Assembly: GCF_024169245.1 (NCBI RefSeq)
Contig: NZ_JALJWP010000001.1
Coordinates: 1,613,501 to 1,677,500, forward strand
DNA length: 64,000 nucleotides
Source of the DNA: Pseudomonas koreensis
GTDB taxonomy: Bacteria > Pseudomonadota > Gammaproteobacteria > Pseudomonadales > Pseudomonadaceae
Direction: 5' to 3'
Part shown: positions 1 through 64,000 of the stretch, piece after piece
How the letters are laid out: each line of letters opens with the position of its first letter
How positions within the stretch are numbered: the stretch's first letter is position 1
Translations under genes and position numbers: made by a program
Notes under the pieces: generated by a model
The model's input: the letters and a program-made list of their open reading frames with translations, nothing else
Told to the model about the DNA's origin: nothing
The model's database searches: none

Positions 1-1383
1 TCATTCGTTGTCTTCCCCTTGGCCGCTGTCGCCGAAATTCAGGCCGTGTTTGCGCAGCTTGTCGTGCAGAGTCTTGCGTGGAATGCCCAAGGCTTCGGCG
101 AGGCTACGCACCGAGCTATGCGAGCGCGCCAGTTCGGCGGCGATCAACGATTTTTCGAAGTTTTCCACTTGCTCGCTGAGGCCTCCGTTGACCACTTCGA
201 CAGGCGCGGCGCCGCTGCCATCAGCGCTGCTATCCAATGCCAGCTCCAGGCCCAGCGCAAAGCGCTCGGCGGCATTTTGCAGTTCGCGCACGTTGCCCGG
301 CCAGGTGTGGCGCAGCAGCAATGCGCGTTGCGCCGGTTGCAGCTCGTGGGGCGGCAAACCGTGGCGAGCGCTGGCTTCGTCGGCGTAATGCTGGAACAGC
401 ACCAAGGCGTCTTCGCCGCGTTCGCGCAGCGGCGGGATGCGCAGCGGTGCGACGTTGAGGCGGTAATACAAGTCGGCGCGGAAGCGGCCCTGATCCGCCG
501 CCTGGCGCAAATCTTCCTTGGTCGCGGCGATGACGCGGATGTCCAGCGGGATCAACTGATTGCCGCCCAGGCGTTCGACGACGCGCTCTTGTAGCATGCG
601 CAGCAATTTCACTTGCACGTCCATGCTCATGCTCTCGATTTCGTCGAGAAACAGCGTGCCGCCGTTGGCGAACTCGAATTTGCCGATGCGGCGCTTCTGC
701 GCGCCGGTAAAGGCGCCGGGCTCATGACCGAACAATTCGCTTTCCACCACCGATTCCGCCAGTGCGCCGGCGTTGATCGCCACGAACGGACCGTTGCGGC
801 GGCTCGACAAGTCATGCAGTGCACGGGCGACTACCTCCTTGCCGGCGCCGGTTTCGCCGAGGATCAGCACGTCAGCCTTGGTCGCCGCCAGCGCGCCGAT
901 CTGCTCGCGCAGGCGCAGCATTGGTGTCGAATGGCCAACCAGTCGCGCGCTCAGTTCGTTACGGTCGCTCAAGGCCAGACGCAGGCTGCGGTTGTCCAGC
1001 ACCAAGCGGCGCAAGGACAGCGCGCGACGTACGCTGTCGAGTAGCGCATCGCTGGCAAAGGGTTTTTCCAGGAAGTCGTAAGCGCCGGCGCGCATCGCCT
1101 GCACCGCCAGCGGTACGTCGCCATGGCCGGTGATCAGCAGCACCGGCAGCTCGGGATCCTGTGCGTGCAATTCACCGAGCAGTTCGAGGCCGTCCATGCC
1201 CGGCATGCGAATGTCGCTGACCACCACCCCCGGCCAGTCGCGCTCGAGTTGCGCGGCCAGACCCTTGGCTTCGGACAGCGGCAGGATTTTCAGACCGGCC
1301 AGGTCCAGTGTCTGGCCGAGGGCCTGGCGCAGGTGCGGATCGTCGTCGATCAACACTACCTGGATGCGATTGTCGATGGTCAT
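1..1383 (-). CDS. dctD: C4-dicarboxylate response regulator DctD (sigma-54 activator)
   Basis: This is a 460-residue NtrC-class response regulator. The receiver domain occupies about residues 8-120, with the phospho-acceptor Asp57 in VVSDIRMPG. A central AAA+ sigma-54 activation domain follows at about 150-380, with Walker A GETGAGKE and the sigma-54 contact loop GAFTGA. The C-terminal Fis-type helix-turn-helix contains RSLAEALGIPRKTLHDKL. The start overlaps the stop of the upstream sensor kinase gene by 4 bp (ATGA), so the two are co-translated. By family it activates sigma-54 promoters for C4-dicarboxylate uptake (dctA or dctPQM), which is not in this window. The DctD assignment rests on pairing with a DctB-type kinase. 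Confidence 0.93.
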   Translation of the reverse strand: MTIDNRIQVVLIDDDPHLRQALGQTLDLAGLKILPLSEAKGLAAQLERDWPGVVVSDIRMPGMDGLELLGELHAQDPELPVLLITGHGDVPLAVQAMRAGAYDFLEKPFASDALLDSVRRALSLRRLVLDNRSLRLALSDRNELSARLVGHSTPMLRLREQIGALAATKADVLILGETGAGKEVVARALHDLSSRRNGPFVAINAGALAESVVESELFGHEPGAFTGAQKRRIGKFEFANGGTLFLDEIESMSMDVQVKLLRMLQERVVERLGGNQLIPLDIRVIAATKEDLRQAADQGRFRADLYYRLNVAPLRIPPLRERGEDALVLFQHYADEASARHGLPPHELQPAQRALLLRHTWPGNVRELQNAAERFALGLELALDSSADGSGAAPVEVVNGGLSEQVENFEKSLIAAELARSHSSVRSLAEALGIPRKTLHDKLRKHGLNFGDSGQGEDNE

Positions 1384-3188
1384 GCACTTCGGTCCTCGGA
1401 CGGTTGCAGGCTGACTCCGGGCGCGCCGGCGCGCAGGCGCAGGGTGATCAGGGCGCCGCCCTGCTTGTGGTTGGCGAACGACAGCTCACCACCGAAGGCG
1501 CGCATCAGCGTTTCGCAAATGGCCAGCCCCAGACCCAGGCCTTGCGTGCGGGTCTTGGTGGTGTAGAAGGGCTCGCTGGCGCGGCCAAGGGCTTCCATGC
1601 AGAACCCCGGGCCGTTGTCGCGAATGTACAGATTGACGCCGTCGGCGGTGGCTTCGGCACTCAGCCACAATTTACGCGGCGGGCCTTTTTCGGTCAGCGC
1701 ATCAAGCGCGTTGGCCAACAGATTGCCGAGCACTTGGCGCAATCGGGTTTCGCCGGCCTCGACCCACAGCGTCGCGGCGGGCAGATCGCGGATCAGCTCG
1801 ACTTCCATACTGCGCCGACGTTTGGCCAGCAACGCCAGCGCATCGTCCAGCGCCGGTTGCAGGGCGACGCTTTCCGGTGCGTGGCGATCACGGCGGGCGA
1901 AGGCGCGCAGATGAGCGATGATCGAGGCCATGCGCCCGGTTAGTTCGCTGATCAGCTTGAGGTTGCCGCGGGCGTCGTCGGTGCGCTGATGGTCGAGCAG
2001 CACTTCGGCGTTTTCCGCATAGCTGCGAATTGCCGCCAGCGGCTGATTGAGTTCATGGCTGATGCTCGCTGACATGGTGCCGAGCGCCGACAGTTTGCCG
2101 GCCTGAACCAGATCGTCCTGGGCGCGCACCAGCTCCTGCTGCGCGTGCTCACGCTCGAGCACTTCCTGCTTCAACCGGCGGTTGAGGCCTTCCAGATCGC
2201 TGGTGCGCTCGGCGACCCGGCCTTCCAGCTCGCGGCGGGCCTTGGCTTCGAAGGCGATGCGCTCCAGGTAGTGCCGGCGACGCTGCATCATCAGACCCAC
2301 CAGCAGCATGACCACCAACAGCGTGGCGCCACCGATCGCGACCACCGTGCGCACCGGGCGGTCGATCAACGTGCGCGGGGCGAGGATGCTCACGCTCCAG
2401 CCGGTTTCGGCGATGTCGTGGGTCTGCGTGAGCCACGCGTCGGAACTGAGGTTCAGCGGTCGGGGTTCACGGGTCGGGTAGGGCTGGATCGCGGTGATCG
2501 CGGCGCGCTCGGTTTCACTCAGCTCACGGGTGGCGCGGAAACGCCATTCCGGGCGCGACGTCAGGATGACCACGCCATTGTGGTCGGTCACCAGCAGTTG
2601 TTCCGGGGTTTTGCCCCACAGGCTTTCGGTGTGGTCGAGATCGACCTTGATCACTAGCACGCCGATGATTTTTTCGCCGTTGCGCACAGCCGCGGCGAAG
2701 AAGTAACCGCGTTTGGCCGAAGTGGTGCCGAGCCCGAAGAAGCGTCCCAGGCGTCCGGCCATGGCCTCACTGAAATACGGGCGGAAGGCGAAATTGCGGC
2801 CGACGAAGCTGTCGCGTTTGTCCCAGTTCGACGCCGCCAGGGTCTGGCCGGACGTATCCATCAGGTACATGACTTCAGCACCGGTCTGCGCGGCAATGTT
2901 TTTCAGCAGGCGATTGGCGTTGCCTTGCGTAACGCCGTCATCCGGCGCACCGAGCACCGCACGCAGGGCCGGCAGGTCACCGAGAATCTGCGGCAACACC
3001 TCATAACGATGCAGAGTGCCGAGCAGGTTGGCGACGTAGAGGTCGAGGGTCTGGCGATTCTGCCCGGCAAGTTCGCTGCGGTAATAGCGCTCGGCGAGAT
3101 GTTCCAGCGGCCACAGCAGCGGCGCCAGGCACAGGGCCAACAGCGCGAGGCTGCGCCAGCGAGGTCTGCGGGGAAGTGTTGGTTTCAT
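1380..3188 (-). CDS. dctB: C4-dicarboxylate sensor histidine kinase DctB
   Basis: The 602-residue inner-membrane sensor kinase has an N-terminal membrane helix (about 13-30), a periplasmic Cache/PAS-like sensing region (about 40-285) and a second helix near 290-310. A coiled-coil linker (about 315-370) leads to the dimerisation/phosphoacceptor box SASISHELNQPLAAIRSYAE. The HATPase domain has an N box (LGNLLANALDAL) and G boxes (DNGPGF, GLGLGLAI). This layout is typical of DctB, which senses succinate, fumarate and malate in the periplasm and phosphorylates DctD. The stop overlaps the start of dctD. The start at 3188 has no clear Shine-Dalgarno and lies just downstream of a hairpin, so poor or coupled initiation is possible. 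Confidence 0.92.
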   Translation of the reverse strand: MKPTLPRRPRWRSLALLALCLAPLLWPLEHLAERYYRSELAGQNRQTLDLYVANLLGTLHRYEVLPQILGDLPALRAVLGAPDDGVTQGNANRLLKNIAAQTGAEVMYLMDTSGQTLAASNWDKRDSFVGRNFAFRPYFSEAMAGRLGRFFGLGTTSAKRGYFFAAAVRNGEKIIGVLVIKVDLDHTESLWGKTPEQLLVTDHNGVVILTSRPEWRFRATRELSETERAAITAIQPYPTREPRPLNLSSDAWLTQTHDIAETGWSVSILAPRTLIDRPVRTVVAIGGATLLVVMLLVGLMMQRRRHYLERIAFEAKARRELEGRVAERTSDLEGLNRRLKQEVLEREHAQQELVRAQDDLVQAGKLSALGTMSASISHELNQPLAAIRSYAENAEVLLDHQRTDDARGNLKLISELTGRMASIIAHLRAFARRDRHAPESVALQPALDDALALLAKRRRSMEVELIRDLPAATLWVEAGETRLRQVLGNLLANALDALTEKGPPRKLWLSAEATADGVNLYIRDNGPGFCMEALGRASEPFYTTKTRTQGLGLGLAICETLMRAFGGELSFANHKQGGALITLRLRAGAPGVSLQPSEDRSA

Positions 3189-3194
3189 AAGCCG

Positions 3195-3220
3195 AATGCG
3201 CCTGTAGAGACAGGCGCATT
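3195..3220. terminator. Perfect hairpin between rmlC and dctB
   Basis: An 11-bp perfect stem (AATGCGCCTGT with its complement) closes a 4-nt loop in the 42-bp gap between rmlC and dctB. There is no long T tract, so it may be a weak or factor-assisted terminator, or an mRNA structure that affects dctB initiation 7 bp away. Confidence 0.45.
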
Positions 3221-3230
3221 ATGCCCGGCC

Positions 3231-3776
3231 TCAGTCGAAGACGTCAGCGTCCTTGAGCAGCGCGGCTGTCTGATCCTTGGCCGACAGTTTCGGTGCTTCG
3301 TCCAGTTGCCAGTCGATGCCCAGCGCCGGGTCGTCCCAGCGAATGCTGCGCTCGGAAGACGGGTCGTAATAGTTGGTGGTCTTGTAGAGGAACTCGGCGA
3401 ACTCGCTCAGCACCACAAAACCGTGGGCGAAACCTTCCGGCACCCACAGTTGACGATGGTTCTCCGCCGACAGGCGCACCGCCACCGATTTGCCGAAGTG
3501 CGGCGAAGTGCGACGGATGTCCACCGCCACATCAAGCACTTCACCCACGGTCACGCGAACCAGTTTGCCCTGAGTGTTCTGCAACTGGTAATGCAGACCG
3601 CGCAGCACGCCTTTTTGCGAGCGCGAATGGTTGTCCTGAACAAACTGCGTATCGAGACCGGTGGCGTCCTGAAACGCCTTGGCATTGAAACTCTCGTAGA
3701 AAAAACCGCGCTCGTCGCCGAACACCTTGGGTTCGATGATCAGAACACCGGGCAGATCGGTGGTGATGACATTCAT
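3231..3776 (-). CDS. rfbC: dTDP-4-dehydrorhamnose 3,5-epimerase
   Basis: This is an RmlC-family cupin of 181 residues, the normal family length. It converts dTDP-4-keto-6-deoxyglucose to dTDP-4-keto-L-rhamnose for LPS and rhamnolipid sugar synthesis. Visible signatures are GVLIIEPKVFGDERGFFYESFN at the N-terminus, the substrate-binding QDNHSRSQKGVLRGLHYQ with the catalytic His, and WVPEGFAHGF. The start chosen gives MNVITTDLPGV and is preceded by GGAAATCC. In-frame ATG codons at 3788 and 3821 exist but would add non-conserved residues. The rest of the rml operon is not adjacent, so this is a detached copy next to dctBD, as in other pseudomonads. Confidence 0.93.
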   Translation of the reverse strand: MNVITTDLPGVLIIEPKVFGDERGFFYESFNAKAFQDATGLDTQFVQDNHSRSQKGVLRGLHYQLQNTQGKLVRVTVGEVLDVAVDIRRTSPHFGKSVAVRLSAENHRQLWVPEGFAHGFVVLSEFAEFLYKTTNYYDPSSERSIRWDDPALGIDWQLDEAPKLSAKDQTAALLKDADVFD

Positions 3777-3937
3777 GAGGATTTCCATAGACAGGTGTGA
3801 ATGGCCGACATTCTTGCGCAAAGCGCTGCGGGGCGCGAGTGTTGGGTTTGAATTGGAGCGTTCATTGACGCCGGGGGTTGCGTATCCGCCAAGGCAATGG
3901 CGATATAAGCGCCTAACAAAATCTCAGGGGTCGTTTC

Positions 3938-6850
3938 ATGCCGCTCGCCACGTTGATTCATCGCGCCAGTTTGCCCGGTCCGCAGGTTTCAGAGGCGCAG
4001 GCGCTGCAATGGCTGGCCGAATATTACGGGCTTGTCGGCACGTTGCAGGCGCTGGGCAGCCAGCAGGATCTGAATTATCGCGTCGACAGCGAGCGTGGGC
4101 GCTTCGTGCTGAAAGTCTGTCGTGGCGATTACGCGCTTGTGGAGCTGCAAGCCCAGCACGCCGGCCTCAAGTATCTGGCCGAGCACTCGGCGATCAAGGT
4201 ACCGCGCGTGATCGCTGCCAATAACGGTGAAGACCTGTTGTCGCTGCAAGCCTATGGCGAAGCGCTGCATGTGCGGTTGCTGGAGTACATCGACGGCCAG
4301 CCGTTGACCGATTTCGATCATTTGAGCCAGGACGTGGTCGCCGGGTTTGGCCGGCTCTGTGGCGAGATGGATCTGGCGCTGGCAGGCTTCGATCACCCGG
4401 GCCTTGAACGCACCTTGCAATGGGACGCGCGTCACGCCAACGCTTTGATCAGTCATCTGTTGCCGGTGATCACCGACGTGCAGCAGCGTGCGGTGATCAG
4501 CGCTGCCGCCGAGCAGGCCGAGCGCCGTTTGCAGCCGCTGCTGGACAAGCTGCCGGTGCAGGCGATTCACATGGATATCACCGATGACAACGTCGTCTGG
4601 GCGCGCGATGCCCGGCGGCATTGGCAGTTGCAGGGTGTGATCGATTTCGGTGATCTGGTGCGCACCTGGCGCATCACTGATTTGTCCGTGACCTGTGCGG
4701 CTTTGCTGCATCACGCCGATGGCGATCCGTTTGTGATCCTGCCGGCGGTCAAGGCTTATCACGCGGTCAATCCGTTGCAATACGCAGAGTTGCAAGCATT
4801 GTGGCCATTGATCGTGGCACGGGCGGCGGTGCTGGTGCTCAGTGGCGAGCAGCAAGTGAGCATCGATCCGGGCAATACCTACAGCCGCGACAACCTCAGT
4901 CATGAGTGGGAAATTTTCCGTGTCGCGACGTCGGTGCCACTGGCGCTGATGGAGGCGGCAATTCTCACCGCCGTGGGCCAGACCTTGGCGAAGGACGAAC
5001 AGGCAGAATTTGCGCCGCTGTTGCCCGAACTGGTCGGGCGCGAATTTGCCCTGATCGACTTGGGCGTGTTGAGCCCGCACTTCGAGGCGGGCAACTGGGA
5101 GCAGCAGGGCATCGATCAACGCTTGCTGTCAGAAGCCGCAGCGGTGCATGGGCTGGCGGCGACGCGCTATGGACAGTACCGCTTGTCACGCACGCGGCCG
5201 GACAGTGCGACTGAACCGGATACGTTCCCGTTGCATGTCGAATTGCGCGTGCCGACTGAAAGCGAAGTGCAAGCACCGTTCGCGGGCGTCCTGAGTCAAA
5301 CGGCGGACGGTGCGCTGCAACTCTGTGGCCCGCTGTTCAATGTTCGTCTCTGGGGCGTGACGGCAATCCTTGAGCATGGCGCGACACTGGATAAAGGCCA
5401 GAAACTCGGTGAAGTCACTGGGCCGCTGATTGTGCAATTGTGCCGAGAAGCAGAGCTCGACGCGCCGCTGTTCTGCACGCCGTCCCGTGCTCCGGCCTGG
5501 CAGGCGCTGTGCCCGTCGCCCGCGAAATTACTCGGGCTGGCCTGCGATGCGGAGCCAGAGCTGGACGCGAAAACCCTGCTCGAACGCCGCGATGCCAGTT
5601 TCGCCCGTACGCAAAAACACTATTACGTCGACCCGCCACGCATCGAGCGCGGCTGGCGCAATCACCTGATCGACATGCACGGCCGATCGTATCTGGACAT
5701 GCTCAACAACGTCGCGGTGCTCGGTCATGGTCACCCACGTATGGCAGCAGTCGCGGCGCGGCAGTGGTCGTTGCTCAATACCAATTCGCGCTTCAACTAC
5801 GCGGCGGTCGCCGAGTTTTCCGAACGCCTTCTGAAGCTCGCACCAAAGGGCATGGATCGAGTCTTCCTGGTCAACAGCGGCAGCGAGGCCAATGACCTGG
5901 CGATTCGTCTGGCCTGGGCCTACAGCGGCGGGCGCGACGTGATCAGCGTGCTCGAGGCCTATCACGGCTGGACGGTCGGCGCCGATGCGGTGTCGACGTC
6001 GATTGCCGACAACCCGAAGGCCTTGGAAAGTCGCCCGGACTGGGTGCATCCAGTGACCGCACCGAACACCTATCGCGGCGAATTCCGTGGCCTCGATTCG
6101 GCGCCGGATTACGTGCGCAGCGTCGAACATCATCTGCAAAAACTTGCCGAGCAGAAGCGGCAACTGGCCGGTTTCATTTGCGAGCCGGTGTACGGCAACG
6201 CCGGTGGTATCTCCTTGCCGCCGGGTTATCTGCAACAGGTGTATGAACGGGTGCGCGCGCAGGGCGGGGTGTGCATCGCTGACGAAGTGCAGGTCGGTTA
6301 CGGGCGCATGGGCCATTTTTTCTGGGGCTTCGAAGAGCAGGGCGTGGTGCCGGACATCATCACCATGGCCAAAGGCATGGGTAACGGTCAGCCCCTTGGC
6401 GCGGTGATCACTCGCCGGGAAATCGCCGAGGCGCTGGAAACCGAAGGCTATTTCTTTTCCTCGGCGGGCGGCAGTCCGGTCAGTTGCCAGATCGGCATGG
6501 CGGTGCTCGATGTCATGGAAGAAGAAAAGCTCTGGGAAAACGCCCAGGTGGTCGGCGGCTACTTCAAGGCGCGACTGGAAGCGTTGATCGATAAACATCC
6601 GCTGGTTGGCGCGGTGCACGGCTCCGGGTTTTATCTGGGGCTGGAGCTGATCCGCAATCGCCAGACGCTGGAACCGGCGACGGCCGAGACTGCATTACTG
6701 TGCGATCGCCTGCGCGAGTTGGGAATCTTCATGCAGCCGACCGGTGATGACTTGAATATTCTCAAGATCAAACCACCGATGGTGACGTCGCGTCAGAGCG
6801 TGGATTTCTTTGTCGATATGCTGGATCGGGTGCTTACCGAAGGTTTGTAA
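3938..6850 (+). CDS. Fused APH-type kinase / class III PLP aminotransferase (or phospho-lyase)
   Basis: The 970-residue cytosolic protein has three parts. Residues 1-330 are an aminoglycoside phosphotransferase-like small-molecule kinase, with catalytic loop HMDITDDN (His211, Asp213) and metal-binding Asp236 in VIDFGD. Residues about 405-520 form a beta-rich segment (VPTESEVQAPFAGVL, LDKGQKLGEVTG) resembling M23/lipoyl-like folds. Residues about 540-970 are a class III aminotransferase, with PLP-pocket NSGSEAND, DEVQVGYGR (Asp782) and Schiff-base Lys812 in MAKGMGNG. In animals, separate homologues act as hydroxylysine kinase and phospho-hydroxylysine or phosphoethanolamine phospho-lyases, so a phosphorylate-then-eliminate reaction on an amino alcohol is plausible. 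The substrate is unknown. It lies upstream of aguB-aguA but is separated from them by a REP doublet and an AT-rich gap. Confidence 0.85.
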   Translation: MPLATLIHRASLPGPQVSEAQALQWLAEYYGLVGTLQALGSQQDLNYRVDSERGRFVLKVCRGDYALVELQAQHAGLKYLAEHSAIKVPRVIAANNGEDLLSLQAYGEALHVRLLEYIDGQPLTDFDHLSQDVVAGFGRLCGEMDLALAGFDHPGLERTLQWDARHANALISHLLPVITDVQQRAVISAAAEQAERRLQPLLDKLPVQAIHMDITDDNVVWARDARRHWQLQGVIDFGDLVRTWRITDLSVTCAALLHHADGDPFVILPAVKAYHAVNPLQYAELQALWPLIVARAAVLVLSGEQQVSIDPGNTYSRDNLSHEWEIFRVATSVPLALMEAAILTAVGQTLAKDEQAEFAPLLPELVGREFALIDLGVLSPHFEAGNWEQQGIDQRLLSEAAAVHGLAATRYGQYRLSRTRPDSATEPDTFPLHVELRVPTESEVQAPFAGVLSQTADGALQLCGPLFNVRLWGVTAILEHGATLDKGQKLGEVTGPLIVQLCREAELDAPLFCTPSRAPAWQALCPSPAKLLGLACDAEPELDAKTLLERRDASFARTQKHYYVDPPRIERGWRNHLIDMHGRSYLDMLNNVAVLGHGHPRMAAVAARQWSLLNTNSRFNYAAVAEFSERLLKLAPKGMDRVFLVNSGSEANDLAIRLAWAYSGGRDVISVLEAYHGWTVGADAVSTSIADNPKALESRPDWVHPVTAPNTYRGEFRGLDSAPDYVRSVEHHLQKLAEQKRQLAGFICEPVYGNAGGISLPPGYLQQVYERVRAQGGVCIADEVQVGYGRMGHFFWGFEEQGVVPDIITMAKGMGNGQPLGAVITRREIAEALETEGYFFSSAGGSPVSCQIGMAVLDVMEEEKLWENAQVVGGYFKARLEALIDKHPLVGAVHGSGFYLGLELIRNRQTLEPATAETALLCDRLRELGIFMQPTGDDLNILKIKPPMVTSRQSVDFFVDMLDRVLTEGL

Positions 6851-6865
6851 GCAAGACACATCCCA

Positions 6866-6955
6866 TGTGGGAGCGAGCCTGCTCGCGAAAGCTGTGTATC
6901 AGTCGCCACATGCGGTGACAGACACACCGCATTCGCGAGCAGGCTCGCTCCCACA
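6866..6955. repeat. REP doublet (REPIN), GAGCGAGCCTGCTCGCGAA type
   Basis: Two inverted copies of the Pseudomonas REP core (TGTGGGAGCGAGCCTGCTCG and its complement) flank about 35 bp. It lies just after the stop of the kinase-aminotransferase gene, the usual intergenic position. The 200 bp that follow are AT-rich and presumably hold the aguBA promoter; no clear -35/-10 pair was chosen there. Confidence 0.9.
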
Positions 6956-7155
6956 TTTGTATTCGGTCTAAAGTTCGATTTGTATCGATTTGATAAGCTT
7001 TTAAATAGCGTATTTTCTGATTTATAGGTTTTAAAGCCGATATTTATCGGTTATAAAGTCGCCATTGCTCCGGCCTTGGCGATCTCTTGTCCGGTGCGCG
7101 CGTTTTCGTTTCGGTCGAACTCTCGACCGTCAAAGCACTAGCCCGGAGATGATTC

Positions 7156-8034
7156 ATGAGCCGTATCGTTACCGTTGCCGCCACGCAGATGGCCTGTTCG
7201 TGGGACCTGGAAGCCAACCTCGAAACTGCTGAAAGGCTGGTGCGTGAAGCCGCCGCCAAAGGCGCGCAGATCATCCTGATTCAGGAACTGTTCGAGGCGC
7301 CGTACTTTTGCCAGAAGCCGAATCCGGATTACCTGCAACTGGCAACGACGGTTGAAGAAAACGTCGCCATCAAGCATTTCCGGAAAATTGCCAAAGAGCT
7401 GCAAGTGGTGCTGCCGATCAGCTTCTACGAACTGGCCGGGCGTGCACGCTTCAACAGCATCGCGATCATCGACGCCGACGGCAGCAACCTCGGGATTTAT
7501 CGTAAGAGCCACATTCCGGACGGCCCGGGCTATCACGAGAAGTATTACTTCAACCCGGGCGACACCGGCTTCAAGGTATGGAACACCCGTTATGCGAAAA
7601 TCGGCGTCGGCATCTGCTGGGACCAGTGGTTCCCGGAAGCGGCACGCAGCATGGCCCTGCAAGGCGCGGAAATTCTTTTTTATCCGACCGCGATCGGCAG
7701 CGAGCCGCACGACAACACCATCTCTTCACGCGATCACTGGCAGCGAGTGCAGCAGGGCCATGCCGGCGCCAACCTGATGCCGCTGATCGCCAGTAACCGC
7801 ATCGGCAACGAAGAACAGGATGGCTACGACATCACGTTCTACGGCTCGTCGTTCATCGCCAACCAGTTCGGCGAAAAAGTGCAGGAGCTGAATAAAACCG
7901 AAGAAGGTATTCTTGTGCACACGTTCAACCTCGACGAGCTGGAACATATTCGCAGCGCGTGGGGTTCATTCCGCGACCGCCGGCCGAATCTGTACGGCGC
8001 GTTGAAAACCCTCGACGGTTCCCTGGAGTCCTGA
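7156..8034 (+). CDS. aguB: N-carbamoylputrescine amidase
   Basis: This is a nitrilase-superfamily enzyme of 292 residues, which hydrolyses N-carbamoylputrescine to putrescine, CO2 and ammonia. The Glu-Lys-Cys triad is visible: Glu in [10 protein letters not shown], Lys in [21 protein letters not shown], and Cys154 in [12 protein letters not shown]. The family's SRDHW and ASNRIG motifs are also present. A Shine-Dalgarno (GGAGATG) precedes the ATG. The stop overlaps the start of aguA by one base (TGATG), so the last two steps of agmatine-to-putrescine conversion are translationally coupled. The aguR regulator seen in some pseudomonads is not adjacent. Confidence 0.95.
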
Positions 8035-9140
8035 TGACCACATTGAAAAGTACCCCGCGCGCCGACGGCTTCTACATGCCAGCCGAGTGGGCGCCACAAA
8101 CCCAGACCTGGATGATCTGGCCCGAGCGCCCGGACAACTGGCGTCTGGGTGGCAAACCGGCGCAGGCCGCGCACGTGGCGGTAGCCAAAGCCATCGCCCG
8201 TTTCGAGCCAGTGACCGTTGCCGTCTCCGCCGGCCAGTACGAAAACGCCCGCGCGCGCCTCGATGTGCCGAATATCCGCGTGGTGGAAATGTCCAGCGAC
8301 GACGCCTGGGTTCGTGACAGCGGCCCGACCTTCGTCATCAACAACCGTGGCGAAGTGCGCGGTGTGAACTGGGATTTCAACGCCTGGGGCGGTTTCGATG
8401 GCGGCCTGTATGCGCCGTGGAATCGTGATTCGCAGGTCGGCGGCAAGATCCTCGAAATCGAGCGCAGCCCGCGTTACCGCACCGAAGGTTTCGTGCTCGA
8501 AGGCGGTTCGATTCACGTCGACGGCGAGGGCACGCTGATCACCACCGAAGAATGCCTGCTCAACCGCAATCGCAACCCGCACCTGAGCCGCGAAGAAATC
8601 GAAGCGGTGCTCAGTGACAACTTGTCCGTGGACAAGATCATCTGGCTGCCGGATGGTCTGTTCAACGACGAAACCGACGGCCATGTGGATAACTTCTGCT
8701 GCTACGTGCGCCCGGGGGAAGTATTGCTGGCGTGGACCGATGATCCGCAGGATCCGAACTATCCACGCTGCCAGGCCGCAATGCGCGTGCTGCAAGACAG
8801 CACCGACGCCAAGGGCCGCCCGTTCACGGTGCACAAAATGCCGATTCCGGGGCCGCTGTATGCGACCGAGGAAGAGTGCGCCGGGGTCGATCCGGTGGAC
8901 GGCTCGCAGGAGCGTAATCCGTCCGTGCGCCTGGCCGGTTCCTACGTGAACTTCCTGATCGTCAACGGCGGCATCATCGCGCCGAGCTTCGATGACCCGA
9001 TGGACGCGCCAGCCAAGGAAATCCTGCAGAAGCTGTTCCCGCAGCACGAAGTGGTGATGGTGCCGGGCCGCGAACTGTTACTGGGCGGCGGCAATATCCA
9101 CTGCCTTACCCAGCAACAGCCGGCGCCGCACAAAGAGTGA
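8034..9140 (+). CDS. aguA: Agmatine deiminase
   Basis: The 368-residue guanidine-modifying enzyme (PAD_porph family) converts agmatine to N-carbamoylputrescine and ammonia. Family signatures include [21 protein letters not shown], the [12 protein letters not shown] substrate pocket, the NWDFNAWGG segment, DGHVDNFC with the general-acid His and Asp, and the catalytic Cys357 in [12 protein letters not shown]. The start was chosen at the coupled TGATG junction with aguB; an earlier in-frame ATG at 7959 lies inside aguB and is unlikely. A strong hairpin follows about 70 bp downstream. Confidence 0.95.
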
Positions 9141-9209
9141 GTTGAGTCGTAACAGCTTGAGTTGGTTAACAAATCAGCCTGGCAATGATTAGCTCGCTAC
9201 GCATGAAAG

Positions 9210-9246
9210 CAAGCCCGCAGCCCGTCAGGACCGCGGGCTTGTTTGT
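9210..9246 (+). terminator. Rho-independent terminator after aguBA
   Basis: A 9-bp perfect stem (CAAGCCCGC with GCGGGCTTG) is followed by TTTGT. It lies 70 bp after the aguA stop and should end aguBA transcription. Confidence 0.8.
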
Positions 9247-9384
9247 ATCCGCCGGTCGCTGTTCGGTGCGCTTTGGCATAGCTCTTGTATTGCTTCTGTT
9301 GCACTAGGGAGGGCGGGGAACTTCAACAGTTCTGTCACAAACCTTGGATAACTTAGCCGCTCATGAACGGGGGAGAGCGCTGAA

Positions 9385-9597
9385 ATGAACGCCGAAATGA
9401 ACGTAGTCAGCGAGCGGACTGTGCATCCCATGGCCGTCAATGGCGAATCGCTCCAGCTTGTCGCGCACTGGTTGAAGTCCAATGGAACGCGTCAGATCAG
9501 AGAACCTGATCCGCGCCGGATGATGATCGAGCGCTACCCCGCTGGGCTGTTCAGCGAGGCCGAACTGGAAGCGTTATGGGATGTGATGGAAGGATAG
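9385..9597 (+). CDS. Small conserved-looking protein of unknown function
   Basis: This 70-residue acidic/basic mixed protein has no signal peptide or membrane helix. The gene has a good Shine-Dalgarno (GGGAGA, 8 nt before ATG), its own terminator 20 bp after the stop, and codon use like its neighbours, so it is probably real. The C-terminus is rich in Glu/Leu (SEAELEALWDVMEG) and should be helical. No domain was recognised and the function is unknown. A downstream in-frame ATG (MNVVSERT) is an alternative start. Confidence 0.65.
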   Translation: MNAEMNVVSERTVHPMAVNGESLQLVAHWLKSNGTRQIREPDPRRMMIERYPAGLFSEAELEALWDVMEG

Positions 9598-9617
9598 GAG
9601 TAACAGGGATTGATCAA

Positions 9618-9648
9618 AGCGCTGCCGGGATGGCGGCGCTTTTTTTTG
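9618..9648 (+). terminator. Rho-independent terminator after the 70-residue gene
   Basis: A 9-bp stem with one G-U pair (AGCGCTGCC with GGCGGCGCT) and a GGGAT loop is followed by seven T residues. Confidence 0.85.
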
Positions 9649-9675
9649 CCCTGACATTTGTGCACCTCGGTTCAA

Positions 9676-9763
9676 TGTGGGAGCGAGCTCGCTCGCGAAA
9701 GCGCTGTGTCATTCGCTGCTTTCACTGCCGATCCACCCATTCGCGAGCAAGCTCGCTCCCACA
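9676..9763. repeat. REP doublet (REPIN)
   Basis: Inverted REP cores of the TGTGGGAGCGAGC type, here with GAGCTCGCTCGCGAA in place of GAGCCTGCTCGCGAA, face each other across about 35 bp. It lies between the terminator of the small gene and the porin promoter. Confidence 0.88.
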
Positions 9764-9861
9764 GTTCAAACTCCCTGTTTAATCCGTTTTTTCTGCAATA
9801 GCCCAGCAAAAAAATTACGTTTCTTAGACGTTTTTCGCCTATTTAAAGACGATTCTTGAAA

Positions 9862-9891
9862 TTGACACATTGTTTAGGGCGCAGCTACGAT
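9862..9891 (+). promoter_or_regulatory. Candidate sigma-70 promoter for the porin gene
   Basis: TTGACA (9862-9867) and TACGAT (9886-9891) are separated by 18 bp. This predicts a start near 9898 and a leader of roughly 155 nt before the porin ATG. Confidence 0.6.
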
Positions 9892-9938
9892 TCCGCCCAA
9901 CGCCTGTGGCTAACCGCCATGACTCAAAATAAGGAGCA

Positions 9939-9972
9939 GGCCCGCCATGACTTGTCGTCGGCGGGTCTTTTT
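9939..9972 (+). promoter_or_regulatory. Terminator-like hairpin in the porin leader (possible attenuator)
   Basis: GGCCCGCC pairs with GGCGGGTC across a 13-nt loop and is followed by five T residues, between the predicted promoter and the porin gene. An AAGGAGC sequence sits just 5' of the stem, and an ATG inside the loop could start a short leader peptide. The sequence CCGCCATGACT occurs twice (9914-9924 and 9942-9952), so an alternative pairing partner exists. No known riboswitch class was recognised. Confidence 0.5.
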
Positions 9973-10055
9973 GTTTCGGGGTGAATACAAGAGTGCAAAA
10001 GCGCCGTTTCAGCCGTTCGACACAGCGCGTTTCAACCCGTAATAAGGAAAACAAA

Positions 10056-11342
10056 ATGTTGAACAAGCGAATCAGTCTGATCGCACTGGGGATGTTGAGT
10101 GCAACACAGGCCATGGCTAACGACCAGGCCGAATCCAAGGGTTTCGTTGAAGACAGCAGCCTGAAAGTGCTGCTGCGCAACGCCTACATCAATCGTGATT
10201 ACAAAGACGGTCGCCCGGACAAAGCCGAGTGGGGCCAAGCGGCGATCGGGACGTTCTCGTCCGGCTTCACCCAGGGCACTGTGGGTGTCGGTGTTGACGC
10301 CTTTGGTCTGTACGCGCTACGTCTGGACGGCGGCAAGGGTCGTACCGGCGCGCAAGGCATCGACTTCTTCAAGCAGGAAAACGACGGTCGCGCGAACCAC
10401 GACATCGCCAAGGGCGGCGCAGCGGTCAAATTCCGTTTCTCCAATACCGTGCTGACCTACGGCGACCAGATGCCGGCCCTGCCGGTACTGAGCTACGACA
10501 ACGTGCGTCTGCTGCCGGAAAGCTACACCGGTACTTTGATCACTTCCCGTGAGATCAAGGGGCTGGAGTTGAATGCCGGTCGTTTTACCGCTGAATCGCG
10601 CAAGAGCGATGAAGGCCGTGACAGCGGTGGTCTGAAATCGATCAACGTGTTGGGCGGCAGCTATCAGTTCACCGAACACTTCAAAGGCGCCCTGTACGCC
10701 TCCGACGTTGAAGACGTCTTGAAGAAACAGTACGTGAACGCCAACTACGTGATCCCGTTCAACAAGGATCAGTCGCTGACCCTCGACTTCAACGGCTATC
10801 GCACCAAGCTGGACAACTCCTATGTCCGCGAAAACGGTGTAACCGGCGACGACAACAAGATCTGGAGCCTGGCAGCCACCTTCGCCACCGGCCCGCACTC
10901 GTTCACCGTGGCGCACCAGCGTTCCACTGGCGACAGTAACCTGGGTTATGCCTACGGCGGTTATCAGAAAGATCAGGGTCGTGTCGGCGATGGTGGTAAC
11001 ACCATCTATCTGGCCAACTCCTACTGGTCGGACTTCAACGCCGAGGACGAACGCAGCTGGCAGCTGGGCTACGGCCTGGACTTCGGCGCGTTCGGCGTAC
11101 CGGGTCTGAGCTACAACTTCGCTTACGTGCGTGGCGACAACATCACCACCTCTACCAGCGAAGGCGGCACCGAGCGCGAGATCTTCAACCAGTTCAAATA
11201 CGTCGTGCAAAGTGGTCCGGCCAAAGATCTCAGCGTGAAGCTGCGCAGTTCGATCCTGCGCGTCTCGCAGAAATCCAGCGAGTACAACGTCAGCGGTAAC
11301 GAAGTGCGAGTATTCGTGGACTATCCGATCAATATCTTCTGA
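10056..11342 (+). CDS. OprD-family outer-membrane porin
   Basis: The protein is 428 residues, typical for the OprD family of substrate-specific 18-strand porins that take up amino acids and small organic acids. A signal peptide runs to about residue 22, with cleavage after ATQAMA. Mature sequence begins NDQAESKGFVEDSSLKVLLRN with the family's early NAYINRDYKDG strand. LPVLSYDNVRLLPESYTG is the conserved family region, and the C-terminus ends in an amphipathic strand with terminal Phe (VDYPINIF). The start follows AATAAGGAAAAC; an upstream in-frame ATG at 9981 would spoil the signal peptide. The substrate cannot be told from sequence. The nearby agmatine genes make a basic or amino compound possible, but that is only inference. 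Confidence 0.92.
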   Translation: MLNKRISLIALGMLSATQAMANDQAESKGFVEDSSLKVLLRNAYINRDYKDGRPDKAEWGQAAIGTFSSGFTQGTVGVGVDAFGLYALRLDGGKGRTGAQGIDFFKQENDGRANHDIAKGGAAVKFRFSNTVLTYGDQMPALPVLSYDNVRLLPESYTGTLITSREIKGLELNAGRFTAESRKSDEGRDSGGLKSINVLGGSYQFTEHFKGALYASDVEDVLKKQYVNANYVIPFNKDQSLTLDFNGYRTKLDNSYVRENGVTGDDNKIWSLAATFATGPHSFTVAHQRSTGDSNLGYAYGGYQKDQGRVGDGGNTIYLANSYWSDFNAEDERSWQLGYGLDFGAFGVPGLSYNFAYVRGDNITTSTSEGGTEREIFNQFKYVVQSGPAKDLSVKLRSSILRVSQKSSEYNVSGNEVRVFVDYPINIF

Positions 11343-11370
11343 TGATCGAAATGCTGTAAGAAAAATGAGA

Positions 11371-11398
11371 AAACCCCGATCCGTTCGGGGTTTTTTTT
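11371..11398 (+). terminator. Rho-independent terminator after the porin gene
   Basis: AACCCCGA pairs with TCGGGGTT across a 5-nt loop and is followed by a run of T residues, 30 bp after the porin stop. Confidence 0.9.
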
Positions 11399-11573
11399 CG
11401 ACGGTTTTTCAGCCGAAACCGGAAATAACCAGTGTTTTTGTCATGTAAAAGTTGTTTTCGATGCCCTGCAGGTTTCGTTTCAAACAGCACTTCAAATGCC
11501 TGAAATTCTTTCTCATGGACGCAAATTCTCCACCTAATAGATTAGGGCGTTCAACGCAGCGGAGAATCTGGTA

Positions 11574-12320
11574 ATGATCGTTTTAAACAGAGAAGTGGGC
11601 GAATCGCTACGGCGCGACAAGTTTGTCAACGTCCAGGGTGGTGACTTCAATCTCTACGGTCATTTCGCCGACTTCGTCAGACTGACCAAGAGCTGGGAAA
11701 ACATGGAGCCTGACAGCTATTACGGTCAGGCCGAAGCCGGCATGCGCTACCGTCGTTACAGCGACTTTGAATACAACCCGAAAACCCGTGAACTCAAACA
11801 ACTTGAGCACCGCGCCTATGTGCAGTCCAAAGAGAACAACGCCTATGTCGGCGGAGTCGTTCGGCACTTTCAGGATTTTTCCGAGGAAGTGATCACTTCG
11901 CCGGTGATGCGCAGCCTGATCGACACTGATTTCGAAGTGTATAAAAGCGTGCTGCCAGAAGAACTGCACGATGAGATCTGGCAGTGCCAGATCCATCAGA
12001 TCCGTATCGAGATCAAACCCGGCAAGCAGTTGGAAATCACCCCTGAAGGCATTCACTGCGACGGCTATCCGTTCAGCGGCGTGCACTTCTGGGGACGCAA
12101 TAATGTCGAGGGGGCAGAGAGTCGTTTGTACGACACCCACCAGCAGCAACTGGCGGCGACTACCTACGAGGAAATTCTCGACACCACCTACTTTCTCGAC
12201 CGTGACATGCGCCACTACGTGACCCCGGCGCGCAATACCCACACCCATGCCATGGCGTACCGGCAGATTCTGGCGATTTCCTTCTCGCGGCCCGGGACCG
12301 CTTTCGACATTGTTCGCTAA
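11574..12320 (+). CDS. 2-oxoglutarate/Fe(II) dioxygenase, IDO-like (PF10014 type)
   Basis: This 248-residue cytosolic enzyme resembles the family that includes Bacillus L-isoleucine 4-hydroxylase. The likely metal triad is His161-x-Asp163 in GIHCDGYPF and distal His214 in RHYVTPARN. The family's N-terminal segment AGMRYRRYSDFEY and the late YRQILAISFS strand with its 2-oxoglutarate-binding Arg are present. It should hydroxylate a free amino acid, using O2 and 2-oxoglutarate. GGAG precedes the ATG by 9 nt. It is the first gene of a tight run with an acetyltransferase and an AzlCD exporter, which suggests that the hydroxylated product is acetylated and/or exported. The substrate is inferred, not shown. 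Confidence 0.85.
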   Translation: MIVLNREVGESLRRDKFVNVQGGDFNLYGHFADFVRLTKSWENMEPDSYYGQAEAGMRYRRYSDFEYNPKTRELKQLEHRAYVQSKENNAYVGGVVRHFQDFSEEVITSPVMRSLIDTDFEVYKSVLPEELHDEIWQCQIHQIRIEIKPGKQLEITPEGIHCDGYPFSGVHFWGRNNVEGAESRLYDTHQQQLAATTYEEILDTTYFLDRDMRHYVTPARNTHTHAMAYRQILAISFSRPGTAFDIVR

Positions 12321-12777
12321 TCAGATCACCCCAATCGACGGCGTCGAGTGCTCGACGCCAGTGGTATTGCGCCGCGCCACGGCCAAGGATGCGCAGCGCA
12401 TGGAGCGCTTCTTCCGCCAGTTCGACGAAGTGTCGTTCTGCGATTGGCAGGACGCCAAATGCCTGCGCGGCGTGTTGATCCAGAAAACCACCACGGCTTA
12501 TCTTGCCTTCGATGTCGCGGGCGAGATCGTCGGTGCGGTGCTGGGCGGCATGCTCGGCAGTCGCGGCACGATCAATCATCTGGCCGTCAGCCCGCGCTAC
12601 CGCAGCCAGGGCGTGGGCCAGCGTCTGGTCGAAGCGGCTTCGTCCGACATGAAGCGGGTCGGGGTGCTGCGGATGTTTCTGTTCGTCGACGATGCTAACC
12701 TCGCGGGCAAGCGGTTCTGGGCCGCCCAGGGGTTTTGCGAGCCTCACGGCGAACGGACGTTTGAGAGGGATCTATGA
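12310..12777 (+). CDS. GNAT-family N-acetyltransferase
   Basis: The ~155-residue GNAT fold begins with VVLRRATAKDAQRMERFF. It has the acetyl-CoA-binding motif A as LAVSPRYRSQGVGQRLVEAA (R-x-x-G-x-G), and ends with LFVDDANLAGKRFWAAQGF. The start is uncertain: a TTG at 12310 overlaps the dioxygenase stop by 11 bp and fits the fold, whereas the ATG at 12247 would overlap it by 74 bp. The stop overlaps azlC (ATGA). The acceptor is unknown. Position between an amino acid hydroxylase and an amino acid exporter suggests an amino acid or hydroxy-amino acid substrate. Confidence 0.82.
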   Translation: MFANQITPIDGVECSTPVVLRRATAKDAQRMERFFRQFDEVSFCDWQDAKCLRGVLIQKTTTAYLAFDVAGEIVGAVLGGMLGSRGTINHLAVSPRYRSQGVGQRLVEAASSDMKRVGVLRMFLFVDDANLAGKRFWAAQGFCEPHGERTFERDL

Positions 12778-13490
12778 ATGAAAGGTCGGGCAGCGCGCCG
12801 CTGATGGTCGACCAGCAGCCGTCGCGTACGTTTGCCGAAGCCAGCCCGGTGGTCGCCGGGTACTTCACCGTGTCGTTTGTCTTCGGGCTGATGGCGGTCA
12901 ACGCTGGTTTGCCGATGTGGCTGCCGGTGGCGATGTGCTTGTTCGTGTATGCCGGCGCATCGCAATTCGCCGCGCTGGCGCTGATCTCCAGCGGTGCATC
13001 GCTGACTACGATTGTGCTGACCACGTTCCTGATCAATGCGCGGCACATGCTGATGTCGGTGTATATGGCCAAGGCTCTGCGTGCGCTGGGTTTGAGCCGC
13101 ATGGAGCGTTGGGCTTACGCCGGTGGCCTGACGGATGAATCCTTCGCTTTTCACAGCGTCAAGCTCGGCACAGGCGCGCCGGTCAATGTGCGTTATCTGA
13201 TCGGTTTCAACCTGTTCTGCCACACCTCGTGGGTGCTCGGCGGTTTGCTCGGCGCGGTCTGCGCGCAGTACGCGGCGCACCTGATCAAATATCAGCTCGA
13301 CTATGCGCTGACGGCGATGATGCTCTACGTGCTGGTTTCGCTGTGCAACACGCGCAACAAACTGATCGCCGCCGCTGCCGCCGTGGCCTGCATGGGCGCA
13401 TTGAGCCTGATCGGCAGTTCGCCCTTCAACGTATTTATCGCCACGTTTGTGGGCTGCGGAGTGGGTGTATGCCTGACCAAACGTTCCTGA
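12774..13490 (+). CDS. azlC: AzlC-family amino acid exporter, large subunit
   Basis: The 238-residue inner-membrane protein has about six to seven hydrophobic helices and the AzlC signatures ASPVVAGYFTVSFVFGLMA, VYAGASQFAALALISSG, NARHMLMSVYMAKAL and GGLTDESFAF. With AzlD it forms the two-component branched-chain amino acid exporter (LIV-E family), known for 4-azaleucine resistance in Bacillus and as BrnFE in Corynebacterium. Its start overlaps the acetyltransferase stop by 4 bp, and its stop lies inside the start of azlD, so the genes are translationally coupled. Confidence 0.92.
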   Translation: MNERSGSAPLMVDQQPSRTFAEASPVVAGYFTVSFVFGLMAVNAGLPMWLPVAMCLFVYAGASQFAALALISSGASLTTIVLTTFLINARHMLMSVYMAKALRALGLSRMERWAYAGGLTDESFAFHSVKLGTGAPVNVRYLIGFNLFCHTSWVLGGLLGAVCAQYAAHLIKYQLDYALTAMMLYVLVSLCNTRNKLIAAAAAVACMGALSLIGSSPFNVFIATFVGCGVGVCLTKRS

Positions 13491-13786
13491 TCCTGGTGGT
13501 GGTGCTGATGATGGCCGTGACCTTCCTGCCTCGCGCCTTGCCGCTGCAGATCAACACCGAGCACTGGCCGCCCTTCGTGGCGCGGGCTCTGGAATATTTG
13601 CCGGTGGCGATCGTCGCTGCGATCAGCCTCACGCCCTTGTTGATCAAGGACCGGCAGATCCAGCTCGATCGCCCGGAATTCTATGCCGCGATTCCGACGT
13701 TGCTATGTGCGTATTTCAGCAAAAACCTCTTTCTCAGTGTGGCGGTGGGGACGGCTGCGTACATTGCGCTCGGCTCGTTCATGTAG
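13469..13786 (+). CDS. azlD: AzlD-family amino acid exporter, small subunit
   Basis: This 105-residue small membrane partner of AzlC has about four helices: residues 5-22, around 45-58, and two in the last 40 residues. LPRALPLQIN and LEYLPVAIVAAISLTPLL are typical family segments. The ATG lies 22 bp inside the azlC end, the usual azlCD overlap. The last 84 bp overlap the 3' end of the convergent LysR gene. Confidence 0.9.
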   Translation: MPDQTFLILVVVLMMAVTFLPRALPLQINTEHWPPFVARALEYLPVAIVAAISLTPLLIKDRQIQLDRPEFYAAIPTLLCAYFSKNLFLSVAVGTAAYIALGSFM

Positions 13787-14629
13787 CGGCAGATCGACGA
13801 CATCGTTCAGCGCCTGGTGCGACAGCTCCGGGTTGTTAACCGCCAGGCGCACTTCGAGGAAATCCTCGAAACCGGGGAAAATCGTCAGGCCGTTTTTCTG
13901 CGCCGCTTCACGCGAAACCATGCCGACCGCGTCCATCTGCGTGATCAGCGACAGCGTCAACGTTTCACTGCACGAATAAACCATGCGCTGGCCGTTCTCG
14001 TGATTGCCTAGCCCAGCGTCGAGAAAACGCAAAAAGCTGTGGGAATACGGACAATCTTCCGCAGGACGCACCTGGAACTTGTTGCCCAGCAAGGTCAAAG
14101 GATCGTTTTCCTGACCGCAATGCGCACCGACCACCTGCACCTGCACATCCGGCAGCACGATGCTCGGCAAACCCGGTCGCTGCGGGCCGATCAACACTGC
14201 AAGGTCAAAGTCCTCGTTCTTCAGCTTGCTGAGATTTTCCATTGATTCGGCGTAGCTGAATTCCATCTGGTAATCGGGAAATACCTCGATCAGCCGGCCG
14301 ATCATGCGCCTGTTGAAGTCAGGCGACAGCGTGTTGTTCAACGCCACCTTCAACGTTCGCTGCCCCGGCACTTTCAGCGCCTCGACCTTTTCCTCCATCT
14401 GTCGCGTGGCGATCAACACTTTATCGATGTAGGGCGTGAGCTCCGTGCCTTGCGGCGTCAGCGTCAGTCCCTTGTTGGAACGGCGAAACAAGCGGAAACC
14501 GAACTGCTCTTCGACCTTGTTCAACTGTGCGGCCAACGCCTGCACGGTCAGGCACGAATGCTCGGCTGCGGCCGACAACGAGCCGGTCTGCACGATGCGC
14601 ATGAGGTTGCGTAAGGTTCTGCTATCCAT
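13703..14629 (-). CDS. LysR-family transcriptional regulator
   Basis: The 308-residue regulator has an N-terminal winged helix-turn-helix (RTLRNLMRIVQTGSLSAAAE, followed by AAQLNKVEEQFGFRLFRRSNKGLTLTPQG) and a C-terminal effector domain of the periplasmic-binding type. It is convergent to the dioxygenase-GNAT-azlCD run and overlaps azlD by 84 bp on the opposite strand. The last ~25 residues (HERAERNVRSRPHRHTEKEV) are unlike the family and probably arose by read-through into azlD. It may regulate the azlCD unit, but convergent placement is weaker evidence than the usual divergent one. Confidence 0.87.
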   Translation of the reverse strand: MDSRTLRNLMRIVQTGSLSAAAEHSCLTVQALAAQLNKVEEQFGFRLFRRSNKGLTLTPQGTELTPYIDKVLIATRQMEEKVEALKVPGQRTLKVALNNTLSPDFNRRMIGRLIEVFPDYQMEFSYAESMENLSKLKNEDFDLAVLIGPQRPGLPSIVLPDVQVQVVGAHCGQENDPLTLLGNKFQVRPAEDCPYSHSFLRFLDAGLGNHENGQRMVYSCSETLTLSLITQMDAVGMVSREAAQKNGLTIFPGFEDFLEVRLAVNNPELSHQALNDVVDLPLHERAERNVRSRPHRHTEKEVFAEIRT

Positions 14630-14879
14630 GGGTAATGCCCTCTGAAGTGGGCTGGGTATTGTTGTTTACGAAACGACCGAAACGGCGCCATATGCCGGCT
14701 ATATTCCTGCACCTGAGCATAGTTGTCGCGGGTTTAGTAGCGAATTGATTCCCCCGCCGATGGCTGGAGGCTGACAGAGGATCGGGGTTTTTGGCGGGAC
14801 GGCGGTAATAGGATTAAAAAAACGGGCAGGATTTCGATAAACGCGACTGGCTTGGTTAATCAACGCGTGACTCCATTTA

Positions 14880-14915
14880 TGTACTAATCTTTGTTAAGAA
14901 TACATATCTGTACTA
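14880..14915 (+). promoter_or_regulatory. Direct repeats upstream of the Xre/RES module (possible operator)
   Basis: TGTACTA occurs at 14880-14886 and 14909-14915, with starts 29 bp apart, roughly three helical turns, inside the AT-rich promoter region 36 bp before the antitoxin ATG. Xre antitoxins usually autorepress, so this is a plausible operator. Confidence 0.35.
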
Positions 14916-14950
14916 CGCTGCCTGCATCTACGATTTTAAGGAGGCGGCTA

Positions 14951-15358
14951 ATGCCAGCTTCATTTCCTGCAATAAATCCGCGTGAACAACTCGACGTCCC
15001 CGAGGCCGGTCGCGTTGCGTTGAAGTTCTTCTTCAACCTCATGGAACACTGGGGTTGTAATGCCGAGCAGCAACGCACCCTGCTTGGTGGCGTCGGCAAC
15101 ACCACGTTCTACAAGTACAAACACCTGCCGAACATACGTCTCCCGCACGACACCCTTGAGCGCATCTCCTACCTGATGGGCATTCACAAGGCGTTGAGCA
15201 TCATCTTCAGCAACAGTCGTGAGCGCGCTTACGCCTGGGTCAGCAGCCCGAACACGGCAGCGCCGTTCAATGGCAAAACGGCGCTGGATTACATGCTGGC
15301 GGGCAGGGTGGTCGACATCGCCGATGTGCGCCGCTACCTCGATGGAGTCCGCGGTTGA
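14951..15358 (+). CDS. Xre/MbcA/ParS-type antitoxin of a RES toxin
   Basis: The 135-residue protein has an N-terminal Xre-like helix-turn-helix (about 15-75, with LLGGVGNTTFYKYKHLP) and a C-terminal DUF2384 (toxin-binding) domain, ending NTAAPFNGKTALDYMLAGRV then DIADVRRYLDGVRG. This matches ParS/MbcA antitoxins, which bind and block RES-domain toxins and repress their own promoter. A strong AAGGAGG lies 6 nt before the ATG. The stop overlaps the TTG start of the toxin by 4 bp, the normal coupled antitoxin-toxin order. Confidence 0.92.
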   Translation: MPASFPAINPREQLDVPEAGRVALKFFFNLMEHWGCNAEQQRTLLGGVGNTTFYKYKHLPNIRLPHDTLERISYLMGIHKALSIIFSNSRERAYAWVSSPNTAAPFNGKTALDYMLAGRVVDIADVRRYLDGVRG

Positions 15359-16035
15359 AAGCGCCGGCGCTGGTCGACGTGCCATGGCCGCGCGCCTATC
15401 GTATCGTCAACAGCAGCTTCCCGCCGATTGCGCTATTTGAAGATGTCCTCGACCCCGAAGACCTCGAAGTCGCCTACGCCATCGAAGCGCTGACCAATGA
15501 TCGCTTGATCGAACAGGCCGGCGTGCTTTCCCGGGTGCGCCCCGAAGATCGCCTGTCGGGCCCCGGTTCCAGCCCAGTGATGGCCGCGTTCACTCATGTC
15601 GGCAAACGCAGCCGGTTCAGCGACGGCACCTTTGGCGTCTACTACGCTGCCAGCAGCCAGGCTGCGGCCATCGCAGAAACCTGCTATCACCAGGAACGTT
15701 TCCTCGCGTCCACCAACGAAGCGGATCTTGAGTTGACCATGCGTACTTACGTCAACCGGGTGATCAAGCCGCTGCATGACGTTCGCCATGACTTCGAACA
15801 CTTGCATCAGCCTGATCCGCAAGCTTACGGGCCATCCCAAGTGTTCGCGCGGGAGCTGCGCGACGCCGAGTCGTGGGGCTTGCTCTATAACAGCGTGAGA
15901 TTGGCGGGGCATGAATGCGTTGCGGCGTTTCGGCCCCCGGCGGTTTCGATTCCGAAGCAGGGCAAGCATTTGCGGTATGTGTGGAGTGCGAGTCAGCAGA
16001 GGATTTCGTTTGTGTTTGAGGTTAGTCAGGTCTGA
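15355..16035 (+). CDS. RES-domain toxin (NAD+-targeting)
   Basis: This is a 226-residue RES-family toxin. The family is named for conserved Arg, Glu and Ser, which fit GKRSRFSDGTFGVYYAAS (Arg), AAIAETCYHQERF (Glu) and YNSVRLAGHECVA (Ser). Characterised members either degrade NAD+ (MbcT) or ADP-ribosylate a metabolic enzyme (ParT). The start is a TTG overlapping the antitoxin stop, preceded by GGAG at 7 nt. No in-frame ATG lies near it, so low-efficiency initiation may help hold toxin below antitoxin. The gene is intact and has no sign of inactivation. Confidence 0.92.
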   Translation: MKAPALVDVPWPRAYRIVNSSFPPIALFEDVLDPEDLEVAYAIEALTNDRLIEQAGVLSRVRPEDRLSGPGSSPVMAAFTHVGKRSRFSDGTFGVYYAASSQAAAIAETCYHQERFLASTNEADLELTMRTYVNRVIKPLHDVRHDFEHLHQPDPQAYGPSQVFARELRDAESWGLLYNSVRLAGHECVAAFRPPAVSIPKQGKHLRYVWSASQQRISFVFEVSQV

Positions 16036-16113
16036 AACGCAGAAACCGTAGCGTCAACGAGGGCCGAGTGCGAACTCGTAATCAGATGGTAGCCTGAGCG
16101 TCCTGGGTGCCAG

Positions 16114-16151
16114 TGCAACACTTATGTTGCATGCGCATCAAATATGTTGCA
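16114..16151 (+). promoter_or_regulatory. Inverted and direct repeats upstream of hicAB (candidate HicB operator)
   Basis: A perfect inverted repeat TGCAACA-N4-TGTTGCA (16114-16131) is followed by a third half-site TGTTGCA (16145-16151). The TATGTTGCA copies start exactly 20 bp apart. The cluster ends 32 bp before the hicA start, where an autoregulating HicB should bind. Confidence 0.55.
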
Positions 16152-16183
16152 CATTCGCTCTACCGAAACAGCGAGTGATGCAC

Positions 16184-16366
16184 ATGAAGTACAGCGAGTT
16201 TCGGCGATGGTTGAAGGCCCAGGGCGTTGAGTTCCAAGCCGGCAAGGGCAGCCACTTCAAGGTTTCGTTGAATGGCAAATCAACTGTGTTTCCCGACCAC
16301 GGAGCCAAGGAAATGGGCGAAGGGTTGAGAAAAACGATAATAAAACAGTTGGGCCTCAAGGATTGA
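16184..16366 (+). CDS. hicA: HicA-family mRNA interferase toxin
   Basis: This 60-residue toxin has the double-stranded RNA-binding-like HicA fold. It starts MKYSEFRRWLKAQGVEF and contains the catalytic His motif GKGSHFKVSLNGKSTVFPDHGAKE, then the Lys-rich helix EGLRKTIIKQLGL. HicA cleaves mRNA in the cytosol. The start given matches the family; in-frame ATGs at 16124 and 16178 would add non-family residues. hicB follows 31 bp downstream. Confidence 0.93.
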   Translation: MKYSEFRRWLKAQGVEFQAGKGSHFKVSLNGKSTVFPDHGAKEMGEGLRKTIIKQLGLKD

Positions 16367-16397
16367 GGCTCTGCTGTACCCCATGAGAGGAAGCGTG

Positions 16398-16823
16398 ATG
16401 TTCGAATATGCCTTGGAGGTTCACGAAGAGCCGGGCAGCGTGTGGCTGACTTGTGCGGCGATTCCAGAGATGCACGCGGTCGGCGATACCCTCGGGGAAG
16501 CGTTGGCTACCGCCATCGATGCGATCGAGACAGCATTCTCCATCTATGTGGATGACCGCCGGTTGATCCCTACTGGTCATGCTGGAGAACAGGAAAACGA
16601 TGTCGTATTGCGTCTTCCTGCACTGACTGCCGCGAAGGTTGCGCTGTGGAATACGCTTTTGGAGTCCGGTGTCAGCAAAGCCGAACTGGCGCGTCGTCTT
16701 GGCGTGCAACGGCCACAGGTCGACCGGCTGGTTGATTTCCTGCATCACTCCAAGATCGAGAATGTTGAGCGTGCGTTGCAGCAGCTTGGGCGGCGTATTT
16801 CGCTTTCGGTTGAAGCTGCATAA
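16398..16823 (+). CDS. hicB: HicB-family antitoxin with helix-turn-helix domain
   Basis: The 141-residue protein has a partial RNase-H-like HicB domain (about 1-70: EYALEVHEEPGSVWLTCAAI, then GDTLGEALATAIDAIETAFS) that blocks HicA. A C-terminal Xre-type DNA-binding domain follows, with GVSKAELARRLGVQRPQVDRL as the helix-turn-helix. GAGAGG lies 7 nt before the ATG at 16398; the ATG at 16383 is less likely. The order toxin then antitoxin is normal for hicAB. The repeats upstream of hicA are its likely target. Confidence 0.93.
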   Translation: MFEYALEVHEEPGSVWLTCAAIPEMHAVGDTLGEALATAIDAIETAFSIYVDDRRLIPTGHAGEQENDVVLRLPALTAAKVALWNTLLESGVSKAELARRLGVQRPQVDRLVDFLHHSKIENVERALQQLGRRISLSVEAA

Positions 16824-16871
16824 ATTCAGCAATCGGACGTTGGAGTAAGGTAGTTGGAGGCGGAGAAAGGC

Positions 16872-17078
16872 GTGGCTGATGAGCTAGAGCAATTCCAGAC
16901 AGACTTGCTGGAATCTGTACGTCAGATGAAGTCTGGACGGGCTTCCAGTATGACGGAGGTATCGCTTTCGGCGAGTCCGGAAGCACAACAGAGCGCTGAT
17001 GTTTCACATAGCGTTTTCGAAAGCTTCGGCTTCGTAGAGCAAAGGGGACAGATCTATTTTCCTATTTCCCTCGAATAA
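16872..17078 (+). pseudogene. Remnant of an HTH-type antitoxin
   Basis: The reading frame from a GTG (68 residues, good GGAG upstream) begins ADELEQFQTDLLESVRQMKS, a pattern seen at the start of HigA/Xre-type antitoxins in proteobacteria. In those proteins it is followed by a full helix-turn-helix. Here the sequence degrades after EAQQSADVSHSVFESFGF and ends in unrelated residues, with no helix-turn-helix and no toxin partner beside it. I read it as a decayed solitary antitoxin. A short functional protein cannot be excluded. Confidence 0.5.
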
Positions 17079-17179
17079 ATGCGGCGTCACCGTGCGGCGA
17101 TGCTAGCGTTGAACACAACAGCTCCTCGCTTGCTAATGCTTCGCTATCGAGCCCTTACCCTTCTAAAGGAAAACCCGTA

Positions 17180-17821
17180 ATGGATCTACACCAGGAGTTT
17201 GAAAGCAGCAAATTCTTCCACCGCTCCCGTATTGATCGTCGCGCCGCCGATGCCCTGGTCGGATTGGCCGCCGGGATTACGGCCGACGGTGATGTGAGCG
17301 TCACCGAAGCGGTTTTTCTAAAGCGATGGTTGGAAACCAATCTCGCGCATCTGAACGATCCGGTGATCAATCTTCTGTATTCGCGCTTGGCGTGCATGCT
17401 TCAGGACAATGCTCTGGATAAGGATGAGTCACTGGAGTTGCTCAACATTCTGCGTGGTTTTTCTGGAGTGAGCATTGAGAAACCGAGGGTTAGCGGTGCT
17501 GTTACCGTTACTCCTACGGATCTTCCTTTCAACTCACCGATCCCTGATTTGATTTGGGACGGCCGGATGTTTGTATTTACCGGTGTCATGGCCTTTGGGC
17601 CGCGTAAAGATTGCCAGGCGTTAGTCGAAGAGCGCGGCGGTTTGATTGGGGGCAGTGTGAGCAAAAAGGTGCATTACTTGGTGGTCGGCAGCGTGGGTAA
17701 CGAACAGTGGCGCCACAGTACTTATGGAACGAAGATCATAAAGGCAGTGGAGCTACGTGAGGCGGGAGCTTCGATTGCCATTGTTGGTGAGGACCATTGG
17801 CAAAAGATGCTGTTTGGTTAA
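17180..17821 (+). CDS. TerB-like / BRCT-domain protein
   Basis: The protein is 213 residues. Residues 1-95 are helical and acidic (ADALVGLAAGITADGDVS, then EAVFLKRWLETN), resembling a TerB-like helical bundle. Residues about 125-213 form a BRCT domain: GRMFVFTGVMAFGPRKDCQ, ALVEERGGLIGGSVSKKVHY and LVVG motifs as in the BRCT repeat of NAD-dependent DNA ligase. BRCT domains bind DNA ends or phosphopeptides, so a DNA-repair or exonuclease-accessory role is possible. AAAGGAAAA precedes the ATG. It lies between the toxin-antitoxin cluster and the tRNA-Thr island boundary, and its role there is unknown. Confidence 0.8.
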   Translation: MDLHQEFESSKFFHRSRIDRRAADALVGLAAGITADGDVSVTEAVFLKRWLETNLAHLNDPVINLLYSRLACMLQDNALDKDESLELLNILRGFSGVSIEKPRVSGAVTVTPTDLPFNSPIPDLIWDGRMFVFTGVMAFGPRKDCQALVEERGGLIGGSVSKKVHYLVVGSVGNEQWRHSTYGTKIIKAVELREAGASIAIVGEDHWQKMLFG

Positions 17822-17949
17822 GGTTGCTTCGTCGTTGGTATCTGGGAAACGGCCCTATGGCTTGGCCGCTGGTCGTCTGTGAGTTGGGCGGTCTCATCGC
17901 GAGCAGCCTCACGCCTGCAGAATCCATCGCGTGGACAAAAACGGACGCT

Positions 17950-18017
17950 CCAGAAACAACAAAGCCCCTGCATTTCTGCAGGGGCTTCGTTTTGTATGGT
18001 GCGGCACCAGGAGTCGA
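17950..18017. repeat. Distal attachment-site repeat (tRNA-Thr 3' remnant) of the island
   Basis: This 68-bp segment matches 23089-23157 with one substitution and one deletion. It includes a copy of the tRNA-Thr terminator hairpin and the last ~22 bases of tRNA-Thr. The tRNA part is then lost, which is the pattern left by integration at a tRNA 3' end. Confidence 0.88.
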
Positions 18018-18190
18018 GTTCATATTTAATCATATGATAAGTAAGTGATTTTTCTGAGTGTAGCGTTCGCTACCTCTTAGATTATCCTAATAGGTGAACT
18101 TGAGGTTTGTCATCGCTTTGTAAGGAAAAGACTATTTAGTTAGTCCGCTGTTTAAGTTTCTTGCGTCAGCGATGTTTGGGCTAAAGATTT

Positions 18191-18721
18191 TTACTCTTGT
18201 TTGCCTTTGTTGATGGCTTCGCTAATCAATTTGAACGCATCTGAGTTGCTAACAACGTTAAGCTTGTCGCTACTATATGCGTTGGTAAGATGAAGTAAGG
18301 CCATAGTTTGAAGATTTAAAATCTCGACTTCGGAAATTATTTTTCGAGATTTTGATTTGTCATACATTCGTCTATAAAGAACGTCGGCAGCGCTTGCGTT
18401 AATAAAGAAAATTAAATCCGGCTTGAGCTGCATTAAAGCCTCAATCGGTACCCAGAATTCTGTATTTTCGGTCTCGATCACAGCATGGAATTCGACGATG
18501 GTATTCTTGTTGACCTTTTTTAATGAGGTGTAGGCTGTAATTAACTGCCGTTGATTGATTGATAAGGAATCGCTTCCGATTTTAGAGATTTCAATAGGGC
18601 GCCCTATTTGTTTCAGTAATGTCGATGCTGATAGTCCGACGTATTCTGGGTTGGTCGAAACCAGCTCTTTAGTTAGTGTGGATTTTCCTGATCCGGCTAT
18701 CCCAAATAATGCGATATGCAT
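18191..18721 (-). CDS. P-loop kinase-like ATPase of the island
   Basis: The 176-residue cytosolic protein has a Walker A motif near its N-terminus (FGIAGSGKST) and hydrophobic strands KPDLIFFINAS and NTIVEFHAVIE, matching the small adenylate-kinase/AAA_18-like nucleoside or polynucleotide kinases. A lid-like stretch YRRMYDKSKSRK may supply catalytic arginines. It directly follows the ASCH gene with no intergenic base (the ASCH stop abuts its ATG), so the two form one operon. Low GC content marks it as acquired. Substrate and role are unknown; a nucleotide or RNA 5'-end kinase is one possibility. Confidence 0.72.
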   Translation of the reverse strand: MHIALFGIAGSGKSTLTKELVSTNPEYVGLSASTLLKQIGRPIEISKIGSDSLSINQRQLITAYTSLKKVNKNTIVEFHAVIETENTEFWVPIEALMQLKPDLIFFINASAADVLYRRMYDKSKSRKIISEVEILNLQTMALLHLTNAYSSDKLNVVSNSDAFKLISEAINKGKQE

Positions 18722-19141
18722 TTAAAAGTCTCGCTTGATTAGGTCGAAGATTATGTCTTGTGCGACATAGCAGTATGACTGAGGGGGGGTAATTCCCGCC
18801 GCTCGAAGGCTATCTAGTGGCACCTTTCTGTTATACTCGATAACATTGTCTAAGTGAATAGCGAAAGCTTCGTTGCTGTTGTGGAAATAGCTGTCGAAAT
18901 TTTCTTTAGAGATGCAGGCTTTTTCAAACGCTATCTGCTCTATTGCTAACGGCGAGCTAAGCTGAATGCTGGCGATTGTTGCTTCGCCTGCGAGCATCTT
19001 TACTGGAGAGCTTGAATAGATGTATATTCTCCTGCCTGGCTTGAAAAGTACCCCGATTTTTTTTCGTAGCTCGACAGTTTTAGCGCCACTAAAAATCATT
19101 GAGCTATACTGTGGCTTAATGCTAATTATGATTTCTGGCAT
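18722..19141 (-). CDS. ASCH-domain protein of the island
   Basis: This 139-residue protein has the ASCH/PUA-like signature at its N-terminus: ISIKPQYSSMIFSGAKTVELRK, with the ligand-pocket Lys and Glu in KTVELR, then GRRIYIYSSSPVKMLAGEATI. ASCH domains bind RNA or modified nucleosides; some members are nucleoside amidohydrolases or RNases. It is the first gene of an operon with the P-loop ATPase. It is divergent from the membrane protein gene, with only 27 bp between the two start codons. GC is low. Confidence 0.8.
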   Translation of the reverse strand: MPEIIISIKPQYSSMIFSGAKTVELRKKIGVLFKPGRRIYIYSSSPVKMLAGEATIASIQLSSPLAIEQIAFEKACISKENFDSYFHNSNEAFAIHLDNVIEYNRKVPLDSLRAAGITPPQSYCYVAQDIIFDLIKRDF

Positions 19142-19168
19142 GATGTATTAGGTTCTAAGGAAAGTTTT

Positions 19169-20287
19169 ATGGCTAAAAGCTTAGCGTTTTGGCTCGAAGG
19201 AATCAACACTGAGGACCATGAAATTGACCTGCATGTCAATTACTGGTTGTTGCATCAGAATACTGATAGCGAGCTCAGTTACCTAGATATTGGTGTAAAA
19301 TTTTCCGGGTTGCATGATCCTAGTAATGTGGGCGGGAATATTAACGTTTACTTCCCGTTCAAGATTACCAATGATAACTATCATCCTGGGCTAGGTGAGT
19401 TGGTATGTTCGCGTACAGATCTCATCCAAACAATATTTAACGCTAGGCATAAGTCTACGTCCAATAGTTCCAATACATCAGTTGATATTGAGTTCGAAAG
19501 CAAAAAAGAAGACATCCTTAGAGTGTTTACTCAGATATCTTGTAGCCCTGAAAATGGAGGGGTAAGAATAGTAGATACGGATGAAGGGTCCACGCTGTTG
19601 TTTCCGCTGAAACTACTCAGCGTAACAAAGAAAACAGATCCTCAGTTGCCCGAGCAGGAGGATGAAAAGGGTAAAATATTACCTGGCTATATCCGTTTTC
19701 GAATAAAGCTTGGTGCGCAAGAGACTAAGGTTTTGTCTCAAAGCTACAAGCATAGTGATAGCTTCATATTGAGTCGTCTGGAGTCAACCGAGATCGTGGA
19801 CTTTAGACTGAATGAGGTTCGAGATCTGCCTGGTATTGTGCAATCTAAGAACTTGATTGGTGCGGGAATCAAGAATATTCATTTTTTCCTGATACGTGAA
19901 GTTGACTCGGAGTATAAGCAGGCTCACGCAAATTTTCACAGATGTAGGCTCTTGGAGAAAGAGCTCTGGAATGAGTATTTAAGCTTGCAGCCTAAAGACA
20001 AAATGGCTCCAAAGCAAATGCTTATTTATCACTGGAAAGAGTCCGGTAAGATTGACAAAGACTCAAGTGAAAAACTACAAGCGCCCATTGAGAAGTTCAC
20101 TGCGTTTGCGAAGTTTAGCAAGATTACGGTTACATACAAGAATTTGTTTTTGTTTTTGTTCTTTGCACTTGTGATAGGTGCGGTGTCTGGGGCTATGGGA
20201 AATGTGCTATTTAATTTCGTTGGAGATGTAGGCAGCGCGGTAATTGATAAGGTTGTTTACTTGCATGATGTACATTCTAAGAAATAA
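19169..20287 (+). CDS. Unknown protein with a C-terminal membrane anchor (island)
   Basis: The 372-residue protein has no signal peptide. Residues 1-290 look soluble and mixed alpha/beta, 245-310 are charged and helical, and a strong hydrophobic helix lies at about 325-348 (LFLFLFFALVIGAVSGAMG). A shorter amphipathic segment follows. The topology suggests a cytosolic domain tethered to the inner membrane by its C-terminus. AAGGA lies 8 nt before the ATG. It is divergent from ASCH-ATPase, 27 bp apart, so the promoters must overlap coding sequence. No family was recognised. By context it may be the membrane-acting component of an island system. Confidence 0.7.
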   Translation: MAKSLAFWLEGINTEDHEIDLHVNYWLLHQNTDSELSYLDIGVKFSGLHDPSNVGGNINVYFPFKITNDNYHPGLGELVCSRTDLIQTIFNARHKSTSNSSNTSVDIEFESKKEDILRVFTQISCSPENGGVRIVDTDEGSTLLFPLKLLSVTKKTDPQLPEQEDEKGKILPGYIRFRIKLGAQETKVLSQSYKHSDSFILSRLESTEIVDFRLNEVRDLPGIVQSKNLIGAGIKNIHFFLIREVDSEYKQAHANFHRCRLLEKELWNEYLSLQPKDKMAPKQMLIYHWKESGKIDKDSSEKLQAPIEKFTAFAKFSKITVTYKNLFLFLFFALVIGAVSGAMGNVLFNFVGDVGSAVIDKVVYLHDVHSKK

Positions 20288-20306
20288 GTTGAGATATATA
20301 AAGTTC

Positions 20307-20334
20307 TTGCAAAAAACAGTGGAAATGCTAAAAT
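20307..20334 (+). promoter_or_regulatory. Candidate promoter for the island GNAT gene
   Basis: TTGCAA (20307-20312) and TAAAAT (20329-20334) are separated by 16 bp in the 85-bp gap before the GNAT start. Confidence 0.45.
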
Positions 20335-20372
20335 GCTTGTCATAACGCTATTTGAAGTGTAGGGAGAGGAAA

Positions 20373-20840
20373 ATGATTGCAACTACTGTGAGGCCGGTCA
20401 TACGCTATGATTATCTTAGCGCAATGAGCGTTGACTTCATGTTCATTGCAAACCATCTCTCAGCGATTTCCCATCTTTATCCTGGGTTTAAAGAATGGCT
20501 TTACTTCAAGTTTAAGCCAGATTTTTTAAATGGGTCTAGGGATATACTGGTTGCGTACGATGGCAATAATATCGCTGGATTGTCGTTGTTGAAGTTCAGT
20601 GATTTTGAAAATAAAATTTGTACTTTTTATGTTATGCCAGCATACCGTGGCTTGAGCATTGGACACGAGCTTATGAATAGGTCTCTTTCGTTCCTGTGCA
20701 AACGAAATGTTTTGATATCTGTCTCTCAAGAAAGAGAGACTGAGTTGTACCCTGTTCTGAAAAATTCAGGTTTCAGGCTAGACCGTAAAGTTGAAGGCGC
20801 TTACCGCTCTGGAGTGGTCGAAAGTTTTTACTCCGTCTAG
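20373..20840 (+). CDS. GNAT-family acetyltransferase (island)
   Basis: The 155-residue protein is a compact GNAT fold. The central strand is DILVAYDGNNIAGLSLLKF, and the acetyl-CoA loop reads CTFYVMPAYRGLSIGHELM (R-G-x-x-I-G). The C-terminal LYPVLKNSGFRLDRKVEG pairs with the substrate face. GGGAGAGGA lies 3 nt before the ATG used; an in-frame ATG at 20352 lacks a ribosome binding site. It has its own promoter and terminator. GNAT toxins acetylating tRNA exist, but their usual ribbon-helix-helix antitoxin is absent here, so the substrate is open. Confidence 0.82.
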   Translation: MIATTVRPVIRYDYLSAMSVDFMFIANHLSAISHLYPGFKEWLYFKFKPDFLNGSRDILVAYDGNNIAGLSLLKFSDFENKICTFYVMPAYRGLSIGHELMNRSLSFLCKRNVLISVSQERETELYPVLKNSGFRLDRKVEGAYRSGVVESFYSV

Positions 20841-20856
20841 CTTTTAGCTTTTCACC

Positions 20857-20894
20857 GAAAGCCCATCGCATATAAATGCCTTGGGCTTTTTATT
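20857..20894 (+). terminator. Rho-independent terminator after the island GNAT gene
   Basis: AAAGCCCA pairs with TGGGCTTT across a 16-nt loop and runs into TTTTTATTT. Confidence 0.75.
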
Positions 20895-21864
20895 TGGTCT
20901 GGATTTTAATACTTAATTTTTAATTATATTGGGAAATATTTAGATTCCGCGCTAACCCTCTTTGTCTTACCCTAATGCGTTATCCTAGATATTTCCTCTT
21001 TCATTCACATCGCTTTCCCAAAGTTTAAGATTTAAAATCCCCCCGTCATCCCGCCAAGAATGCTGAGTGTTGTCAGGCATCAAGGCCCCGCGACCTGTGA
21101 GGGTTGTCCGCTAACGCGGGACTGACGGCTCTTTACGGCCGGGAGCTTGGGCATCTCATGATCTGGCCTCCTTAACACTTCCGCGGAAGTGGGCGGGTGG
21201 AGGCTACGCTGGCTGATGAGGCCGGCGCCGCGAGATCTTGAGTCAGGTGAAGGCAGTGATGCTGTGACCGGGACATGCCTGACTATCAGTCAGGTGCAGT
21301 CCATTCCGTGGGCTGGGGCACCATCATCTGCATCGCTGTTGCTGGTGACTTCGGTGTTTGTCACGCCGATTGTCACGAGGGGAAAGCCGCAAAGCCTTGT
21401 ACGATATGGGCTGCAGCAGCGGTACGAGCGCCCGTCTCTTTCCGGGAGAAAGAGACGGGCGCAGGTTGGCGCAATGAAATGGCCAAGCGGATAGGTTGCT
21501 GCAGGGCAGCTATGAAAGGGAATGAGTTGCCGCAGTGGGCACACTGGTAAAAGTAGGCATCCATCACATCGCTGTGACCGTGCAAGCCGCCGGAAGCTAA
21601 TCGCGTTTTGGGAGAACCACCACGGTGTGGCGTAGCCTCAAAGGTTCTGGCTACCTGGGTTGCTGTCAACGACAGCGCTTTGCCCGATCTTTTCTACGCC
21701 TGTGGAAAACTCGGATTAAGGCTCGAGTTTCTGGGAGTTTTGCTGCTTTGTCTGAAATTATCTGTCTTTAGCAGTCTGTGGTTTACGACCTACATTTCGC
21801 TTTAGGCAAGCGCTCGCTCCTGGCACTTCTCCGGGCGGAATGACAAAAAACTTCGGGCTTCCTT
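20895..21864. other. About 1 kb in the island with no confident gene
   Basis: The first ~150 bp are AT-rich; from about 21050 the composition turns GC-rich again, so the island is a mosaic. Several overlapping short frames exist on both strands (for example 21189-21494 on + and 21373-21669 on -), but none has a good ribosome binding site plus a recognisable domain. The minus frame has a YQCAHCGNSFPF zinc-ribbon-like CxxC. It may be eroded backbone of an integrative element. The strongest feature is the hairpin at 21428-21462. Confidence 0.4.
21428..21462. other. Perfect 15-bp stem hairpin, not a standard terminator
   Basis: GCGCCCGTCTCTTTC and its exact complement flank a 5-nt CGGGA loop. 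There is no T tract on either side, so it is not a canonical terminator. It could be a structured RNA, a replication or transfer site, or a protein-binding palindrome left from the mobile element. Confidence 0.6.
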
Positions 21865-22854
21865 TTACTCCAAACACCATTGCGGTTGACGTTTCCAGTC
21901 CTCTGGAAATCCCATAAGTTTCAAATAACCTGGCTCTCTCTGGTCAATCATTTCGGCTAAGTGAAATTTCCACTGACTGTCTGGACTGATCAAATCGGTC
22001 AGATACGCCAGCATCGTTAGCACTATATATAGGCGCTGCTTGGGCTGAGGTCGGTCGCCAGGTGCATTTTGAATGACCCATTCTTTAGGTAAGGATGGTC
22101 TGATCGAGAGCTCTCTGTTCCATAGTCGTGAGTGGTGGGCGCAGCAGTTTCGAATGAAGCTCAGAGTGTGGAGCCAGGAAGCCAGTACTTCGAAGGGGAG
22201 ATTGAATCTGCTCGCGATCGTTTTTTTGTCGACGCTTTTGCCTATGGCATTGAACAGGGTGGAAACCGTTCCGAGGCTAAGTTCTTCTAGAACTGCCCAG
22301 GCGGGCGGCAACTCGGGATGGGAATAGGTTGATCCGTAGAATCGAAAATAGTTATCGCGGGTGCGATTTTCAATTCGCTGCTGCTGGATCTGATCTGCTC
22401 GGCTGCTCCTTTTTATACGATCAATCTCACGTCCCAGTTTGTTGCGCTCCTTGCTCAGTTGATCTCGCAGGGGCCGCAATAAATCCGAATGTGAATATGA
22501 CGAGGAGAAGATTGGCGCGTGAGCTATCCAGTCAGGCCCGTACTTCGGGCACATGTGATTGCTGATAGTCGCTCGTATGGCGACTTCGACACGTTCGATA
22601 ACATCCATCGTTATACGTCGCAACGAGCCATCGAAGCGGTAGATGTCGACGACTGCTTTCAGAGTGCTGCCAGGCTTGAAGGTGTGTTCAGGGTTTGTTT
22701 CTTGAAAAGGGCGCATGTAGGGACTCAGGCGAAACAGCGTGACCACTTCCAGGAAACGCATGACGCGGTCGTCGTTTGCGAATTGCAGGCCTCATTGCTT
22801 TAGCAGTTCCAATTGCTGTTCTACGCTGAGGGCCTGCTTATCGAAGGGCCTCAT
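21865..22854 (-). pseudogene. Abi_2-family abortive-infection gene with an in-frame stop at codon 21
   Basis: Translation from the ATG at 22854, which has GGAG at 8 nt, reads MRPFDKQALSVEQQLELLKQ, then TGA at 22794-22792. It continues in the same frame GLQFANDDRVMRFLEVV and on to 21865. The N-terminal part matches the Abi_2 (AbiD/AbiF-like) start, where the residue at the stop is commonly a basic Arg, so a CGA-to-TGA change is the simplest cause. The remaining frame keeps the family core, including RNCCAHHSRLWNR (an Rx4-6H-type HEPN motif). Reinitiation at ATG 22761 (298 residues) is possible but has no Shine-Dalgarno and lacks the first helix. Family members mediate phage abortive infection, probably as RNases. 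Confidence 0.8.
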
Positions 22855-23088
22855 GTAGTTTTCTCCAGGCAAAAAAACCCGCACGATTTGAGCTTGCTGA
22901 CTGGGTCAACCTAGGCTTGGCGGGTGTGTTGGGGTGCATTATAGGTAGGTGCAAGAGCCCATCAATGTTGGGCTGATGTGAAATTGTAACGACTCGAGGT
23001 GCGGAGGGCGGAGTTCGGTCCGTTGATTGAGATAAGGCGTCGTTGGTTTTGTCGCCCCAATGTGGAAGTTCCTGGGGAGTTCCAAACG

Positions 23089-23135
23089 CCAGAAACAACA
23101 AGGCCCCTGCATTTCTGCAGGGGCTTCGTTTTGTA

Positions 23136-23157
<22 letters not shown>
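23089..23157. repeat. tRNA-proximal attachment-site repeat of the island
   Basis: This 69-bp direct-repeat partner of 17950-18017 runs from just beyond the tRNA-Thr terminator into the T-arm of the intact tRNA gene. Confidence 0.88.
23103..23124 (-). terminator. tRNA-Thr terminator hairpin
   Basis: GCCCCTGCA pairs with TGCAGGGGC across a 4-nt loop, 12 bp beyond the CCA end of tRNA-Thr; on the minus strand it is followed by CTTGTTGTTT. It lies wholly inside the att repeat. Confidence 0.75.
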
Positions 23158-23211
<54 letters not shown>

Positions 23212-23286
23212 GTGTGGGCGACGATTATAGCGATTGGGTTGGTTCTGTAAACCCCTGAATTCAGACTATTTTTGTGACGGTCCTGA

Positions 23287-24123
23287 TCAAGCCCTGCGCA
23301 GGGTGTTACGCAGCTTTTGCAGCATGCGCACGGTGCGGCTGTTTTGCAGTGTTTGCAATTGCGTTTCGGCCTGTTCGGCGCGGCGCAGGGCAGTGGCGAG
23401 TTGTTGGGCGGTGTCGTGTTCGCCTGCGCTGAGCGGGTGGGCGAGGGCGTGGCCTCGGCACAGTTGGAAGTTGTCCAGATTGCATGGCGGGATATCGAAG
23501 GCGGGTTTGAGGCTCATGTGTTCATCGGCGAGGAACCAGGTGTTGAGGCCGTCGAACAGTATCGATTGGTAGCCCGCCTCTGTGACGAGATGTTCCCAGG
23601 TGTGGTCGCGTTGCCATGGAGTTTCGATGACGATGATCCATGGACGGAAGCGGCTGAAGTCCATGCCACGCAGGACAGTTTCCTCGTGCCCTTCGACATC
23701 AATCTTCAGAAAGTGGATCGCTCGATCAGCGGCGTGCTCTTCGCAGATTGAGGTGAGCGTGCGTGCCTTGACCGTGAGGCTACGCACATCCATGCCGAGG
23801 TCTTTGCGTTGCTGAGCGATGGCGGCGTCTGCAGTGGAAAGACCTGTGCCGGGAATACCGTAAAAGGTCACTTCGCCAGGGTGGTCGCTGGCGATGCATT
23901 GTACGGTGACGTCGCGTGGGCGTTGCTGACAGAGCGCGGCGTAGTAATTCTGCATCGGCTCAATGTTTATGCCCTGCCAGCCATGGTCGTAGAACGCTTT
24001 GGTGACGGAGTCGTGGCTCGGATCGTTGGCGCCCACGTCGATGTAGAAACCGTGTTCGAATTGCTTAAGCGCACGCCACAGGCGGACGTCTTCAAAGTTC
24101 TGTGCAAAAGAGATGAACGGCAC
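23287..24123 (-). CDS. FkbM-family SAM-dependent methyltransferase
   Basis: The ~278-residue protein starts at a GTG with AGGAAG 5 nt upstream. FISFAQNFEDVRLWRALKQF begins the family's conserved region, FYIDVGANDPSHDSVTKAFY is the SAM-binding motif I, and IHFLKIDVEGHEETVLRGMD is the second hallmark motif. FkbM enzymes O-methylate sugars or polyketides. Similar genes in pseudomonads sit with glycan or LPS loci, but none is beside this one. The last 60 residues are a Leu/Gln-rich helix. In-frame extension to 24342 is possible but lacks homology and a ribosome binding site. Confidence 0.82.
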   Translation of the reverse strand: MPFISFAQNFEDVRLWRALKQFEHGFYIDVGANDPSHDSVTKAFYDHGWQGINIEPMQNYYAALCQQRPRDVTVQCIASDHPGEVTFYGIPGTGLSTADAAIAQQRKDLGMDVRSLTVKARTLTSICEEHAADRAIHFLKIDVEGHEETVLRGMDFSRFRPWIIVIETPWQRDHTWEHLVTEAGYQSILFDGLNTWFLADEHMSLKPAFDIPPCNLDNFQLCRGHALAHPLSAGEHDTAQQLATALRRAEQAETQLQTLQNSRTVRMLQKLRNTLRRA

Positions 24124-24466
24124 GGTCGCTTCCTGTCGGTCGGTTTTTCTTGTTCTGCGTACGCCGGCGGCGCGTTCAGGCTTTGTATAGCAAGGCTGAC
24201 GCACGGTCGCAAATAATCGATATGGCGGGCTGTCGATTCGGCGGTTATGTCGTTTGATTGGCCGCTTATGCACAACACGCTGGCTCGATGGGACGCTTAG
24301 GCCTGTTTTTGCTGAACTGTTCTCATTTGGTACGCAAAACACTGTTTTGCCAATTTTTTATCTGTGTGTACGAAAAATGACCAAAGCTGTTAATGCCATG
24401 AAACACGCATGGATATTGGATCCAGTAAATCTTTATCAACAGATTTATCCACAGGCTGCTGGCCGT
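24124..24466. other. Intergenic gap with a short palindrome
   Basis: No gene was found in this 340-bp AT-rich gap upstream of the FkbM gene. GCAAAACACTGTTTTGC at 24334-24350 is a perfect palindrome around a central base and could be a repressor site. It does not look like a terminator for either neighbouring minus-strand gene. Confidence 0.4.
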
Positions 24467-25702
24467 TTATTCGCGTTCGGCCAACAGGAGCAAGTTGCGC
24501 GGGGTGAGCGGTGCTTCGCAGAAAGTGCCGAGACGCACGTTGTAGCCTTGCGCGGTCAGAAAAAGCGCCCTATCCAGATTCAGCCAGATTTCCAGTGGCC
24601 GTCGGAACAATCCGCGAAGCAATTCCAGATTGCGTACCTCGGCCAGTCGCTGCCAACCGGTAGCTTCCAGTTTTTCCCAATCTGTCGGTTCAACTGTGGA
24701 TAACTCTTTCAGCGCGGCCAGATCGCGACAGTAGTCAGCGAAGGGTTTATCCAGCCAGGCGCTCGGCAGTGATGGGGTTGGCAAGTATTCGTCAGTCCCG
24801 CGCAACTGCCGTTGCAGCCAATCGAAAGCCAAGCGTCGGGCCATCGAGGTATCGCGCTGGCGTTTGACCCTCGCACCGGCGGTGACGGTTTCGCTCATCG
24901 GCAGAGCCAGATCTTCGAGTGATAGCCGTAGGGCTGATCGCAAACCCTCAGAAGACAGTGGCTGATACTCGCTGCGATTGATCCGGTTGTAGCAACATGG
25001 CGCGATCGCCATCTGCTGACATCCGGCGGCACTCGCCAATCGCATGAGGCGTACGTGCAGATCGCCGCAGGCGTGCAGGGCGATGGGTGTGTGACTATCG
25101 CTCACCACGGCAGAGGCGTTCGCCGCGAGTACGTCCTGCTCCACATGCAGCGCATGCAAGTCATGACGCTGACTCAGCGCCTGACCGCTCGCAACCAACA
25201 ACGGATCATATTCGACACAAGTCAGTTGCTGCCCTTCACTCAACAATCGTCGACCCAGATGCCCTTTGCCGGAACACCAGTCCAGCCAATGCGTCGGCTG
25301 CGAGGCGAAAGACAGACAACTGGCAAACGCCTCGATCTGCTGCCACTTGCGCCCAGGCACATCGACGTTCAAGCGATGCCCGGCAGCCTCAAGCGCGTGC
25401 CTTGGCAATTCGCCGATTGCACTCAGTTGGGCCGACAATTTCGCCAGTGAGGCAAATGGCTCGGGCGCATCGGTCAGATCAGCAGGGTGGTTATGCGCAC
25501 GTTCTGCATCTTCCAGCGATCGCCCGCGCAGCCAGGAAGACAATTCCGGATGACTGGTTTCCCACGCAAGGGAAAGATGCGTAAACGGTCGAGGTTTCCA
25601 CAGCGCCTGATGCTCAATCAGAAAAGCATCCAGCGCCTTGAAGCGGGCGAGTAAGTCCTCGCCCGTCAGCACGTCGGAAGTTTCAGCGGCCCTGGCAGGC
25701 AT
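24467..25702 (-). CDS. Class I SAM-dependent methyltransferase (GSTCD-like)
   Basis: The 411-residue protein has a helical N-terminal domain (1-170) and a Rossmann methyltransferase domain with THWLDWCSGKGHLGRRLLSE as the SAM motif. The acidic turn is LTCVEYDPLLV, and ALHACGDLHVRLM is followed by the distinctive APCCYNRI motif, shared with RNA-methyltransferase-like proteins of the GSTCD group. The proposed ATG overlaps the end of the upstream ABC permease gene by 20 bp, so it is probably the last gene of that operon. A GTG at 25672 is an alternative start. The substrate is unknown; CCY motif and family suggest RNA. Confidence 0.75.
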   Translation of the reverse strand: MPARAAETSDVLTGEDLLARFKALDAFLIEHQALWKPRPFTHLSLAWETSHPELSSWLRGRSLEDAERAHNHPADLTDAPEPFASLAKLSAQLSAIGELPRHALEAAGHRLNVDVPGRKWQQIEAFASCLSFASQPTHWLDWCSGKGHLGRRLLSEGQQLTCVEYDPLLVASGQALSQRHDLHALHVEQDVLAANASAVVSDSHTPIALHACGDLHVRLMRLASAAGCQQMAIAPCCYNRINRSEYQPLSSEGLRSALRLSLEDLALPMSETVTAGARVKRQRDTSMARRLAFDWLQRQLRGTDEYLPTPSLPSAWLDKPFADYCRDLAALKELSTVEPTDWEKLEATGWQRLAEVRNLELLRGLFRRPLEIWLNLDRALFLTAQGYNVRLGTFCEAPLTPRNLLLLAERE

Positions 25703-26372
25703 CGACGCGCAGCCAGCGCTCCAGCAGCTTGAAGCCGCGCACCAGCACGTAAGCCATGACCAGATAGAACACACCTGCGGCGAAGAAGATTTCCACCGGC
25801 AAGTAGGTGCGGGCAATGATCGTGCGGGCCATGCCGGTCAGTTCCAGCAAGGTCACGGTGCTGGCCAGGGCACTGGCCTTGAGCATCAGGATCACTTCGT
25901 TGCTGTACGCCGGCAGGCCGATGCGCGCGGCACGCGGAAGGATGATGTAGAACATCGCTTTGGGCTTGGACATGCCCAACGCCCGCGCCGCTTCGATTTC
26001 GCCGGGTGGAATCGCCTGAATCGCCCCGCGCAAGATCTCGGCGATGTACGCCGCCGTGTGCAGTGTCATGGTCACCGTGGCACACCAGAACGGATCGCGC
26101 AGGTACGGCCACAAAGCGCTTTCACGCACCGCATCGAACTGCGCCAGGCCGTAGTAGACCAGGAACAGCTGAACCAGCAACGGCGTGCCACGGAAAAAGA
26201 AGATGTAAGCGTAGGGCAGCGAACGCACGTACCACAGCTTCGACGAGCGGGCGATGCCCAGCGGAATTGCCAGCAGCAGGCCAGCGATTACCGCGATGGC
26301 TACCAGTTCCAGAGTCAGGGTCGCGCCCTGCGCCAGTTTCGGCAGCCACTTGATAATGACTTCCCAATTCAT
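25683..26372 (-). CDS. Polar amino acid ABC transporter permease (HisM-like)
   Basis: This 229-residue inner-membrane permease has about five helices and the EAA loop IEAARALGMSKPKAMFYIILP that docks the ATPase. FFRGTPLLVQLFLVYYG is the typical N-terminal family signature. GAGGAGC precedes the ATG, which overlaps the end of the partner permease by 4 bp. It pairs with the HisQ-like gene to form the channel of a His/Arg/Lys/ornithine-type importer. Confidence 0.92.
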   Translation of the reverse strand: MNWEVIIKWLPKLAQGATLTLELVAIAVIAGLLLAIPLGIARSSKLWYVRSLPYAYIFFFRGTPLLVQLFLVYYGLAQFDAVRESALWPYLRDPFWCATVTMTLHTAAYIAEILRGAIQAIPPGEIEAARALGMSKPKAMFYIILPRAARIGLPAYSNEVILMLKASALASTVTLLELTGMARTIIARTYLPVEIFFAAGVFYLVMAYVLVRGFKLLERWLRVDACQGR

Positions 26373-27064
26373 TGCGCGCTCCTCGCAAAGCCGCGGGCGG
26401 CGCGTTTTTCCAGGAAATGCATGCCGGTCATCGCCAGTACCGTCAGGGCGAGGTACATGACCGCCGCGACCATATAGAAGGTGAACGGTTGTTTCGATAC
26501 GGTCACGCCGATCTGCGCGTGACGCATGATTTCTTCCAGACCGATGACCGATACCAGCGCGGTGTCTTTCATCAGGATCATGAACAGGTTGCCCAGGCCC
26601 GGCAGTGCGATGCGCCACATCTGCGGCATGATCAACCGGGTGAAGATCCGCCACTTCGACAGGCCCAGGGCCTGGCCAGCCTCACGGTGGCCCTTGGGAA
26701 TGGCAAGCAGGGCGCCACGAAACACTTCCGTGGCGTAGGCGCCGAAGCACAGGCCCAGTGCGATCACACCGGCGGCGAAGGCGTTGAGCTGCAGGTCGGG
26801 GTTGCCGAAGTACTCACCGAGGGTGCGCATCAGGTTGACCGTACCGAAATAGATCAACAGTACCCAGAGCAATTCCGGGACGCCGCGCACCAGCGTCGAA
26901 TAGGTGCCGCCAAGCCATTGCAGCGGCTTGTACGGGGAAGTCTTGGCCAAGGCGCCGAGCAGGCCGAGCACCAGGCCCAGGCACAGGGCGGTGAGCGCCA
27001 GTTGGACGGTCATCAGCGCGCCAGCGGCGAGCGCCGGGCCGAATCCGTAGAGGTCGATAATCAT
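26369..27064 (-). CDS. Polar amino acid ABC transporter permease (HisQ-like)
   Basis: The 231-residue permease has about five transmembrane helices. The family marks are LVRGVPELLWVLLIYFG and the EAA loop REAGQALGLSKWRIFTRLIMP. Its stop overlaps the second permease start by 4 bp. It follows the binding-protein gene by about 77 bp in the order ATPase, binding protein, permease, permease. Confidence 0.92.
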   Translation of the reverse strand: MIIDLYGFGPALAAGALMTVQLALTALCLGLVLGLLGALAKTSPYKPLQWLGGTYSTLVRGVPELLWVLLIYFGTVNLMRTLGEYFGNPDLQLNAFAAGVIALGLCFGAYATEVFRGALLAIPKGHREAGQALGLSKWRIFTRLIMPQMWRIALPGLGNLFMILMKDTALVSVIGLEEIMRHAQIGVTVSKQPFTFYMVAAVMYLALTVLAMTGMHFLEKRAARGFARSAQ

Positions 27065-27141
27065 GGGTTTCTGTTCAAATTGCGGCAGGCAAAGTCGGGA
27101 GCCGACGCCGCTTGATCACGGCGCCGGTCCCACAGGTCAGA

Positions 27142-27894
27142 TCAATAGATGCTGAACGGGAAGTACTTGTCGTTGATTTTCTTGTAGGTGCCGTCAGCGA
27201 CTATTTCCTTCAGTGCGGCGTTCAGCTTGTTGCGCAGTTCGTTGTCACCCTTGCGCACAGCGATGCCGATCTTGTCGCTTTCTACCACCGGGTCGCCCTT
27301 GAACTCATAGTTCTTGCCGGCGTCGGTTTTCAGCCAGTCGTAGTTGGCGTACTTGTCGGCGAGGATCGCGTCGACACGGCCTGAGGTCAGATCAAGGTAG
27401 GCATTTTCCTGGGTGTCGTAGAGGCTGACCTTGATATCGTCACCGTAGGTGTCTTCCAGCCAGGTGCCGGCCAGCGTTGCGCGCTGGGTGCCGATGGTCT
27501 TGCCCTTGAGTGAGTCCTTGTCGGTTTTGAAATCGACATTTTTCGGCGCGATGAACTGCAGTTTGTTCGAGTAGTACGGGTCAGTGAAATCCACCGCGGC
27601 TTTGCGCTCTTCGGTGATCGACAGCGAGGAGATCAGGAAGTCGAACTTCTTCGCGTTCAGGGCTGGAATGATGCCGTCCCAATCGGAAGTGACGACGGAA
27701 CATTCGGCTTTCATCTTCGCGCACAGGGCGTCGCCGATTTCCTTGTCGAAGCCGACCACCTGACCGCTGGCGTCTTTGTTGTTGAACGGCGGGTAGGCCG
27801 CTTCGATGCCCATCTTCAGGGTTTCAGCCATGGCACCGGCGCTGAACGCGAGGGTGACGGCGGCAGCCAGGAAGACCTTCTTGAAATTCTGCAT
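27142..27894 (-). CDS. Periplasmic polar amino acid-binding protein
   Basis: The 250-residue protein has a signal peptide cleaved near AGAMA-ET (residues 1-23) and the class II binding-protein fold. The N-terminal strand is LKMGIEAAYPPFNNKDASGQ, the family motif GFDKEIGDALCAKM follows, and the ligand-carboxylate binding region is ISSLSITEERKAAVDFTDPY. The fold is of the HisJ/ArgT/LAO type, so a basic amino acid such as Arg, Lys, ornithine or His is expected. The start was chosen because it gives a good signal peptide; the frame extends upstream to 27960 with no support. An AGC-rich gap separates it from the ATPase gene. Confidence 0.93.
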   Translation of the reverse strand: MQNFKKVFLAAAVTLAFSAGAMAETLKMGIEAAYPPFNNKDASGQVVGFDKEIGDALCAKMKAECSVVTSDWDGIIPALNAKKFDFLISSLSITEERKAAVDFTDPYYSNKLQFIAPKNVDFKTDKDSLKGKTIGTQRATLAGTWLEDTYGDDIKVSLYDTQENAYLDLTSGRVDAILADKYANYDWLKTDAGKNYEFKGDPVVESDKIGIAVRKGDNELRNKLNAALKEIVADGTYKKINDKYFPFSIY

Positions 27895-27907
27895 GCATGT
27901 TGCTCCG

Positions 27908-28681
27908 TTAGCGGTTGCTGGACATGAATTGTTTGCAGCGCGCCGAAAGCGGGTTTTCAAACACCTGCTGTGGCGATCCTTGCTCTTCTATAAGGCCCTG
28001 ATGAAGGAACACCACTTCGCTGGAGACCTGGCGGGCGAAGCCCATTTCGTGGGTCACGAGCAGCATGGTGCGGCCTTCTTCGGCCAATGCGCGGATGACA
28101 CTAAGTACTTCCTGAACCATTTCCGGGTCAAGGGCGGAGGTGGGCTCGTCGAACAGGATAACCTTCGGTTGCATCGCCAGTGTGCGGGCGATCGCTGCGC
28201 GTTGTTGCTGGCCACCGGACAATTGCGCCGGGTAGGCGTGGCGCTTGTCGGCGATGCCGACTTTGGCCAGCAGGGCTTCGGCGACTTCGATGGCCTCGGC
28301 CTTGCTCTGGCCGAGCACGCGGCGCGGGGCTTCGATGATGTTGTCGAGCACGCTCATGTGCGGCCACAGATTAAAGTTTTGAAATACAAAACCAATCTCC
28401 GAGCGCAGGCGATTGATCTGTTTGCCGTCGGCGGCAACCAGCTCGCCGTTCTTGGCGGCTTTGAGCTTGAGTTCTTCACCGGCCACCAGGATCTGGCCCT
28501 GATGCGGGTTTTCCAGCAGGTTGATGCAACGCAGGAACGTGGACTTGCCGGAACCGGAAGAGCCGAGGATCGAGATCACGTCGCCGTCGCGGGCGGTCAG
28601 CGAGATGCCTTTGAGCACCTCAAGCTGTCCGTAGCGTTTGTGCAAGTTGCGGATTTCCAGCGCGGGCGTGGCCTCAGCCAT
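27908..28681 (-). CDS. Polar amino acid ABC transporter ATP-binding protein (HisP-like)
   Basis: This 257-residue ATPase has Walker A LGSSGSGKST, Q-loop VFQNFNLWPH, signature LSGGQQQR, Walker B VILFDEPTSALD and switch His in LVTHEMGF. The extended LRSEIGFVFQ region and length are those of HisP/GlnQ-type proteins. It is the first gene of the operon on the minus strand, diverging from the GabP-like permease gene, with 543 bp between their starts. Confidence 0.94.
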   Translation of the reverse strand: MAEATPALEIRNLHKRYGQLEVLKGISLTARDGDVISILGSSGSGKSTFLRCINLLENPHQGQILVAGEELKLKAAKNGELVAADGKQINRLRSEIGFVFQNFNLWPHMSVLDNIIEAPRRVLGQSKAEAIEVAEALLAKVGIADKRHAYPAQLSGGQQQRAAIARTLAMQPKVILFDEPTSALDPEMVQEVLSVIRALAEEGRTMLLVTHEMGFARQVSSEVVFLHQGLIEEQGSPQQVFENPLSARCKQFMSSNR

Positions 28682-29224
28682 GTGCGTTCCTCATATATGT
28701 TGCGCTCCTGCTGTTGGCGGGCCTTCCTGGCGAGGCGGCCAAGCTAGCATAGCGTTTCTATGGCAGCCAACAGCGCTACGAGCGGTAAACGGGTGGCATG
28801 TGGCGGGTTGTCGCATCGGCACAGCAGACTGTCGCCCCATCAACAACCGAACGGGTGTTTGATGATGCAAACCCGTGGGTATCGCGTAAAAAAAGGCGCG
28901 ATGTTGCCAGCTTTGGCGGGGTGTTGGAAGCGCTATCCGGCCGAACGTTCCTTATTCGCCCTTTTTCTGTGCGTCGCAGACTTTTTCTGTGTGTTTCTGG
29001 TGCGTGGATTCGTCTTGAAAGTGAGTCGCAGGGTAACGTTCTGGCGAATAGCCAGTAAACTCAAGCACTTGCATCGGATGCCAGAGCCCCCGGCCCTCAA
29101 GGACTTGAAACATTTTGGCGCAAATATTGCGTGCGGAATAAGGAACAGGCCGTTGGATTCTTTTTACGAGAAGGAATTTTCAGACGCGCCGGATGCACTC
29201 GCTTTCCTTGCAAAGGTAGTCTCT
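28682..29224. other. Long divergent regulatory gap (ABC operon / gabP-like)
   Basis: No gene was found in this 543-bp gap. CTTTTTCTGTG occurs twice, starting at 28961 and 28981, exactly 20 bp apart on the same face of the helix, which could be an activator site. A sigma-54 promoter lies at 29116-29130. Confidence 0.5.
29116..29130 (+). promoter_or_regulatory. Sigma-54 promoter for the GabP-like permease
   Basis: TGGCGCAAATATTGC matches the -24/-12 consensus TGGCRYR-N4-TTGC, with correct GG-GC spacing. It lies 95 bp before the ATG. Confidence 0.7.
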
Positions 29225-30616
29225 ATGAGCAGTACCCCAAGCTCCAATGGCCTCGAACAGGGGCTCAAACCGCGTCATGTGACCATGTTGTCGATCGCCG
29301 GTGTGATCGGCGCCGGTCTGTTCGTCGGCTCCGGCCACGCCATTGCTGCCGCCGGCCCGGCCGTGCTGCTGGCCTACGCCGCTGCCGGTACTCTGGTGGT
29401 GCTGGTGATGCGCATGCTCGGCGAGATGGCCGTGGCTTCGCCGGACACCGGTTCGTTCTCGACTTATGCCGACCGCGCGATCGGTCACTGGGCCGGTTTT
29501 ACCATCGGCTGGTTGTACTGGTGGTTCTGGGTGCTGGTGATTCCGCTGGAGGCCAACGCCGCCGCGACCATCCTGCATGCGTGGTTCCCCGGTGTGGACA
29601 TCTGGGCCTTCGCGCTGGTCATCACCATGCTGCTGACCGTGACCAACCTGTTCAGCGTGAAGAACTACGGCGAGTTCGAGTTCTGGTTCGCCCTGATCAA
29701 GGTGCTGGCGATCATCGGTTTCATCGGCCTCGGCCTCGCGGCGATTTTTGGCTTCCTGCCGACCAGTCAGGTCAGCGGTGTGTCGCACTTGTTCGACAGC
29801 GGTGGCTTCCTGCCCAACGGCATGGGCGCTGTGCTGGGCGCGATCCTGACCACCATGTTCTCCTTCATGGGCACCGAGATCGTCACCATCGCGGCGGCGG
29901 AATCGAAAGACCCTGGCAAGCAGATTTCCAAGGCGACCAACTCGGTGATCTGGCGGATCGGCTTGTTCTATCTGGTGTCGATCTTCATCGTCGTGGCACT
30001 AGTGCCATGGAACGATCCTACACTGGCAAACCTCGGTTCCTACCAGACCGTGCTTGAGCGCATGGGCATTCCCAACGCCAAGATGATCGTCGATATCGTC
30101 GTACTGGTCGCGGTGACCAGTTGCCTGAACTCGGCGCTGTACACCTCGTCGCGCATGCTGTTCTCTCTCGGCAAGCGCGGCGACGCCCCAGCCATGTCGA
30201 CCCGCACCAACAAAAGCGGCACGCCTTACTGGGCGGTGATGTTGTCGACCGGCGCAGCATTTCTCTGCACCTTCGCCAACTACGTCGCTCCGGCCGCGGT
30301 GTTCGAATTCCTCCTGGCCAGCTCCGGCGCCATCGCCCTGCTGGTGTATCTGGTGATCGCGTTCTCGCAACTGCGTATGCGTAAACAGCGCATGGCCCGT
30401 GGCGAGAAGATCGTCTTCAGCATGTGGCTGTTCCCGGGGCTGACTTGGGCGGTGATCATCTTCATTGTCGCCGCGCTGACCATCATGCTGTTCCAGGAAG
30501 CCCACCGCGTGGAAATACTCGCCACCGGCCTGCTGAGCCTGATGGTGGTGGCTGCCGGGCTGCTGGTGTCGCGCCGGCGCAAGCTGGAAAAACGCGGTGC
30601 GGTGGTGTTGAGCTGA
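29225..30616 (+). CDS. gabP: GABA/amino acid permease, APC superfamily (GabP-like)
   Basis: The 463-residue inner-membrane amino acid-proton symporter has 12 predicted helices. The amino acid transporter family motif is GLKPRHVTMLSIAGVIGAGLFVGSG, with EMAVASPDTGSFSTYA in helix 3, YWWFWVLVIPLEANAAA, and FSFMGTEIVTIAAAESKDPGK in the mid-protein loop. The ATG was chosen for AAAGG upstream and the family start MSSTPSSNGLEQGLKPRH. Alignment by eye is closest to GabP, the gamma-aminobutyrate permease. A sigma-54 promoter upstream fits nitrogen or amine-source control. Beta-alanine or another amino acid is a possible alternative substrate. Confidence 0.85.
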   Translation: MSSTPSSNGLEQGLKPRHVTMLSIAGVIGAGLFVGSGHAIAAAGPAVLLAYAAAGTLVVLVMRMLGEMAVASPDTGSFSTYADRAIGHWAGFTIGWLYWWFWVLVIPLEANAAATILHAWFPGVDIWAFALVITMLLTVTNLFSVKNYGEFEFWFALIKVLAIIGFIGLGLAAIFGFLPTSQVSGVSHLFDSGGFLPNGMGAVLGAILTTMFSFMGTEIVTIAAAESKDPGKQISKATNSVIWRIGLFYLVSIFIVVALVPWNDPTLANLGSYQTVLERMGIPNAKMIVDIVVLVAVTSCLNSALYTSSRMLFSLGKRGDAPAMSTRTNKSGTPYWAVMLSTGAAFLCTFANYVAPAAVFEFLLASSGAIALLVYLVIAFSQLRMRKQRMARGEKIVFSMWLFPGLTWAVIIFIVAALTIMLFQEAHRVEILATGLLSLMVVAAGLLVSRRRKLEKRGAVVLS

Positions 30617-30633
30617 GTCGTAACGCGTGATGC

Positions 30634-30675
30634 AAAACGGCCGCTGTCAGGGATGACTAGCGGCCGTTTTTATTT
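30634..30675 (+). terminator. Strong rho-independent terminator after gabP
   Basis: AAAACGGCCGCT and its exact complement AGCGGCCGTTTT close a 13-nt loop and run into TTATTT. The A and T flanks make it usable in both directions, so it can also end the minus-strand small gene. Confidence 0.9.
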
Positions 30676-30708
30676 ACAAGTCGGATGATGGTTGCCTCGG
30701 ATCCTGAT

Positions 30709-30873
30709 TCAGCTTTGGTCTCGCGACGCCATAAAGTCTGAGCTGCAGTTGTCTGCATCGAACCATTCATCCCACTTCGTTGGCTCGTTGGGGCTATGAG
30801 TATCGCTTTGAAGGGATGCCGAGTCGCTCGGCTTTGACAGCTGCTCGTCTTTGTATGAGTCCGTCTTTTTCAC
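30709..30873 (-). CDS. Small unknown protein with VapB-like C-terminus
   Basis: The 54-residue protein begins at a GTG just after AAGGAGG (4-nt spacing). The first half is polar and low in hydrophobic residues; the end, TKWDEWFDADNCSSDFMASRDQS, resembles the tail of AbrB/VapB-type antitoxins (W-D-x-F/W ... DFM-x-x-R-x-Q) that wraps the toxin. There is no SpoVT/AbrB DNA-binding domain and no toxin gene follows before the bidirectional terminator. It may be an orphan antitoxin tail or an anti-toxin peptide; the assignment is tentative. Confidence 0.5.
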   Translation of the reverse strand: MKKTDSYKDEQLSKPSDSASLQSDTHSPNEPTKWDEWFDADNCSSDFMASRDQS

Positions 30874-30918
30874 CTGACCTCCTTGCAATGGATGTGCATG
30901 AAGGTCAGGCACAAAGGA

Positions 30919-31371
30919 TTATTCGGCTTTGGGTTCGCCATCTTCCACCGACTTCCCATAAGCATCCAGCGCCACCCCGAAATCAGTGATGAACTGCGGT
31001 TCGCTCAGCCAGGCCTGGGCTTGTTCGATGGTCATGCCGTCGGCCCACATGCGGTAGTCGATGAGCATGTCGGCGGCCAGGTGGGTGGCGGCCATGCCTT
31101 CGTTGTCGGCGTTTTCCATGTCGAGCAGTTCAGGATGGTCGACGATGATAAAGGCCAGTTCGCGCAGCAGCGTCAGCAGCATTTCGTTGCGGCTGACGGC
31201 TTCAGCGTCGCGCATTTTGCTCAACATCGCCAGGGTGTATTCCGGGATCGGCTCGGCGAGGTGGCCGAGGTCTTCGTCCTGATCCAGCGGTTTGCGCCCG
31301 ACCATACGGATTTGCTTGGCTTTGGCCTTGGCGCGTTTGGCGCGTTTCTGTTGCTTGTTCAGGGATGCCAT
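30919..31371 (-). CDS. Unknown protein, paralogue of the gene upstream
   Basis: This 150-residue protein has a strongly basic, alanine-rich N-terminus (NKQQKRAKRAKAKAKQ) and an acidic helical body with Asp/Glu-rich ends. It shares the N-terminal block and the pattern LA..LIDYRMWADGMT...AQAWLSEPQF with the 31378-31791 protein, 6 bp upstream. The two arose by tandem duplication and are probably co-transcribed. The basic tail suggests nucleic acid or ribosome contact. No family function is known to me. Confidence 0.75.
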   Translation of the reverse strand: MASLNKQQKRAKRAKAKAKQIRMVGRKPLDQDEDLGHLAEPIPEYTLAMLSKMRDAEAVSRNEMLLTLLRELAFIIVDHPELLDMENADNEGMAATHLAADMLIDYRMWADGMTIEQAQAWLSEPQFITDFGVALDAYGKSVEDGEPKAE

Positions 31372-31377
31372 GGGAGC

Positions 31378-31791
31378 TCAGTTCTTCTGTTGGGTTTGTG
31401 CAGCGATCGCGTCGGATGCCGCTACATAGTCAGCCTGGAAGGCCGGGGATTCGATCCACGCCAGCGCGCCAGCCTCGTCGGTTTCCTGCGACCACTGGCG
31501 ATACTCGATCAGCGCGGCGAGGATGAAATCCATCGCACCTTCTTCACCTTCCTGCTCATAGACCAGTTCCAGCAGCGGGTCTTCGAGGAACGCGGTGCAC
31601 ATGGCTTGCTGGCTGGTCTTCTCGGCGTCGATCATTTTCTTGAACAGTTCGGTGAGGTCCACCGATTCGAAATCGATGCGGTCATCGTTCGGGTCCAGCT
31701 CGACCGGCGCTTCGGCGCGTTTGGTGCGGTTCTGCTTGGCCTTGGCTTTGGCCCGGGTGGCGCGTTTTTGCTGCTTGTTGGCGGAGGCCAT
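31378..31791 (-). CDS. Unknown protein, tandem paralogue
   Basis: The 137-residue protein starts MASANKQQKRATRAKAKAKQ, nearly the same as its neighbour, then has an acidic domain with FILAALIEYRQWSQETDEAG and ALAWIESPAFQADYVAAS in register with it. The start at 31791 was chosen by alignment with the paralogue; the open frame extends further without support. It follows the alpha/beta hydrolase gene by 29 bp and may share its transcript. Confidence 0.75.
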   Translation of the reverse strand: MASANKQQKRATRAKAKAKQNRTKRAEAPVELDPNDDRIDFESVDLTELFKKMIDAEKTSQQAMCTAFLEDPLLELVYEQEGEEGAMDFILAALIEYRQWSQETDEAGALAWIESPAFQADYVAASDAIAAQTQQKN

Positions 31792-31820
31792 GATGTGTTC
31801 CGTCGTGCGTTGAGAGGGGC

Positions 31821-32795
31821 TCAGCTGCGTGGTACTAATCGACCGGGTGTGTCTGCGGCAAGTGCGCCGGTCTGCAGCCAGGTCAGAGCGATGGGCCATA
31901 GTGTGGCTTGGTATGCGCTGCGAAAAAAGGCGAAATGTCCGACTTGTCGTTCGCCGATGTCCTGCGGCTCGATGCGCAGATGGGTTTTTGCTGCGTTGCG
32001 GAAGTAGTCGAGCAGGCGTTCGATCGCCGGAATGGTGCCGTAAGGATCGTCGCCGAGGCTGATGGCCAAGACCTGCGCGCGGACGTTGGCGAAGGGCAGG
32101 GCACCCGCCTTTTTCATCAGTGCACGACCGCTTGGGCGATCTTCGTAGCGTGCGGCAGGCGTGCTCCAGTCGAGCACAACACCCGTTGGCGTGTCTTCCA
32201 GCCAGCCAAGACGCTTGCCGGGGAAGTAACCGCAGAACAGTGTCATCAGCGGCATCAGCACATGCCACTTGCCGAACATTCGCCAGCGCTGTCCGGGCGC
32301 GTAATCACGCCAGTAGGCGAACTGCGCTCCGACGGTGACCAGCCGTCGGATCAAACTGCCCGACTCGGCCAGGCCCGCCGCGCAGCCGCCGAAGCTGTGG
32401 CCGACCACATCGATTGGCTGGCCGGGAAATTCCCGTTGCGCACGTTTGAGCATCGCTTCGAAATCCAGCGCGCCCCAGTTGGTCCACGAGGCGCGCAGCC
32501 CTTTGATCGATTCGCGGCGTGATTCACCGATGCCTCGGTAGTCGTAGGTAATCACGTCGCAGCCATTGGTGAACAGATAGGTCGCGAACCGTGAGTAGTG
32601 GCGACAGCGCACGGACGTGGCGGCGTTGATGATGACCACCGGGCGCTGTGGATCGGGCGAGGCGTGGCGCCAGGTGAATCCGCCGAGTGTATAGCCGTCC
32701 TTGGCAGTGTCCTTGAAGGGCGTGCCTTCAGTTGCAGTCAAAACTGGTTGGCTCAACTCAGCGTCTTCCAGCTCGAATGTGGGCTGACTGCTCAT
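31821..32795 (-). CDS. Alpha/beta-fold hydrolase
   Basis: The 324-residue cytosolic hydrolase has the oxyanion strand PVVIINAATSVRCRHYSRFA, then YDYRGIGESRRES and the nucleophile elbow GHSFGG. A late acid and catalytic His are likely in LGDDPYGT and ERQVGHFAFF. YDYRGIGES followed by GHSFGG is typical of the YheT/monoglyceride-lipase-like group, so an esterase or thioesterase is likely. The substrate is unknown. ATG follows the GTCAAACG gap with no strong ribosome binding site. Confidence 0.85.
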   Translation of the reverse strand: MSSQPTFELEDAELSQPVLTATEGTPFKDTAKDGYTLGGFTWRHASPDPQRPVVIINAATSVRCRHYSRFATYLFTNGCDVITYDYRGIGESRRESIKGLRASWTNWGALDFEAMLKRAQREFPGQPIDVVGHSFGGCAAGLAESGSLIRRLVTVGAQFAYWRDYAPGQRWRMFGKWHVLMPLMTLFCGYFPGKRLGWLEDTPTGVVLDWSTPAARYEDRPSGRALMKKAGALPFANVRAQVLAISLGDDPYGTIPAIERLLDYFRNAAKTHLRIEPQDIGERQVGHFAFFRSAYQATLWPIALTWLQTGALAADTPGRLVPRS

Positions 32796-32862
32796 GGCGT
32801 TTGACCTCGGCGGCTAGGTTTCAACCATAGTCGCCGCGCCAATCAAGGACAATCCAGCCTGT

Positions 32863-33393
32863 TCATTCAGTGGATTGAGTAAGCATGCGTTCTTCGATCA
32901 ACTTCTGTTCGCGGTTGAGCTCAGCGCGTAACTCTTCTTCGCTTGGCAATAGGGTCTTGTAGCTGCTGGCGAACAGTTGCTCATTGCCTTTGAGCATTGA
33001 ATAGCGCGCCACCGAGTCATTGCTTTCCGCGCTGAGAATGATGCCGACGGTTGGCTTGTCACCCTCGCTGCGCTTGAGCTCGTCGTACATGCGCACATAC
33101 ATGTCCATTTGCCCGACATCTCGGGCGCTGAGCTTGCCGCGTTTCAGGTCGATGATCACGAAGCACTTGAGCAGGTAGTTGTAGAACACCAGGTCGATGA
33201 AGAGGTCAACGCCGTCAGTGCTGATGCGTTGCTGCCGGGCGACAAAGGAAAAGCCTTTGCCCAGTTCAAGCAGAAAGCTTTGCAGGTGATCGATGAGGGC
33301 CTGTTTGCGCGCCTGGCGAATCAGCTCCCCCAGTTCGCCCAGCAGTGAATCGATTTTCGGGTCTTGCGTGTCAGCAGGTTTAAGCTGGCTCAT
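32863..33393 (-). CDS. Internally deleted DUF1016 (YhcG-type) PD-(D/E)XK nuclease
   Basis: The 176-residue protein keeps the first ~30 residues of the DUF1016 N-terminal domain (DSLLGELGELIRQARKQAL). It then jumps to the C-terminal nuclease domain: LGKGFSFVARQQRISTDGVD, LFIDLVFYNYLLKCFVIIDLKRGK with the catalytic D...(I)DLK, and GQMDMYVRMYDELKR. Full-length members are around 330-380 residues, so about 150-200 residues are missing with the frame kept. GGAAGACCCG before the ATG supports this start. It is probably an inactive or altered relic, although the whole nuclease core remains. Full-length relatives occur in defence and recombination contexts. Confidence 0.8.
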   Translation of the reverse strand: MSQLKPADTQDPKIDSLLGELGELIRQARKQALIDHLQSFLLELGKGFSFVARQQRISTDGVDLFIDLVFYNYLLKCFVIIDLKRGKLSARDVGQMDMYVRMYDELKRSEGDKPTVGIILSAESNDSVARYSMLKGNEQLFASSYKTLLPSEEELRAELNREQKLIEERMLTQSTE

Positions 33394-33571
33394 CGGGTCT
33401 TCCGCGTCATTGTGAACAGACGCAAAAGCATGGCAATTCTCGCCGTTTGAGTATGTCGGGAGAGACGGTGAAATACGCAGAAAGAGGAGGTTGCCGTTGC
33501 AGGACGTTGCCGAGGACAAGGACGTAGCCGGGCGAAGTCTGTAGTCCATTTCCCACGTCTTTCGACAACCG

Positions 33572-33919
33572 CTAGCGCGAACGAGATCTGCGCTGGGTTC
33601 TGGTCGCTGGCTTGTCGATACTCGTTAGTCTGCGCCACGCCAGACCGGCGGCCAGCAGCAATATGCCGAAGAGTCCTTGGAACACGATATGAAACCAATA
33701 CGCGCCCGGCTGCCCGGCGAGGGTATAGACCTTGGCCGGCCCACCGCGAGTGGCAGTGGTGATTGTGTCGTGGATAACGCCGTCGATGGCGGAGTAACCC
33801 AACAGCGCGCCGGTACCGATCAGAAACAGGCTGATCATGACCGCCAGCCCTCTGGACACCAGGCTTTCCTGATGCGGCGGCGGATGGGGCAGGGGGACTC
33901 GGGTTCGTTTCTGATTCAT
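33572..33919 (-). CDS. Small two-helix membrane protein of unknown function
   Basis: The 115-residue protein has a short Pro-rich N-terminus (TRVPLPHPPPHQ), two transmembrane helices (about 24-45 and 72-95) and a basic C-terminal tail (RTQRRSRSR). By the positive-inside rule both ends should be cytosolic. The start at 33919 precedes the first helix; further upstream frame runs into the tRNA-Phe terminator and is not credible. No family was recognised. Confidence 0.65.
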   Translation of the reverse strand: MNQKRTRVPLPHPPPHQESLVSRGLAVMISLFLIGTGALLGYSAIDGVIHDTITTATRGGPAKVYTLAGQPGAYWFHIVFQGLFGILLLAAGLAWRRLTSIDKPATRTQRRSRSR

Positions 33920-33978
33920 CGAGTGATGACCCTCTTCCGTAAGGGAGTAAACAATGCCCGATAAACTCCGGGCATAAA

Positions 33979-34008
33979 AAAACCCTGAATCTTGCGATTC
34001 AGGGTTTT
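33979..34008 (-). terminator. Terminator of tRNA-Phe
   Basis: AAAACCCTGAATC pairs perfectly with GATTCAGGGTTTT across a TTGC loop, 8 bp beyond the tRNA-Phe CCA end, and is followed by a T-rich stretch on the minus strand. Confidence 0.9.
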
Positions 34009-34015
34009 CGGTATT

Positions 34016-34091
34016 TGGTGCCCAGAGACGGAATCGAACCGCCGACACGGGGATTTTCAATCCCCTGCTCTACCGACTGAGCTATCTGGGC
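34016..34091 (-). tRNA. tRNA-Phe (anticodon GAA)
   Basis: A complete 76-nt cloverleaf with encoded CCA lies on the minus strand. Acceptor GCCCAGA, D-arm GCTCAGTCGGTAGAGC, a GGGGA/TCCCC anticodon stem around TTGAAAA and T-arm GCGGTTCGATTCCGTC are all present. Unlike tRNA-Thr, no island is attached to its 3' end. Confidence 0.97.
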
Positions 34092-34182
34092 AACGGGGCG
34101 CATTAAAAGGGTTTTTCGAATTTACGTCAACGACTTTTTGAAAATTTCTTAAATTAATTCCGTCGCTTACGAAATATGCGGG

Positions 34183-34455
34183 TTATTCGGCTGGCGGCAC
34201 ATAGCCTTCGGCCTTGGCGTATTCCTCGCCGGAGAAGTACTTGTCCATTTCGCCCTGCAGGTATTTGCGATCTTCGGCGTTCATCATGTTCAGACGCTTT
34301 TCGTTGATCAGCAGGGTCTGGTGTTTCTGCCAGTCGGCCCAGGCCTTGGCCGAGACGTGGTCGAAAATATCCTGGCCCTTGGCACCCGGGAAAGGGGCGC
34401 GTTCCAGCGCGGGCAGTTCTTCTTTGTACTTGCGGCACATTACGGTGCGGGTCAT
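34183..34455 (-). CDS. yggX: Oxidative-damage protection / Fe-S trafficking protein YggX
   Basis: The 90-residue protein is the standard YggX length. [21 protein letters not shown] carries the conserved Cys7, followed by [20 protein letters not shown] and [18 protein letters not shown]. YggX protects Fe-S clusters and limits iron-driven damage. Its ATG overlaps the mutY stop by 4 bp, a linkage common in gammaproteobacteria, which fits the shared theme because MutY holds a 4Fe-4S cluster. Confidence 0.96.
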
Positions 34456-35519
34456 GGCGACTCTCCTGCATTCAAGACGGCGGCCGCGCGTTCGAGCAAG
34501 GTCTTGACCGGGGCAGCAAGGCCCAGGCGCGGCGGGGTGGCGAGGTTATACCAGAGCCAGTCGGCCTCGGCCACGTGATGGCTGGCTTCCTGCACCTGAA
34601 CCAGCCACGGCTCGATGGACAACTGGAAATGGCTGAACGTGTGGACCAGGCTCGGCAGCGCCTGCTGCTGGCCCATGGTCAGCGAGTGCTGATCGGCCAG
34701 ATGTTGCAGATCTTCGAGATCATCCAGTTCCGGCAGGCTCCACAGACCGCCCCACAGGCCCGTCGACGGGCGGCGGTAAAGCAGGATTGCGCCTTCGCCA
34801 TTGGCCAGCATCGGCATCAGCGTGCGTTTCTGCGGAATGGCTTTACGCGGCTTGGGAATCGGGTAGCGGGTCTCCAGGCCGAGCATGTGCGCTTCACAGC
34901 CCCGCTTGAGCGGACACAGCAGGCAACTTGGCTTGCTGCGCGTGCAGAGTGTGGCGCCAAGATCCATCATCGCCTGGGTGTAGGCGTTGACCCGATCATG
35001 CGGGGTGAATCGCTCGGCGTTGGCCCACAGCTGTCTGGCCACCTTCGGTTCGCCGGGGTAGCCCTCTTGCGCCGTGAAGCGCGCCAGCACGCGTTTGACG
35101 TTGCCGTCGAGGATTGGCGCGCGCAGGCCCATGCTGATGCTGGCAATCGCGCCGGCCGTGGACAGACCGATCCCCGGCAACTCGGTGAGCTTCTCCACGT
35201 CACGCGGAAACTCGCCACCGTACTGGCTGACAACGATCTTCGCGGTCTTCTGCAGATTGCGAGCGCGAGTGTAGTAACCCAGCCCGGTCCACAGGTGCAG
35301 CACCTCGTCTTCCGGCGCTTCGGCCAGCGCTTTGACCGTTGGCAGCGCCGCCATGAAGCGCTCGAAGTAATTGAGCACGGTGCTGACCTGTGTCTGCTGC
35401 AACATGATCTCGGACACCCACACCCGGTACGGGTTGATGTCCTGTTGCCACGGCAAATCGTGGCGGCCATGGCGGTCGAACCATTCCAGCACCGCCGTGG
35501 AAAACTGCTCCGCTGTCAT
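34452..35519 (-). CDS. mutY: A/G-specific adenine glycosylase MutY
   Basis: This 355-residue enzyme removes adenine mispaired with 8-oxoguanine. The helix-hairpin-helix glycosylase domain has [15 protein letters not shown] and the catalytic-Asp region [18 protein letters not shown]. The Fe-S cluster cysteines lie in [19 protein letters not shown]-terminal NUDIX-like domain (about 235-345: [18 protein letters not shown]) recognises 8-oxoG. Its start overlaps the upstream asmA-like stop and its stop overlaps yggX, giving a tight operon. Confidence 0.96.
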
Positions 35520-37732
35520 CGCTTGAACAGCCCCTTCAATGCGTTTTTCAGTTCCGGACTGACTTTGTCGCCCAGTTTCTCGTCGATCTTTTCGCTGAGC
35601 TTGTTCCCAGCCATTTTGCTGGCGACCTGACCGAGACGGTCATTGTCGACGCGGCAGGCCTTGGCCCCCAGCTCCAGCGGGCCACGGCAGCGCAGCGGCC
35701 ACTCGATGCCGACGAACTTCTCGCCGACCTGACAGGCCGGGTCGGGCATGGCGCTGGTGTCGCCCTCAACGATGATGCCGACGCGGTAATCCATGCCCAA
35801 AACGCGCAGGTCGATGTCACCGTCACCGTTGACGGTCATGCCGGGGATGCGCACTTTCAGGTCCGGGTTGCTGGCGACGCCATTGCGTACGGTCAGATTG
35901 CCTTTCAGCTCCTCGAACGGCGTGTCCTTGCCCCGAGGCTCGCCGCTCAGGGTTTTGCGGTTGAGGGTGGCGATGCCTTTGCACAATTGCTGTTCGAGAT
36001 TGGCGTTGAGCAGCACGCCGTTGTTGATGACGAAACTGGCGTTGCCGTTGAGCGTATCGATCAACGCCTGTTGGCTGTTGCCGCTGCCGGTGAGGCTGCT
36101 GGTCAGTGTCACCAGGCCTTTGACCGGCGGGTTCTTGCCCTGGCTTTCGATGATTTTTTCCGCCGGGACGCGATTGAGACGGGTCTGCAGGTTCAGTACC
36201 GGCGCGCTTGGGCGCACGTCGAGCGTGCCGTTGGCGACGAAACCGCCGTTGTACAGCTCGCCGCTCAGGTTTGCCAGCGTCAGCAGGCCGCCCTGGCCGG
36301 TGGCTTTGAGCGCAGCGTTCTGGATTGGCAGTTTGTCGAGGGTCAGTTGGCCGAAAGTCAGGTCGGCGTCCACATCCAGTTTCGCCAGGCGTTCGACCGG
36401 CAGCAGGCGCTCGGTGCTCCAGGCGGTTTTGCTCGGTTTGTCCGGCAGCGGCGTGGTGCCTGCGACGGCGCCGGCCTCGGTGCTGGCGACTTCGGCCTGA
36501 CGGGTTTGCGTGGCGCTGTTGGCCTGGTCCGATTTCGGTGGCAGGTAGCGGTCGACGTTGAATGTGTCGGCCTTGAGAATGGCGCGCAGCGACTGTTTGG
36601 CGAAATCCTCGATGGCGATGCGGCCGCTGAAGCTGCTGTCATCGAGTTTCAGGTTGATGTTGTCGAACGACAGACTGGTCGGGGTGGCAGCAACGCGGCT
36701 GACCAGCTCGACCTTGCTCAGGCTGCCTTCGCCCATCTCCGGCACTGTCTGGCCGATGCTGTCGACGAATTTCGCCAGATCGAACTGGGCAATGGAAATG
36801 CCGCCGCTGATCTGTGGCGTCTTGTCGAGGTCATTGGCTTTCAGTTCGCCCAAGGCGCGCAACTGGTTGGCGGAAATCTTGATGCCGGTCCATTCGGCGA
36901 CGTTCGCTGCTTTGTCCAGCAATAACTGGCCTTGAGCAGAGAAAGTCATGGTTTTGCCTTGCAGCGGATCGCCAGCGAGTTCGCCGGTCAGCTTCAGGTC
37001 TTCGAACTTGTAGCGTTGCAGGGCGCGCTCGAAGCGCAGCTCGCCGTTGAGCTCGGTGCGCACGCGCAACACCGGTTGATTGGTGCCGAGGAACGCGGTG
37101 GCCTTCACCGGGATATTGGTCGAATCGTGCACCGGACCGGTGCTCAGTTGAATGCTTTCGGCGCTGAACTGCTTGCCGGTCAGCTCATCGTTGTATTCAA
37201 CGCGAGCGTTGTTCACGGTCAGGCTGTCGATGTCGAGGCGAATCGGTTGCGCCGGTTTTTCCACGGCGACGGTTGGCTCGCTGGCGGTCGCGCCCGGCGT
37301 GGCGGGTGGAGTAGAGCCTGGCGCCACTGGCACCTTGCCGATGTCTTCCCAGTTGCCGTGGCCGTTCTTGTCACGGTTCAGGCGCAGGTTGAGGCCTTCG
37401 ACGCGTACGTCGCTCATCTGCACTTCACGGCGCAACAACGGCAGGACGCGCACGGACAAACCGAGCATCTGCAAATCGGCAAACGGTTCGGCGGGTTTGG
37501 CCAGGGTGGCGACGCTGGCTTCGTGCAGTTCCAGGCCGAGCCACGGGAACAGGCTCCAGCCGATATCGCCATTGAGCGTCAGCTCGATGTGGGCCTTGTC
37601 GCGGGCTATCTGGCGGATCTCGTCTTTGTAGTCGTTGGGATCGAAGAGGTGGGTCAGGGCAAAACCTGCCGCCACAATGATCAGCAACAGCCCGAGAAGT
37701 ACCAGACCCAGGATTTTGCCGAACGCTTTCAT
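35516..37732 (-). CDS. AsmA-family membrane-biogenesis protein
   Basis: The 738-residue protein has an N-terminal membrane anchor (about 6-28, KILGLVLLGLLLIIVAAGFA) and a long periplasmic beta-rich body. The family opening is DPNDYKDEIRQIARDKAHIE, then GDIGWSLFPWLGLELHEASV. A Pro/Ala-rich linker at about 425-450 separates the N and C halves, and the C-terminal AsmA domain ends in [19 protein letters not shown]. AsmA-like proteins are chorein-type bridges thought to move phospholipid to the outer membrane. AAGGA lies 7 nt before the start used. It is first in the asmA-mutY-yggX operon, as in other pseudomonads. Confidence 0.93.
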   Translation of the reverse strand: MKAFGKILGLVLLGLLLIIVAAGFALTHLFDPNDYKDEIRQIARDKAHIELTLNGDIGWSLFPWLGLELHEASVATLAKPAEPFADLQMLGLSVRVLPLLRREVQMSDVRVEGLNLRLNRDKNGHGNWEDIGKVPVAPGSTPPATPGATASEPTVAVEKPAQPIRLDIDSLTVNNARVEYNDELTGKQFSAESIQLSTGPVHDSTNIPVKATAFLGTNQPVLRVRTELNGELRFERALQRYKFEDLKLTGELAGDPLQGKTMTFSAQGQLLLDKAANVAEWTGIKISANQLRALGELKANDLDKTPQISGGISIAQFDLAKFVDSIGQTVPEMGEGSLSKVELVSRVAATPTSLSFDNINLKLDDSSFSGRIAIEDFAKQSLRAILKADTFNVDRYLPPKSDQANSATQTRQAEVASTEAGAVAGTTPLPDKPSKTAWSTERLLPVERLAKLDVDADLTFGQLTLDKLPIQNAALKATGQGGLLTLANLSGELYNGGFVANGTLDVRPSAPVLNLQTRLNRVPAEKIIESQGKNPPVKGLVTLTSSLTGSGNSQQALIDTLNGNASFVINNGVLLNANLEQQLCKGIATLNRKTLSGEPRGKDTPFEELKGNLTVRNGVASNPDLKVRIPGMTVNGDGDIDLRVLGMDYRVGIIVEGDTSAMPDPACQVGEKFVGIEWPLRCRGPLELGAKACRVDNDRLGQVASKMAGNKLSEKIDEKLGDKVSPELKNALKGLFKR

Positions 37733-38067
37733 GGGCGAGTCCTTGTAGTTAGTCGAATTCGTCATTTGGCCGGGGAGTATAGCGCTGCAAGCACCCGGTT
37801 CGGTGTGGCGTCATCTGCCGAGGGTCGGCAACAGCACCTGCAACTTCGCCACCGGTGCCTGCGCTTGAGGATGCCCGGCGGGAGCGAGCAGGCGCAATTC
37901 GGCCCCCGTTTGCGACGCCATTTTCTGCGCTTGGTTCACCGGACGTTCAGCCACGCCACGACGACGGGTAACTTTTCGCACGCATAAATGGGACAAGCAC
38001 CAGATGTACATATCTGTCGTCAGGCACCTGAACAACGCCCCGCATGCTAACCCCGTTGAAATGCCGA

Positions 38068-38153
38068 CTGTAGGAGCTGCGGAACGCTGTGATCTTTTGA
38101 TTTTGGCAATTTCAAAAAGATCAAAAGATCGCAGCGTTCCGCAGCTCCTACAG
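38068..38153. repeat. Inverted repeat of a second REP-like family
   Basis: CTGTAGGAGCTGCGGAACGC and its near-complement face each other across a T/A-rich centre containing GATCTTTTGAT on both arms. The sequence differs from the TGTGGGAGCGAGC REPs, so it belongs to another palindromic family. It lies in the 629-bp gap between asmA and the MFS gene; I found no gene in that gap. Confidence 0.85.
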
Positions 38154-38167
38154 GGGGCGAACACAGC

Positions 38168-38206
38168 TGACAGAAAAAAGGTGATATCAGTTTGGTTTTT
38201 CTGTCA
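38168..38206. terminator. Inverted repeat with T tract upstream of the MFS gene
   Basis: TGACAGAAAAA and its exact complement TTTTTCTGTCA flank a 17-nt spacer. It may be a terminator or a regulatory palindrome. Confidence 0.35.
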
Positions 38207-38361
38207 CCTGAGAATGGTAACCTTCGCCAGTTCGTCCGCCCGTCTGCGACTTAACGTCGCGCCTTCAAGGAGCTTCACCTGAAAAAACGGTCATGCCTGC
38301 GTGCATAAGGCCGAGGGTGAGCAGTGGCTGGCGAACCATACTAAAAATTGGGGGATACACA

Positions 38362-40026
38362 ATGAGCACGAGCATCACGGCGGACGGCCTCAAAGCCGAC
38401 CAGCCTGCGTTCCTGTCCAAGGAACGCATCATCGCCAAGCCCGGTTTCAACCGCTGGCTGGTTCCACCGGCCGCTTTGGCCATTCACCTGTGCATCGGCA
38501 TGGCCTACGGCTTCTCGGTGTTCTGGTTGCCGCTGTCCAAGGCACTGGGCGTTACCGCGCCGGTAGCTTGTGCACCGGACATGAGCTTCATCGCACAGGT
38601 ATTTTCGTCGAACTGCGACTGGCCGATCTCCATGCTCGGCTGGATCTACACGCTGTTCTTCATCTTCCTCGGCTGCTCGGCAGCGATCTGGGGCGGCTGG
38701 CTGGAACACGCCGGTCCTCGTAAAGCGGGCGTGGTGTCGGCGCTGTGCTGGTGCGGCGGTCTGCTGATTTCTGCGCTGGGTATCTATACCCACCAGATCT
38801 GGCTGATGTGGATCGGTTCCGGCGTGATCGGCGGCATCGGTCTGGGCCTGGGCTATATCTCGCCGGTGTCGACCCTGATCAAGTGGTTCCCGGACAAGCG
38901 CGGCATGGCGACCGGCATGGCGATCATGGGCTTCGGTGGCGGCGCGATGGTCGGTGCACCATTGGCGACTGCACTGATGAGCCATTTCGCTTCGCCAGAA
39001 GGTGTGGGCGTATGGCAGAGCTTCGTGGCCATGGCGGCCATCTACTTCGTGTTCATGATCGGTGGCGCATTGTCCTACCGCGTGCCGCCGACCGGCTGGA
39101 AGCCTGAAGGCTGGACCGCTCCGGCGAAGAAAGCTTCGAACGCGATGATCACCAACCGTCACGTTCACGTGAATGTAGCGTGGAAAACTCCGCAATTCCG
39201 TCTGGTCTGGCTGGTGCTGTGCCTGAACGTGTCGGCGGGTATCGGCATCCTCGGCATGGCTTCGCCACTGTTGCAGGAAGTGTTCGGCGGCAAGTTGCTG
39301 GGCGTTGACGTGCCGTTCGGTCAACTCGACGCCGGCCAACTGGCTTCGATCGCGGCGATCGCAGCGGGCTTCACCGGCCTGCTGAGCCTGTTCAACATCG
39401 GTGGCCGCTTCTTCTGGGCCTCGTTCTCGGACTACCTAGGCCGCAAAAACACCTATTTCGTGTTCTTTGCCTTGGGTTTTGCCCTGTACGCGCTGATTCC
39501 GAACCTCGGTCACTTGGGCAACGTTGCGCTGTTCGTGGCGGCGTTCTGCATCATCCTGTCGATGTACGGCGGTGGTTTCGCCACGGTGCCGGCCTATCTG
39601 GCCGACCTGTTCGGTACGCAGATGGTGGGTGCGATCCACGGTCGTCTGCTGACTGCCTGGGCCGCTGCCGGTGTGCTCGGTCCGGTGCTGGTGAACTACC
39701 TGCGTGAATATCAGTTGAGCATCGGCGTGGAACGCGCAGCTGCCTACGACATCACCCTGTACATCCTCGCAGGCCTCTTGGTGCTGGGCTTCCTGTGCAA
39801 CCTGATGGTGCGCCCGGTGGCCGACAAGTACTTCATGACCGACGCTGAACTGGCCGCCGAACAGGCGCTGGGCCACGACAAGGGTGCCGATGCCAGCACC
39901 GTTCTGGAGTGGAAAGCCGCACCGGGCAGCAAGCCGCTGGCCATCGCTGCCTGGCTGGTGGTGGGTATTCCGTTGGCGTGGGGTGTGTGGGTGACCCTGC
40001 AGAAGACGGCGGTACTGTTTCACTAA
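38362..40026 (+). CDS. OFA-family MFS antiporter (oxalate/formate-type)
   Basis: The 554-residue protein has about 12 transmembrane helices and a soluble loop near the centre. Family marks are IHLCIGMAYGFSVFWLPLSK at the first helix, GIGLGLGYISPVSTLIKWFP, then the MFS motif PDKRGMATGMAIMGFGGGAM and GRFFWASFSDYLGRKNTYFV. OFA proteins exchange carboxylates such as oxalate/formate or related acids. GGGGGATAC precedes the ATG. A soluble C-terminal stretch (MTDAELAAEQALGHDKGADA) before one last helix is typical of the larger pseudomonad members. The substrate is not determinable. Confidence 0.88.
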   Translation: MSTSITADGLKADQPAFLSKERIIAKPGFNRWLVPPAALAIHLCIGMAYGFSVFWLPLSKALGVTAPVACAPDMSFIAQVFSSNCDWPISMLGWIYTLFFIFLGCSAAIWGGWLEHAGPRKAGVVSALCWCGGLLISALGIYTHQIWLMWIGSGVIGGIGLGLGYISPVSTLIKWFPDKRGMATGMAIMGFGGGAMVGAPLATALMSHFASPEGVGVWQSFVAMAAIYFVFMIGGALSYRVPPTGWKPEGWTAPAKKASNAMITNRHVHVNVAWKTPQFRLVWLVLCLNVSAGIGILGMASPLLQEVFGGKLLGVDVPFGQLDAGQLASIAAIAAGFTGLLSLFNIGGRFFWASFSDYLGRKNTYFVFFALGFALYALIPNLGHLGNVALFVAAFCIILSMYGGGFATVPAYLADLFGTQMVGAIHGRLLTAWAAAGVLGPVLVNYLREYQLSIGVERAAAYDITLYILAGLLVLGFLCNLMVRPVADKYFMTDAELAAEQALGHDKGADASTVLEWKAAPGSKPLAIAAWLVVGIPLAWGVWVTLQKTAVLFH

Positions 40027-40043
40027 GTAAAAACGCTGTAACC

Positions 40044-40134
40044 CTGTAGGAGTGAGCCTGCTCGCGATAGCGGTCTGACAGTCACTGAAATGGTGACTGT
40101 CACGCCCTCATCGCGAGCAGGCTCACTCCTACAG
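40044..40134. repeat. REP doublet (REPIN), GTAGGAGTGAGCCTGCTCG type
   Basis: Inverted cores CTGTAGGAGTGAGCCTGCTC are separated by about 35 bp with an extra inner inverted repeat (GACAGTCAC/GTGACTGTC). It follows the MFS stop by 18 bp. Confidence 0.92.
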
Positions 40135-40289
40135 TTGTTTTTGGGTGTCCGAGAAAGCTTGTATGGACATGTCTACCCGCGACAGCCGGGCGTTCTATCC
40201 GTCAGCCATATCACCTCTCGTGTTTCTGTTTACGCCCCGCGTGCCTATAATGGCTGCCTTTTTCGCCCAATGATTTTGCGGAGCTGGTG

Positions 40290-40883
40290 ATGGCCGAACG
40301 TAAGGCGTCTGTCGAGCGCGACACTCTGGAAACCCAGATCAAAGCCTCGATCAACCTTGATGGCACCGGAAAGGCCCGATTCGATATCGGTGTCCCTTTT
40401 CTTGAGCACATGCTGGATCAGATCGCCCGTCACGGGTTGATCGACCTGGATATCGAATGCAAGGGCGATCTGCATATCGACGACCACCATACGGTGGAAG
40501 ACGTCGGTATCACCCTCGGCCAGGCCTTCGCTAAAGCCATCGGCGACAAGAAAGGCATCCGTCGCTACGGCCATGCCTACGTGCCGCTCGATGAAGCGCT
40601 GTCGCGCGTGGTGATCGATTTCTCCGGTCGCCCGGGCCTGCAGATGCACGTGCCGTACACCCGCGCCACCGTCGGTGGTTTCGACGTTGACCTGTTCCAG
40701 GAATTCTTCCAGGGCTTCGTCAACCACGCGCTGGTCAGTGTGCACATCGACAACCTGCGCGGCACCAACACTCACCACCAGATCGAAACCGTGTTCAAGG
40801 CTTTCGGCCGCGCCCTGCGCATGGCCGTGGAGCTGGACGAGCGCATGGCCGGGCAAATGCCGTCGACCAAAGGCGTTTTGTAA
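40290..40883 (+). CDS. hisB: Imidazoleglycerol-phosphate dehydratase
   Basis: This 197-residue monofunctional HisB converts imidazole-glycerol phosphate to imidazole-acetol phosphate in histidine synthesis. The metal-binding motifs [20 protein letters not shown] and [14 protein letters not shown] [14 protein letters not shown] with [10 protein letters not shown] are clear. GGAG lies upstream of the ATG; the GTG 3 bp earlier is less likely. The TAATG junction couples it to hisH. Confidence 0.97.
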
Positions 40884-41521
40884 TGCAGACGGTTGCAGTT
40901 ATCGACTACGGCATGGGCAACCTGCACTCGGTGGCCAAGGCTCTCGAGCATGTTGGCGCCGGCAAGGTGCTGATCACCAGCGACGCGAACGTGATTCGCG
41001 AAGCCGACCGCGTGGTGTTCCCCGGTGTTGGCGCGATCCGCGATTGCATGGCGGAGATCCGTCGCCTCGGCTTCGATTCGCTGGTCCGTGAGGTCAGCCA
41101 GGATCGCCCGTTCCTCGGCATCTGCGTCGGCATGCAAGCCTTGCTCGACAGCAGCGAAGAGAATGATGGCGTTGACTGCATCGGCCTGTTCCCGGGCGCG
41201 GTGAAGTTCTTCGGCAAGGGCCTGCACGAAGACGGCGAGCACCTTAAAGTCCCGCACATGGGCTGGAACGAGGTGAAGCAGAACATCAGTCACCCGCTGT
41301 GGCATGACATTCCGGACCTGGCGCGTTTCTACTTCGTGCACAGCTATTACATCGCCGCGGCCAATGCGCGGCAGGTGGTGGGCAGCGGTCACTACGGTGT
41401 CGATTTCGCCGCAGCGCTGGCCGATGGCTCGCGTTTCGCCGTGCAGTTCCATCCAGAGAAAAGCCATACCCATGGCCTGCAACTGCTGCAGAACTTCGCT
41501 GCGTGGGACGGTCGCTGGTAA
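40883..41521 (+). CDS. hisH: Imidazole glycerol phosphate synthase, glutaminase subunit
   Basis: The 212-residue class I glutamine amidotransferase has the nucleophile Cys in [13 protein letters not shown] and His/Glu in [12 protein letters not shown]. It supplies ammonia to HisF. Its start overlaps the hisB stop by one base, and the next gene starts immediately after its stop. The partner hisF lies about 1.1 kb downstream, with a DUF2164 gene and hisA between. Confidence 0.97.
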
Positions 41522-41782
41522 ATGGCTGTCAAGAAATCCAAGCCGCCGATCCTGACCCTCACTCCCGAGCTGGAGAGCGAGGCCAATCGCAAGATTCAGC
41601 GGTTCATGGAAGACCGCTTCGAGCTGGACCTGGGTTCGTTCGAAGCGGCGGAAATTCTTGAGCTGTTTACCCGCGAAATTGCTCCGCACTATTACAACAG
41701 GGCGATTTTCGATGTGCAGACCCACCTCAAAAAGCGGTTTGAAAGCATCGAAAGCGACCTGTGGGCGCTCGAAAAAAATTAG
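41522..41782 (+). CDS. DUF2164-domain protein
   Basis: This 86-residue protein lies between hisH and hisA with no spacing from hisH. ILTLTPELESEANRKIQRFM, then EDRFELDLGSFEAAEILELF and APHYYNRAIFDVQTHLKKRF are typical of DUF2164, a small helical family. Its role is unknown. Its steady place inside the pseudomonad his operon suggests co-expression rather than a known catalytic part in histidine synthesis. Confidence 0.88.
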   Translation: MAVKKSKPPILTLTPELESEANRKIQRFMEDRFELDLGSFEAAEILELFTREIAPHYYNRAIFDVQTHLKKRFESIESDLWALEKN

Positions 41783-41865
41783 GAGCAGCTGCAAGCTTCA
41801 AGCTGTCAGCTGCAAGAATCAGACACACGTGCGCGCTTGCAGCTTAAAGCTAGCAGCTTGCAGCT
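41783..41865. repeat. Inverted repeat of AGCTGCAAGCTT type between DUF2164 and hisA
   Basis: The left arm GCAGCTGCAAGCTTCAAGCT and right arm AGCTTAAAGC...AGCTTGCAGCT are imperfect inverted copies around a GACACACGTGCGCGC centre. It differs from both REP families. It lies inside the his operon, 18 bp before hisA, so it must be transcribed and would fold in the mRNA. Confidence 0.8.
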
Positions 41866-41883
41866 CTTTGACGAAGGAAAAGC

Positions 41884-42621
41884 ATGCTAATTATTCCTGC
41901 TATCGATCTTAAAGACGGTGCCTGCGTGCGTCTGCGCCAGGGCCGCATGGAAGATTCCACGGTGTTCTCCGATGACCCGGTGAGCATGGCTGCCAAGTGG
42001 GTGGAGGGCGGTTGCCGCCGCTTGCATCTGGTCGACCTGAACGGCGCGTTCGAAGGCCAGCCGGTCAACGGCGAAGTGGTCACGGCGATCGCCAAGCGTT
42101 ACCCGACCCTGCCGATCCAGATCGGTGGCGGCATCCGCTCGCTGGAAACCATCGAGCACTACGTCAAGGCCGGCGTGAGCTACGTGATCATCGGCACCAA
42201 AGCCGTAAAAGATCCGGCGTTCGTCGCTGAAGCCTGCCGCGCCTTTCCGGGCAAGATCATTGTCGGCCTCGACGCCAAAGACGGTTTCGTCGCCACCGAC
42301 GGCTGGGCGGAAATCAGCACCGTGCAGGTGATCGATCTGGCCAGGCAATTTGAAGCCGACGGCGTCTCGTCGATCGTTTATACCGACATCGCCAAAGACG
42401 GCATGATGCAGGGCTGCAACGTGCCGTTCACCGCTGCGCTGGCTGCTGCGACGAAGATTCCGGTGATCGCTTCCGGCGGCATCCACAATCTGGGTGACAT
42501 CAAGTCGCTGCTCGACGCCAAGGCACCGGGCATCATCGGCGCGATTACCGGCCGGGCGATCTATGAGGGCACTCTCGACGTCGCCGAAGCGCAAGCATTC
42601 TGCGATTCGTACCAAGGCTGA
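41884..42621 (+). CDS. hisA: ProFAR isomerase HisA
   Basis: The 245-residue TIM barrel isomerises ProFAR to PRFAR. The N-terminal catalytic Asp is in [17 protein letters not shown], the second catalytic Asp in [14 protein letters not shown], and phosphate-binding loops GGGIRS and ASGGIHN are present. GAAGGAAA lies just before the ATG. hisF follows 10 bp after the stop. Confidence 0.97.
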
Positions 42622-42631
42622 GGACTGACCC

Positions 42632-43402
42632 ATGGCGCTGGCCAAACGCATTATCCCCTGCCTGGACGTGGACAACGGCCGGGTCGTCAAGGGCGTGAAG
42701 TTCGAGAACATCCGAGACGCCGGTGACCCGGTGGAAATCGCCCGTCGCTACGACGAGCAGGGTGCCGACGAGATTACCTTCCTCGACATCACCGCCAGCG
42801 TCGATGGTCGTGACACCACGCTGCATACCGTTGAGCGCATGGCCAGTCAGGTGTTCATCCCGCTGACCGTTGGTGGTGGCGTGCGCACCGTGCAGGACAT
42901 CCGCAATCTGCTCAATGCTGGCGCGGACAAGGTCTCGATCAACACCGCTGCCGTGTTCAACCCGGAATTTGTCGGCGAAGCCGCGCAGCATTTCGGCTCG
43001 CAGTGCATCGTCGTTGCGATCGACGCCAAGAAAGTCTCCGGCCCCGGCGAAACGCCGCGTTGGGAGATCTTCACCCACGGCGGGCGCAAGCCGACCGGCC
43101 TCGACGCAGTCGAGTGGGCGAAGAAAATGGAAGGCCTCGGTGCTGGCGAGATCCTGCTGACCAGCATGGATCAGGACGGCATGAAAAACGGCTTCGACCT
43201 CGGCGTGACCCGCGCGATCAGCGATGCGCTGGGCATTCCGGTCATTGCCTCTGGCGGCGTCGGCAACCTGCAGCATCTGGCCGACGGCATTCTCGAAGGT
43301 CATGCCAGCGCGGTGCTGGCGGCGAGCATTTTTCACTTCGGCGAATACACCGTGCAGGAAGCCAAGGCCTACATGGCGCATCGCGGCATCGTCATGCGCT
43401 AA
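42632..43402 (+). CDS. hisF: Imidazole glycerol phosphate synthase, cyclase subunit
   Basis: This 256-residue TIM barrel is the synthase partner of HisH. Catalytic Asp is in [17 protein letters not shown] and the second Asp in [26 protein letters not shown] and [10 protein letters not shown] hold the phosphates. It makes imidazole-glycerol phosphate and AICAR and is the last his gene here. A strong hairpin follows, about 20 bp after the stop. Confidence 0.97.
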
Positions 43403-43423
43403 AGCGTACAGGCCAGTGGACAG

Positions 43424-43458
43424 CATGGCGCGCCCAAGGCACTCTTGGGCACGCCATG
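43424..43458 (+). terminator. Hairpin between hisF and the binding-protein gene
   Basis: A 15-bp stem with one mismatch (CATGGCGCGCCCAAG with CTTGGGCACGCCATG) and a GCACT loop ends 17 bp before the next ATG. There is no T tract, so it may act as a weak terminator, an mRNA stabiliser or a translational control element. Confidence 0.45.
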
Positions 43459-43475
43459 GATTCCGGTAGCCCGAC

Positions 43476-44231
43476 ATGATCAAACGCCTGCTTGTTGTTC
43501 TCGCCAGCGCCTCATTGTTGCTCATCAACAATGCCCGGGCGGAAAACAGCCCCGACACCGATCTGGTGCTGCTCACCGAAAACTTCCCGCCGTACAACAT
43601 GGCGACGAACGGCAAGAATTTCGCCCAGGGCGACAACATCAACGGCATTGCCACCGACATCGTACGCGAGATGTTCCAGCGCGCCGGCCTCACTTACAGC
43701 CTGACCCTGCGGTTCCCCTGGGAACGTGTCTACAAACTCGCGCTGGAAAATCCCGGTTACGGGGCCTTCGTCATGGCGCGCCTGCCTGACCGGGAAAAAC
43801 TGTTCAAATGGGTCGGCCCGATCGGTCCCGATGACTGGATCCTGCTGGCCAAGGCAGACAGCAAGATCACCCTCGAAACCCTCCATGATGCGCGCAAGTA
43901 CAGGATCGGCGCCTACAAGGGCGACGCGATTGCCGAGACGCTGACCAAGCAAGGCCTCAAACCGGTGGTGGTGCTGCGTGATCAGGACAATGCGAAGAAA
44001 CTGGTCAACGGCCAGATCGATCTGTGGGCCACCGGTGATCCTGCCGGGCGTTATCTGGCGCGGCAGGATGGTGTGACCGGCCTGAAGACCGTGCTGCGCT
44101 TCAACAGCGCCGAGTTGTACCTGGCGCTGAACAAGGACGTTTCCGATGAAGTCGTCAACAAGCTCCAGGCGGCGCTGGATCAACTGCGCAAAGAGGGTGT
44201 GGTCGATGAAATCATGGCGCGCTATCTGTAG
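43476..44231 (+). CDS. Periplasmic ABC-type amino acid-binding protein (orphan)
   Basis: The 251-residue protein has a signal peptide (about 1-22, cleaved near NNARA-EN) and a type II substrate-binding fold: LVLLTENFPPYNMATNGKNF, then GIATDIVREMFQRAGL and LKLAL-type WERVYKLALENPGYGAFVMA. No permease or ATPase is adjacent, so it is an orphan solute-binding protein, perhaps a sensor partner. Its last 20 bp overlap the convergent Vps62-domain gene. Confidence 0.88.
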   Translation: MIKRLLVVLASASLLLINNARAENSPDTDLVLLTENFPPYNMATNGKNFAQGDNINGIATDIVREMFQRAGLTYSLTLRFPWERVYKLALENPGYGAFVMARLPDREKLFKWVGPIGPDDWILLAKADSKITLETLHDARKYRIGAYKGDAIAETLTKQGLKPVVVLRDQDNAKKLVNGQIDLWATGDPAGRYLARQDGVTGLKTVLRFNSAELYLALNKDVSDEVVNKLQAALDQLRKEGVVDEIMARYL

Positions 44232-45585
44232 CGCCTGACCGGTCCGGCTCTGGCAGCGGAATGCTGGTATCGTCCTCGGTCAGAGACGGCTGGACGGTGC
44301 GTTCTTCGACCGGGTTCGGCTCCGCCAGGGCGACGATTTCAGGCTCGGCTGGTGCGTACTGGCTGAAGTGCAAACTACTGCCATCGGTATAGCTGAAACC
44401 CGCCATCACTGGCGTGCCGTCTGCGCGCACCAATCTGTAGTCGCTCTGCACCAGATAGGCTGCCACGGACCTGTTTTTATCCACGACCGCAACCACTTCG
44501 ATTACCGCTGCATTGAGCCATTCGTTCGAATGTAGTTCGCATTGGGTGAAATCATGGCCCAGTCGTGCCGAAAACATCAGCGCGTTGTTCTGATAGTTTT
44601 GCCATTGGACGCCGAATTCGACCGAAGTAGTCTGGGTGAATGTTCGCAAGCCGCCGGTCCGCTGGGCGCGGCGCGCTGTCCATTTGAATATCTGGCTGAC
44701 GTCGCCACTGTTGCGTGCATGACCGACGAGCACGTACTGATCCTTGCGTTGCAGCAAATAGAAGGGCGAGTGACGCAACTGTTCAGTGGCGGTATAACGC
44801 GGATCGTTGATGGTGAACCACGGGAGACTGGCGGTGTAAGTCGCTTCGCCCACAGGGTCTACGGGTGTCGGTGTTTCCCCGCACAGCACCGGTGGCGATG
44901 GGCGTGGGTAGGTCTGCAGTGCAATCTGCAGGCGCAAGCAGTAGACCGGGAAGCTCGCCGGTCTGGTGTAGTTACTCAAAGCGAAAAAACTGCCCGATGC
45001 CAAGTTGACTTCGCCAGGTAGAGCGACTCGAGGAACGGCGCCCCAGGCGCTGACACGCTGTCGTGCTTTGCTGCCCTTGCCGTCCCAGATCAGGTCGCTG
45101 GTATTCGACCCGATCACCAGATCAGCGCGAACGCAGCGGACCGCGTTGAGCGACGGTTTCTCATGATCATTCGAGCACACTGACCCCAGCGCCACATAGC
45201 CTGCGGGAGGCAGCGGTCGCCAGATCGACACATCTCTTTTTGAACCGGACCCGGAATCCTTCCAGACCAGCTCGTAATCATCGGGACGCCGCAGTGCCTT
45301 GCCCTTGCCGGGATCAGTGCTGGCAATATCTGCTTCGCAAGCCACTGCCACCACTCGTTCGCCGTTGATGTTGCCCAGGCCTGTGGTGATGACATCGCCC
45401 AAGGGGAAATAACCGGGCAGCGCGTCGGGTGCCGGAGTCGGGCGCCAGAAGGCCGCAGGTTTGGCCGATATACCGTTGGTATCCCAGATCCGCAAAAACT
45501 CTGTGGTGAAGTTGATCAACAAGTTGTCGATTCTGATCGGTTCAGTCCGGCCAATGGGCGGGATGATCGGGGTGTTGTTTGTCAT
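44212..45585 (-). CDS. Vps62-domain protein of unknown function
   Basis: The 457-residue protein has no signal peptide. Two or more copies of the Vps62-like pattern are visible: AAFWRPTPAPDALPGYFPLG, then DVSIWRPLPPAGYVALGSVC. This is the WRP-x-P-x-GY-x-x-LG hallmark, otherwise common in fungal and plant proteins. The C-terminus is Pro/Glu-rich and probably disordered. AGGAG lies 5 nt before the ATG. Bacterial homologues occur in soil pseudomonads and bacilli, sometimes near toxins, but function is unknown. It may bind carbohydrates or membranes. Confidence 0.78.
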   Translation of the reverse strand: MTNNTPIIPPIGRTEPIRIDNLLINFTTEFLRIWDTNGISAKPAAFWRPTPAPDALPGYFPLGDVITTGLGNINGERVVAVACEADIASTDPGKGKALRRPDDYELVWKDSGSGSKRDVSIWRPLPPAGYVALGSVCSNDHEKPSLNAVRCVRADLVIGSNTSDLIWDGKGSKARQRVSAWGAVPRVALPGEVNLASGSFFALSNYTRPASFPVYCLRLQIALQTYPRPSPPVLCGETPTPVDPVGEATYTASLPWFTINDPRYTATEQLRHSPFYLLQRKDQYVLVGHARNSGDVSQIFKWTARRAQRTGGLRTFTQTTSVEFGVQWQNYQNNALMFSARLGHDFTQCELHSNEWLNAAVIEVVAVVDKNRSVAAYLVQSDYRLVRADGTPVMAGFSYTDGSSLHFSQYAPAEPEIVALAEPNPVEERTVQPSLTEDDTSIPLPEPDRSGATDSAP

Positions 45586-45700
45586 GGGCACTCCTGATAG
45601 TTGAAAGCGGCTCAAAGGAGCCGCGACCTGTAGCAGGTCTCACTATCCGGAACGGGGCCGGGCGTTCGGTGGTAACCATGTATGGCAACGTAACCGGGTG

Positions 45701-46477
45701 TTACCGATAGACGCCGTCTTTGCCATGGCCAGCCATGGCGCGGTTGCTGCGTACGCTGATCATCTGCCTGATATCGATCCAGTCGATGCCCTGCGCTTTC
45801 AGCTTCGGCAACTCGCGCTCCAGCACCGCCAGGGTCTGCGGATAAGGATGGCCGATCATCACCGCTGAGCCCTGTTTGTGCGCCAGGGTAATCGCGGTCT
45901 GTAGCTGAGTGGCAATGGCCGCTTCAGTGCGCTCATCATCAAGAAATACATCCCGTGAAACGCTGGCCAGATCGATTTTCTGCGCTTGCTGCGCAGCGAC
46001 GGTTTGAGCGCTGGTGCGGCTGTCGACGAAGAACTTGTGCCGACGCTGCAATTCACCCATCAACCACGCCATCGCCGCTGGCTGCGCGGTCATGCGGCTG
46101 CCCATGTGATTGTTGATGCCAGCGGTAAACGGCACTTTTTCGAATGCGGCATTCAGGCGTTTCTGCAGCTCTTCGATGGGCAGTTCGGGATGCCAGGCGT
46201 ACGGCCCGGTGGCCGGGTCCATCGGCATGTGCAGGATAACGATCTTGCCGGCGCGATGGGCTTCGCGGGCAAATTCGGTGGCGTGCGGTGTATCTGGCAT
46301 GATCGCTGTCGTCACCGGGCCGGGCAGGGCCAGCACGCGTCGATCCCGGGGCAGGTTCTGCCCCAGGTCGTCGATGATCAGTGTCAGGTAAGCTTTATGC
46401 GGCGCAGAGCTGACGGGCTCTGCATGAGCAGCACCCGCCAGACAGCACAACAGAACGAAGACGAAACGCAGAGACAT
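45701..46477 (-). CDS. Divergent polysaccharide deacetylase family protein (YibQ-like)
   Basis: The ~258-residue protein has a signal peptide (to about AGAAHA) and a NodB-like barrel of the YibQ group: AYLTLIIDDLGQNLPRDRRV with the Asp pair, ITTAIMPDTPHATEFAREAH, HMPMDP, GINNHMGSRMTA, and MIGHPYPQTL near the end. It is secreted to the periplasm and is 2 bp downstream of ctpA on the same transcript. The start is ATG at 46477; a TTG 6 bp earlier overlaps the ctpA stop. The ctpA-envC linkage suggests a cell-wall or envelope role. Confidence 0.88.
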   Translation of the reverse strand: MSLRFVFVLLCCLAGAAHAEPVSSAPHKAYLTLIIDDLGQNLPRDRRVLALPGPVTTAIMPDTPHATEFAREAHRAGKIVILHMPMDPATGPYAWHPELPIEELQKRLNAAFEKVPFTAGINNHMGSRMTAQPAAMAWLMGELQRRHKFFVDSRTSAQTVAAQQAQKIDLASVSRDVFLDDERTEAAIATQLQTAITLAHKQGSAVMIGHPYPQTLAVLERELPKLKAQGIDWIDIRQMISVRSNRAMAGHGKDGVYR

Positions 46478-46479
46478 CC

Positions 46480-47799
46480 TCAACGGCCGGACGTGATGCT
46501 CAGCCCTTTGAGCAGGCTCAGGGCCTGGGCCAACTGGTAATCGTCATCCTGCGGCATCGCTTTGGCCTTGCCAGCCGAACCACTCGGCTTGTCGGCGCCG
46601 CCGTTGCCGTTGCCCAAATGGCCTTGCAGATCGGCTTCCTTGAAGTACTCGCTGTCGGCTTCATTGGTGATCTTCGCGCGGCGCACTTCGATGTCCGGCA
46701 CGATGCCCTGGGCCTGAATCGAGCGGCCATTGGGCGTGAAGTACAGCGCGGTGGTGATCTTCAGCGCGCGATCATTGTTCAGCGGCAGAACGGTTTGCAC
46801 CGAGCCCTTGCCGAAACTGGTGGTGCCCATGACCACCGCGCGTTTCTGATCCTGCAGGGCGCCGGCAACGATTTCCGAGGCCGAGGCGCTGCCACCGTTG
46901 ATCAACACGACCATCGGCACCGCTTCGCTTTCGTCCTTGCCGGTGGCGGAGAAGCGCAGTTCGGAATTGGCGATCCGACCTTTGGTGTAAACGATCAGGC
47001 CTTTGGTGATGAAATGGTCGACCACTTCCACCGCCGATTGCAGTACGCCGCCCGGGTTGTTGCGCAGGTCGAGAATGATGCCGTTGAGCTTCTTGCCGTT
47101 GTCCTTGCGCAGCTTGGCCAGGGCTTTGGAGACTTCTTCGCCGGTCTTGACCTGGAACTGGGTAATGCGGATGTAGCCGTAGCCCGATTCCAGCAGCTGC
47201 GCCTTGACGCTCTTCACCTGAATCACTGCTCGCGCCAGGGTCACGTCGAACGGCGTGCCGCCGTCGCGAACCAGGGTCAGGGTGATTTTCTGACCGATCT
47301 TGCCGCGCATCTTGTCGACGGCTTCGGTCATGGTCTGGCCGCGTGTCGGCTGTCCGTTGATCTTGACGATGAAGTCACCGGCCTGAATGCCGGCCTTGGA
47401 TGCCGGGGTGTCATCGATTGGCGAGACGACCTTGATGAAGCCGTCTTCAGCACCGACTTCGATGCCCAGGCCGCCGAACTCACCGCTGGTACTTTCCTGC
47501 AGTTCGGTGAAGTCTTCCGGGCCAAGGTAGGCCGAGTGCGGATCGAGGTTGCTGAGCATGCCCTTGATCGCGTTTTCCAGCAGGGTCTTGTCGTCCACAG
47601 GTTCGACGTACGCGGCTTTGATCCGGTCCATGACCTCGGCGAAAGTGCGCAACTCTTCCAGCGGCAACGGCGCCTTGGCGGTCGCAGCAGTGCCTGCCGG
47701 AGCGACGGTCGGGGCCGGTTGCGCGGCGAACGCCAGAGGCGCGCCGATCACCAGGGCGATCGTCAGGGCCAGCGAGGTAAGGCGGGACAAATGCAGCAT
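46480..47799 (-). CDS. ctpA: Carboxy-terminal processing protease CtpA (S41 family)
   Basis: This 439-residue periplasmic serine protease has a signal peptide (1-26) and a PDZ domain at about 95-185 (GGLGIEVGAEDGFIKVVSPI, then AGIQAGDFIVKINGQ). The S41 catalytic core has Ser in VLINGGSASASEIVAGALQD and Lys in GTTSFGKGSVQT. The C-terminal ~50 residues are charged and variable. CtpA degrades peptidoglycan crosslink hydrolases in pseudomonads with a lipoprotein adaptor. It lies between envC and the deacetylase-like gene. Confidence 0.95.
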   Translation of the reverse strand: MLHLSRLTSLALTIALVIGAPLAFAAQPAPTVAPAGTAATAKAPLPLEELRTFAEVMDRIKAAYVEPVDDKTLLENAIKGMLSNLDPHSAYLGPEDFTELQESTSGEFGGLGIEVGAEDGFIKVVSPIDDTPASKAGIQAGDFIVKINGQPTRGQTMTEAVDKMRGKIGQKITLTLVRDGGTPFDVTLARAVIQVKSVKAQLLESGYGYIRITQFQVKTGEEVSKALAKLRKDNGKKLNGIILDLRNNPGGVLQSAVEVVDHFITKGLIVYTKGRIANSELRFSATGKDESEAVPMVVLINGGSASASEIVAGALQDQKRAVVMGTTSFGKGSVQTVLPLNNDRALKITTALYFTPNGRSIQAQGIVPDIEVRRAKITNEADSEYFKEADLQGHLGNGNGGADKPSGSAGKAKAMPQDDDYQLAQALSLLKGLSITSGR

Positions 47800-47830
47800 G
47801 TCGAACGAACTCCTGAATTAGGCAACGTGC

Positions 47831-49117
47831 TTATCCTTGCGCACGACACCATTGCGCCGGATCACTCGGGTGACCCTGCTGACGAATTGCGAAATACAGC
47901 GCGGGCGTGTCCTGACCGCCACTGTTACCGACAGTGGAAATCGACTCGCCCGCCTTGACCACATCACCCGCCGACTTGAGCAGCGTCTGGTTGTGACCGT
48001 AAAGACTCAGAAAACCGTTGCCGTGATCGAGGATCACCAGCAACCCGGCACCGCGCAGCCAGTCGGCAAACACCACGCGCCCGCCGTGTACGGCGTGCAC
48101 CTGACTGCCGGCGGAGGCGCTGATCATCACGCCATCCCACTTGGTGCGGGCATCGTCGCCGCGGCTTTCACCGAAGCGTGCGAGTAATCGACCATCAACC
48201 GGCCACGGAAGTTTTCCCCGGGTTGCAGCAAAAGGCCCGCCAAACGTTTCGCCGCTGCTCGATACCAGCGCGCCGGGGCTTGATCTGACGGGTTTTCGTG
48301 GGGCGTCGCTGCTATCAGCCTGCGCCTCACGCAAACGCTTTTTTTCCGCTTCCTGCTGGGCGATCAGCGCTTTCTGCCGCGCTTCTTCTGCCTCACGAGC
48401 CTGACGGGCCAGGGTTTCTTCAATGGTTTTAAGGACTTTAGACAGGTCTGCCTGATCCTGCTCGCGGGCGGCCAGTTTCTGGTCGCGGGCTTTCACGTCG
48501 TCATTGAGTCTGGCGAGAACCTGCTGGCGTTCCTTGCGGACTTTCTCGAGTGCTTCGCGCTGAGTGTCGAGGTCGCTTTTCTGCACCAGCAACTGCGCTT
48601 GCTGCAGGCCGATGTCTTTTTCGACATTGGCCAGTTGGCGCAGGGTTTCGTTGAAGTTCTTCAACTGCTCCAGGCGTGCCTGGCTCAGGTAGTCGTAATA
48701 GGTGAGGGTGCGGGCGAACTTCTCGGGATTCTGCTGGTTGAGCAGCAGCTTGAGGTATTCCTGGCGACCGTTCTGATAGGCCGCACGGGCCTGAATGGCG
48801 ATCAATCGCTGCTGTTCAGTACGCGCGCTCTGGAGTTTTTTTTTCTCTGCATCGAGCCGCTGCAGCTCGGATTCGCTTTTCTGCAGTTCTTTCTGCAGCG
48901 CGTCGACCTGCTTCTGCAGCTTGCCCATCTCGGTTTCGGTCCCCTTGAGCTCTTTCTGCACGCCGGACTTTTCTTCCTGCAGCTTGCCCAGGAGCTTCTT
49001 CAGCTCGGCAATATCCTGACGCGTGGCGTCCAACTGCTGTTGGGTTTGCGCGCGCTCGTCGGCGAAGGCCGGCTGGAGCAGACAGGTCAGAGCAAGGGCG
49101 ATCAGGACGCGAAGCAT
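47831..49117 (-). CDS. envC: Murein hydrolase activator EnvC
   Basis: The 428-residue periplasmic protein has a signal peptide (1-19), a long coiled coil (about 22-270, rich in KL/LQKQVDALQKELQKSE repeats) that binds FtsEX, and a C-terminal LytM domain. The domain starts WDGVMISASAGSQVHAVHGG and continues ILDHGNGFLSLYGHNQTLLK. Zinc-binding residues of active LytM enzymes are incomplete, as expected for EnvC, which activates amidases during division rather than cutting peptidoglycan itself. The start was chosen for the signal peptide MLRVLIALALTCLLQPAFA. Confidence 0.93.
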   Translation of the reverse strand: MLRVLIALALTCLLQPAFADERAQTQQQLDATRQDIAELKKLLGKLQEEKSGVQKELKGTETEMGKLQKQVDALQKELQKSESELQRLDAEKKKLQSARTEQQRLIAIQARAAYQNGRQEYLKLLLNQQNPEKFARTLTYYDYLSQARLEQLKNFNETLRQLANVEKDIGLQQAQLLVQKSDLDTQREALEKVRKERQQVLARLNDDVKARDQKLAAREQDQADLSKVLKTIEETLARQAREAEEARQKALIAQQEAEKKRLREAQADSSDAPRKPVRSSPGALVSSSGETFGGPFAATRGKLPWPVDGRLLARFGESRGDDARTKWDGVMISASAGSQVHAVHGGRVVFADWLRGAGLLVILDHGNGFLSLYGHNQTLLKSAGDVVKAGESISTVGNSGGQDTPALYFAIRQQGHPSDPAQWCRAQG

Positions 49118-49229
49118 AGGGGCGGGCGGCACCAGGGTAAGGGACGGCCTAGTATGCCCGCCCGAGGCTGCAAAAAAAACGCCCAATTGGGGCTGTGTGA
49201 TAACTGGACAGAAAAACACTACATACCAA

Positions 49230-49318
49230 TGTAGGAGTGAGCCTGCTCGCGATGGCTTTCTCACATTCAACAGTTAGTTGACTGTCAGATGGCTATCGCG
49301 AGCAGGCTCACTCCTACA
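49230..49318. repeat. REP doublet (REPIN)
   Basis: Inverted TGTAGGAGTGAGCCTGCTCG cores with an inner inverted CAGTTAGTTGACTG segment lie between envC and gpmI (divergent and convergent 3' and 5' ends). Same subfamily as 40044-40134 and 60033-60122. Confidence 0.92.
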
Positions 49319-49347
49319 AGGGTTTTGCGGTGTTTTCTGGATTCGGC

Positions 49348-50877
49348 TCAGACCAGGATCGAAGTCCCGGTCATCTCCGCCGGTTTTTCCAGACCCAGCA
49401 GCATCAGCATGGTCGGTGCCACGTCCGCCAGCACGCCGCCTTCGCGCACCTTCAGGTTGCGTTTGCCGACATAAATGAACGGCACCGGCTCGGTGGTATG
49501 CGCGGTGTGCGCTTGGTGGGTTTCTTCATCGGCCATTTTTTCGACGTTGCCGTGGTCGGCAGTGATCAAGGCTTCGCCGCCGACTTTTTCCAGCGCTTCA
49601 ACGATGCGACCGACGCAGGTGTCCAGGCACTCGACCGCTTTCACCGCGGCGTCGAACACACCGCTGTGGCCGACCATGTCGCCGTTGGCGTAGTTGACGA
49701 TAATCACGTCGTAACGCTGGTTTTCGATAGCGTCGACGATGCGGTCGGTGACTTCCGGCGCGCTCATTTCCGGCTGCAAATCGTAGGTAGCGACTTTCGG
49801 CGACGGAATCAGGATGCGCTCTTCGCCCGGGAACGGTTCTTCACGACCGCCGGAGAAGAAGAAGGTCACGTGCGCGTACTTCTCGGTCTCAGCGATGCGC
49901 AGTTGGGTCTTGCCGTTTTTCGCCAGGTAATCGCCGAGAACGTTTTCCAGGCTGCCAGCGGCGAAAGCCGACGGTGCCGGAATGCTCGCGGCGTACTGGG
50001 TGAGCATGACGAAACCGGCCAGCTTCGGCTGACGGGCGCGCTCGAATTCCTTGAAATCGTCTTCGACGAACACCCGGGTCAGCTCACGGGCGCGGTCGGC
50101 ACGGAAGTTCATGAACACCACGGCATCGCCGTCTTCGACTTTCACCGGCTCGCCGATGGAAGTAGCTTTGACGAACTCGTCGCTTTCGCCACGGGCATAG
50201 GCGGCTTCGAGGCCTTCCTGAGCGGTGGCGGCGTTGAATTCGCCGTTGCCGTCGACGATCAGGTTGTAGGCCTGAGCGACACGGTCCCAGCGGTTGTCAC
50301 GGTCCATGGCGAAGTAACGGCCGATAATGCTGGCGATACGGCCCTTGCCGAGTGCCTGGAAAGTCGCGTCGAGCAGTTCGATCGACGAAGCAGCGCTTTT
50401 CGGCGGGGTGTCGCGGCCGTCGAGGAAGGCGTGCAGGTAGATTTTTTCCGCGCCGCGCTTGAAGGCCAGTTCGGCCATGGCGATCAGGTGATCCTGATGA
50501 CTGTGCACGCCGCCATCGGACAGCAGGCCCATGAAATGCACGGCTTTGCCGGCGGCCACGGCTTTATCCACAGCGGCGCAGATAGTCGGGTTCTCGAAGA
50601 ACTCGCCGTCGCGGATCGCTTTGGTCACGCGGGTGAAGTCCTGATACACCACGCGCCCGGCGCCGAGGTTCATGTGGCCGACTTCGGAGTTGCCCATCTG
50701 CCCGTCCGGCAGGCCGACGTCCATACCACTGCCCGAAATCAAGCCGTTCGGCACGGTGGCCCACAGACGATCCAGCACAGGTTTCTTCGCCGCGAACACG
50801 GCATTGGATTCGGGGCTGTCGCTGTGACCGAAGCCGTCGAGAATCATCAGGACCAAAGGTTTGGGCGTAGTCGTCAT
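49348..50877 (-). CDS. gpmI: 2,3-bisphosphoglycerate-independent phosphoglycerate mutase
   Basis: This ~509-residue Mn-dependent enzyme interconverts 3- and 2-phosphoglycerate. [20 protein letters not shown] contains the first metal Asp, [20 protein letters not shown] the phospho-Ser, [18 protein letters not shown] the middle His pair, and [20 protein letters not shown] with [10 protein letters not shown] the second metal site. ATG at 50877 was preferred; an in-frame GTG 9 bp upstream is possible. It diverges from the rhodanese gene with 153 bp between starts. Confidence 0.96.
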
Positions 50878-51030
50878 GGAATCCACTCGTGGCTGATAAA
50901 GAAGAGGGCGATGGAAAACGGAGTTGGAGTTTAAAGCGAAGTTCCGACCGCGTCACCGCCGGACGGGGTTTGGCCGACCATAGTGGCTGTGTATACTGGC
51001 CGACATTTTAACGCCCTGGAACCTCCTTCG

Positions 51031-51444
51031 ATGGTTGCTCACCTGATTGAATTTGCCACTAACCACTACATTCTTGTCGGTATCTTCGTCGTACTGCTGG
51101 CTCTGTTGCTGGCGCACACGATGCAGGGCGGCGGTAAAAGCCTGAGCACCGGCGAGCTGACCGCGCTGGTCAATAAAGATGCAGGCGTGGTGGTGGACAT
51201 CCGTCCGGCCAAGGATTACGCCGCTGGCCATATCGTTGGCGCGGTGAACATCCCTCAAGACAAGCTGGCGGCCCGCGTCGGCGAGCTGGAAAAACACAAG
51301 GCCAAGACCATCATTCTGGTCGATGCCCTCGGCCAGACCGCCGGCACCCACGCCCGCGAACTGATGAAATCCGGCTTCACCGCCGCCAAGCTGTCCGGCG
51401 GGATTTCCAGCTGGAAAGGCGACAACCTGCCGTTGGTGAAGTGA
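51031..51444 (+). CDS. Membrane-anchored rhodanese-like protein
   Basis: The 137-residue protein has an N-terminal helix (about 10-28, ILVGIFVVLLALLLAHTM) and a rhodanese domain: GVVVDIRPAKDYAAGHIVGA, NIPQDKL, and the active-site region IILVDALGQTAGTHARELMK. The catalytic cysteine position (usually VYC) reads VDALG here, so it is probably not a sulfurtransferase. CTGGAACCTCC precedes the ATG. It starts the rhodanese-grxC-secB run. Confidence 0.88.
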   Translation: MVAHLIEFATNHYILVGIFVVLLALLLAHTMQGGGKSLSTGELTALVNKDAGVVVDIRPAKDYAAGHIVGAVNIPQDKLAARVGELEKHKAKTIILVDALGQTAGTHARELMKSGFTAAKLSGGISSWKGDNLPLVK

Positions 51445-51445
51445 T

Positions 51446-51700
51446 ATGAGCCACGTCGTCGTCTACTCCAGCGATTACTGCCCCTACTGCTCGCGCGCCA
51501 AGCATCTGCTCGCCAGCAAAGGCGTGGCCTTCGAAGAGATCAAGGTCGATGGCAAGCCGCAGCTGCGTGCCGAGATGACCCAGAAAGCCGGACGTACCTC
51601 CGTGCCGCAGATCTGGATCGGCAGCAAACACATCGGCGGTTGCGATGATTTATATGCCCTGGAGCGCGCCGGCAAACTCGACGCGCTGCTCAAGGGTTGA
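51446..51700 (+). CDS. grxC: Glutaredoxin 3
   Basis: This 84-residue dithiol glutaredoxin has active site CPYC in VVYSSDYCPYCSRAK and the cis-Pro and GSH-binding loops TSVPQIWIGSKHIGGCDDLY. It begins 1 bp after the rhodanese stop. It reduces protein and glutathione disulfides in the cytosol. secB follows 57 bp downstream. Confidence 0.96.
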   Translation: MSHVVVYSSDYCPYCSRAKHLLASKGVAFEEIKVDGKPQLRAEMTQKAGRTSVPQIWIGSKHIGGCDDLYALERAGKLDALLKG

Positions 51701-51757
51701 ACGGCTGCACCCACGTACAGCACTCCCTAAAAGACCCAAGATCGATAAGGATCTGAG

Positions 51758-52243
51758 ATGACTGACCAACAGAACACTGCAGCCAGCGAAGAAGAAACCG
51801 CACCGCAATTCTCCTTGCAGCGCATCTACGTACGCGACCTGTCCTTCGAAGCCCCGAAAAGCCCGGCGATCTTCCGCCAGCAGTGGGATCCGGCGGTCGG
51901 TCTGGATCTGAACACCCGCCAGAAAGCGCTGGAAGGCGATTTCTACGAAGTGGTGCTGACCCTTTCCGTTACCGTGAAAAACGGTGAAGAAGTGGCCTTC
52001 ATTGCTGAAGTGCAACAGGCCGGTATCTTCCTGATCAAGAACCTCGATGCGGCTTCGATGAGTCACACCCTCGGTGCGTTCTGCCCGAACATCCTGTTCC
52101 CGTATGCCCGCGAAACCCTGGACAGCCTGGTCACCCGTGGCTCGTTCCCGGCGCTGATGCTGGCCCCGGTGAACTTCGACGCCCTGTACGCCCAAGAGCT
52201 ACAGCGCATGCAGGAAAGTGGCGAGACGCCGACCGTTCAGTAA
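51758..52243 (+). CDS. secB: Protein-export chaperone SecB
   Basis: The 161-residue protein is the usual SecB length. [20 protein letters not shown] is the conserved opening; [20 protein letters not shown] and [20 protein letters not shown] are the tetramer and SecA-contact region. It keeps preproteins unfolded for SecA. GGATCTGAG lies before the ATG. The link to grxC is conserved in gammaproteobacteria. Confidence 0.97.
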
Positions 52244-52263
52244 GACGGTTCAGCAACACCCCA

Positions 52264-52352
52264 TGTGGGAGCGAGCCTGCTCGCGAAAGCAGTCTGTCAG
52301 ACACTTCAATGTTGACTGACACTCCGTAATCGCGAGCAGGCTCGCTCCCACA
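52264..52352. repeat. REP doublet (REPIN) after secB
   Basis: Inverted TGTGGGAGCGAGCCTGCTCG cores, 35 bp apart, occupy almost all the gap between convergent secB and trmL. Confidence 0.92.
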
Positions 52353-52366
52353 TTTGTTTTGTTGCG

Positions 52367-52822
52367 TTACTTGAAGTCGTTCTGGCGCCACGCTTCGTAC
52401 ACGGCGACCGCCACGGTGTTGGACAGGTTCAGGCTGCGACAGCCTTCACGCATCGGCAGGCGCAGGCGCTGTTCGGCGGGCAGGGCGTCGAGCACGTCCG
52501 CCGGCAGACCACGGCTTTCCGGGCCGAACAGAAACGCATCGCCGGGCACGAACGCGGCATCATGGAACGGCCGTGAGCCCTTGGTGGTGAAGGCGAACAC
52601 GCGCGGGTTGCCCAGGCTTTCCAGACAGCTGGCCAGGTCAGCGTGACGCTGCAACGTGGCATATTCGTGGTAGTCGAGACCGGCGCGGCGCAGACGCTTG
52701 TCGTCCATCTCGAAACCCAGTGGTTCGATCAAATGCAGGTGGCAGCCACTGTTGGCGCACAGCCTGATAACGTTGCCGGTATTCGGCGGAATTTCTGGTT
52801 GAAAAAGGATGACGTGAAACAT
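52367..52822 (-). CDS. trmL: tRNA (cytidine/uridine-2'-O-)-methyltransferase TrmL
   Basis: This 151-residue SPOUT-fold enzyme methylates the wobble base of tRNA-Leu. It has [50 protein letters not shown] and the knot motif [24 protein letters not shown] precedes the ATG. That ATG overlaps by 2 bp the ATG of the divergent gene on the other strand, so both start codons share the ATG/CAT at 52820-52823. Confidence 0.95.
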
Positions 52823-53261
52823 GCACGGCTCCGAAGGTAAAGATGAGCGGCATTCTACGCCGCCTGTGGACAACCGTTCGAAACTATTGCCGCGAGTCAT
52901 CGGCTCGCTGGCGATTGTCGGCCTGATGATCGGCTTGATGATCGGCCGTCTGACCACGCCGGACCCGAGCGTGCTGGAGCGGGTCGAGGTCACTGATGGT
53001 GGCCTGGTGGTGTGGTTCAACAACGAGCCGAAGCTGCACGGCGAGATCATCGACGGCACTCTCGCGCTGCTGTTTCAGGCCGAAGGTCGGCCGCAGAAAG
53101 GTCAGCTCAAGCTCAACGGCAGGGACGTGAACTGGCGCACGCGCAAGAGTGACGGCGGGTTGTTGCTGACCGTGCTGGCTGCGCGGCCGTTGCAGGGCGA
53201 TTGGGCCGGCAGCGAAGTCGATGACCGCTGGCGGTTGGAGGTTCGGTTACAAGAGCCGTGA
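52821..53261 (+). CDS. Membrane-anchored protein of unknown function, divergent from trmL
   Basis: The 146-residue protein has a cytosolic N-terminus, a single membrane helix at about 25-45 ([20 protein letters not shown]) and a beta-rich domain after it ([20 protein letters not shown]). The helix flanks suggest the C-terminal domain faces the periplasm. Its start codon overlaps the trmL start codon head-to-head, so its Shine-Dalgarno (AAGGA at 12 nt) and promoter must lie inside trmL. No family was recognised. Confidence 0.72.
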
Positions 53262-53440
53262 CCTCAATGTCTCGTTCCCTCCCACGTTCCTTTGTCGCAT
53301 TTCCCACTGCTGCCATCGACCTTTCCGATCCAGTCCACTGCAATCCTGCGCTATCGTCTGCGCTACGCTCAAACGGCAGGATGCCGTACACAAGCTCCTT
53401 TGCACACATGCGGGGGCGAATTCTTCAAGGATGAAAAACC

Positions 53441-55429
53441 ATGCCAGTAAAACCACCGCGCCGTGGCGGTACCCACGTGGATTTACCGATCAGCCCGACT
53501 CGCTCGACAGATGTGGATACTTCGCTTCCCGGCCCATTGCGACAAACAGGCTTCGATTCAAGCAGCGCTCCGGGTAATCCTCCGTTGCGTGCCGCCGTGG
53601 TGGGCGCTCCGCACCCCTCGCCAGCCGTCGTGGTGCATGCGGCTCAGGTAGATGCTCGTTTGCCGAAGTCTCTACCGTCGTTGGACCATTACGTCAGTGC
53701 AGTGGCGTCACTTCCACAAGCCAACAGCGAAGGTCTGCGCGTATTCAGGCAACGCACCTATGCCGAGGTGTCCGATGGTCGCATCGTGCTTGTGGCAATC
53801 GATTCGGAAACGGGACTCTTCCGTGCCAGATTGCCCAGTGAGTTGTCACCATCTGGCCCGGTGCTGCTGCGCGATACAGGCAGCGGTCTGTGGCGCCTGC
53901 GCGAGGTTTCAGTCTCAACCAGTCGAGAGCAGGTCAGAAAATACCTGCCCGATGCGACTGATCAACACGCAGATGACTTTATCTTCCGCTTCGCTGACAG
54001 CGAAGCAGCCGAGGCGGAGCTCAAGCGGATAGAGCTTGGATACCCGCAACTGGAGCGCGAACTCCTTGCCTGGGCAGATGCTTCGAAAGGTTCCGATGTC
54101 GAAACAATATCTGGACGAGGAGCAATGGCGGCTGAGCTGCGCCGATTGTATAAATGGCAGGGTACAGCTGATGAGCGGGTTTATCATGATGGCCGATTCC
54201 GTGGCTTCAATTTGGATGTCGATCTGTCACTTTGGCCGAGCAACCCAACTCTTTCCGCGCAATTCAGTTCAGTTGCCTCTCTAACCCTGAGAGGCGATGC
54301 GCAAATGAACCCGGAAATATTCCTTTCGCAATTTCCCGAAATCGAGACTTTCAAAACGGCCAGCTTGATGCGGTTGGGTCGCGGTTCTGGTTTGTTCAGG
54401 ACCATTCATTATTCAAGATTCAGGCTTGAGCCGGGCATCATTGAGCATCTGGCGAAGCGGCCCCGTTTACGAGAGATGAATCTGCAAGACTGCATTATCG
54501 AGCCTGGTTTCTCATTGCTCGGCATGCCAGGGTTGCAGGTTTTGAAAATCAATAACGTTCAGGGAACGGTAGATTTTAATGCCCTGGTAAATGAAGTTTC
54601 CGGACTGTCACGCTTGCAAGTGCTCGATCTGCATCAGAACCCTCTTATGAGAGCTGCCCCTCGCATTAGCGGAATGCCGCAACTGCGGATACTGGATCTG
54701 ACTGATACCGGCATAAGGCGACTGCCCGTCGGGCTTGGTTCTGACAATGGAACACCACAACTGCAAGTTTTGAGACTTGGCGCTAATCCATTGTCGGATG
54801 TGCCCTCGCTTGAAGGGATGAGCGCGTTGCAGCAACTTGATTTGTCCGGCACAGGCATCAGTCGCTTCCCCGACGGCATCTCTTCGACTGTTCCCGGCGA
54901 AGTTCTGAATGTCGCTGGCAATCGTATCGAGTCGATCCCCGAGTTCCTGGAACTCAGGGCCGGATTCAATCTTGGCGATAATCCCATCACCGATCCCGCC
55001 TCCTTGCGGCGCTTGATTCGTGCTCGGCGCAAAACAGGGAGCGATCTCTGGCTGGGTGAGGCGAGTATCGATCCTCGGGCCTATCTATGGTTGCGCAATG
55101 TGCCGCAAGAGCAGATCCCTGGAAAACTGGCGCTTTGGGATAGGCAAGTCGCAGCTTTGGACAGGCCTTTGAATCGGCCGATTCGTATGCTGAGTCGCAC
55201 GCCCGAGTTTCAAGTCGAGCGTCAGCTGTTGCAGCGTCGAGTCTGGGCGTTTCTGGAAAGTTACGATAAGGCAGCTCTCAGCGAACGGGCTCGGTTGGAC
55301 GCAATTGCGATTAACGAGACCAGTCCCGGAAGAATGCTGGAAAGGCTGGAGGAGGAATTGCGGGCCAGTGATCCGGGCCGTCAAAACGACCCTCTGCACC
55401 ATTTGCCCAAGCGGCCGAAGCTTGAATGA
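53441..55429 (+). CDS. Leucine-rich-repeat protein, NEL-effector-like but lacking catalytic Cys
   Basis: The 662-residue protein has no signal peptide and opens with a disordered Pro/Ser-rich region (1-75). Residues 80-230 (VFRQRTYAEVSDGRIVLVAI) resemble the N-terminal domain of large pseudomonad LRR toxins. At about 350-510 there are at least six leucine-rich repeats (LQVLDLHQNPLMRAAPRISG, LRILDLTDTGIRRLP, LQVLRLGANPLSDVPSLEGM). The tail at 540-640 looks like the first helices of an NEL E3 ubiquitin-ligase domain (LLQRRVWAFLESYDK). However, the only Cys in the protein is at residue ~350 in the LRR region, so the family's catalytic C-x-D is absent. It is probably truncated or non-catalytic. 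AAGGA precedes the ATG. Confidence 0.8.
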   Translation: MPVKPPRRGGTHVDLPISPTRSTDVDTSLPGPLRQTGFDSSSAPGNPPLRAAVVGAPHPSPAVVVHAAQVDARLPKSLPSLDHYVSAVASLPQANSEGLRVFRQRTYAEVSDGRIVLVAIDSETGLFRARLPSELSPSGPVLLRDTGSGLWRLREVSVSTSREQVRKYLPDATDQHADDFIFRFADSEAAEAELKRIELGYPQLERELLAWADASKGSDVETISGRGAMAAELRRLYKWQGTADERVYHDGRFRGFNLDVDLSLWPSNPTLSAQFSSVASLTLRGDAQMNPEIFLSQFPEIETFKTASLMRLGRGSGLFRTIHYSRFRLEPGIIEHLAKRPRLREMNLQDCIIEPGFSLLGMPGLQVLKINNVQGTVDFNALVNEVSGLSRLQVLDLHQNPLMRAAPRISGMPQLRILDLTDTGIRRLPVGLGSDNGTPQLQVLRLGANPLSDVPSLEGMSALQQLDLSGTGISRFPDGISSTVPGEVLNVAGNRIESIPEFLELRAGFNLGDNPITDPASLRRLIRARRKTGSDLWLGEASIDPRAYLWLRNVPQEQIPGKLALWDRQVAALDRPLNRPIRMLSRTPEFQVERQLLQRRVWAFLESYDKAALSERARLDAIAINETSPGRMLERLEEELRASDPGRQNDPLHHLPKRPKLE

Positions 55430-55453
55430 ACGCATGGCCAAAGCAATAAAAGC

Positions 55454-55675
55454 GGGAATCCCTGACCTGCCTGTATCAGGGTTCCCAAAACGGGGTGGAC
55501 CTCGCTTGAGCGGCGATCCGGTGTAAAGAGGGAACCCCCGGCCTGCCTGTACCAAGGATCCCAAAAGGGTGGGCTCGTCGCGTTGCGGTATGAGCCCGGT
55601 GTAAAGAGGGGAATCCCCGGCCTGCCTGTACCAAGGTCCCCGAAACGGGTGGTGAATCGAATCACCTGTAGAAGG
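55454..55675. repeat. Three-unit tandem repeat (units of about 76-79 bp)
   Basis: Units begin at 55454, 55530 and 55609 and share a core GGGAATCCCCGGCCTGCCTG followed by TACCAAGG-TCCC, an A-rich spacer with GGTGG, and CGGTGTAAAGAG at the end of the first two. The first unit is most diverged (CTGACCTGCCTGTATCAGG). Unit lengths are not multiples of 3, so the repeats are not read as one protein. They follow the LRR gene, and the third unit merges into unrelated sequence. Confidence 0.85.
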
Positions 55676-55718
55676 TATTGCAGGCGCCGTGCCAGGTTTT
55701 AATCTGCTGAAACAAAAA

Positions 55719-55767
55719 AGCGCCTGAGAGGCGCTAAAGCCCCGGTACTTCGGGCTTTCGCGTTTTT
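55719..55767 (+). terminator. Tandem terminators downstream of the LRR gene
   Basis: GCGCCTgagAGGCGC and AAAGCCC-loop-GGGCTTT stems lie side by side, the second followed by CGCGTTTTT. They terminate transcription across the tandem repeat. Confidence 0.65.
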
Positions 55768-55860
55768 GAATAAAGGGTTCTTCAGTGTTTTCAGGAGTGA
55801 TTGTGGCGATACGGCTGTGCGCGATCGCAGGTCATCGTGCATTGATGCGGTGCACGGGGG

Positions 55861-56013
55861 CCCCTCACCCTAACCCTCTCCCAGAGGGAGAGGGGACTGA
55901 CCGAGTTGCCCGGTCAAATTACGCCGACTTGAGATACCGAGCCGAACTCAGGCATCGAAACCACCCGAGATCCGCCCCCTCTCCCCCTTGGGGGAGAGGG
56001 CTGGGGTGAGGGG
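55861..56013. repeat. Inverted repeat of the CCCTCACCCTAACCCTCTCCC family
   Basis: The left arm CCCCTCACCCTAACCCTCTC and right arm GAGAGGGCTGGGGTGAGGGG are imperfect inverted copies about 100 bp apart, each with its own small CTC-CC/GG-GAG hairpin. This is a widespread intergenic repeat family, different from the REP doublets. It fills most of the gap between the LRR locus and ntrC; no gene was found in 55430-56046. Confidence 0.85.
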
Positions 56014-56046
56014 GATCGATCCTGAGTACACGACAATCCTTAAGCA

Positions 56047-57483
56047 TTAACCCTCTTCCCCCTCATCATCATCGCCACCATCAACCTTCATCCCCAATTC
56101 CTTGATCTTGCGCGTCAGGGTATTACGCCCCCAACCCAACAAAACGGCAGCATCACGACGGCGCCCGGCGGTGTGCTTCAACGCCGTCTCGATCATGATT
56201 CGCTCGAACGCAGGCACCGCGCTGTCGAGCAGGCTCGACTGGCCTCGAGCCAAAGCCTGATCGGCCCACTGGCGCAGGGCCTGTTCCCAGTTAGTCACTG
56301 GCGCCGAGTCTTGCGGTAAGTTGAGCAGCTCAGGCGGCAGGTCGCTGATGTGCACCTCGCGGCCGGAGGCCATGACGGTGATCCAGCGGCAAGTGTTCTC
56401 CAGCTGGCGGACGTTGCCCGGCCACGGCAGGTTTTTCAGGTATTCCTCGGTCTCGCTTTTCAGCAGCTTCGGCTCGACCGCCAGTTCCTGCGCGGCGCGG
56501 CTGAGGAAGTGCCGGGCCAGCGTCGGAATGTCTTCGCGACGATCCGACAGGCGCGGTATGTGGATGCGAATGACGTTGAGGCGGTGGAACAAGTCCTCAC
56601 GGAATTTACCGGCGTGGACCAGCGTTTCCAGATTCTGGTGGGTGGCGGCGATGATGCGTACATCGACCTTGACCGGCACATGCCCGCCAACGCGATAGAA
56701 CTCGCCATCGGCCAGCACCCGCAACAGACGGGTCTGGGTGTCCGCCGGCATGTCGCCGATCTCATCGAGGAACAGCGTGCCGCCGTCGGCCTGTTCAAAG
56801 CGACCGCGACGCAAATTTGCCGCGCCGGTGAACGCGCCTTTCTCGTGGCCGAACAGCTCCGATTCCATCAGATCCTTGGGAATCGCCGCCATGTTCAGCG
56901 CGATGAACGGCGAGGCCGCCCGCGGGCTATGGCGGTGCAGAGCGTGGGCAACCAGTTCCTTACCGGTACCGGATTCGCCGTTGATCAGCACGGTGATGTT
57001 GGAGTGGCTCAGGCGGCCGATGGCGCGAAACACTTCCTGCATCGCCGGAGCTTCGCCGATGATTTCCGGAGTACGGGTCAGCGCTGGCACCACTTCCAGG
57101 CCTTGCTGTTCCTGCGCATGTTGATTGGCGCGTTTGACCAGCGACACCGCTTCATCGACGTCGAACGGCTTGGGCAGATACTCGAAAGCGCCGCCCTGAT
57201 ACGAGGCGACAGCGCTGTCCAGATCGGAGTGAGCGGTCATGATGATGACCGGCAGCCGTGGGTGCTGTTCGCGGATCCGCGCCAGCAGATCCAGGCCACT
57301 GGCACCGGGCATGCGGATGTCGGAAATGATCACGTCCGGCTGCTGCCGGGCCAGACGACTCATCACGCCATCGGCGCTGTCGAAGCTCTGGGTGGTCATG
57401 CCTTCCTGCTGCAAGGCCTTTTCCAGAACCCAACGGATAGAACGGTCGTCATCGACGATCCACACGGTTTCACTACGGCTCAT
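56047..57483 (-). CDS. ntrC: Nitrogen regulator NtrC (GlnG)
   Basis: The 478-residue response regulator has a receiver domain with phospho-Asp55 in VIISDIRMPG. The AAA+ sigma-54 activation domain has Walker A INGESGTGKELVAHALHRHS and the GAFTGA loop in ELFGHEKGAFTGAANLR. The C-terminal Fis-type helix-turn-helix is GRRRDAAVLLGWGRNTLTRK. Phosphorylated NtrC activates glnA and nitrogen-scavenging genes. The start overlaps the ntrB stop by 4 bp. Confidence 0.97.
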   Translation of the reverse strand: MSRSETVWIVDDDRSIRWVLEKALQQEGMTTQSFDSADGVMSRLARQQPDVIISDIRMPGASGLDLLARIREQHPRLPVIIMTAHSDLDSAVASYQGGAFEYLPKPFDVDEAVSLVKRANQHAQEQQGLEVVPALTRTPEIIGEAPAMQEVFRAIGRLSHSNITVLINGESGTGKELVAHALHRHSPRAASPFIALNMAAIPKDLMESELFGHEKGAFTGAANLRRGRFEQADGGTLFLDEIGDMPADTQTRLLRVLADGEFYRVGGHVPVKVDVRIIAATHQNLETLVHAGKFREDLFHRLNVIRIHIPRLSDRREDIPTLARHFLSRAAQELAVEPKLLKSETEEYLKNLPWPGNVRQLENTCRWITVMASGREVHISDLPPELLNLPQDSAPVTNWEQALRQWADQALARGQSSLLDSAVPAFERIMIETALKHTAGRRRDAAVLLGWGRNTLTRKIKELGMKVDGGDDDEGEEG

Positions 57484-58565
57484 GTCGATGTGGCTCCTTG
57501 TTCCAGTGGCAGGAAGATCGAGAAGGTGGTGTGGCCTGGATGGCTCTCACACTCGATCAGGCCCTGGTGCTGACTGATGATGTTCTGGGTAATGGCCAGG
57601 CCCAGCCCGGTACCGTCCGGGCGGCCGCTGACCATCGGAAAGAAAATGGTTTCCTGCAGTTCCGCCGGGATGCCCGGACCGTTGTCGATGATCTCGATCT
57701 TGGTCACCAGGCGATGGCGGATGTGGCCGATGGTGAACTGGCGCATGGCGCGGGTGCGCAGGCTGATGCGGCCCAGGCGCAGCTCGTTCTGGCTACTGAT
57801 CGCCTGCATCGCGTTGCGCACGATGTTCAACACCGCCTGGATCATTTGTTCGCGGTCGATCAAGACATCCGGAATGCTCGGATCGTAATCACGCACCAGA
57901 GTGATGCAGCCCTGGCTTTCGGCTTCGACCAATTGGCAAACGCGTTCGAGGACTTCGTGAACGTTGCACATCGCCAGCGACGGCAATTTGTTCGAGCCGA
58001 GCATGCGGTCGACCAGATTACGCAGGCGATCGGCCTCTTCGATGATCACATTGGTGTAGTCACGCAGGCTTTCTTCCGGCAGCTCGCGTGCCAGCAACTG
58101 TGCCGCACCGCGGATGCCACCGAGGGGATTCTTGATCTCGTGGGCGAGGCCGCGCACCAGCATCTTGCTGGTTTCCTGTTTGGACAGCTGCGCCTCTTCC
58201 TTGGTAATCCGCAGCAGGCGATCGCGCGGGTGGACTTCAAGCAGTAGCAGGGTCGCGCCGTTGCTGAGGATCGGTGTGACCGCGTAATCCACGGTCAGGG
58301 TCTGGCCGGTGAGGGCGGTGAGCATTGCTTCGCGTTTGGTGAAGGGATGCGCCTGCTCCACCGCCTGGCGCAGGGAATTGAGCGCCTCGGGGGATTCGGT
58401 GAACAGCTCGCTGATGAACTGGCCATGGCTGCGCTGCCCGCTGACGGCCAGCAGCATTTCCGCCGCCGGGTTCATGTACTCGAGGCGCAGTTCGGCGTCG
58501 AGCAGGATGGTCGCCGTGGTCAGGTTGTCGAGCAGCAAACGGTGGATAGCGTCGCTTATGGTCAT
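57480..58565 (-). CDS. ntrB: Nitrogen sensor kinase NtrB (GlnL)
   Basis: This 361-residue cytosolic kinase has an N-terminal PAS domain (about 5-115: AILLDAELRLEYMNPAAEML), the phosphoacceptor box MLVRGLAHEIKNPLGGIRGA and an HATPase domain with DNGPGIP and GLGLAI. PII (GlnB) controls its kinase/phosphatase balance, and it phosphorylates NtrC. The start used gives MTISDAIHRLLLDN with AAGGGG just upstream; the frame extends further upstream to 58730 without support. Confidence 0.95.
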   Translation of the reverse strand: MTISDAIHRLLLDNLTTATILLDAELRLEYMNPAAEMLLAVSGQRSHGQFISELFTESPEALNSLRQAVEQAHPFTKREAMLTALTGQTLTVDYAVTPILSNGATLLLLEVHPRDRLLRITKEEAQLSKQETSKMLVRGLAHEIKNPLGGIRGAAQLLARELPEESLRDYTNVIIEEADRLRNLVDRMLGSNKLPSLAMCNVHEVLERVCQLVEAESQGCITLVRDYDPSIPDVLIDREQMIQAVLNIVRNAMQAISSQNELRLGRISLRTRAMRQFTIGHIRHRLVTKIEIIDNGPGIPAELQETIFFPMVSGRPDGTGLGLAITQNIISQHQGLIECESHPGHTTFSIFLPLEQGATST

Positions 58566-58795
58566 CTGGACCCCTTTTGGAGCAAGGCGTGCGCAAGAAC
58601 AAAGCGCTGATATCGGGAAAATGCAAAAACCAAACCAAGGCTCCGAAAAGAAGCGTTCAAGCCCTGAAACAGGCGTTTGACGCGCGTTTGTATGGCACGA
58701 CGCCAGCTCAAACGGGAAGTTTCGAACCAAAATGGGTTGGGCTGTGGGCGAGATGCAGTTTAGTGCACCAATAGGGTGCGCATGACTTGCGCGGG

Positions 58796-59419
58796 CTAGA
58801 AGAAGCGCAGAAACGGATTTTTCGGTTCTTCAGGTTTGTCCTTGAGCGGGCATTCCGGACGTACGCCATAGTCGTCGGCGACACAGGGTTTGACCTGACG
58901 TTTCTGCGCCAGGGAAATGCGCAGCATGTGGAACGGCTGATTGGCGGTGCGCTCCACGGTACGCCCGGCGGCGTCGAGTATCTCGATGGAAAGGCTGTGG
59001 CTGCCGCGATCGATATTGTTCAGCGCAAATACCGGACTGACGCCGGGCTCGCCAGTGGCCTGGCCATCGAGCAACAGGCGATAACGGTGGCCGCTTTGCA
59101 GGCCAGGCTCGCTGGTGACGCTGACGATCAGCTCGCCGGCGCTGCTGCGCAGGGTCGCGTCGGGCTCCGGGATCAGGATGCGCAGCATGTCGTAGTGAAA
59201 GGGCGGTGGTTCGGCGGATTTTTTCGCTGTGGTGATCGGCGCTGCGGTGTTGGCAGGGACAGCCATGCGATTGCTCGTCGCGATCGGCACTCGCTTGGCG
59301 TTGGCGCGCGGCTGGTCGGTGTAGACGCGGTTGCCCTGTGCGTCGATATAGGTGAAGACCTCAGCCGTGGCGGGCAGCGCCATCAGCGCCAGGATCAGCA
59401 GCAGCCCGCGGCGGATCAT
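58796..59419 (-). CDS. DUF4124-domain periplasmic protein
   Basis: The 207-residue protein has a signal peptide (1-19, cleaved at ATA-EV) and the DUF4124 motif EVFTYIDAQGNRVYTDQPRA. A beta-sandwich-like domain with YRLLLDGQATGEPGVSPVFA follows; the end is charged and Pro-rich (DKPEEPKNPFLRFF). It overlaps the upstream DUF4124 gene by 4 bp. Function is unknown; the pair sits between glnA and ntrBC in pseudomonads. Confidence 0.9.
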   Translation of the reverse strand: MIRRGLLLILALMALPATAEVFTYIDAQGNRVYTDQPRANAKRVPIATSNRMAVPANTAAPITTAKKSAEPPPFHYDMLRILIPEPDATLRSSAGELIVSVTSEPGLQSGHRYRLLLDGQATGEPGVSPVFALNNIDRGSHSLSIEILDAAGRTVERTANQPFHMLRISLAQKRQVKPCVADDYGVRPECPLKDKPEEPKNPFLRFF

Positions 59420-59928
59420 GGTTTGTGCACCCGTTGCACGTTGAGCGCGGCGGGCGGGCTCTGCTGGATGACGGTCTGACCGTCGATCACCTGCACGGCC
59501 AGGCGATGCTCGCCGCGATCGACGTTGACCAGTTGCAGAACCGGCACGTTGCTCGGCTGGCCATAGGGCTCGTCGTCCAGCACCAGTCTCAGTTGATGGG
59601 GCGGTTGCAGGCGCGGCTTGATCAGGACATTGACCGTGAAGGTGCCGTTGTTGGCGCGCAGGGCCTCGTCAGTGGGCAGACCGGAGAGTTCGAGGATTTC
59701 ATAGGCGTCGCGCGGCGATTGCGGTGCTTCGGCGCTGGATGATTGCGGCGCGCTCGGTGGTTGCGGTTCGACTCGATTGAGTGGCGGCAACTCGACCGGT
59801 TGCGCTTGCACGCCGTCCGGCGGTTGATTGCTGTACGCGGTGTTGCCGTTCGCATCGGTGTACTTGTAGATCTGCGCCACGGCGGGCAGAGCGATCAGCA
59901 GCAGAATGTAGAGAAACGTGCGACCCAT
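59416..59928 (-). CDS. DUF4124-domain periplasmic protein, paralogue
   Basis: This 170-residue protein has a signal peptide (about 1-19, GRTFLYILLLIALPAVA-QI) and DUF4124 motif QIYKYTDANGNTAYSNQPPD, then a Pro/Ser-rich linker and a C-terminal beta domain (PPHQLRLVLDDEPYGQPSNV). The latter aligns with the neighbouring gene's domain, so the two are tandem duplicates. The start used matches the signal peptide; an upstream frame to 60027 has no support. Confidence 0.9.
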   Translation of the reverse strand: MGRTFLYILLLIALPAVAQIYKYTDANGNTAYSNQPPDGVQAQPVELPPLNRVEPQPPSAPQSSSAEAPQSPRDAYEILELSGLPTDEALRANNGTFTVNVLIKPRLQPPHQLRLVLDDEPYGQPSNVPVLQLVNVDRGEHRLAVQVIDGQTVIQQSPPAALNVQRVHKP

Positions 59929-60032
59929 GAAATCGACCGGGGTTGGAAACTGTGGGTAGCAGCATAGGACAGGTGCGGCGGTTGGCCCAGCCTCGGCACA
60001 CATCCAGAGATCGTTCAGACACCACAAATCCC

Positions 60033-60122
60033 CTGTAGGAGTGAGCCTGCTCGCGATGGCGTCGTGTCAGTCGCCAATTTTTTCAACGACCCACCAGATC
60101 GCGAGCAGGCTCACTCCTACAG
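60033..60122. repeat. REP doublet (REPIN) between glnA and DUF4124
   Basis: Inverted CTGTAGGAGTGAGCCTGCTC cores, about 35 bp apart, lie between the glnA terminator and the DUF4124 pair. Confidence 0.92.
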
Positions 60123-60154
60123 GGTTCATCGTCGGGCTAAAAATCCAGGCAATA

Positions 60155-60184
60155 AAAAAGGCCTCCCGAAGGAGGCCTCTTTTG
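60155..60184 (-). terminator. glnA terminator
   Basis: AAAAGGCCTCC pairs with GGAGGCCTCTTTT across a CGAA loop, 29 bp after the glnA stop; the flanking A and T runs let it work in both directions. It should largely separate glnA from the DUF4124-ntrBC genes. Confidence 0.85.
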
Positions 60185-60212
60185 TCACGCCACTTTACGC
60201 AGCGCTACCGGA

Positions 60213-61619
60213 TCAGCAGCTGTAGTACAGCTCATATTCCAGTGGGTGTACGAAGGTGCGAACCTTGATTTCTTCTTCCGATTTCAGCGCGATGTAAGCG
60301 TCGATGAAGTCGTCGGAGAACACGCCGCCCTTGGTCAGGAACGCGCGGCCCTTGTCCAGCTCTTCCAGGGCTTCTTTCAGGCTGCCGCAAACCTGTGGAA
60401 TCTCTTTCGCCTCTTCAGGCGGCAGGTCGTACAGGTTCTTGTCGGCGGCATCGCCTGGGTGGATCTTGTTCTGGATACCGTCCAGACCGGCCATCAGCAG
60501 AGCTGCGAAAGCCAGGTACGGGTTGGCAGCCGGATCCGGGAAGCGCGCTTCGATACGGCGGGCTTTCGGGCTCGACACGTAAGGAATACGGATCGAAGCG
60601 GAACGGTTGCGCGCCGAGTAGGCCAGCATCACTGGAGCTTCGAAGCCTGGTACCAGACGCTTGTAGGAGTTGGTCGCCGGGTTGGTGAAGCCGTTCAGGG
60701 CCTTACCGTGCTTGATGATCCCGCCGATGAAGTACAGAGCGGTGTCGGACAGGCCGGCATAGCCTTCGCCAGCGAAGGTGTTCTTGCCGTCTTTCCAGAT
60801 CGACATGTGTACGTGCATGCCCGAACCGTTGTCGCCGTACAGTGGCTTCGGCATGAAGGTCGCGGTGCGGCCGTAAGCGTCGGCAACGTTGTGCACAACG
60901 TATTTCAGGGTCTGAACTTCGTCAGCTTTCTTCACCAGGGTGTTGAACTTGACGCCAATTTCGTTCTGGCCGGCAGTTGCCACTTCGTGGTGGTGAACTT
61001 CAACCGACTGACCCATTTCTTCCAGTGCGTTGCACATGGCGGTACGGATCTCGTGGTCGTGGTCGAACGGTGGAACCGGGAAGTAGCCGCCTTTCACGCC
61101 TGGACGGTGACCCTTGTTGCCGCCTTCGATGTCCTGGTCGGACATCCACGAACCTTGCTCGGAGTAGATCTTGAACATCGAGCCGGAGATGTCCGACTTG
61201 AATTTAACCGAGTCGAAGATGAAGAATTCTGGCTCTGGACCGGCGAATACGGTGTCACCGATACCGGTGGCTTTCAGGTGCTCTTCGGCACGCTTGGCGA
61301 TCGCACGTGGGTCGCGGTCGTAGCCTTGCATGCTCGAAGGCTCGATGATGTCGCACACCAGAATCAGGGTTGGGTCTTCGGTGAACGGATCGAGAACGGC
61401 CGTTTCGTCGACTGGCATCAGGATCATGTCGGAGGCTTCGATGCCTTTCCAGCCGGAGATGGAGGAACCGTCGAACATCTTGCCGACTTCGAAGAAGTCG
61501 TCATCCAGCGCATCGCGAGCCGGCATGGTCACGTGGTGCTGAGTGCCTTTGGTGTCCGTGAAGCGCAGATCAATCCACTTGACGTCATGATCTTTGATGA
61601 GTTGAACCGACTTCGACAT
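60213..61619 (-). CDS. glnA: Glutamine synthetase type I
   Basis: The 468-residue enzyme joins ammonia to glutamate. Metal and ATP motifs are [57 protein letters not shown] and [27 protein letters not shown]. Tyr397 in [10 protein letters not shown] is the adenylylation site used by GlnE, so activity is covalently regulated. A sigma-54 promoter lies about 95 bp upstream. It diverges from thiI. Confidence 0.98.
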
Positions 61620-61714
61620 AGTGTCCTCCGGGTGAATTAGGGCGGGTAGTGGATGCCCTTAATAATGGTGATGCCGGCGCGAATACTCTGCCAAGGCAAC
61701 CTGCCTCACAAGGG

Positions 61715-61730
61715 AGCAAATTGCATGCCA
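61715..61730 (-). promoter_or_regulatory. Sigma-54 promoter of glnA
   Basis: On the minus strand the sequence TGGCATGCAATTTGCT matches TGGCRYR-N4-TTGCW with exact GG-GC spacing. It gives a leader of about 85-95 nt, and NtrC, encoded downstream, is the expected activator. I could not pick a convincing NtrC enhancer site by eye. Confidence 0.75.
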
Positions 61731-61946
61731 GTGCCCCAGCATGGGTTTTTTGCCCCAAATTCACGCTTATTAAGGTGCGCGAGGTAGTGAATCGACAAAT
61801 CTCGCCCCGTAATGTTGCGTTTGAATTCAGAAATGACCTGTTTTGGTGCGTGTAAAACCTTCTGCACATTAACTGGTTAAACCTTGAGCAATTTCCGCTA
61901 TAATCCGCGCCCCCCTTTTTCGGCTGGCCGTTCGCGCGCTGTTTTC

Positions 61947-63401
61947 ATGAAACTTATCGTAAAAGTCTTCCCCGAGATCACCATCAAAAGCCGACCTGTC
62001 CGGACGAAATTCATCCGCCAGTTGGCCAAGAACATCCGCACCGTGCTCCGTGACCTGGACCCGGCCGTGGTGGTGAACGGCGTGTGGGACAACCTCGAGC
62101 TGGAAACCCGCGTCACCGACGCCAAAGCCTTGAAAGAGATGGGCGAGCGCCTGACCTGCATGCCGGGCATCGCGCACTTTCTGCAGATCGACGAGTACCC
62201 GCTGGGCGACTTCGACGACATCACCGAAAAGTGCAAACAGCACTACGGCGATGCGCTGGCCGGGAAGATTTTCTCGGTACGCTGCAAGCGTGCGGGCAAG
62301 CATGCGTTCAGCTCCATGGACGTCGAAAAATACGTCGGCAGCAAGCTGCGTCGCGAGTGCGGTGCAGCCGGAATCGACCTGAAAGCGCCGGAAATCGAAG
62401 TTCGTATCGAAGTTCGCGACAAACGGTTATTCGTGATTCACAGCCAGCACAACGGCATCGGCGGCTACCCGCTGGGTGCGCTGGAGCAGACGCTGGTATT
62501 GATGTCCGGCGGCTTCGACTCGACCGTGGCGGCTTACCAGATCATGCGCCGCGGCCTGATGGCGCATTTCTGCTTCTTCAATCTCGGCGGGCGTGCCCAC
62601 GAATTGGGCGTGATGGAAGTCGCGCATTTCATCTGGAAGAAGTACGGCAGCTCGCAACGCGTGCTATTTGTCAGTGTGCCGTTCGAGGAAGTGCTGGGCG
62701 AAATTCTCGGCAAAGTCGATAACAGTCATATGGGCGTGGTTTTGAAGCGTATGATGTTGCGCGCCTCGTCCGAAATCGCCGAACGCCTGCATATCGATGC
62801 GCTGGTCACCGGTGAAGCGATCTCCCAAGTGTCGAGCCAGACGTTGCCGAACCTGTCGGTGATCGATTGCGTGACCGACAAGCTGGTGCTGCGGCCGCTG
62901 ATCGTCGCGCACAAGCAGGACATCATCGACACCGCCAACGAGATTGGCACCGCCGATTTCGCCCGGCACATGCCGGAATATTGCGGCGTGATTTCGGTCA
63001 ACCCGAAGACCGCCGCCAAGCGTGGCCGGGTTGAGCACGAAGAGAAAGAATTCGACATGGCGGTACTCGAGCGTGCGCTCGCCAACGCCAAACTGGTGCC
63101 GATCGATCGGGTGATCGACGAATTGGGCCAGGATTTGCAGATTGAAGAAGTCAGCGAAGCGCTGGCCGGTCAGATCGTGATCGACATCCGCCACCCGGAT
63201 GCCGCCGAGGATGACCCGCTGGAAATCGCCGGCATAGAGGTACAGACGATGCCGTTCTATGCAGTGAACGCACGTTTCAAGGAACTGGACCCTACGCGCC
63301 AGTACCTGCTGTATTGCGACAAAGGCGTGATGAGTCGCCTGCATGCCCACCATTTGCTCAGTGAGGGGCATGCCAATGTGCGCGTTTATCGACCGAGCTA
63401 A
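61947..63401 (+). CDS. thiI: tRNA 4-thiouridine synthetase / thiamine sulfur carrier protein ThiI
   Basis: The 484-residue protein has an N-terminal ferredoxin-like and THUMP region (about 1-165: [20 protein letters not shown]), a PP-loop domain ([20 protein letters not shown]) and a C-terminal rhodanese domain with the active-site Cys in [15 protein letters not shown]. It transfers sulfur to U8 of tRNA and to ThiS. It diverges from glnA across a 327-bp gap that holds the glnA promoter. Confidence 0.96.
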
Positions 63402-63540
63402 GTGCCCGGGGCTGTTTGCCTGTGGCCTGCGTCACCGGCCCCCCGACACCGCCGTCAAGCTGTAACGGCCATGCCGGACACTACTGCTAATCGCTGCCAT
63501 GACTTGTCAGCAAACCGAATCCTCTGATCGAGATACACAA

Positions 63541-64000
63541 GTGATCGAAAATCTACGCAACATCGCCATCATTGCCCACGTTGACCACGGTAAAACCACC
63601 CTGGTAGACAAACTCCTGCGTCAATCCGGCACCCTGGAGCGCAACGAGCTCAACGACGAGCGCGTGATGGACTCCAACGACCAGGAAAAAGAGCGCGGTA
63701 TTACCATTCTGGCGAAGAACACCGCCATCAACTGGAACGGCTACCACATCAACATCGTGGACACCCCGGGCCACGCCGACTTCGGCGGCGAAGTTGAACG
63801 CGTAATGTCGATGGTCGACTCCGTTCTGCTGCTGGTTGACGCTCAAGACGGCCCTATGCCGCAAACCCGTTTCGTGACCAAGAAGGCTTTCGAAGCCGGC
63901 CTGCGTCCAATCGTGGTGATCAACAAGGTTGACCGTCCAGGCGCGCGTCCGGACTGGGTTCTGGACCAGATCTTCGACCTGTTCGACAACCTCGGTGCGA
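63541..64000 (+). CDS. typA: GTP-binding protein TypA/BipA (5' part only)
   Basis: The first 153 codons are present; the gene runs off the window. A GTG start gives [20 protein letters not shown], with G1 HVDHGKTT, the effector loop EKERGITI, G3 [12 protein letters not shown] and G4 NKVDRP of translational GTPases. TypA is a ribosome-binding GTPase for stress and cold adaptation. The TypA assignment fits the thiI-typA order of pseudomonads. Confidence 0.95.

Follow-up and report, generated by a model that had tools for sequence, protein, structure and literature searches.

The window, which is the whole stretch of 64,000 nucleotides of Pseudomonas koreensis DNA analysed here, contains an island (17950-23157) at a tRNA-Thr gene. 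It holds genes for a P-loop kinase-like protein (KIN), an ASCH protein, a tail-anchored protein (TAP), a stand-alone acetyltransferase (GNAT) and an Abi_2 protein, together with a block shared with other islands (Table 1). The two flanking repeats, of 68 bp and 69 bp, differ by one mismatch and one 1-nt indel, and a 22-nt piece of the repeat has two matches within the window where none is expected. The tRNA 3′ end is duplicated at both borders, as in tRNA-integrating genomic islands. A previous sequence-only reading had derived direct repeats of about 69 bp from the tRNA-Thr 3′ end; the repeats are confirmed, their origin in part, as the tRNA contributes only 22 bp and the other 47 bp are its own terminator hairpin. 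That hairpin is single-copy in three relatives (G019, G011 and G017), where we found the empty tRNA-Thr site with one repeat copy. The description of the segment as AT-rich holds for 18018-20860 (40.3% G+C, against 58.3% for the window) and fails for 21031-21765 (57.1%) and 21765-23088 (51.1%); the island segment is composite rather than uniformly AT-rich. A promoter scan gave 13 sites against 7.2 expected and was set aside.

Table 1. Features of the tRNA-Thr island, in window coordinates.
Feature	Position	Strand	Remarks
Distal attachment repeat	17950..18017	.	host terminator and tRNA-Thr 3′ end, 1-nt deletion
KIN, P-loop nucleotide-kinase-like, AAA_17, 176 aa	18191..18721	-	Pfam PF13207 E 1e-11; second gene after ASCH
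ASCH, PUA-like RNA-binding/ribonuclease-type, 139 aa	18722..19141	-	PADLOC PDC-M11B E 4.8e-30
TAP, 372-aa tail-anchored protein	19169..20287	+	beta-rich domain followed by a single membrane helix at the C-terminus; no named family
GNAT, 155-aa stand-alone acetyltransferase without EVE	20373..20840	+	ATG at 20373; Pfam Acetyltransf_10 E 5.8e-8
Shared block	21031..21765	.	common to nine related islands or elements
radC RNA motif	21557..21690	-	Rfam RF01754, E 4.8e-12, 74.6 bits, gathering 40
Abi_2/AbiD-family gene	21865..22761	-	298 aa from internal ATG; Pfam PF07751 E 7.4e-45; PADLOC AbiD E 3.7e-53
In-frame stop upstream of Abi_2 ATG	22792..22794	-	removes N-terminal codons found in 335- and 347-aa homologues
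Proximal attachment repeat	23089..23157	.	terminator and tRNA-Thr 3′ end
tRNA-Thr (TGT), integration target	23136..23211	-	

The KIN and ASCH genes abut with 0 bp between them, as had been noted, and TAP starts 27 bp from ASCH in divergent orientation. The nearest solved natural relatives of KIN are adenylate kinases of archaeal type. For ASCH, the nearest solved relative is ZmASCH of Zymomonas mobilis (5gus, E 9.5e-11), a member of the same fold family. Three ZmASCH residues, Tyr47, Lys53 and Ser128, have counterparts in the window's protein (Y42, K48 and S122); however, Lys53 is not kept in five aligned GNAT-EVE-linked ASCH proteins. In the text available to us, Kim et al. 2017 (PMC5615036) tie these three residues to the binding and cleavage of single-stranded RNA, an activity that they themselves call weak. 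RNA activity of the window's ASCH is a prediction.

TAP matched no named family in our family searches, Pfam and PADLOC included. In all 41 rows compared, hydrophobicity over 19 residues peaks in the C-terminal part; net positive charge precedes the peak in 37, and no N-terminal stretch exceeds 1.11; judged by its sequence, the divergent membrane-anchored protein of the earlier reading is indeed tail-anchored. Foldseek aligned TAP with the N-terminal beta domains of Ribophorin I (OST1) and M1 aminopeptidases at TM-scores of about 0.3 and 5-9% identity. Unlike these proteins, TAP is bacterial, tail-anchored and without a catalytic domain, and a common fold would not establish function. Against viral structures a single match at E <0.001 had a TM-score of 0.16 and was judged not credible, and two TAP queries found no match in annotated phage records. 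A known fold that is missing from the VIA lists is not excluded by its absence there. TAP occurs in one of 293 genomes in the order sample, one of 369 in the class sample and two of 398 in the phylum sample, with the window's own genome counted each time.

Family searches with GNAT, among them Pfam and PADLOC, used the sequence without its first Met. The nearest sequences among solved structures are N-alpha-acetyltransferases, which also lead the VIA-align list, although near the top of the Foldseek ranking NatC is joined by polyamine and streptothricin acetyltransferases. In GNAT enzymes, motif A follows the pattern Q/R-x-x-G-x-G/A. The motif reads RGLSIG in the window and RDNDIG in the homologue from L003, and because of this deviation part of the clade may have only weak activity or may have lost it. 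GNAT resembles type II GNAT toxins in its small size, and acetylation of an alpha-amine would be plausible; it differs from them in its nearest solved sequences, in its partners (ASCH, KIN and TAP) and in the absence of an adjoining antitoxin-type domain. With Pfam, neither the four module proteins nor Abi_2 showed an RHH or HTH domain, such as the adjacent antitoxin of a type II GNAT pair would have.

The sequence-only reading had called this gene set unrecognised and knew of no named system with its composition. That claim is not supported: ASCH, an AAA_17 ATPase and GNAT(-EVE) appear in Bell et al. 2020 (PMC7641849), in the text available to us, as a predicted toxin-antitoxin or defence set, and the combination corresponds to the PADLOC candidate PDC-M11. 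According to the same text, none of the modules in (PIN)-GNAT-EVE/ASCH systems has been experimentally characterised; the name 'PDC-M11' was not found in the literature searched. The window shares with these systems a PDC-M11B-type ASCH, a nearby AAA_17 ATPase (a frequent but not invariable component), a GNAT, and mobile and defence contexts. Unlike them, it has a short stand-alone GNAT in place of the GNAT-EVE fusion, and ASCH-KIN diverges from TAP-GNAT. The match of GNAT to PDC-M11A covers only positions 174-286 of 486 (E 4.4e-6), and no GNAT-EVE was found in the six frames of the window (with L008 as positive control) or in its genome (searched with no control genome). TAP is absent from the available text of Bell et al., whose gene-neighbourhood figures may show it, and from the literature searched. 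The window carries the PDC-M11 set in a reduced form that lacks EVE; what appears new here is TAP, an unnamed membrane-anchored family travelling with a predicted defence system.

The four genes recur as a set, in the same order and orientation, in Stutzerimonas (L002), P. kielensis (L003) and Pseudomonas R37 (L005), with proteins 36-86% identical to those of the window. Across 25 TAP loci (the window and 24 others) ASCH is present at 23; the exceptions are L070, at a contig end, and L004, where TAP is shortened beside ORFs that look transposase-like by eye. As no uncut TAP locus was without ASCH, we rejected a chance neighbourhood. The 25 loci are not all independent, since two (L078 and L079) were recruited through GNAT-EVE and five (L065-L069) are mutually 98.0-99.8% identical. 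Their other partners are KIN (12 loci), stand-alone GNAT (12) and GNAT-EVE (19). Among 80 viral-contig loci chosen by GNAT-EVE, all have ASCH and just 12 have TAP, which makes TAP accessory to the core; in 398 same-genus genomes, three of nine ASCH matches are accompanied by TAP. Stand-alone GNAT was seen only alongside TAP in the sets examined, and the EVE-less type forms one group in the TAP tree.

All four module reading frames are open, and comparison with L002 gives dN/dS values of 0.16 for KIN, 0.12 for ASCH, 0.07 for TAP and 0.10 for GNAT, at dS >1. Pairwise distances of TAP correlate with those of KIN (r 0.91), GNAT (0.92) and ASCH (0.73), in part through shared descent. The module genes are under purifying selection and are co-inherited; genomic neighbours are no proof of function.

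The Abi_2 gene, which had been counted in the multi-gene module, is instead a separate passenger. It has the Abi_2 domain, with its reading frame interrupted upstream, near the start. A relative occurs at only 2 of 22 TAP loci of one set, G010 carries Abi_2 without the module, and in L005 the gene sits across the attachment scar from the module. L002 is silent on this linkage on one side, as its contig stops 122 bp past GNAT.

The earlier description of a tRNA-Thr island without integrase is accurate for the window, where the island has none of its own, but incomplete. In five relatives the islands have the same distal scar, down to the one-base deletion, as well as the radC block, and all five retain one integrase or more, so that the missing integrase in the window looks like loss. 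In relatives, the block corresponding to 21031-21765 has its start a little upstream of an Integrase_1 gene, which the window lacks, and three island integrases from relatives, used as queries, had no match in the window's genome (searched with no positive control genome). Like P4-type islands, this one has a 3′ tRNA duplication and variable defence cargo; unlike them, the window's copy is without integrase and its repeat takes in the whole terminator at both ends. Known defence genes are present in all five module-less sibling islands fetched; each encodes a protein that matches PADLOC at E <1e-30. We read the island as a degraded representative of a tRNA-Thr defence-island family, and with the set recurring elsewhere, empty sites and defence genes in siblings, its accessory, defence-like character is borne out. 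When whole-island DNA was compared with phages and plasmids, the matches listed (20 each of 1086 and 880 records) were mostly to the tRNA itself; in four plasmids the radC block was matched. We rejected the idea that plasmid NZ_CP043577 is a circular, excised form of this island, as it has neither a tRNA-Thr attachment site nor any tRNA.

On balance, we favour with some reserve the reading that KIN-ASCH and the divergent TAP-GNAT form a membrane-tethered, RNA-directed growth-arrest or defence module carried by a tRNA-Thr defence island that has decayed. To the observed anatomy, co-inheritance, purifying selection, mobility scars and defence neighbourhood we add the biochemical steps and the defence phenotype that we infer. 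TAP would be anchored in the inner membrane, its beta domain facing the cytoplasm, and would collect the other components there. ASCH would bind, and perhaps cut, single-stranded or modified RNA; GNAT, being of the N-alpha-acetyltransferase type, would acetylate a free alpha-amine on a charged tRNA or a protein N-terminus; and KIN might be a switch driven by nucleotide, a role that is not general because KIN is missing at 13 of the 25 TAP loci. Phage entry or another insult would release the complex, translation would slow and phage production in the infected cell would stop.

It is possible, if unlikely, that the set instead serves the prophage or island that carries it, and not the host, by countering host restriction or rival phages, a role that Bell et al. 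(PMC7641849, available text) propose for GNAT-EVE. Ten viral contigs (L061-L069 and L071) have TAP, GNAT-EVE and ASCH consecutively, flanked upstream by a repressor-like gene in 10/10 and downstream by a P2-type integrase-like gene in 9/10 (types judged by eye), and many TAP-less pairs are similar in appearance. However, the window's island and the examined siblings hold defence genes, none of the ORFs scanned there was recognised as a phage structural gene, and superinfection exclusion would satisfy this explanation and host defence alike.

We hold similar doubts about an addiction module, in which GNAT or ASCH would be a toxin, its partner an antitoxin, and the set would merely retain the island in the chromosome. 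The available text of Bell et al. (PMC7641849) predicts such GNAT and ASCH proteins to be toxin-antitoxin parts, and the island persists although no integrase was found. Yet the four proteins lack the RHH or HTH domain sought with Pfam, four genes in two divergent units exceed the needs of an addiction pair, and sibling islands on the same backbone persist without the module.

Less probable still is that ASCH reads an acetyl mark which GNAT has placed on a base of phage or host nucleic acid, an idea of Iyer et al. 2013 as given in the available text of Bell et al. 2020 (PMC7641849), where ASCH and EVE belong to the modified-base-binding PUA superfamily; the N-alpha-acetyltransferase affinity of the window's GNAT and its lack of an EVE reader speak against it. 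Decaying, non-functional cargo is very improbable: the integrases are gone, Abi_2 is interrupted and GNAT motif A is altered, but the module frames are open and dN/dS against L002 is 0.07-0.16.

In a further reading, to which we give little credence, TAP and GNAT make up a membrane-tethered unit that captures and acetylates free N-termini, on phage-made or nascent proteins, by way of an aminopeptidase-N-like beta domain while ASCH cuts the matching RNA. We raise it because of the TAP fold, the type of GNAT and the restriction of stand-alone GNAT to TAP loci in the sets examined. If true, such a system would read and mark protein starts at the membrane.

Looking forward, prophages and defence islands commonly contain GNAT-EVE/ASCH modules, which were predicted years ago; a co-inherited membrane component would bring the system partly to the inner membrane. 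With neither an EVE nor a PIN domain, the version with four genes is compact, easily cloned and amenable to testing. Moreover, tRNA-Thr islands, which have swappable defence cargo and can be diagnosed by a one-base scar, offer a route to further systems.

The 69/68-bp repeat that the sequence-only reading proposed as the island boundary is real and present in two copies. Its supposed origin from the tRNA-Thr 3' end holds in part: the right copy overlaps that end, but two thirds of the repeat is made up of the tRNA-Thr terminator hairpin. The four-gene part, comprising KIN (a kinase-like AAA_17 ATPase), ASCH, TAP (a 372-aa tail-anchored protein) and GNAT, has a G+C content of 40.3% versus 58.3% for the window. 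Abi_2, a separate passenger gene, carries an in-frame stop upstream of its ATG relative to 335- and 347-aa homologues. The radC RNA, with no clear intact gene downstream, sits in a 730-bp block common to nine islands or elements, and on the Pseudomonas putida plasmid NZ_CP043577 (19 kb) it is accompanied by restriction genes and an Integrase_1-like gene. Around the island, a HicB relative also lies at the border in G016, and in both G019 and G011 the empty site has RES close by. A BRCT-domain protein adjoins the distal scar, and a related end is found next to the scar in G002 too.

Features of the island and its surroundings (window coordinates)
Feature	Position	Strand	Remark
RES-domain gene (PF08808) and HicA/HicB-like pair	15355-16823		just left of island
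BRCT-domain protein	17180-17821		directly adjoins distal scar
Distal repeat	17950-18017		left copy of repeat
KIN	18191-18721	(-)	between repeat copies
ASCH	18722-19141	(-)	between repeat copies
TAP	19169-20287	(+)	between repeat copies
GNAT	20373-20840	(+)	between repeat copies
radC block	21031-21765		holds radC RNA
radC RNA	21557-21690	(-)	RF01754
Abi_2	21865-22761	(-)	between repeat copies
Right repeat copy	23089-23157		overlaps tRNA-Thr(TGT) 3' end
tRNA-Thr(TGT)	23136-23211		
NrsZ small RNA	55435-55653	(-)	RF02695; consistent, along with the relatives, with a Pseudomonas chromosome

The layout KIN(-) ASCH(-) TAP(+) GNAT(+) is identical in the window, Stutzerimonas (L002), P. kielensis (L003) and Pseudomonas R37 (L005). 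Distant TAP proteins (22-30% identical) keep the same partners on plasmids, chromosomes and viral contigs: HTH-ASCH, PIN-GNAT-EVE and KIN on Paracoccus pAK2; GNAT-EVE and ASCH, with a SIR2 gene nearby, in Rhizobium NXC24; and GNAT, KIN, ASCH and GNAT-EVE in Methylobacterium bullatum and G1073 as well as Pseudomonas CIP-10 and G349. TAP, GNAT-EVE and ASCH are consecutive in ten viral contigs (L061-L069 and L071), five of which are 98.0-99.8% identical across the three genes; judged by eye, all ten have a repressor-like gene upstream, and in nine a gene resembling P2-type integrases lies downstream. Among 25 TAP loci including the window, two of them from the GNAT-EVE search, the partners were ASCH (23), GNAT-EVE (19), KIN (12) and stand-alone GNAT (12). 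When loci are picked by GNAT-EVE or ASCH, TAP is accessory, occurring in 12/80 (best 80 of 123) and 9/80 (best 80 of 173), respectively, some of these loci ending at contig ends. Within 398 same-genus genomes TAP is present in three, and at 3/9 ASCH matches. In viral contigs with GNAT-EVE/ASCH and no TAP (L107, L118, L122, L126, L128-L130, L132, L149-L151), other proteins often fill its upstream place (202 aa with a hydrophobic stretch, 260-261 aa, or 315 aa); these may be alternative partners.

According to Bell et al. (2020; PMC7641849), GNAT-EVE has ASCH as a nearly constant companion, while PIN and an AAA_17 ATPase are frequent ones; toxin-antitoxin or defence roles are predicted there, none characterised. 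PADLOC lists the GNAT-EVE/ASCH pair as PDC-M11. In the main text of the paper 'transmembrane' and 'tail-anchored' are absent, and 'membrane' occurs at five places, all on other matters. New here are the conserved partnership with TAP, the accompanying stand-alone GNAT, and an EVE-less clade. Because the GNAT-EVE fusion, one of the family's defining features, is missing, the window set is not counted as a family member; it is seen as a variant, probably with a similar mode of action. The EVE-less loci (window, L002, L003, L005) cluster together in the tree of TAP proteins (support 100/100). In the ASCH tree this grouping is weakly supported (58/39), and the ASCH proteins of the PIN-GNAT-EVE-like loci L007 and L236 fall inside the same open fork.

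Also new is the tRNA-Thr island family with a one-base scar. The surroundings of tRNA-Thr were compared in 12 of 38 genomes searched, plus two further TAP-bearing genomes, in one of which (G251) the locus is that of P. kielensis L003. Between distal scar and tRNA, the radC block was found in 5/12 (G016, G021, G002, G010, G006) and was absent from the other seven sites, none of which has the single-base-deletion scar. An identical deletion and island side are shared by the window, P. kielensis, G016, G021, G002 and G010; the scar lacks the deletion in G006 and G349, and is mixed in R37 (deletion present, island side as in G006 and G349). G019 (98.6% identity), G011 (97.1%) and G017 (94.2%) each have a site with a single copy of the window's terminator. 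G010 and P. kielensis, like the window, have this Abi_2 adjacent to the tRNA.

By Pfam, a P4-type integrase adjoins the tRNA in G006, G349 and R37 (488 aa), G016 (440 aa) and G002 (448 aa); G021 has a 440-aa ORF at that place. A second integrase, assigned to Integrase_1 (PF12835) by a domain scan of the L003 protein only, lies with a 91-aa neighbour beside the radC block in L003, G016, G021, G010, G006 and G349, and in none of G002, R37 or the window, whose sequence picks up ~20 bp upstream of L003's integrase start. Three of the relatives' integrases gave no match in the window's genome (searches without positive control). Since relatives carry integrases and none was found here, the window island has most likely lost its own and become stranded.

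PADLOC was run on ten proteins from the five sibling islands that lack the module, giving single-gene matches rather than complete systems. By these matches, G002 has the Hachiman protein HamB (E 0), G016 CapP (5.6e-47), G010 a type II methyltransferase (2.2e-42), G006 a PRTase (2.4e-33) and G021 a PD-T4-6-like kinase (1.8e-31). Of the ten, three remained unmatched and one gave weak matches only. The matched gene occupies the module's place, between distal scar and integrase, in 4/5 islands; HamB of G002 is located between the radC block and the tRNA, the position of Abi_2 in the window. In R37 a dGTPase (7.4e-76) adjoins the module. Some of the sibling-island cargo is little known: a 1063-aa ATPase-PRTase fusion (L053 4794-7985), an ORC-CDC6-like protein (L052 1234-3249), a 722-aa protein that weakly matches a C39-like domain (L045 6042-8210) and a 450-aa protein without PADLOC match (L047 6044-7396).

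Anatomy and co-inheritance are the directly shown part of this reading. Very likely, the tRNA-Thr island of the window carries a variant set of the GNAT/ASCH/AAA_17 kind, and we lean towards the prediction that this set serves defence. In the proposed mechanism, whose predicted biochemical details are doubtful, TAP would be a membrane anchor, ASCH would bind or cut RNA, GNAT would act as an alpha-amine acetylase and KIN as a nucleotide-driven switch. The most likely predicted function of the module would be conditional growth arrest during phage infection.
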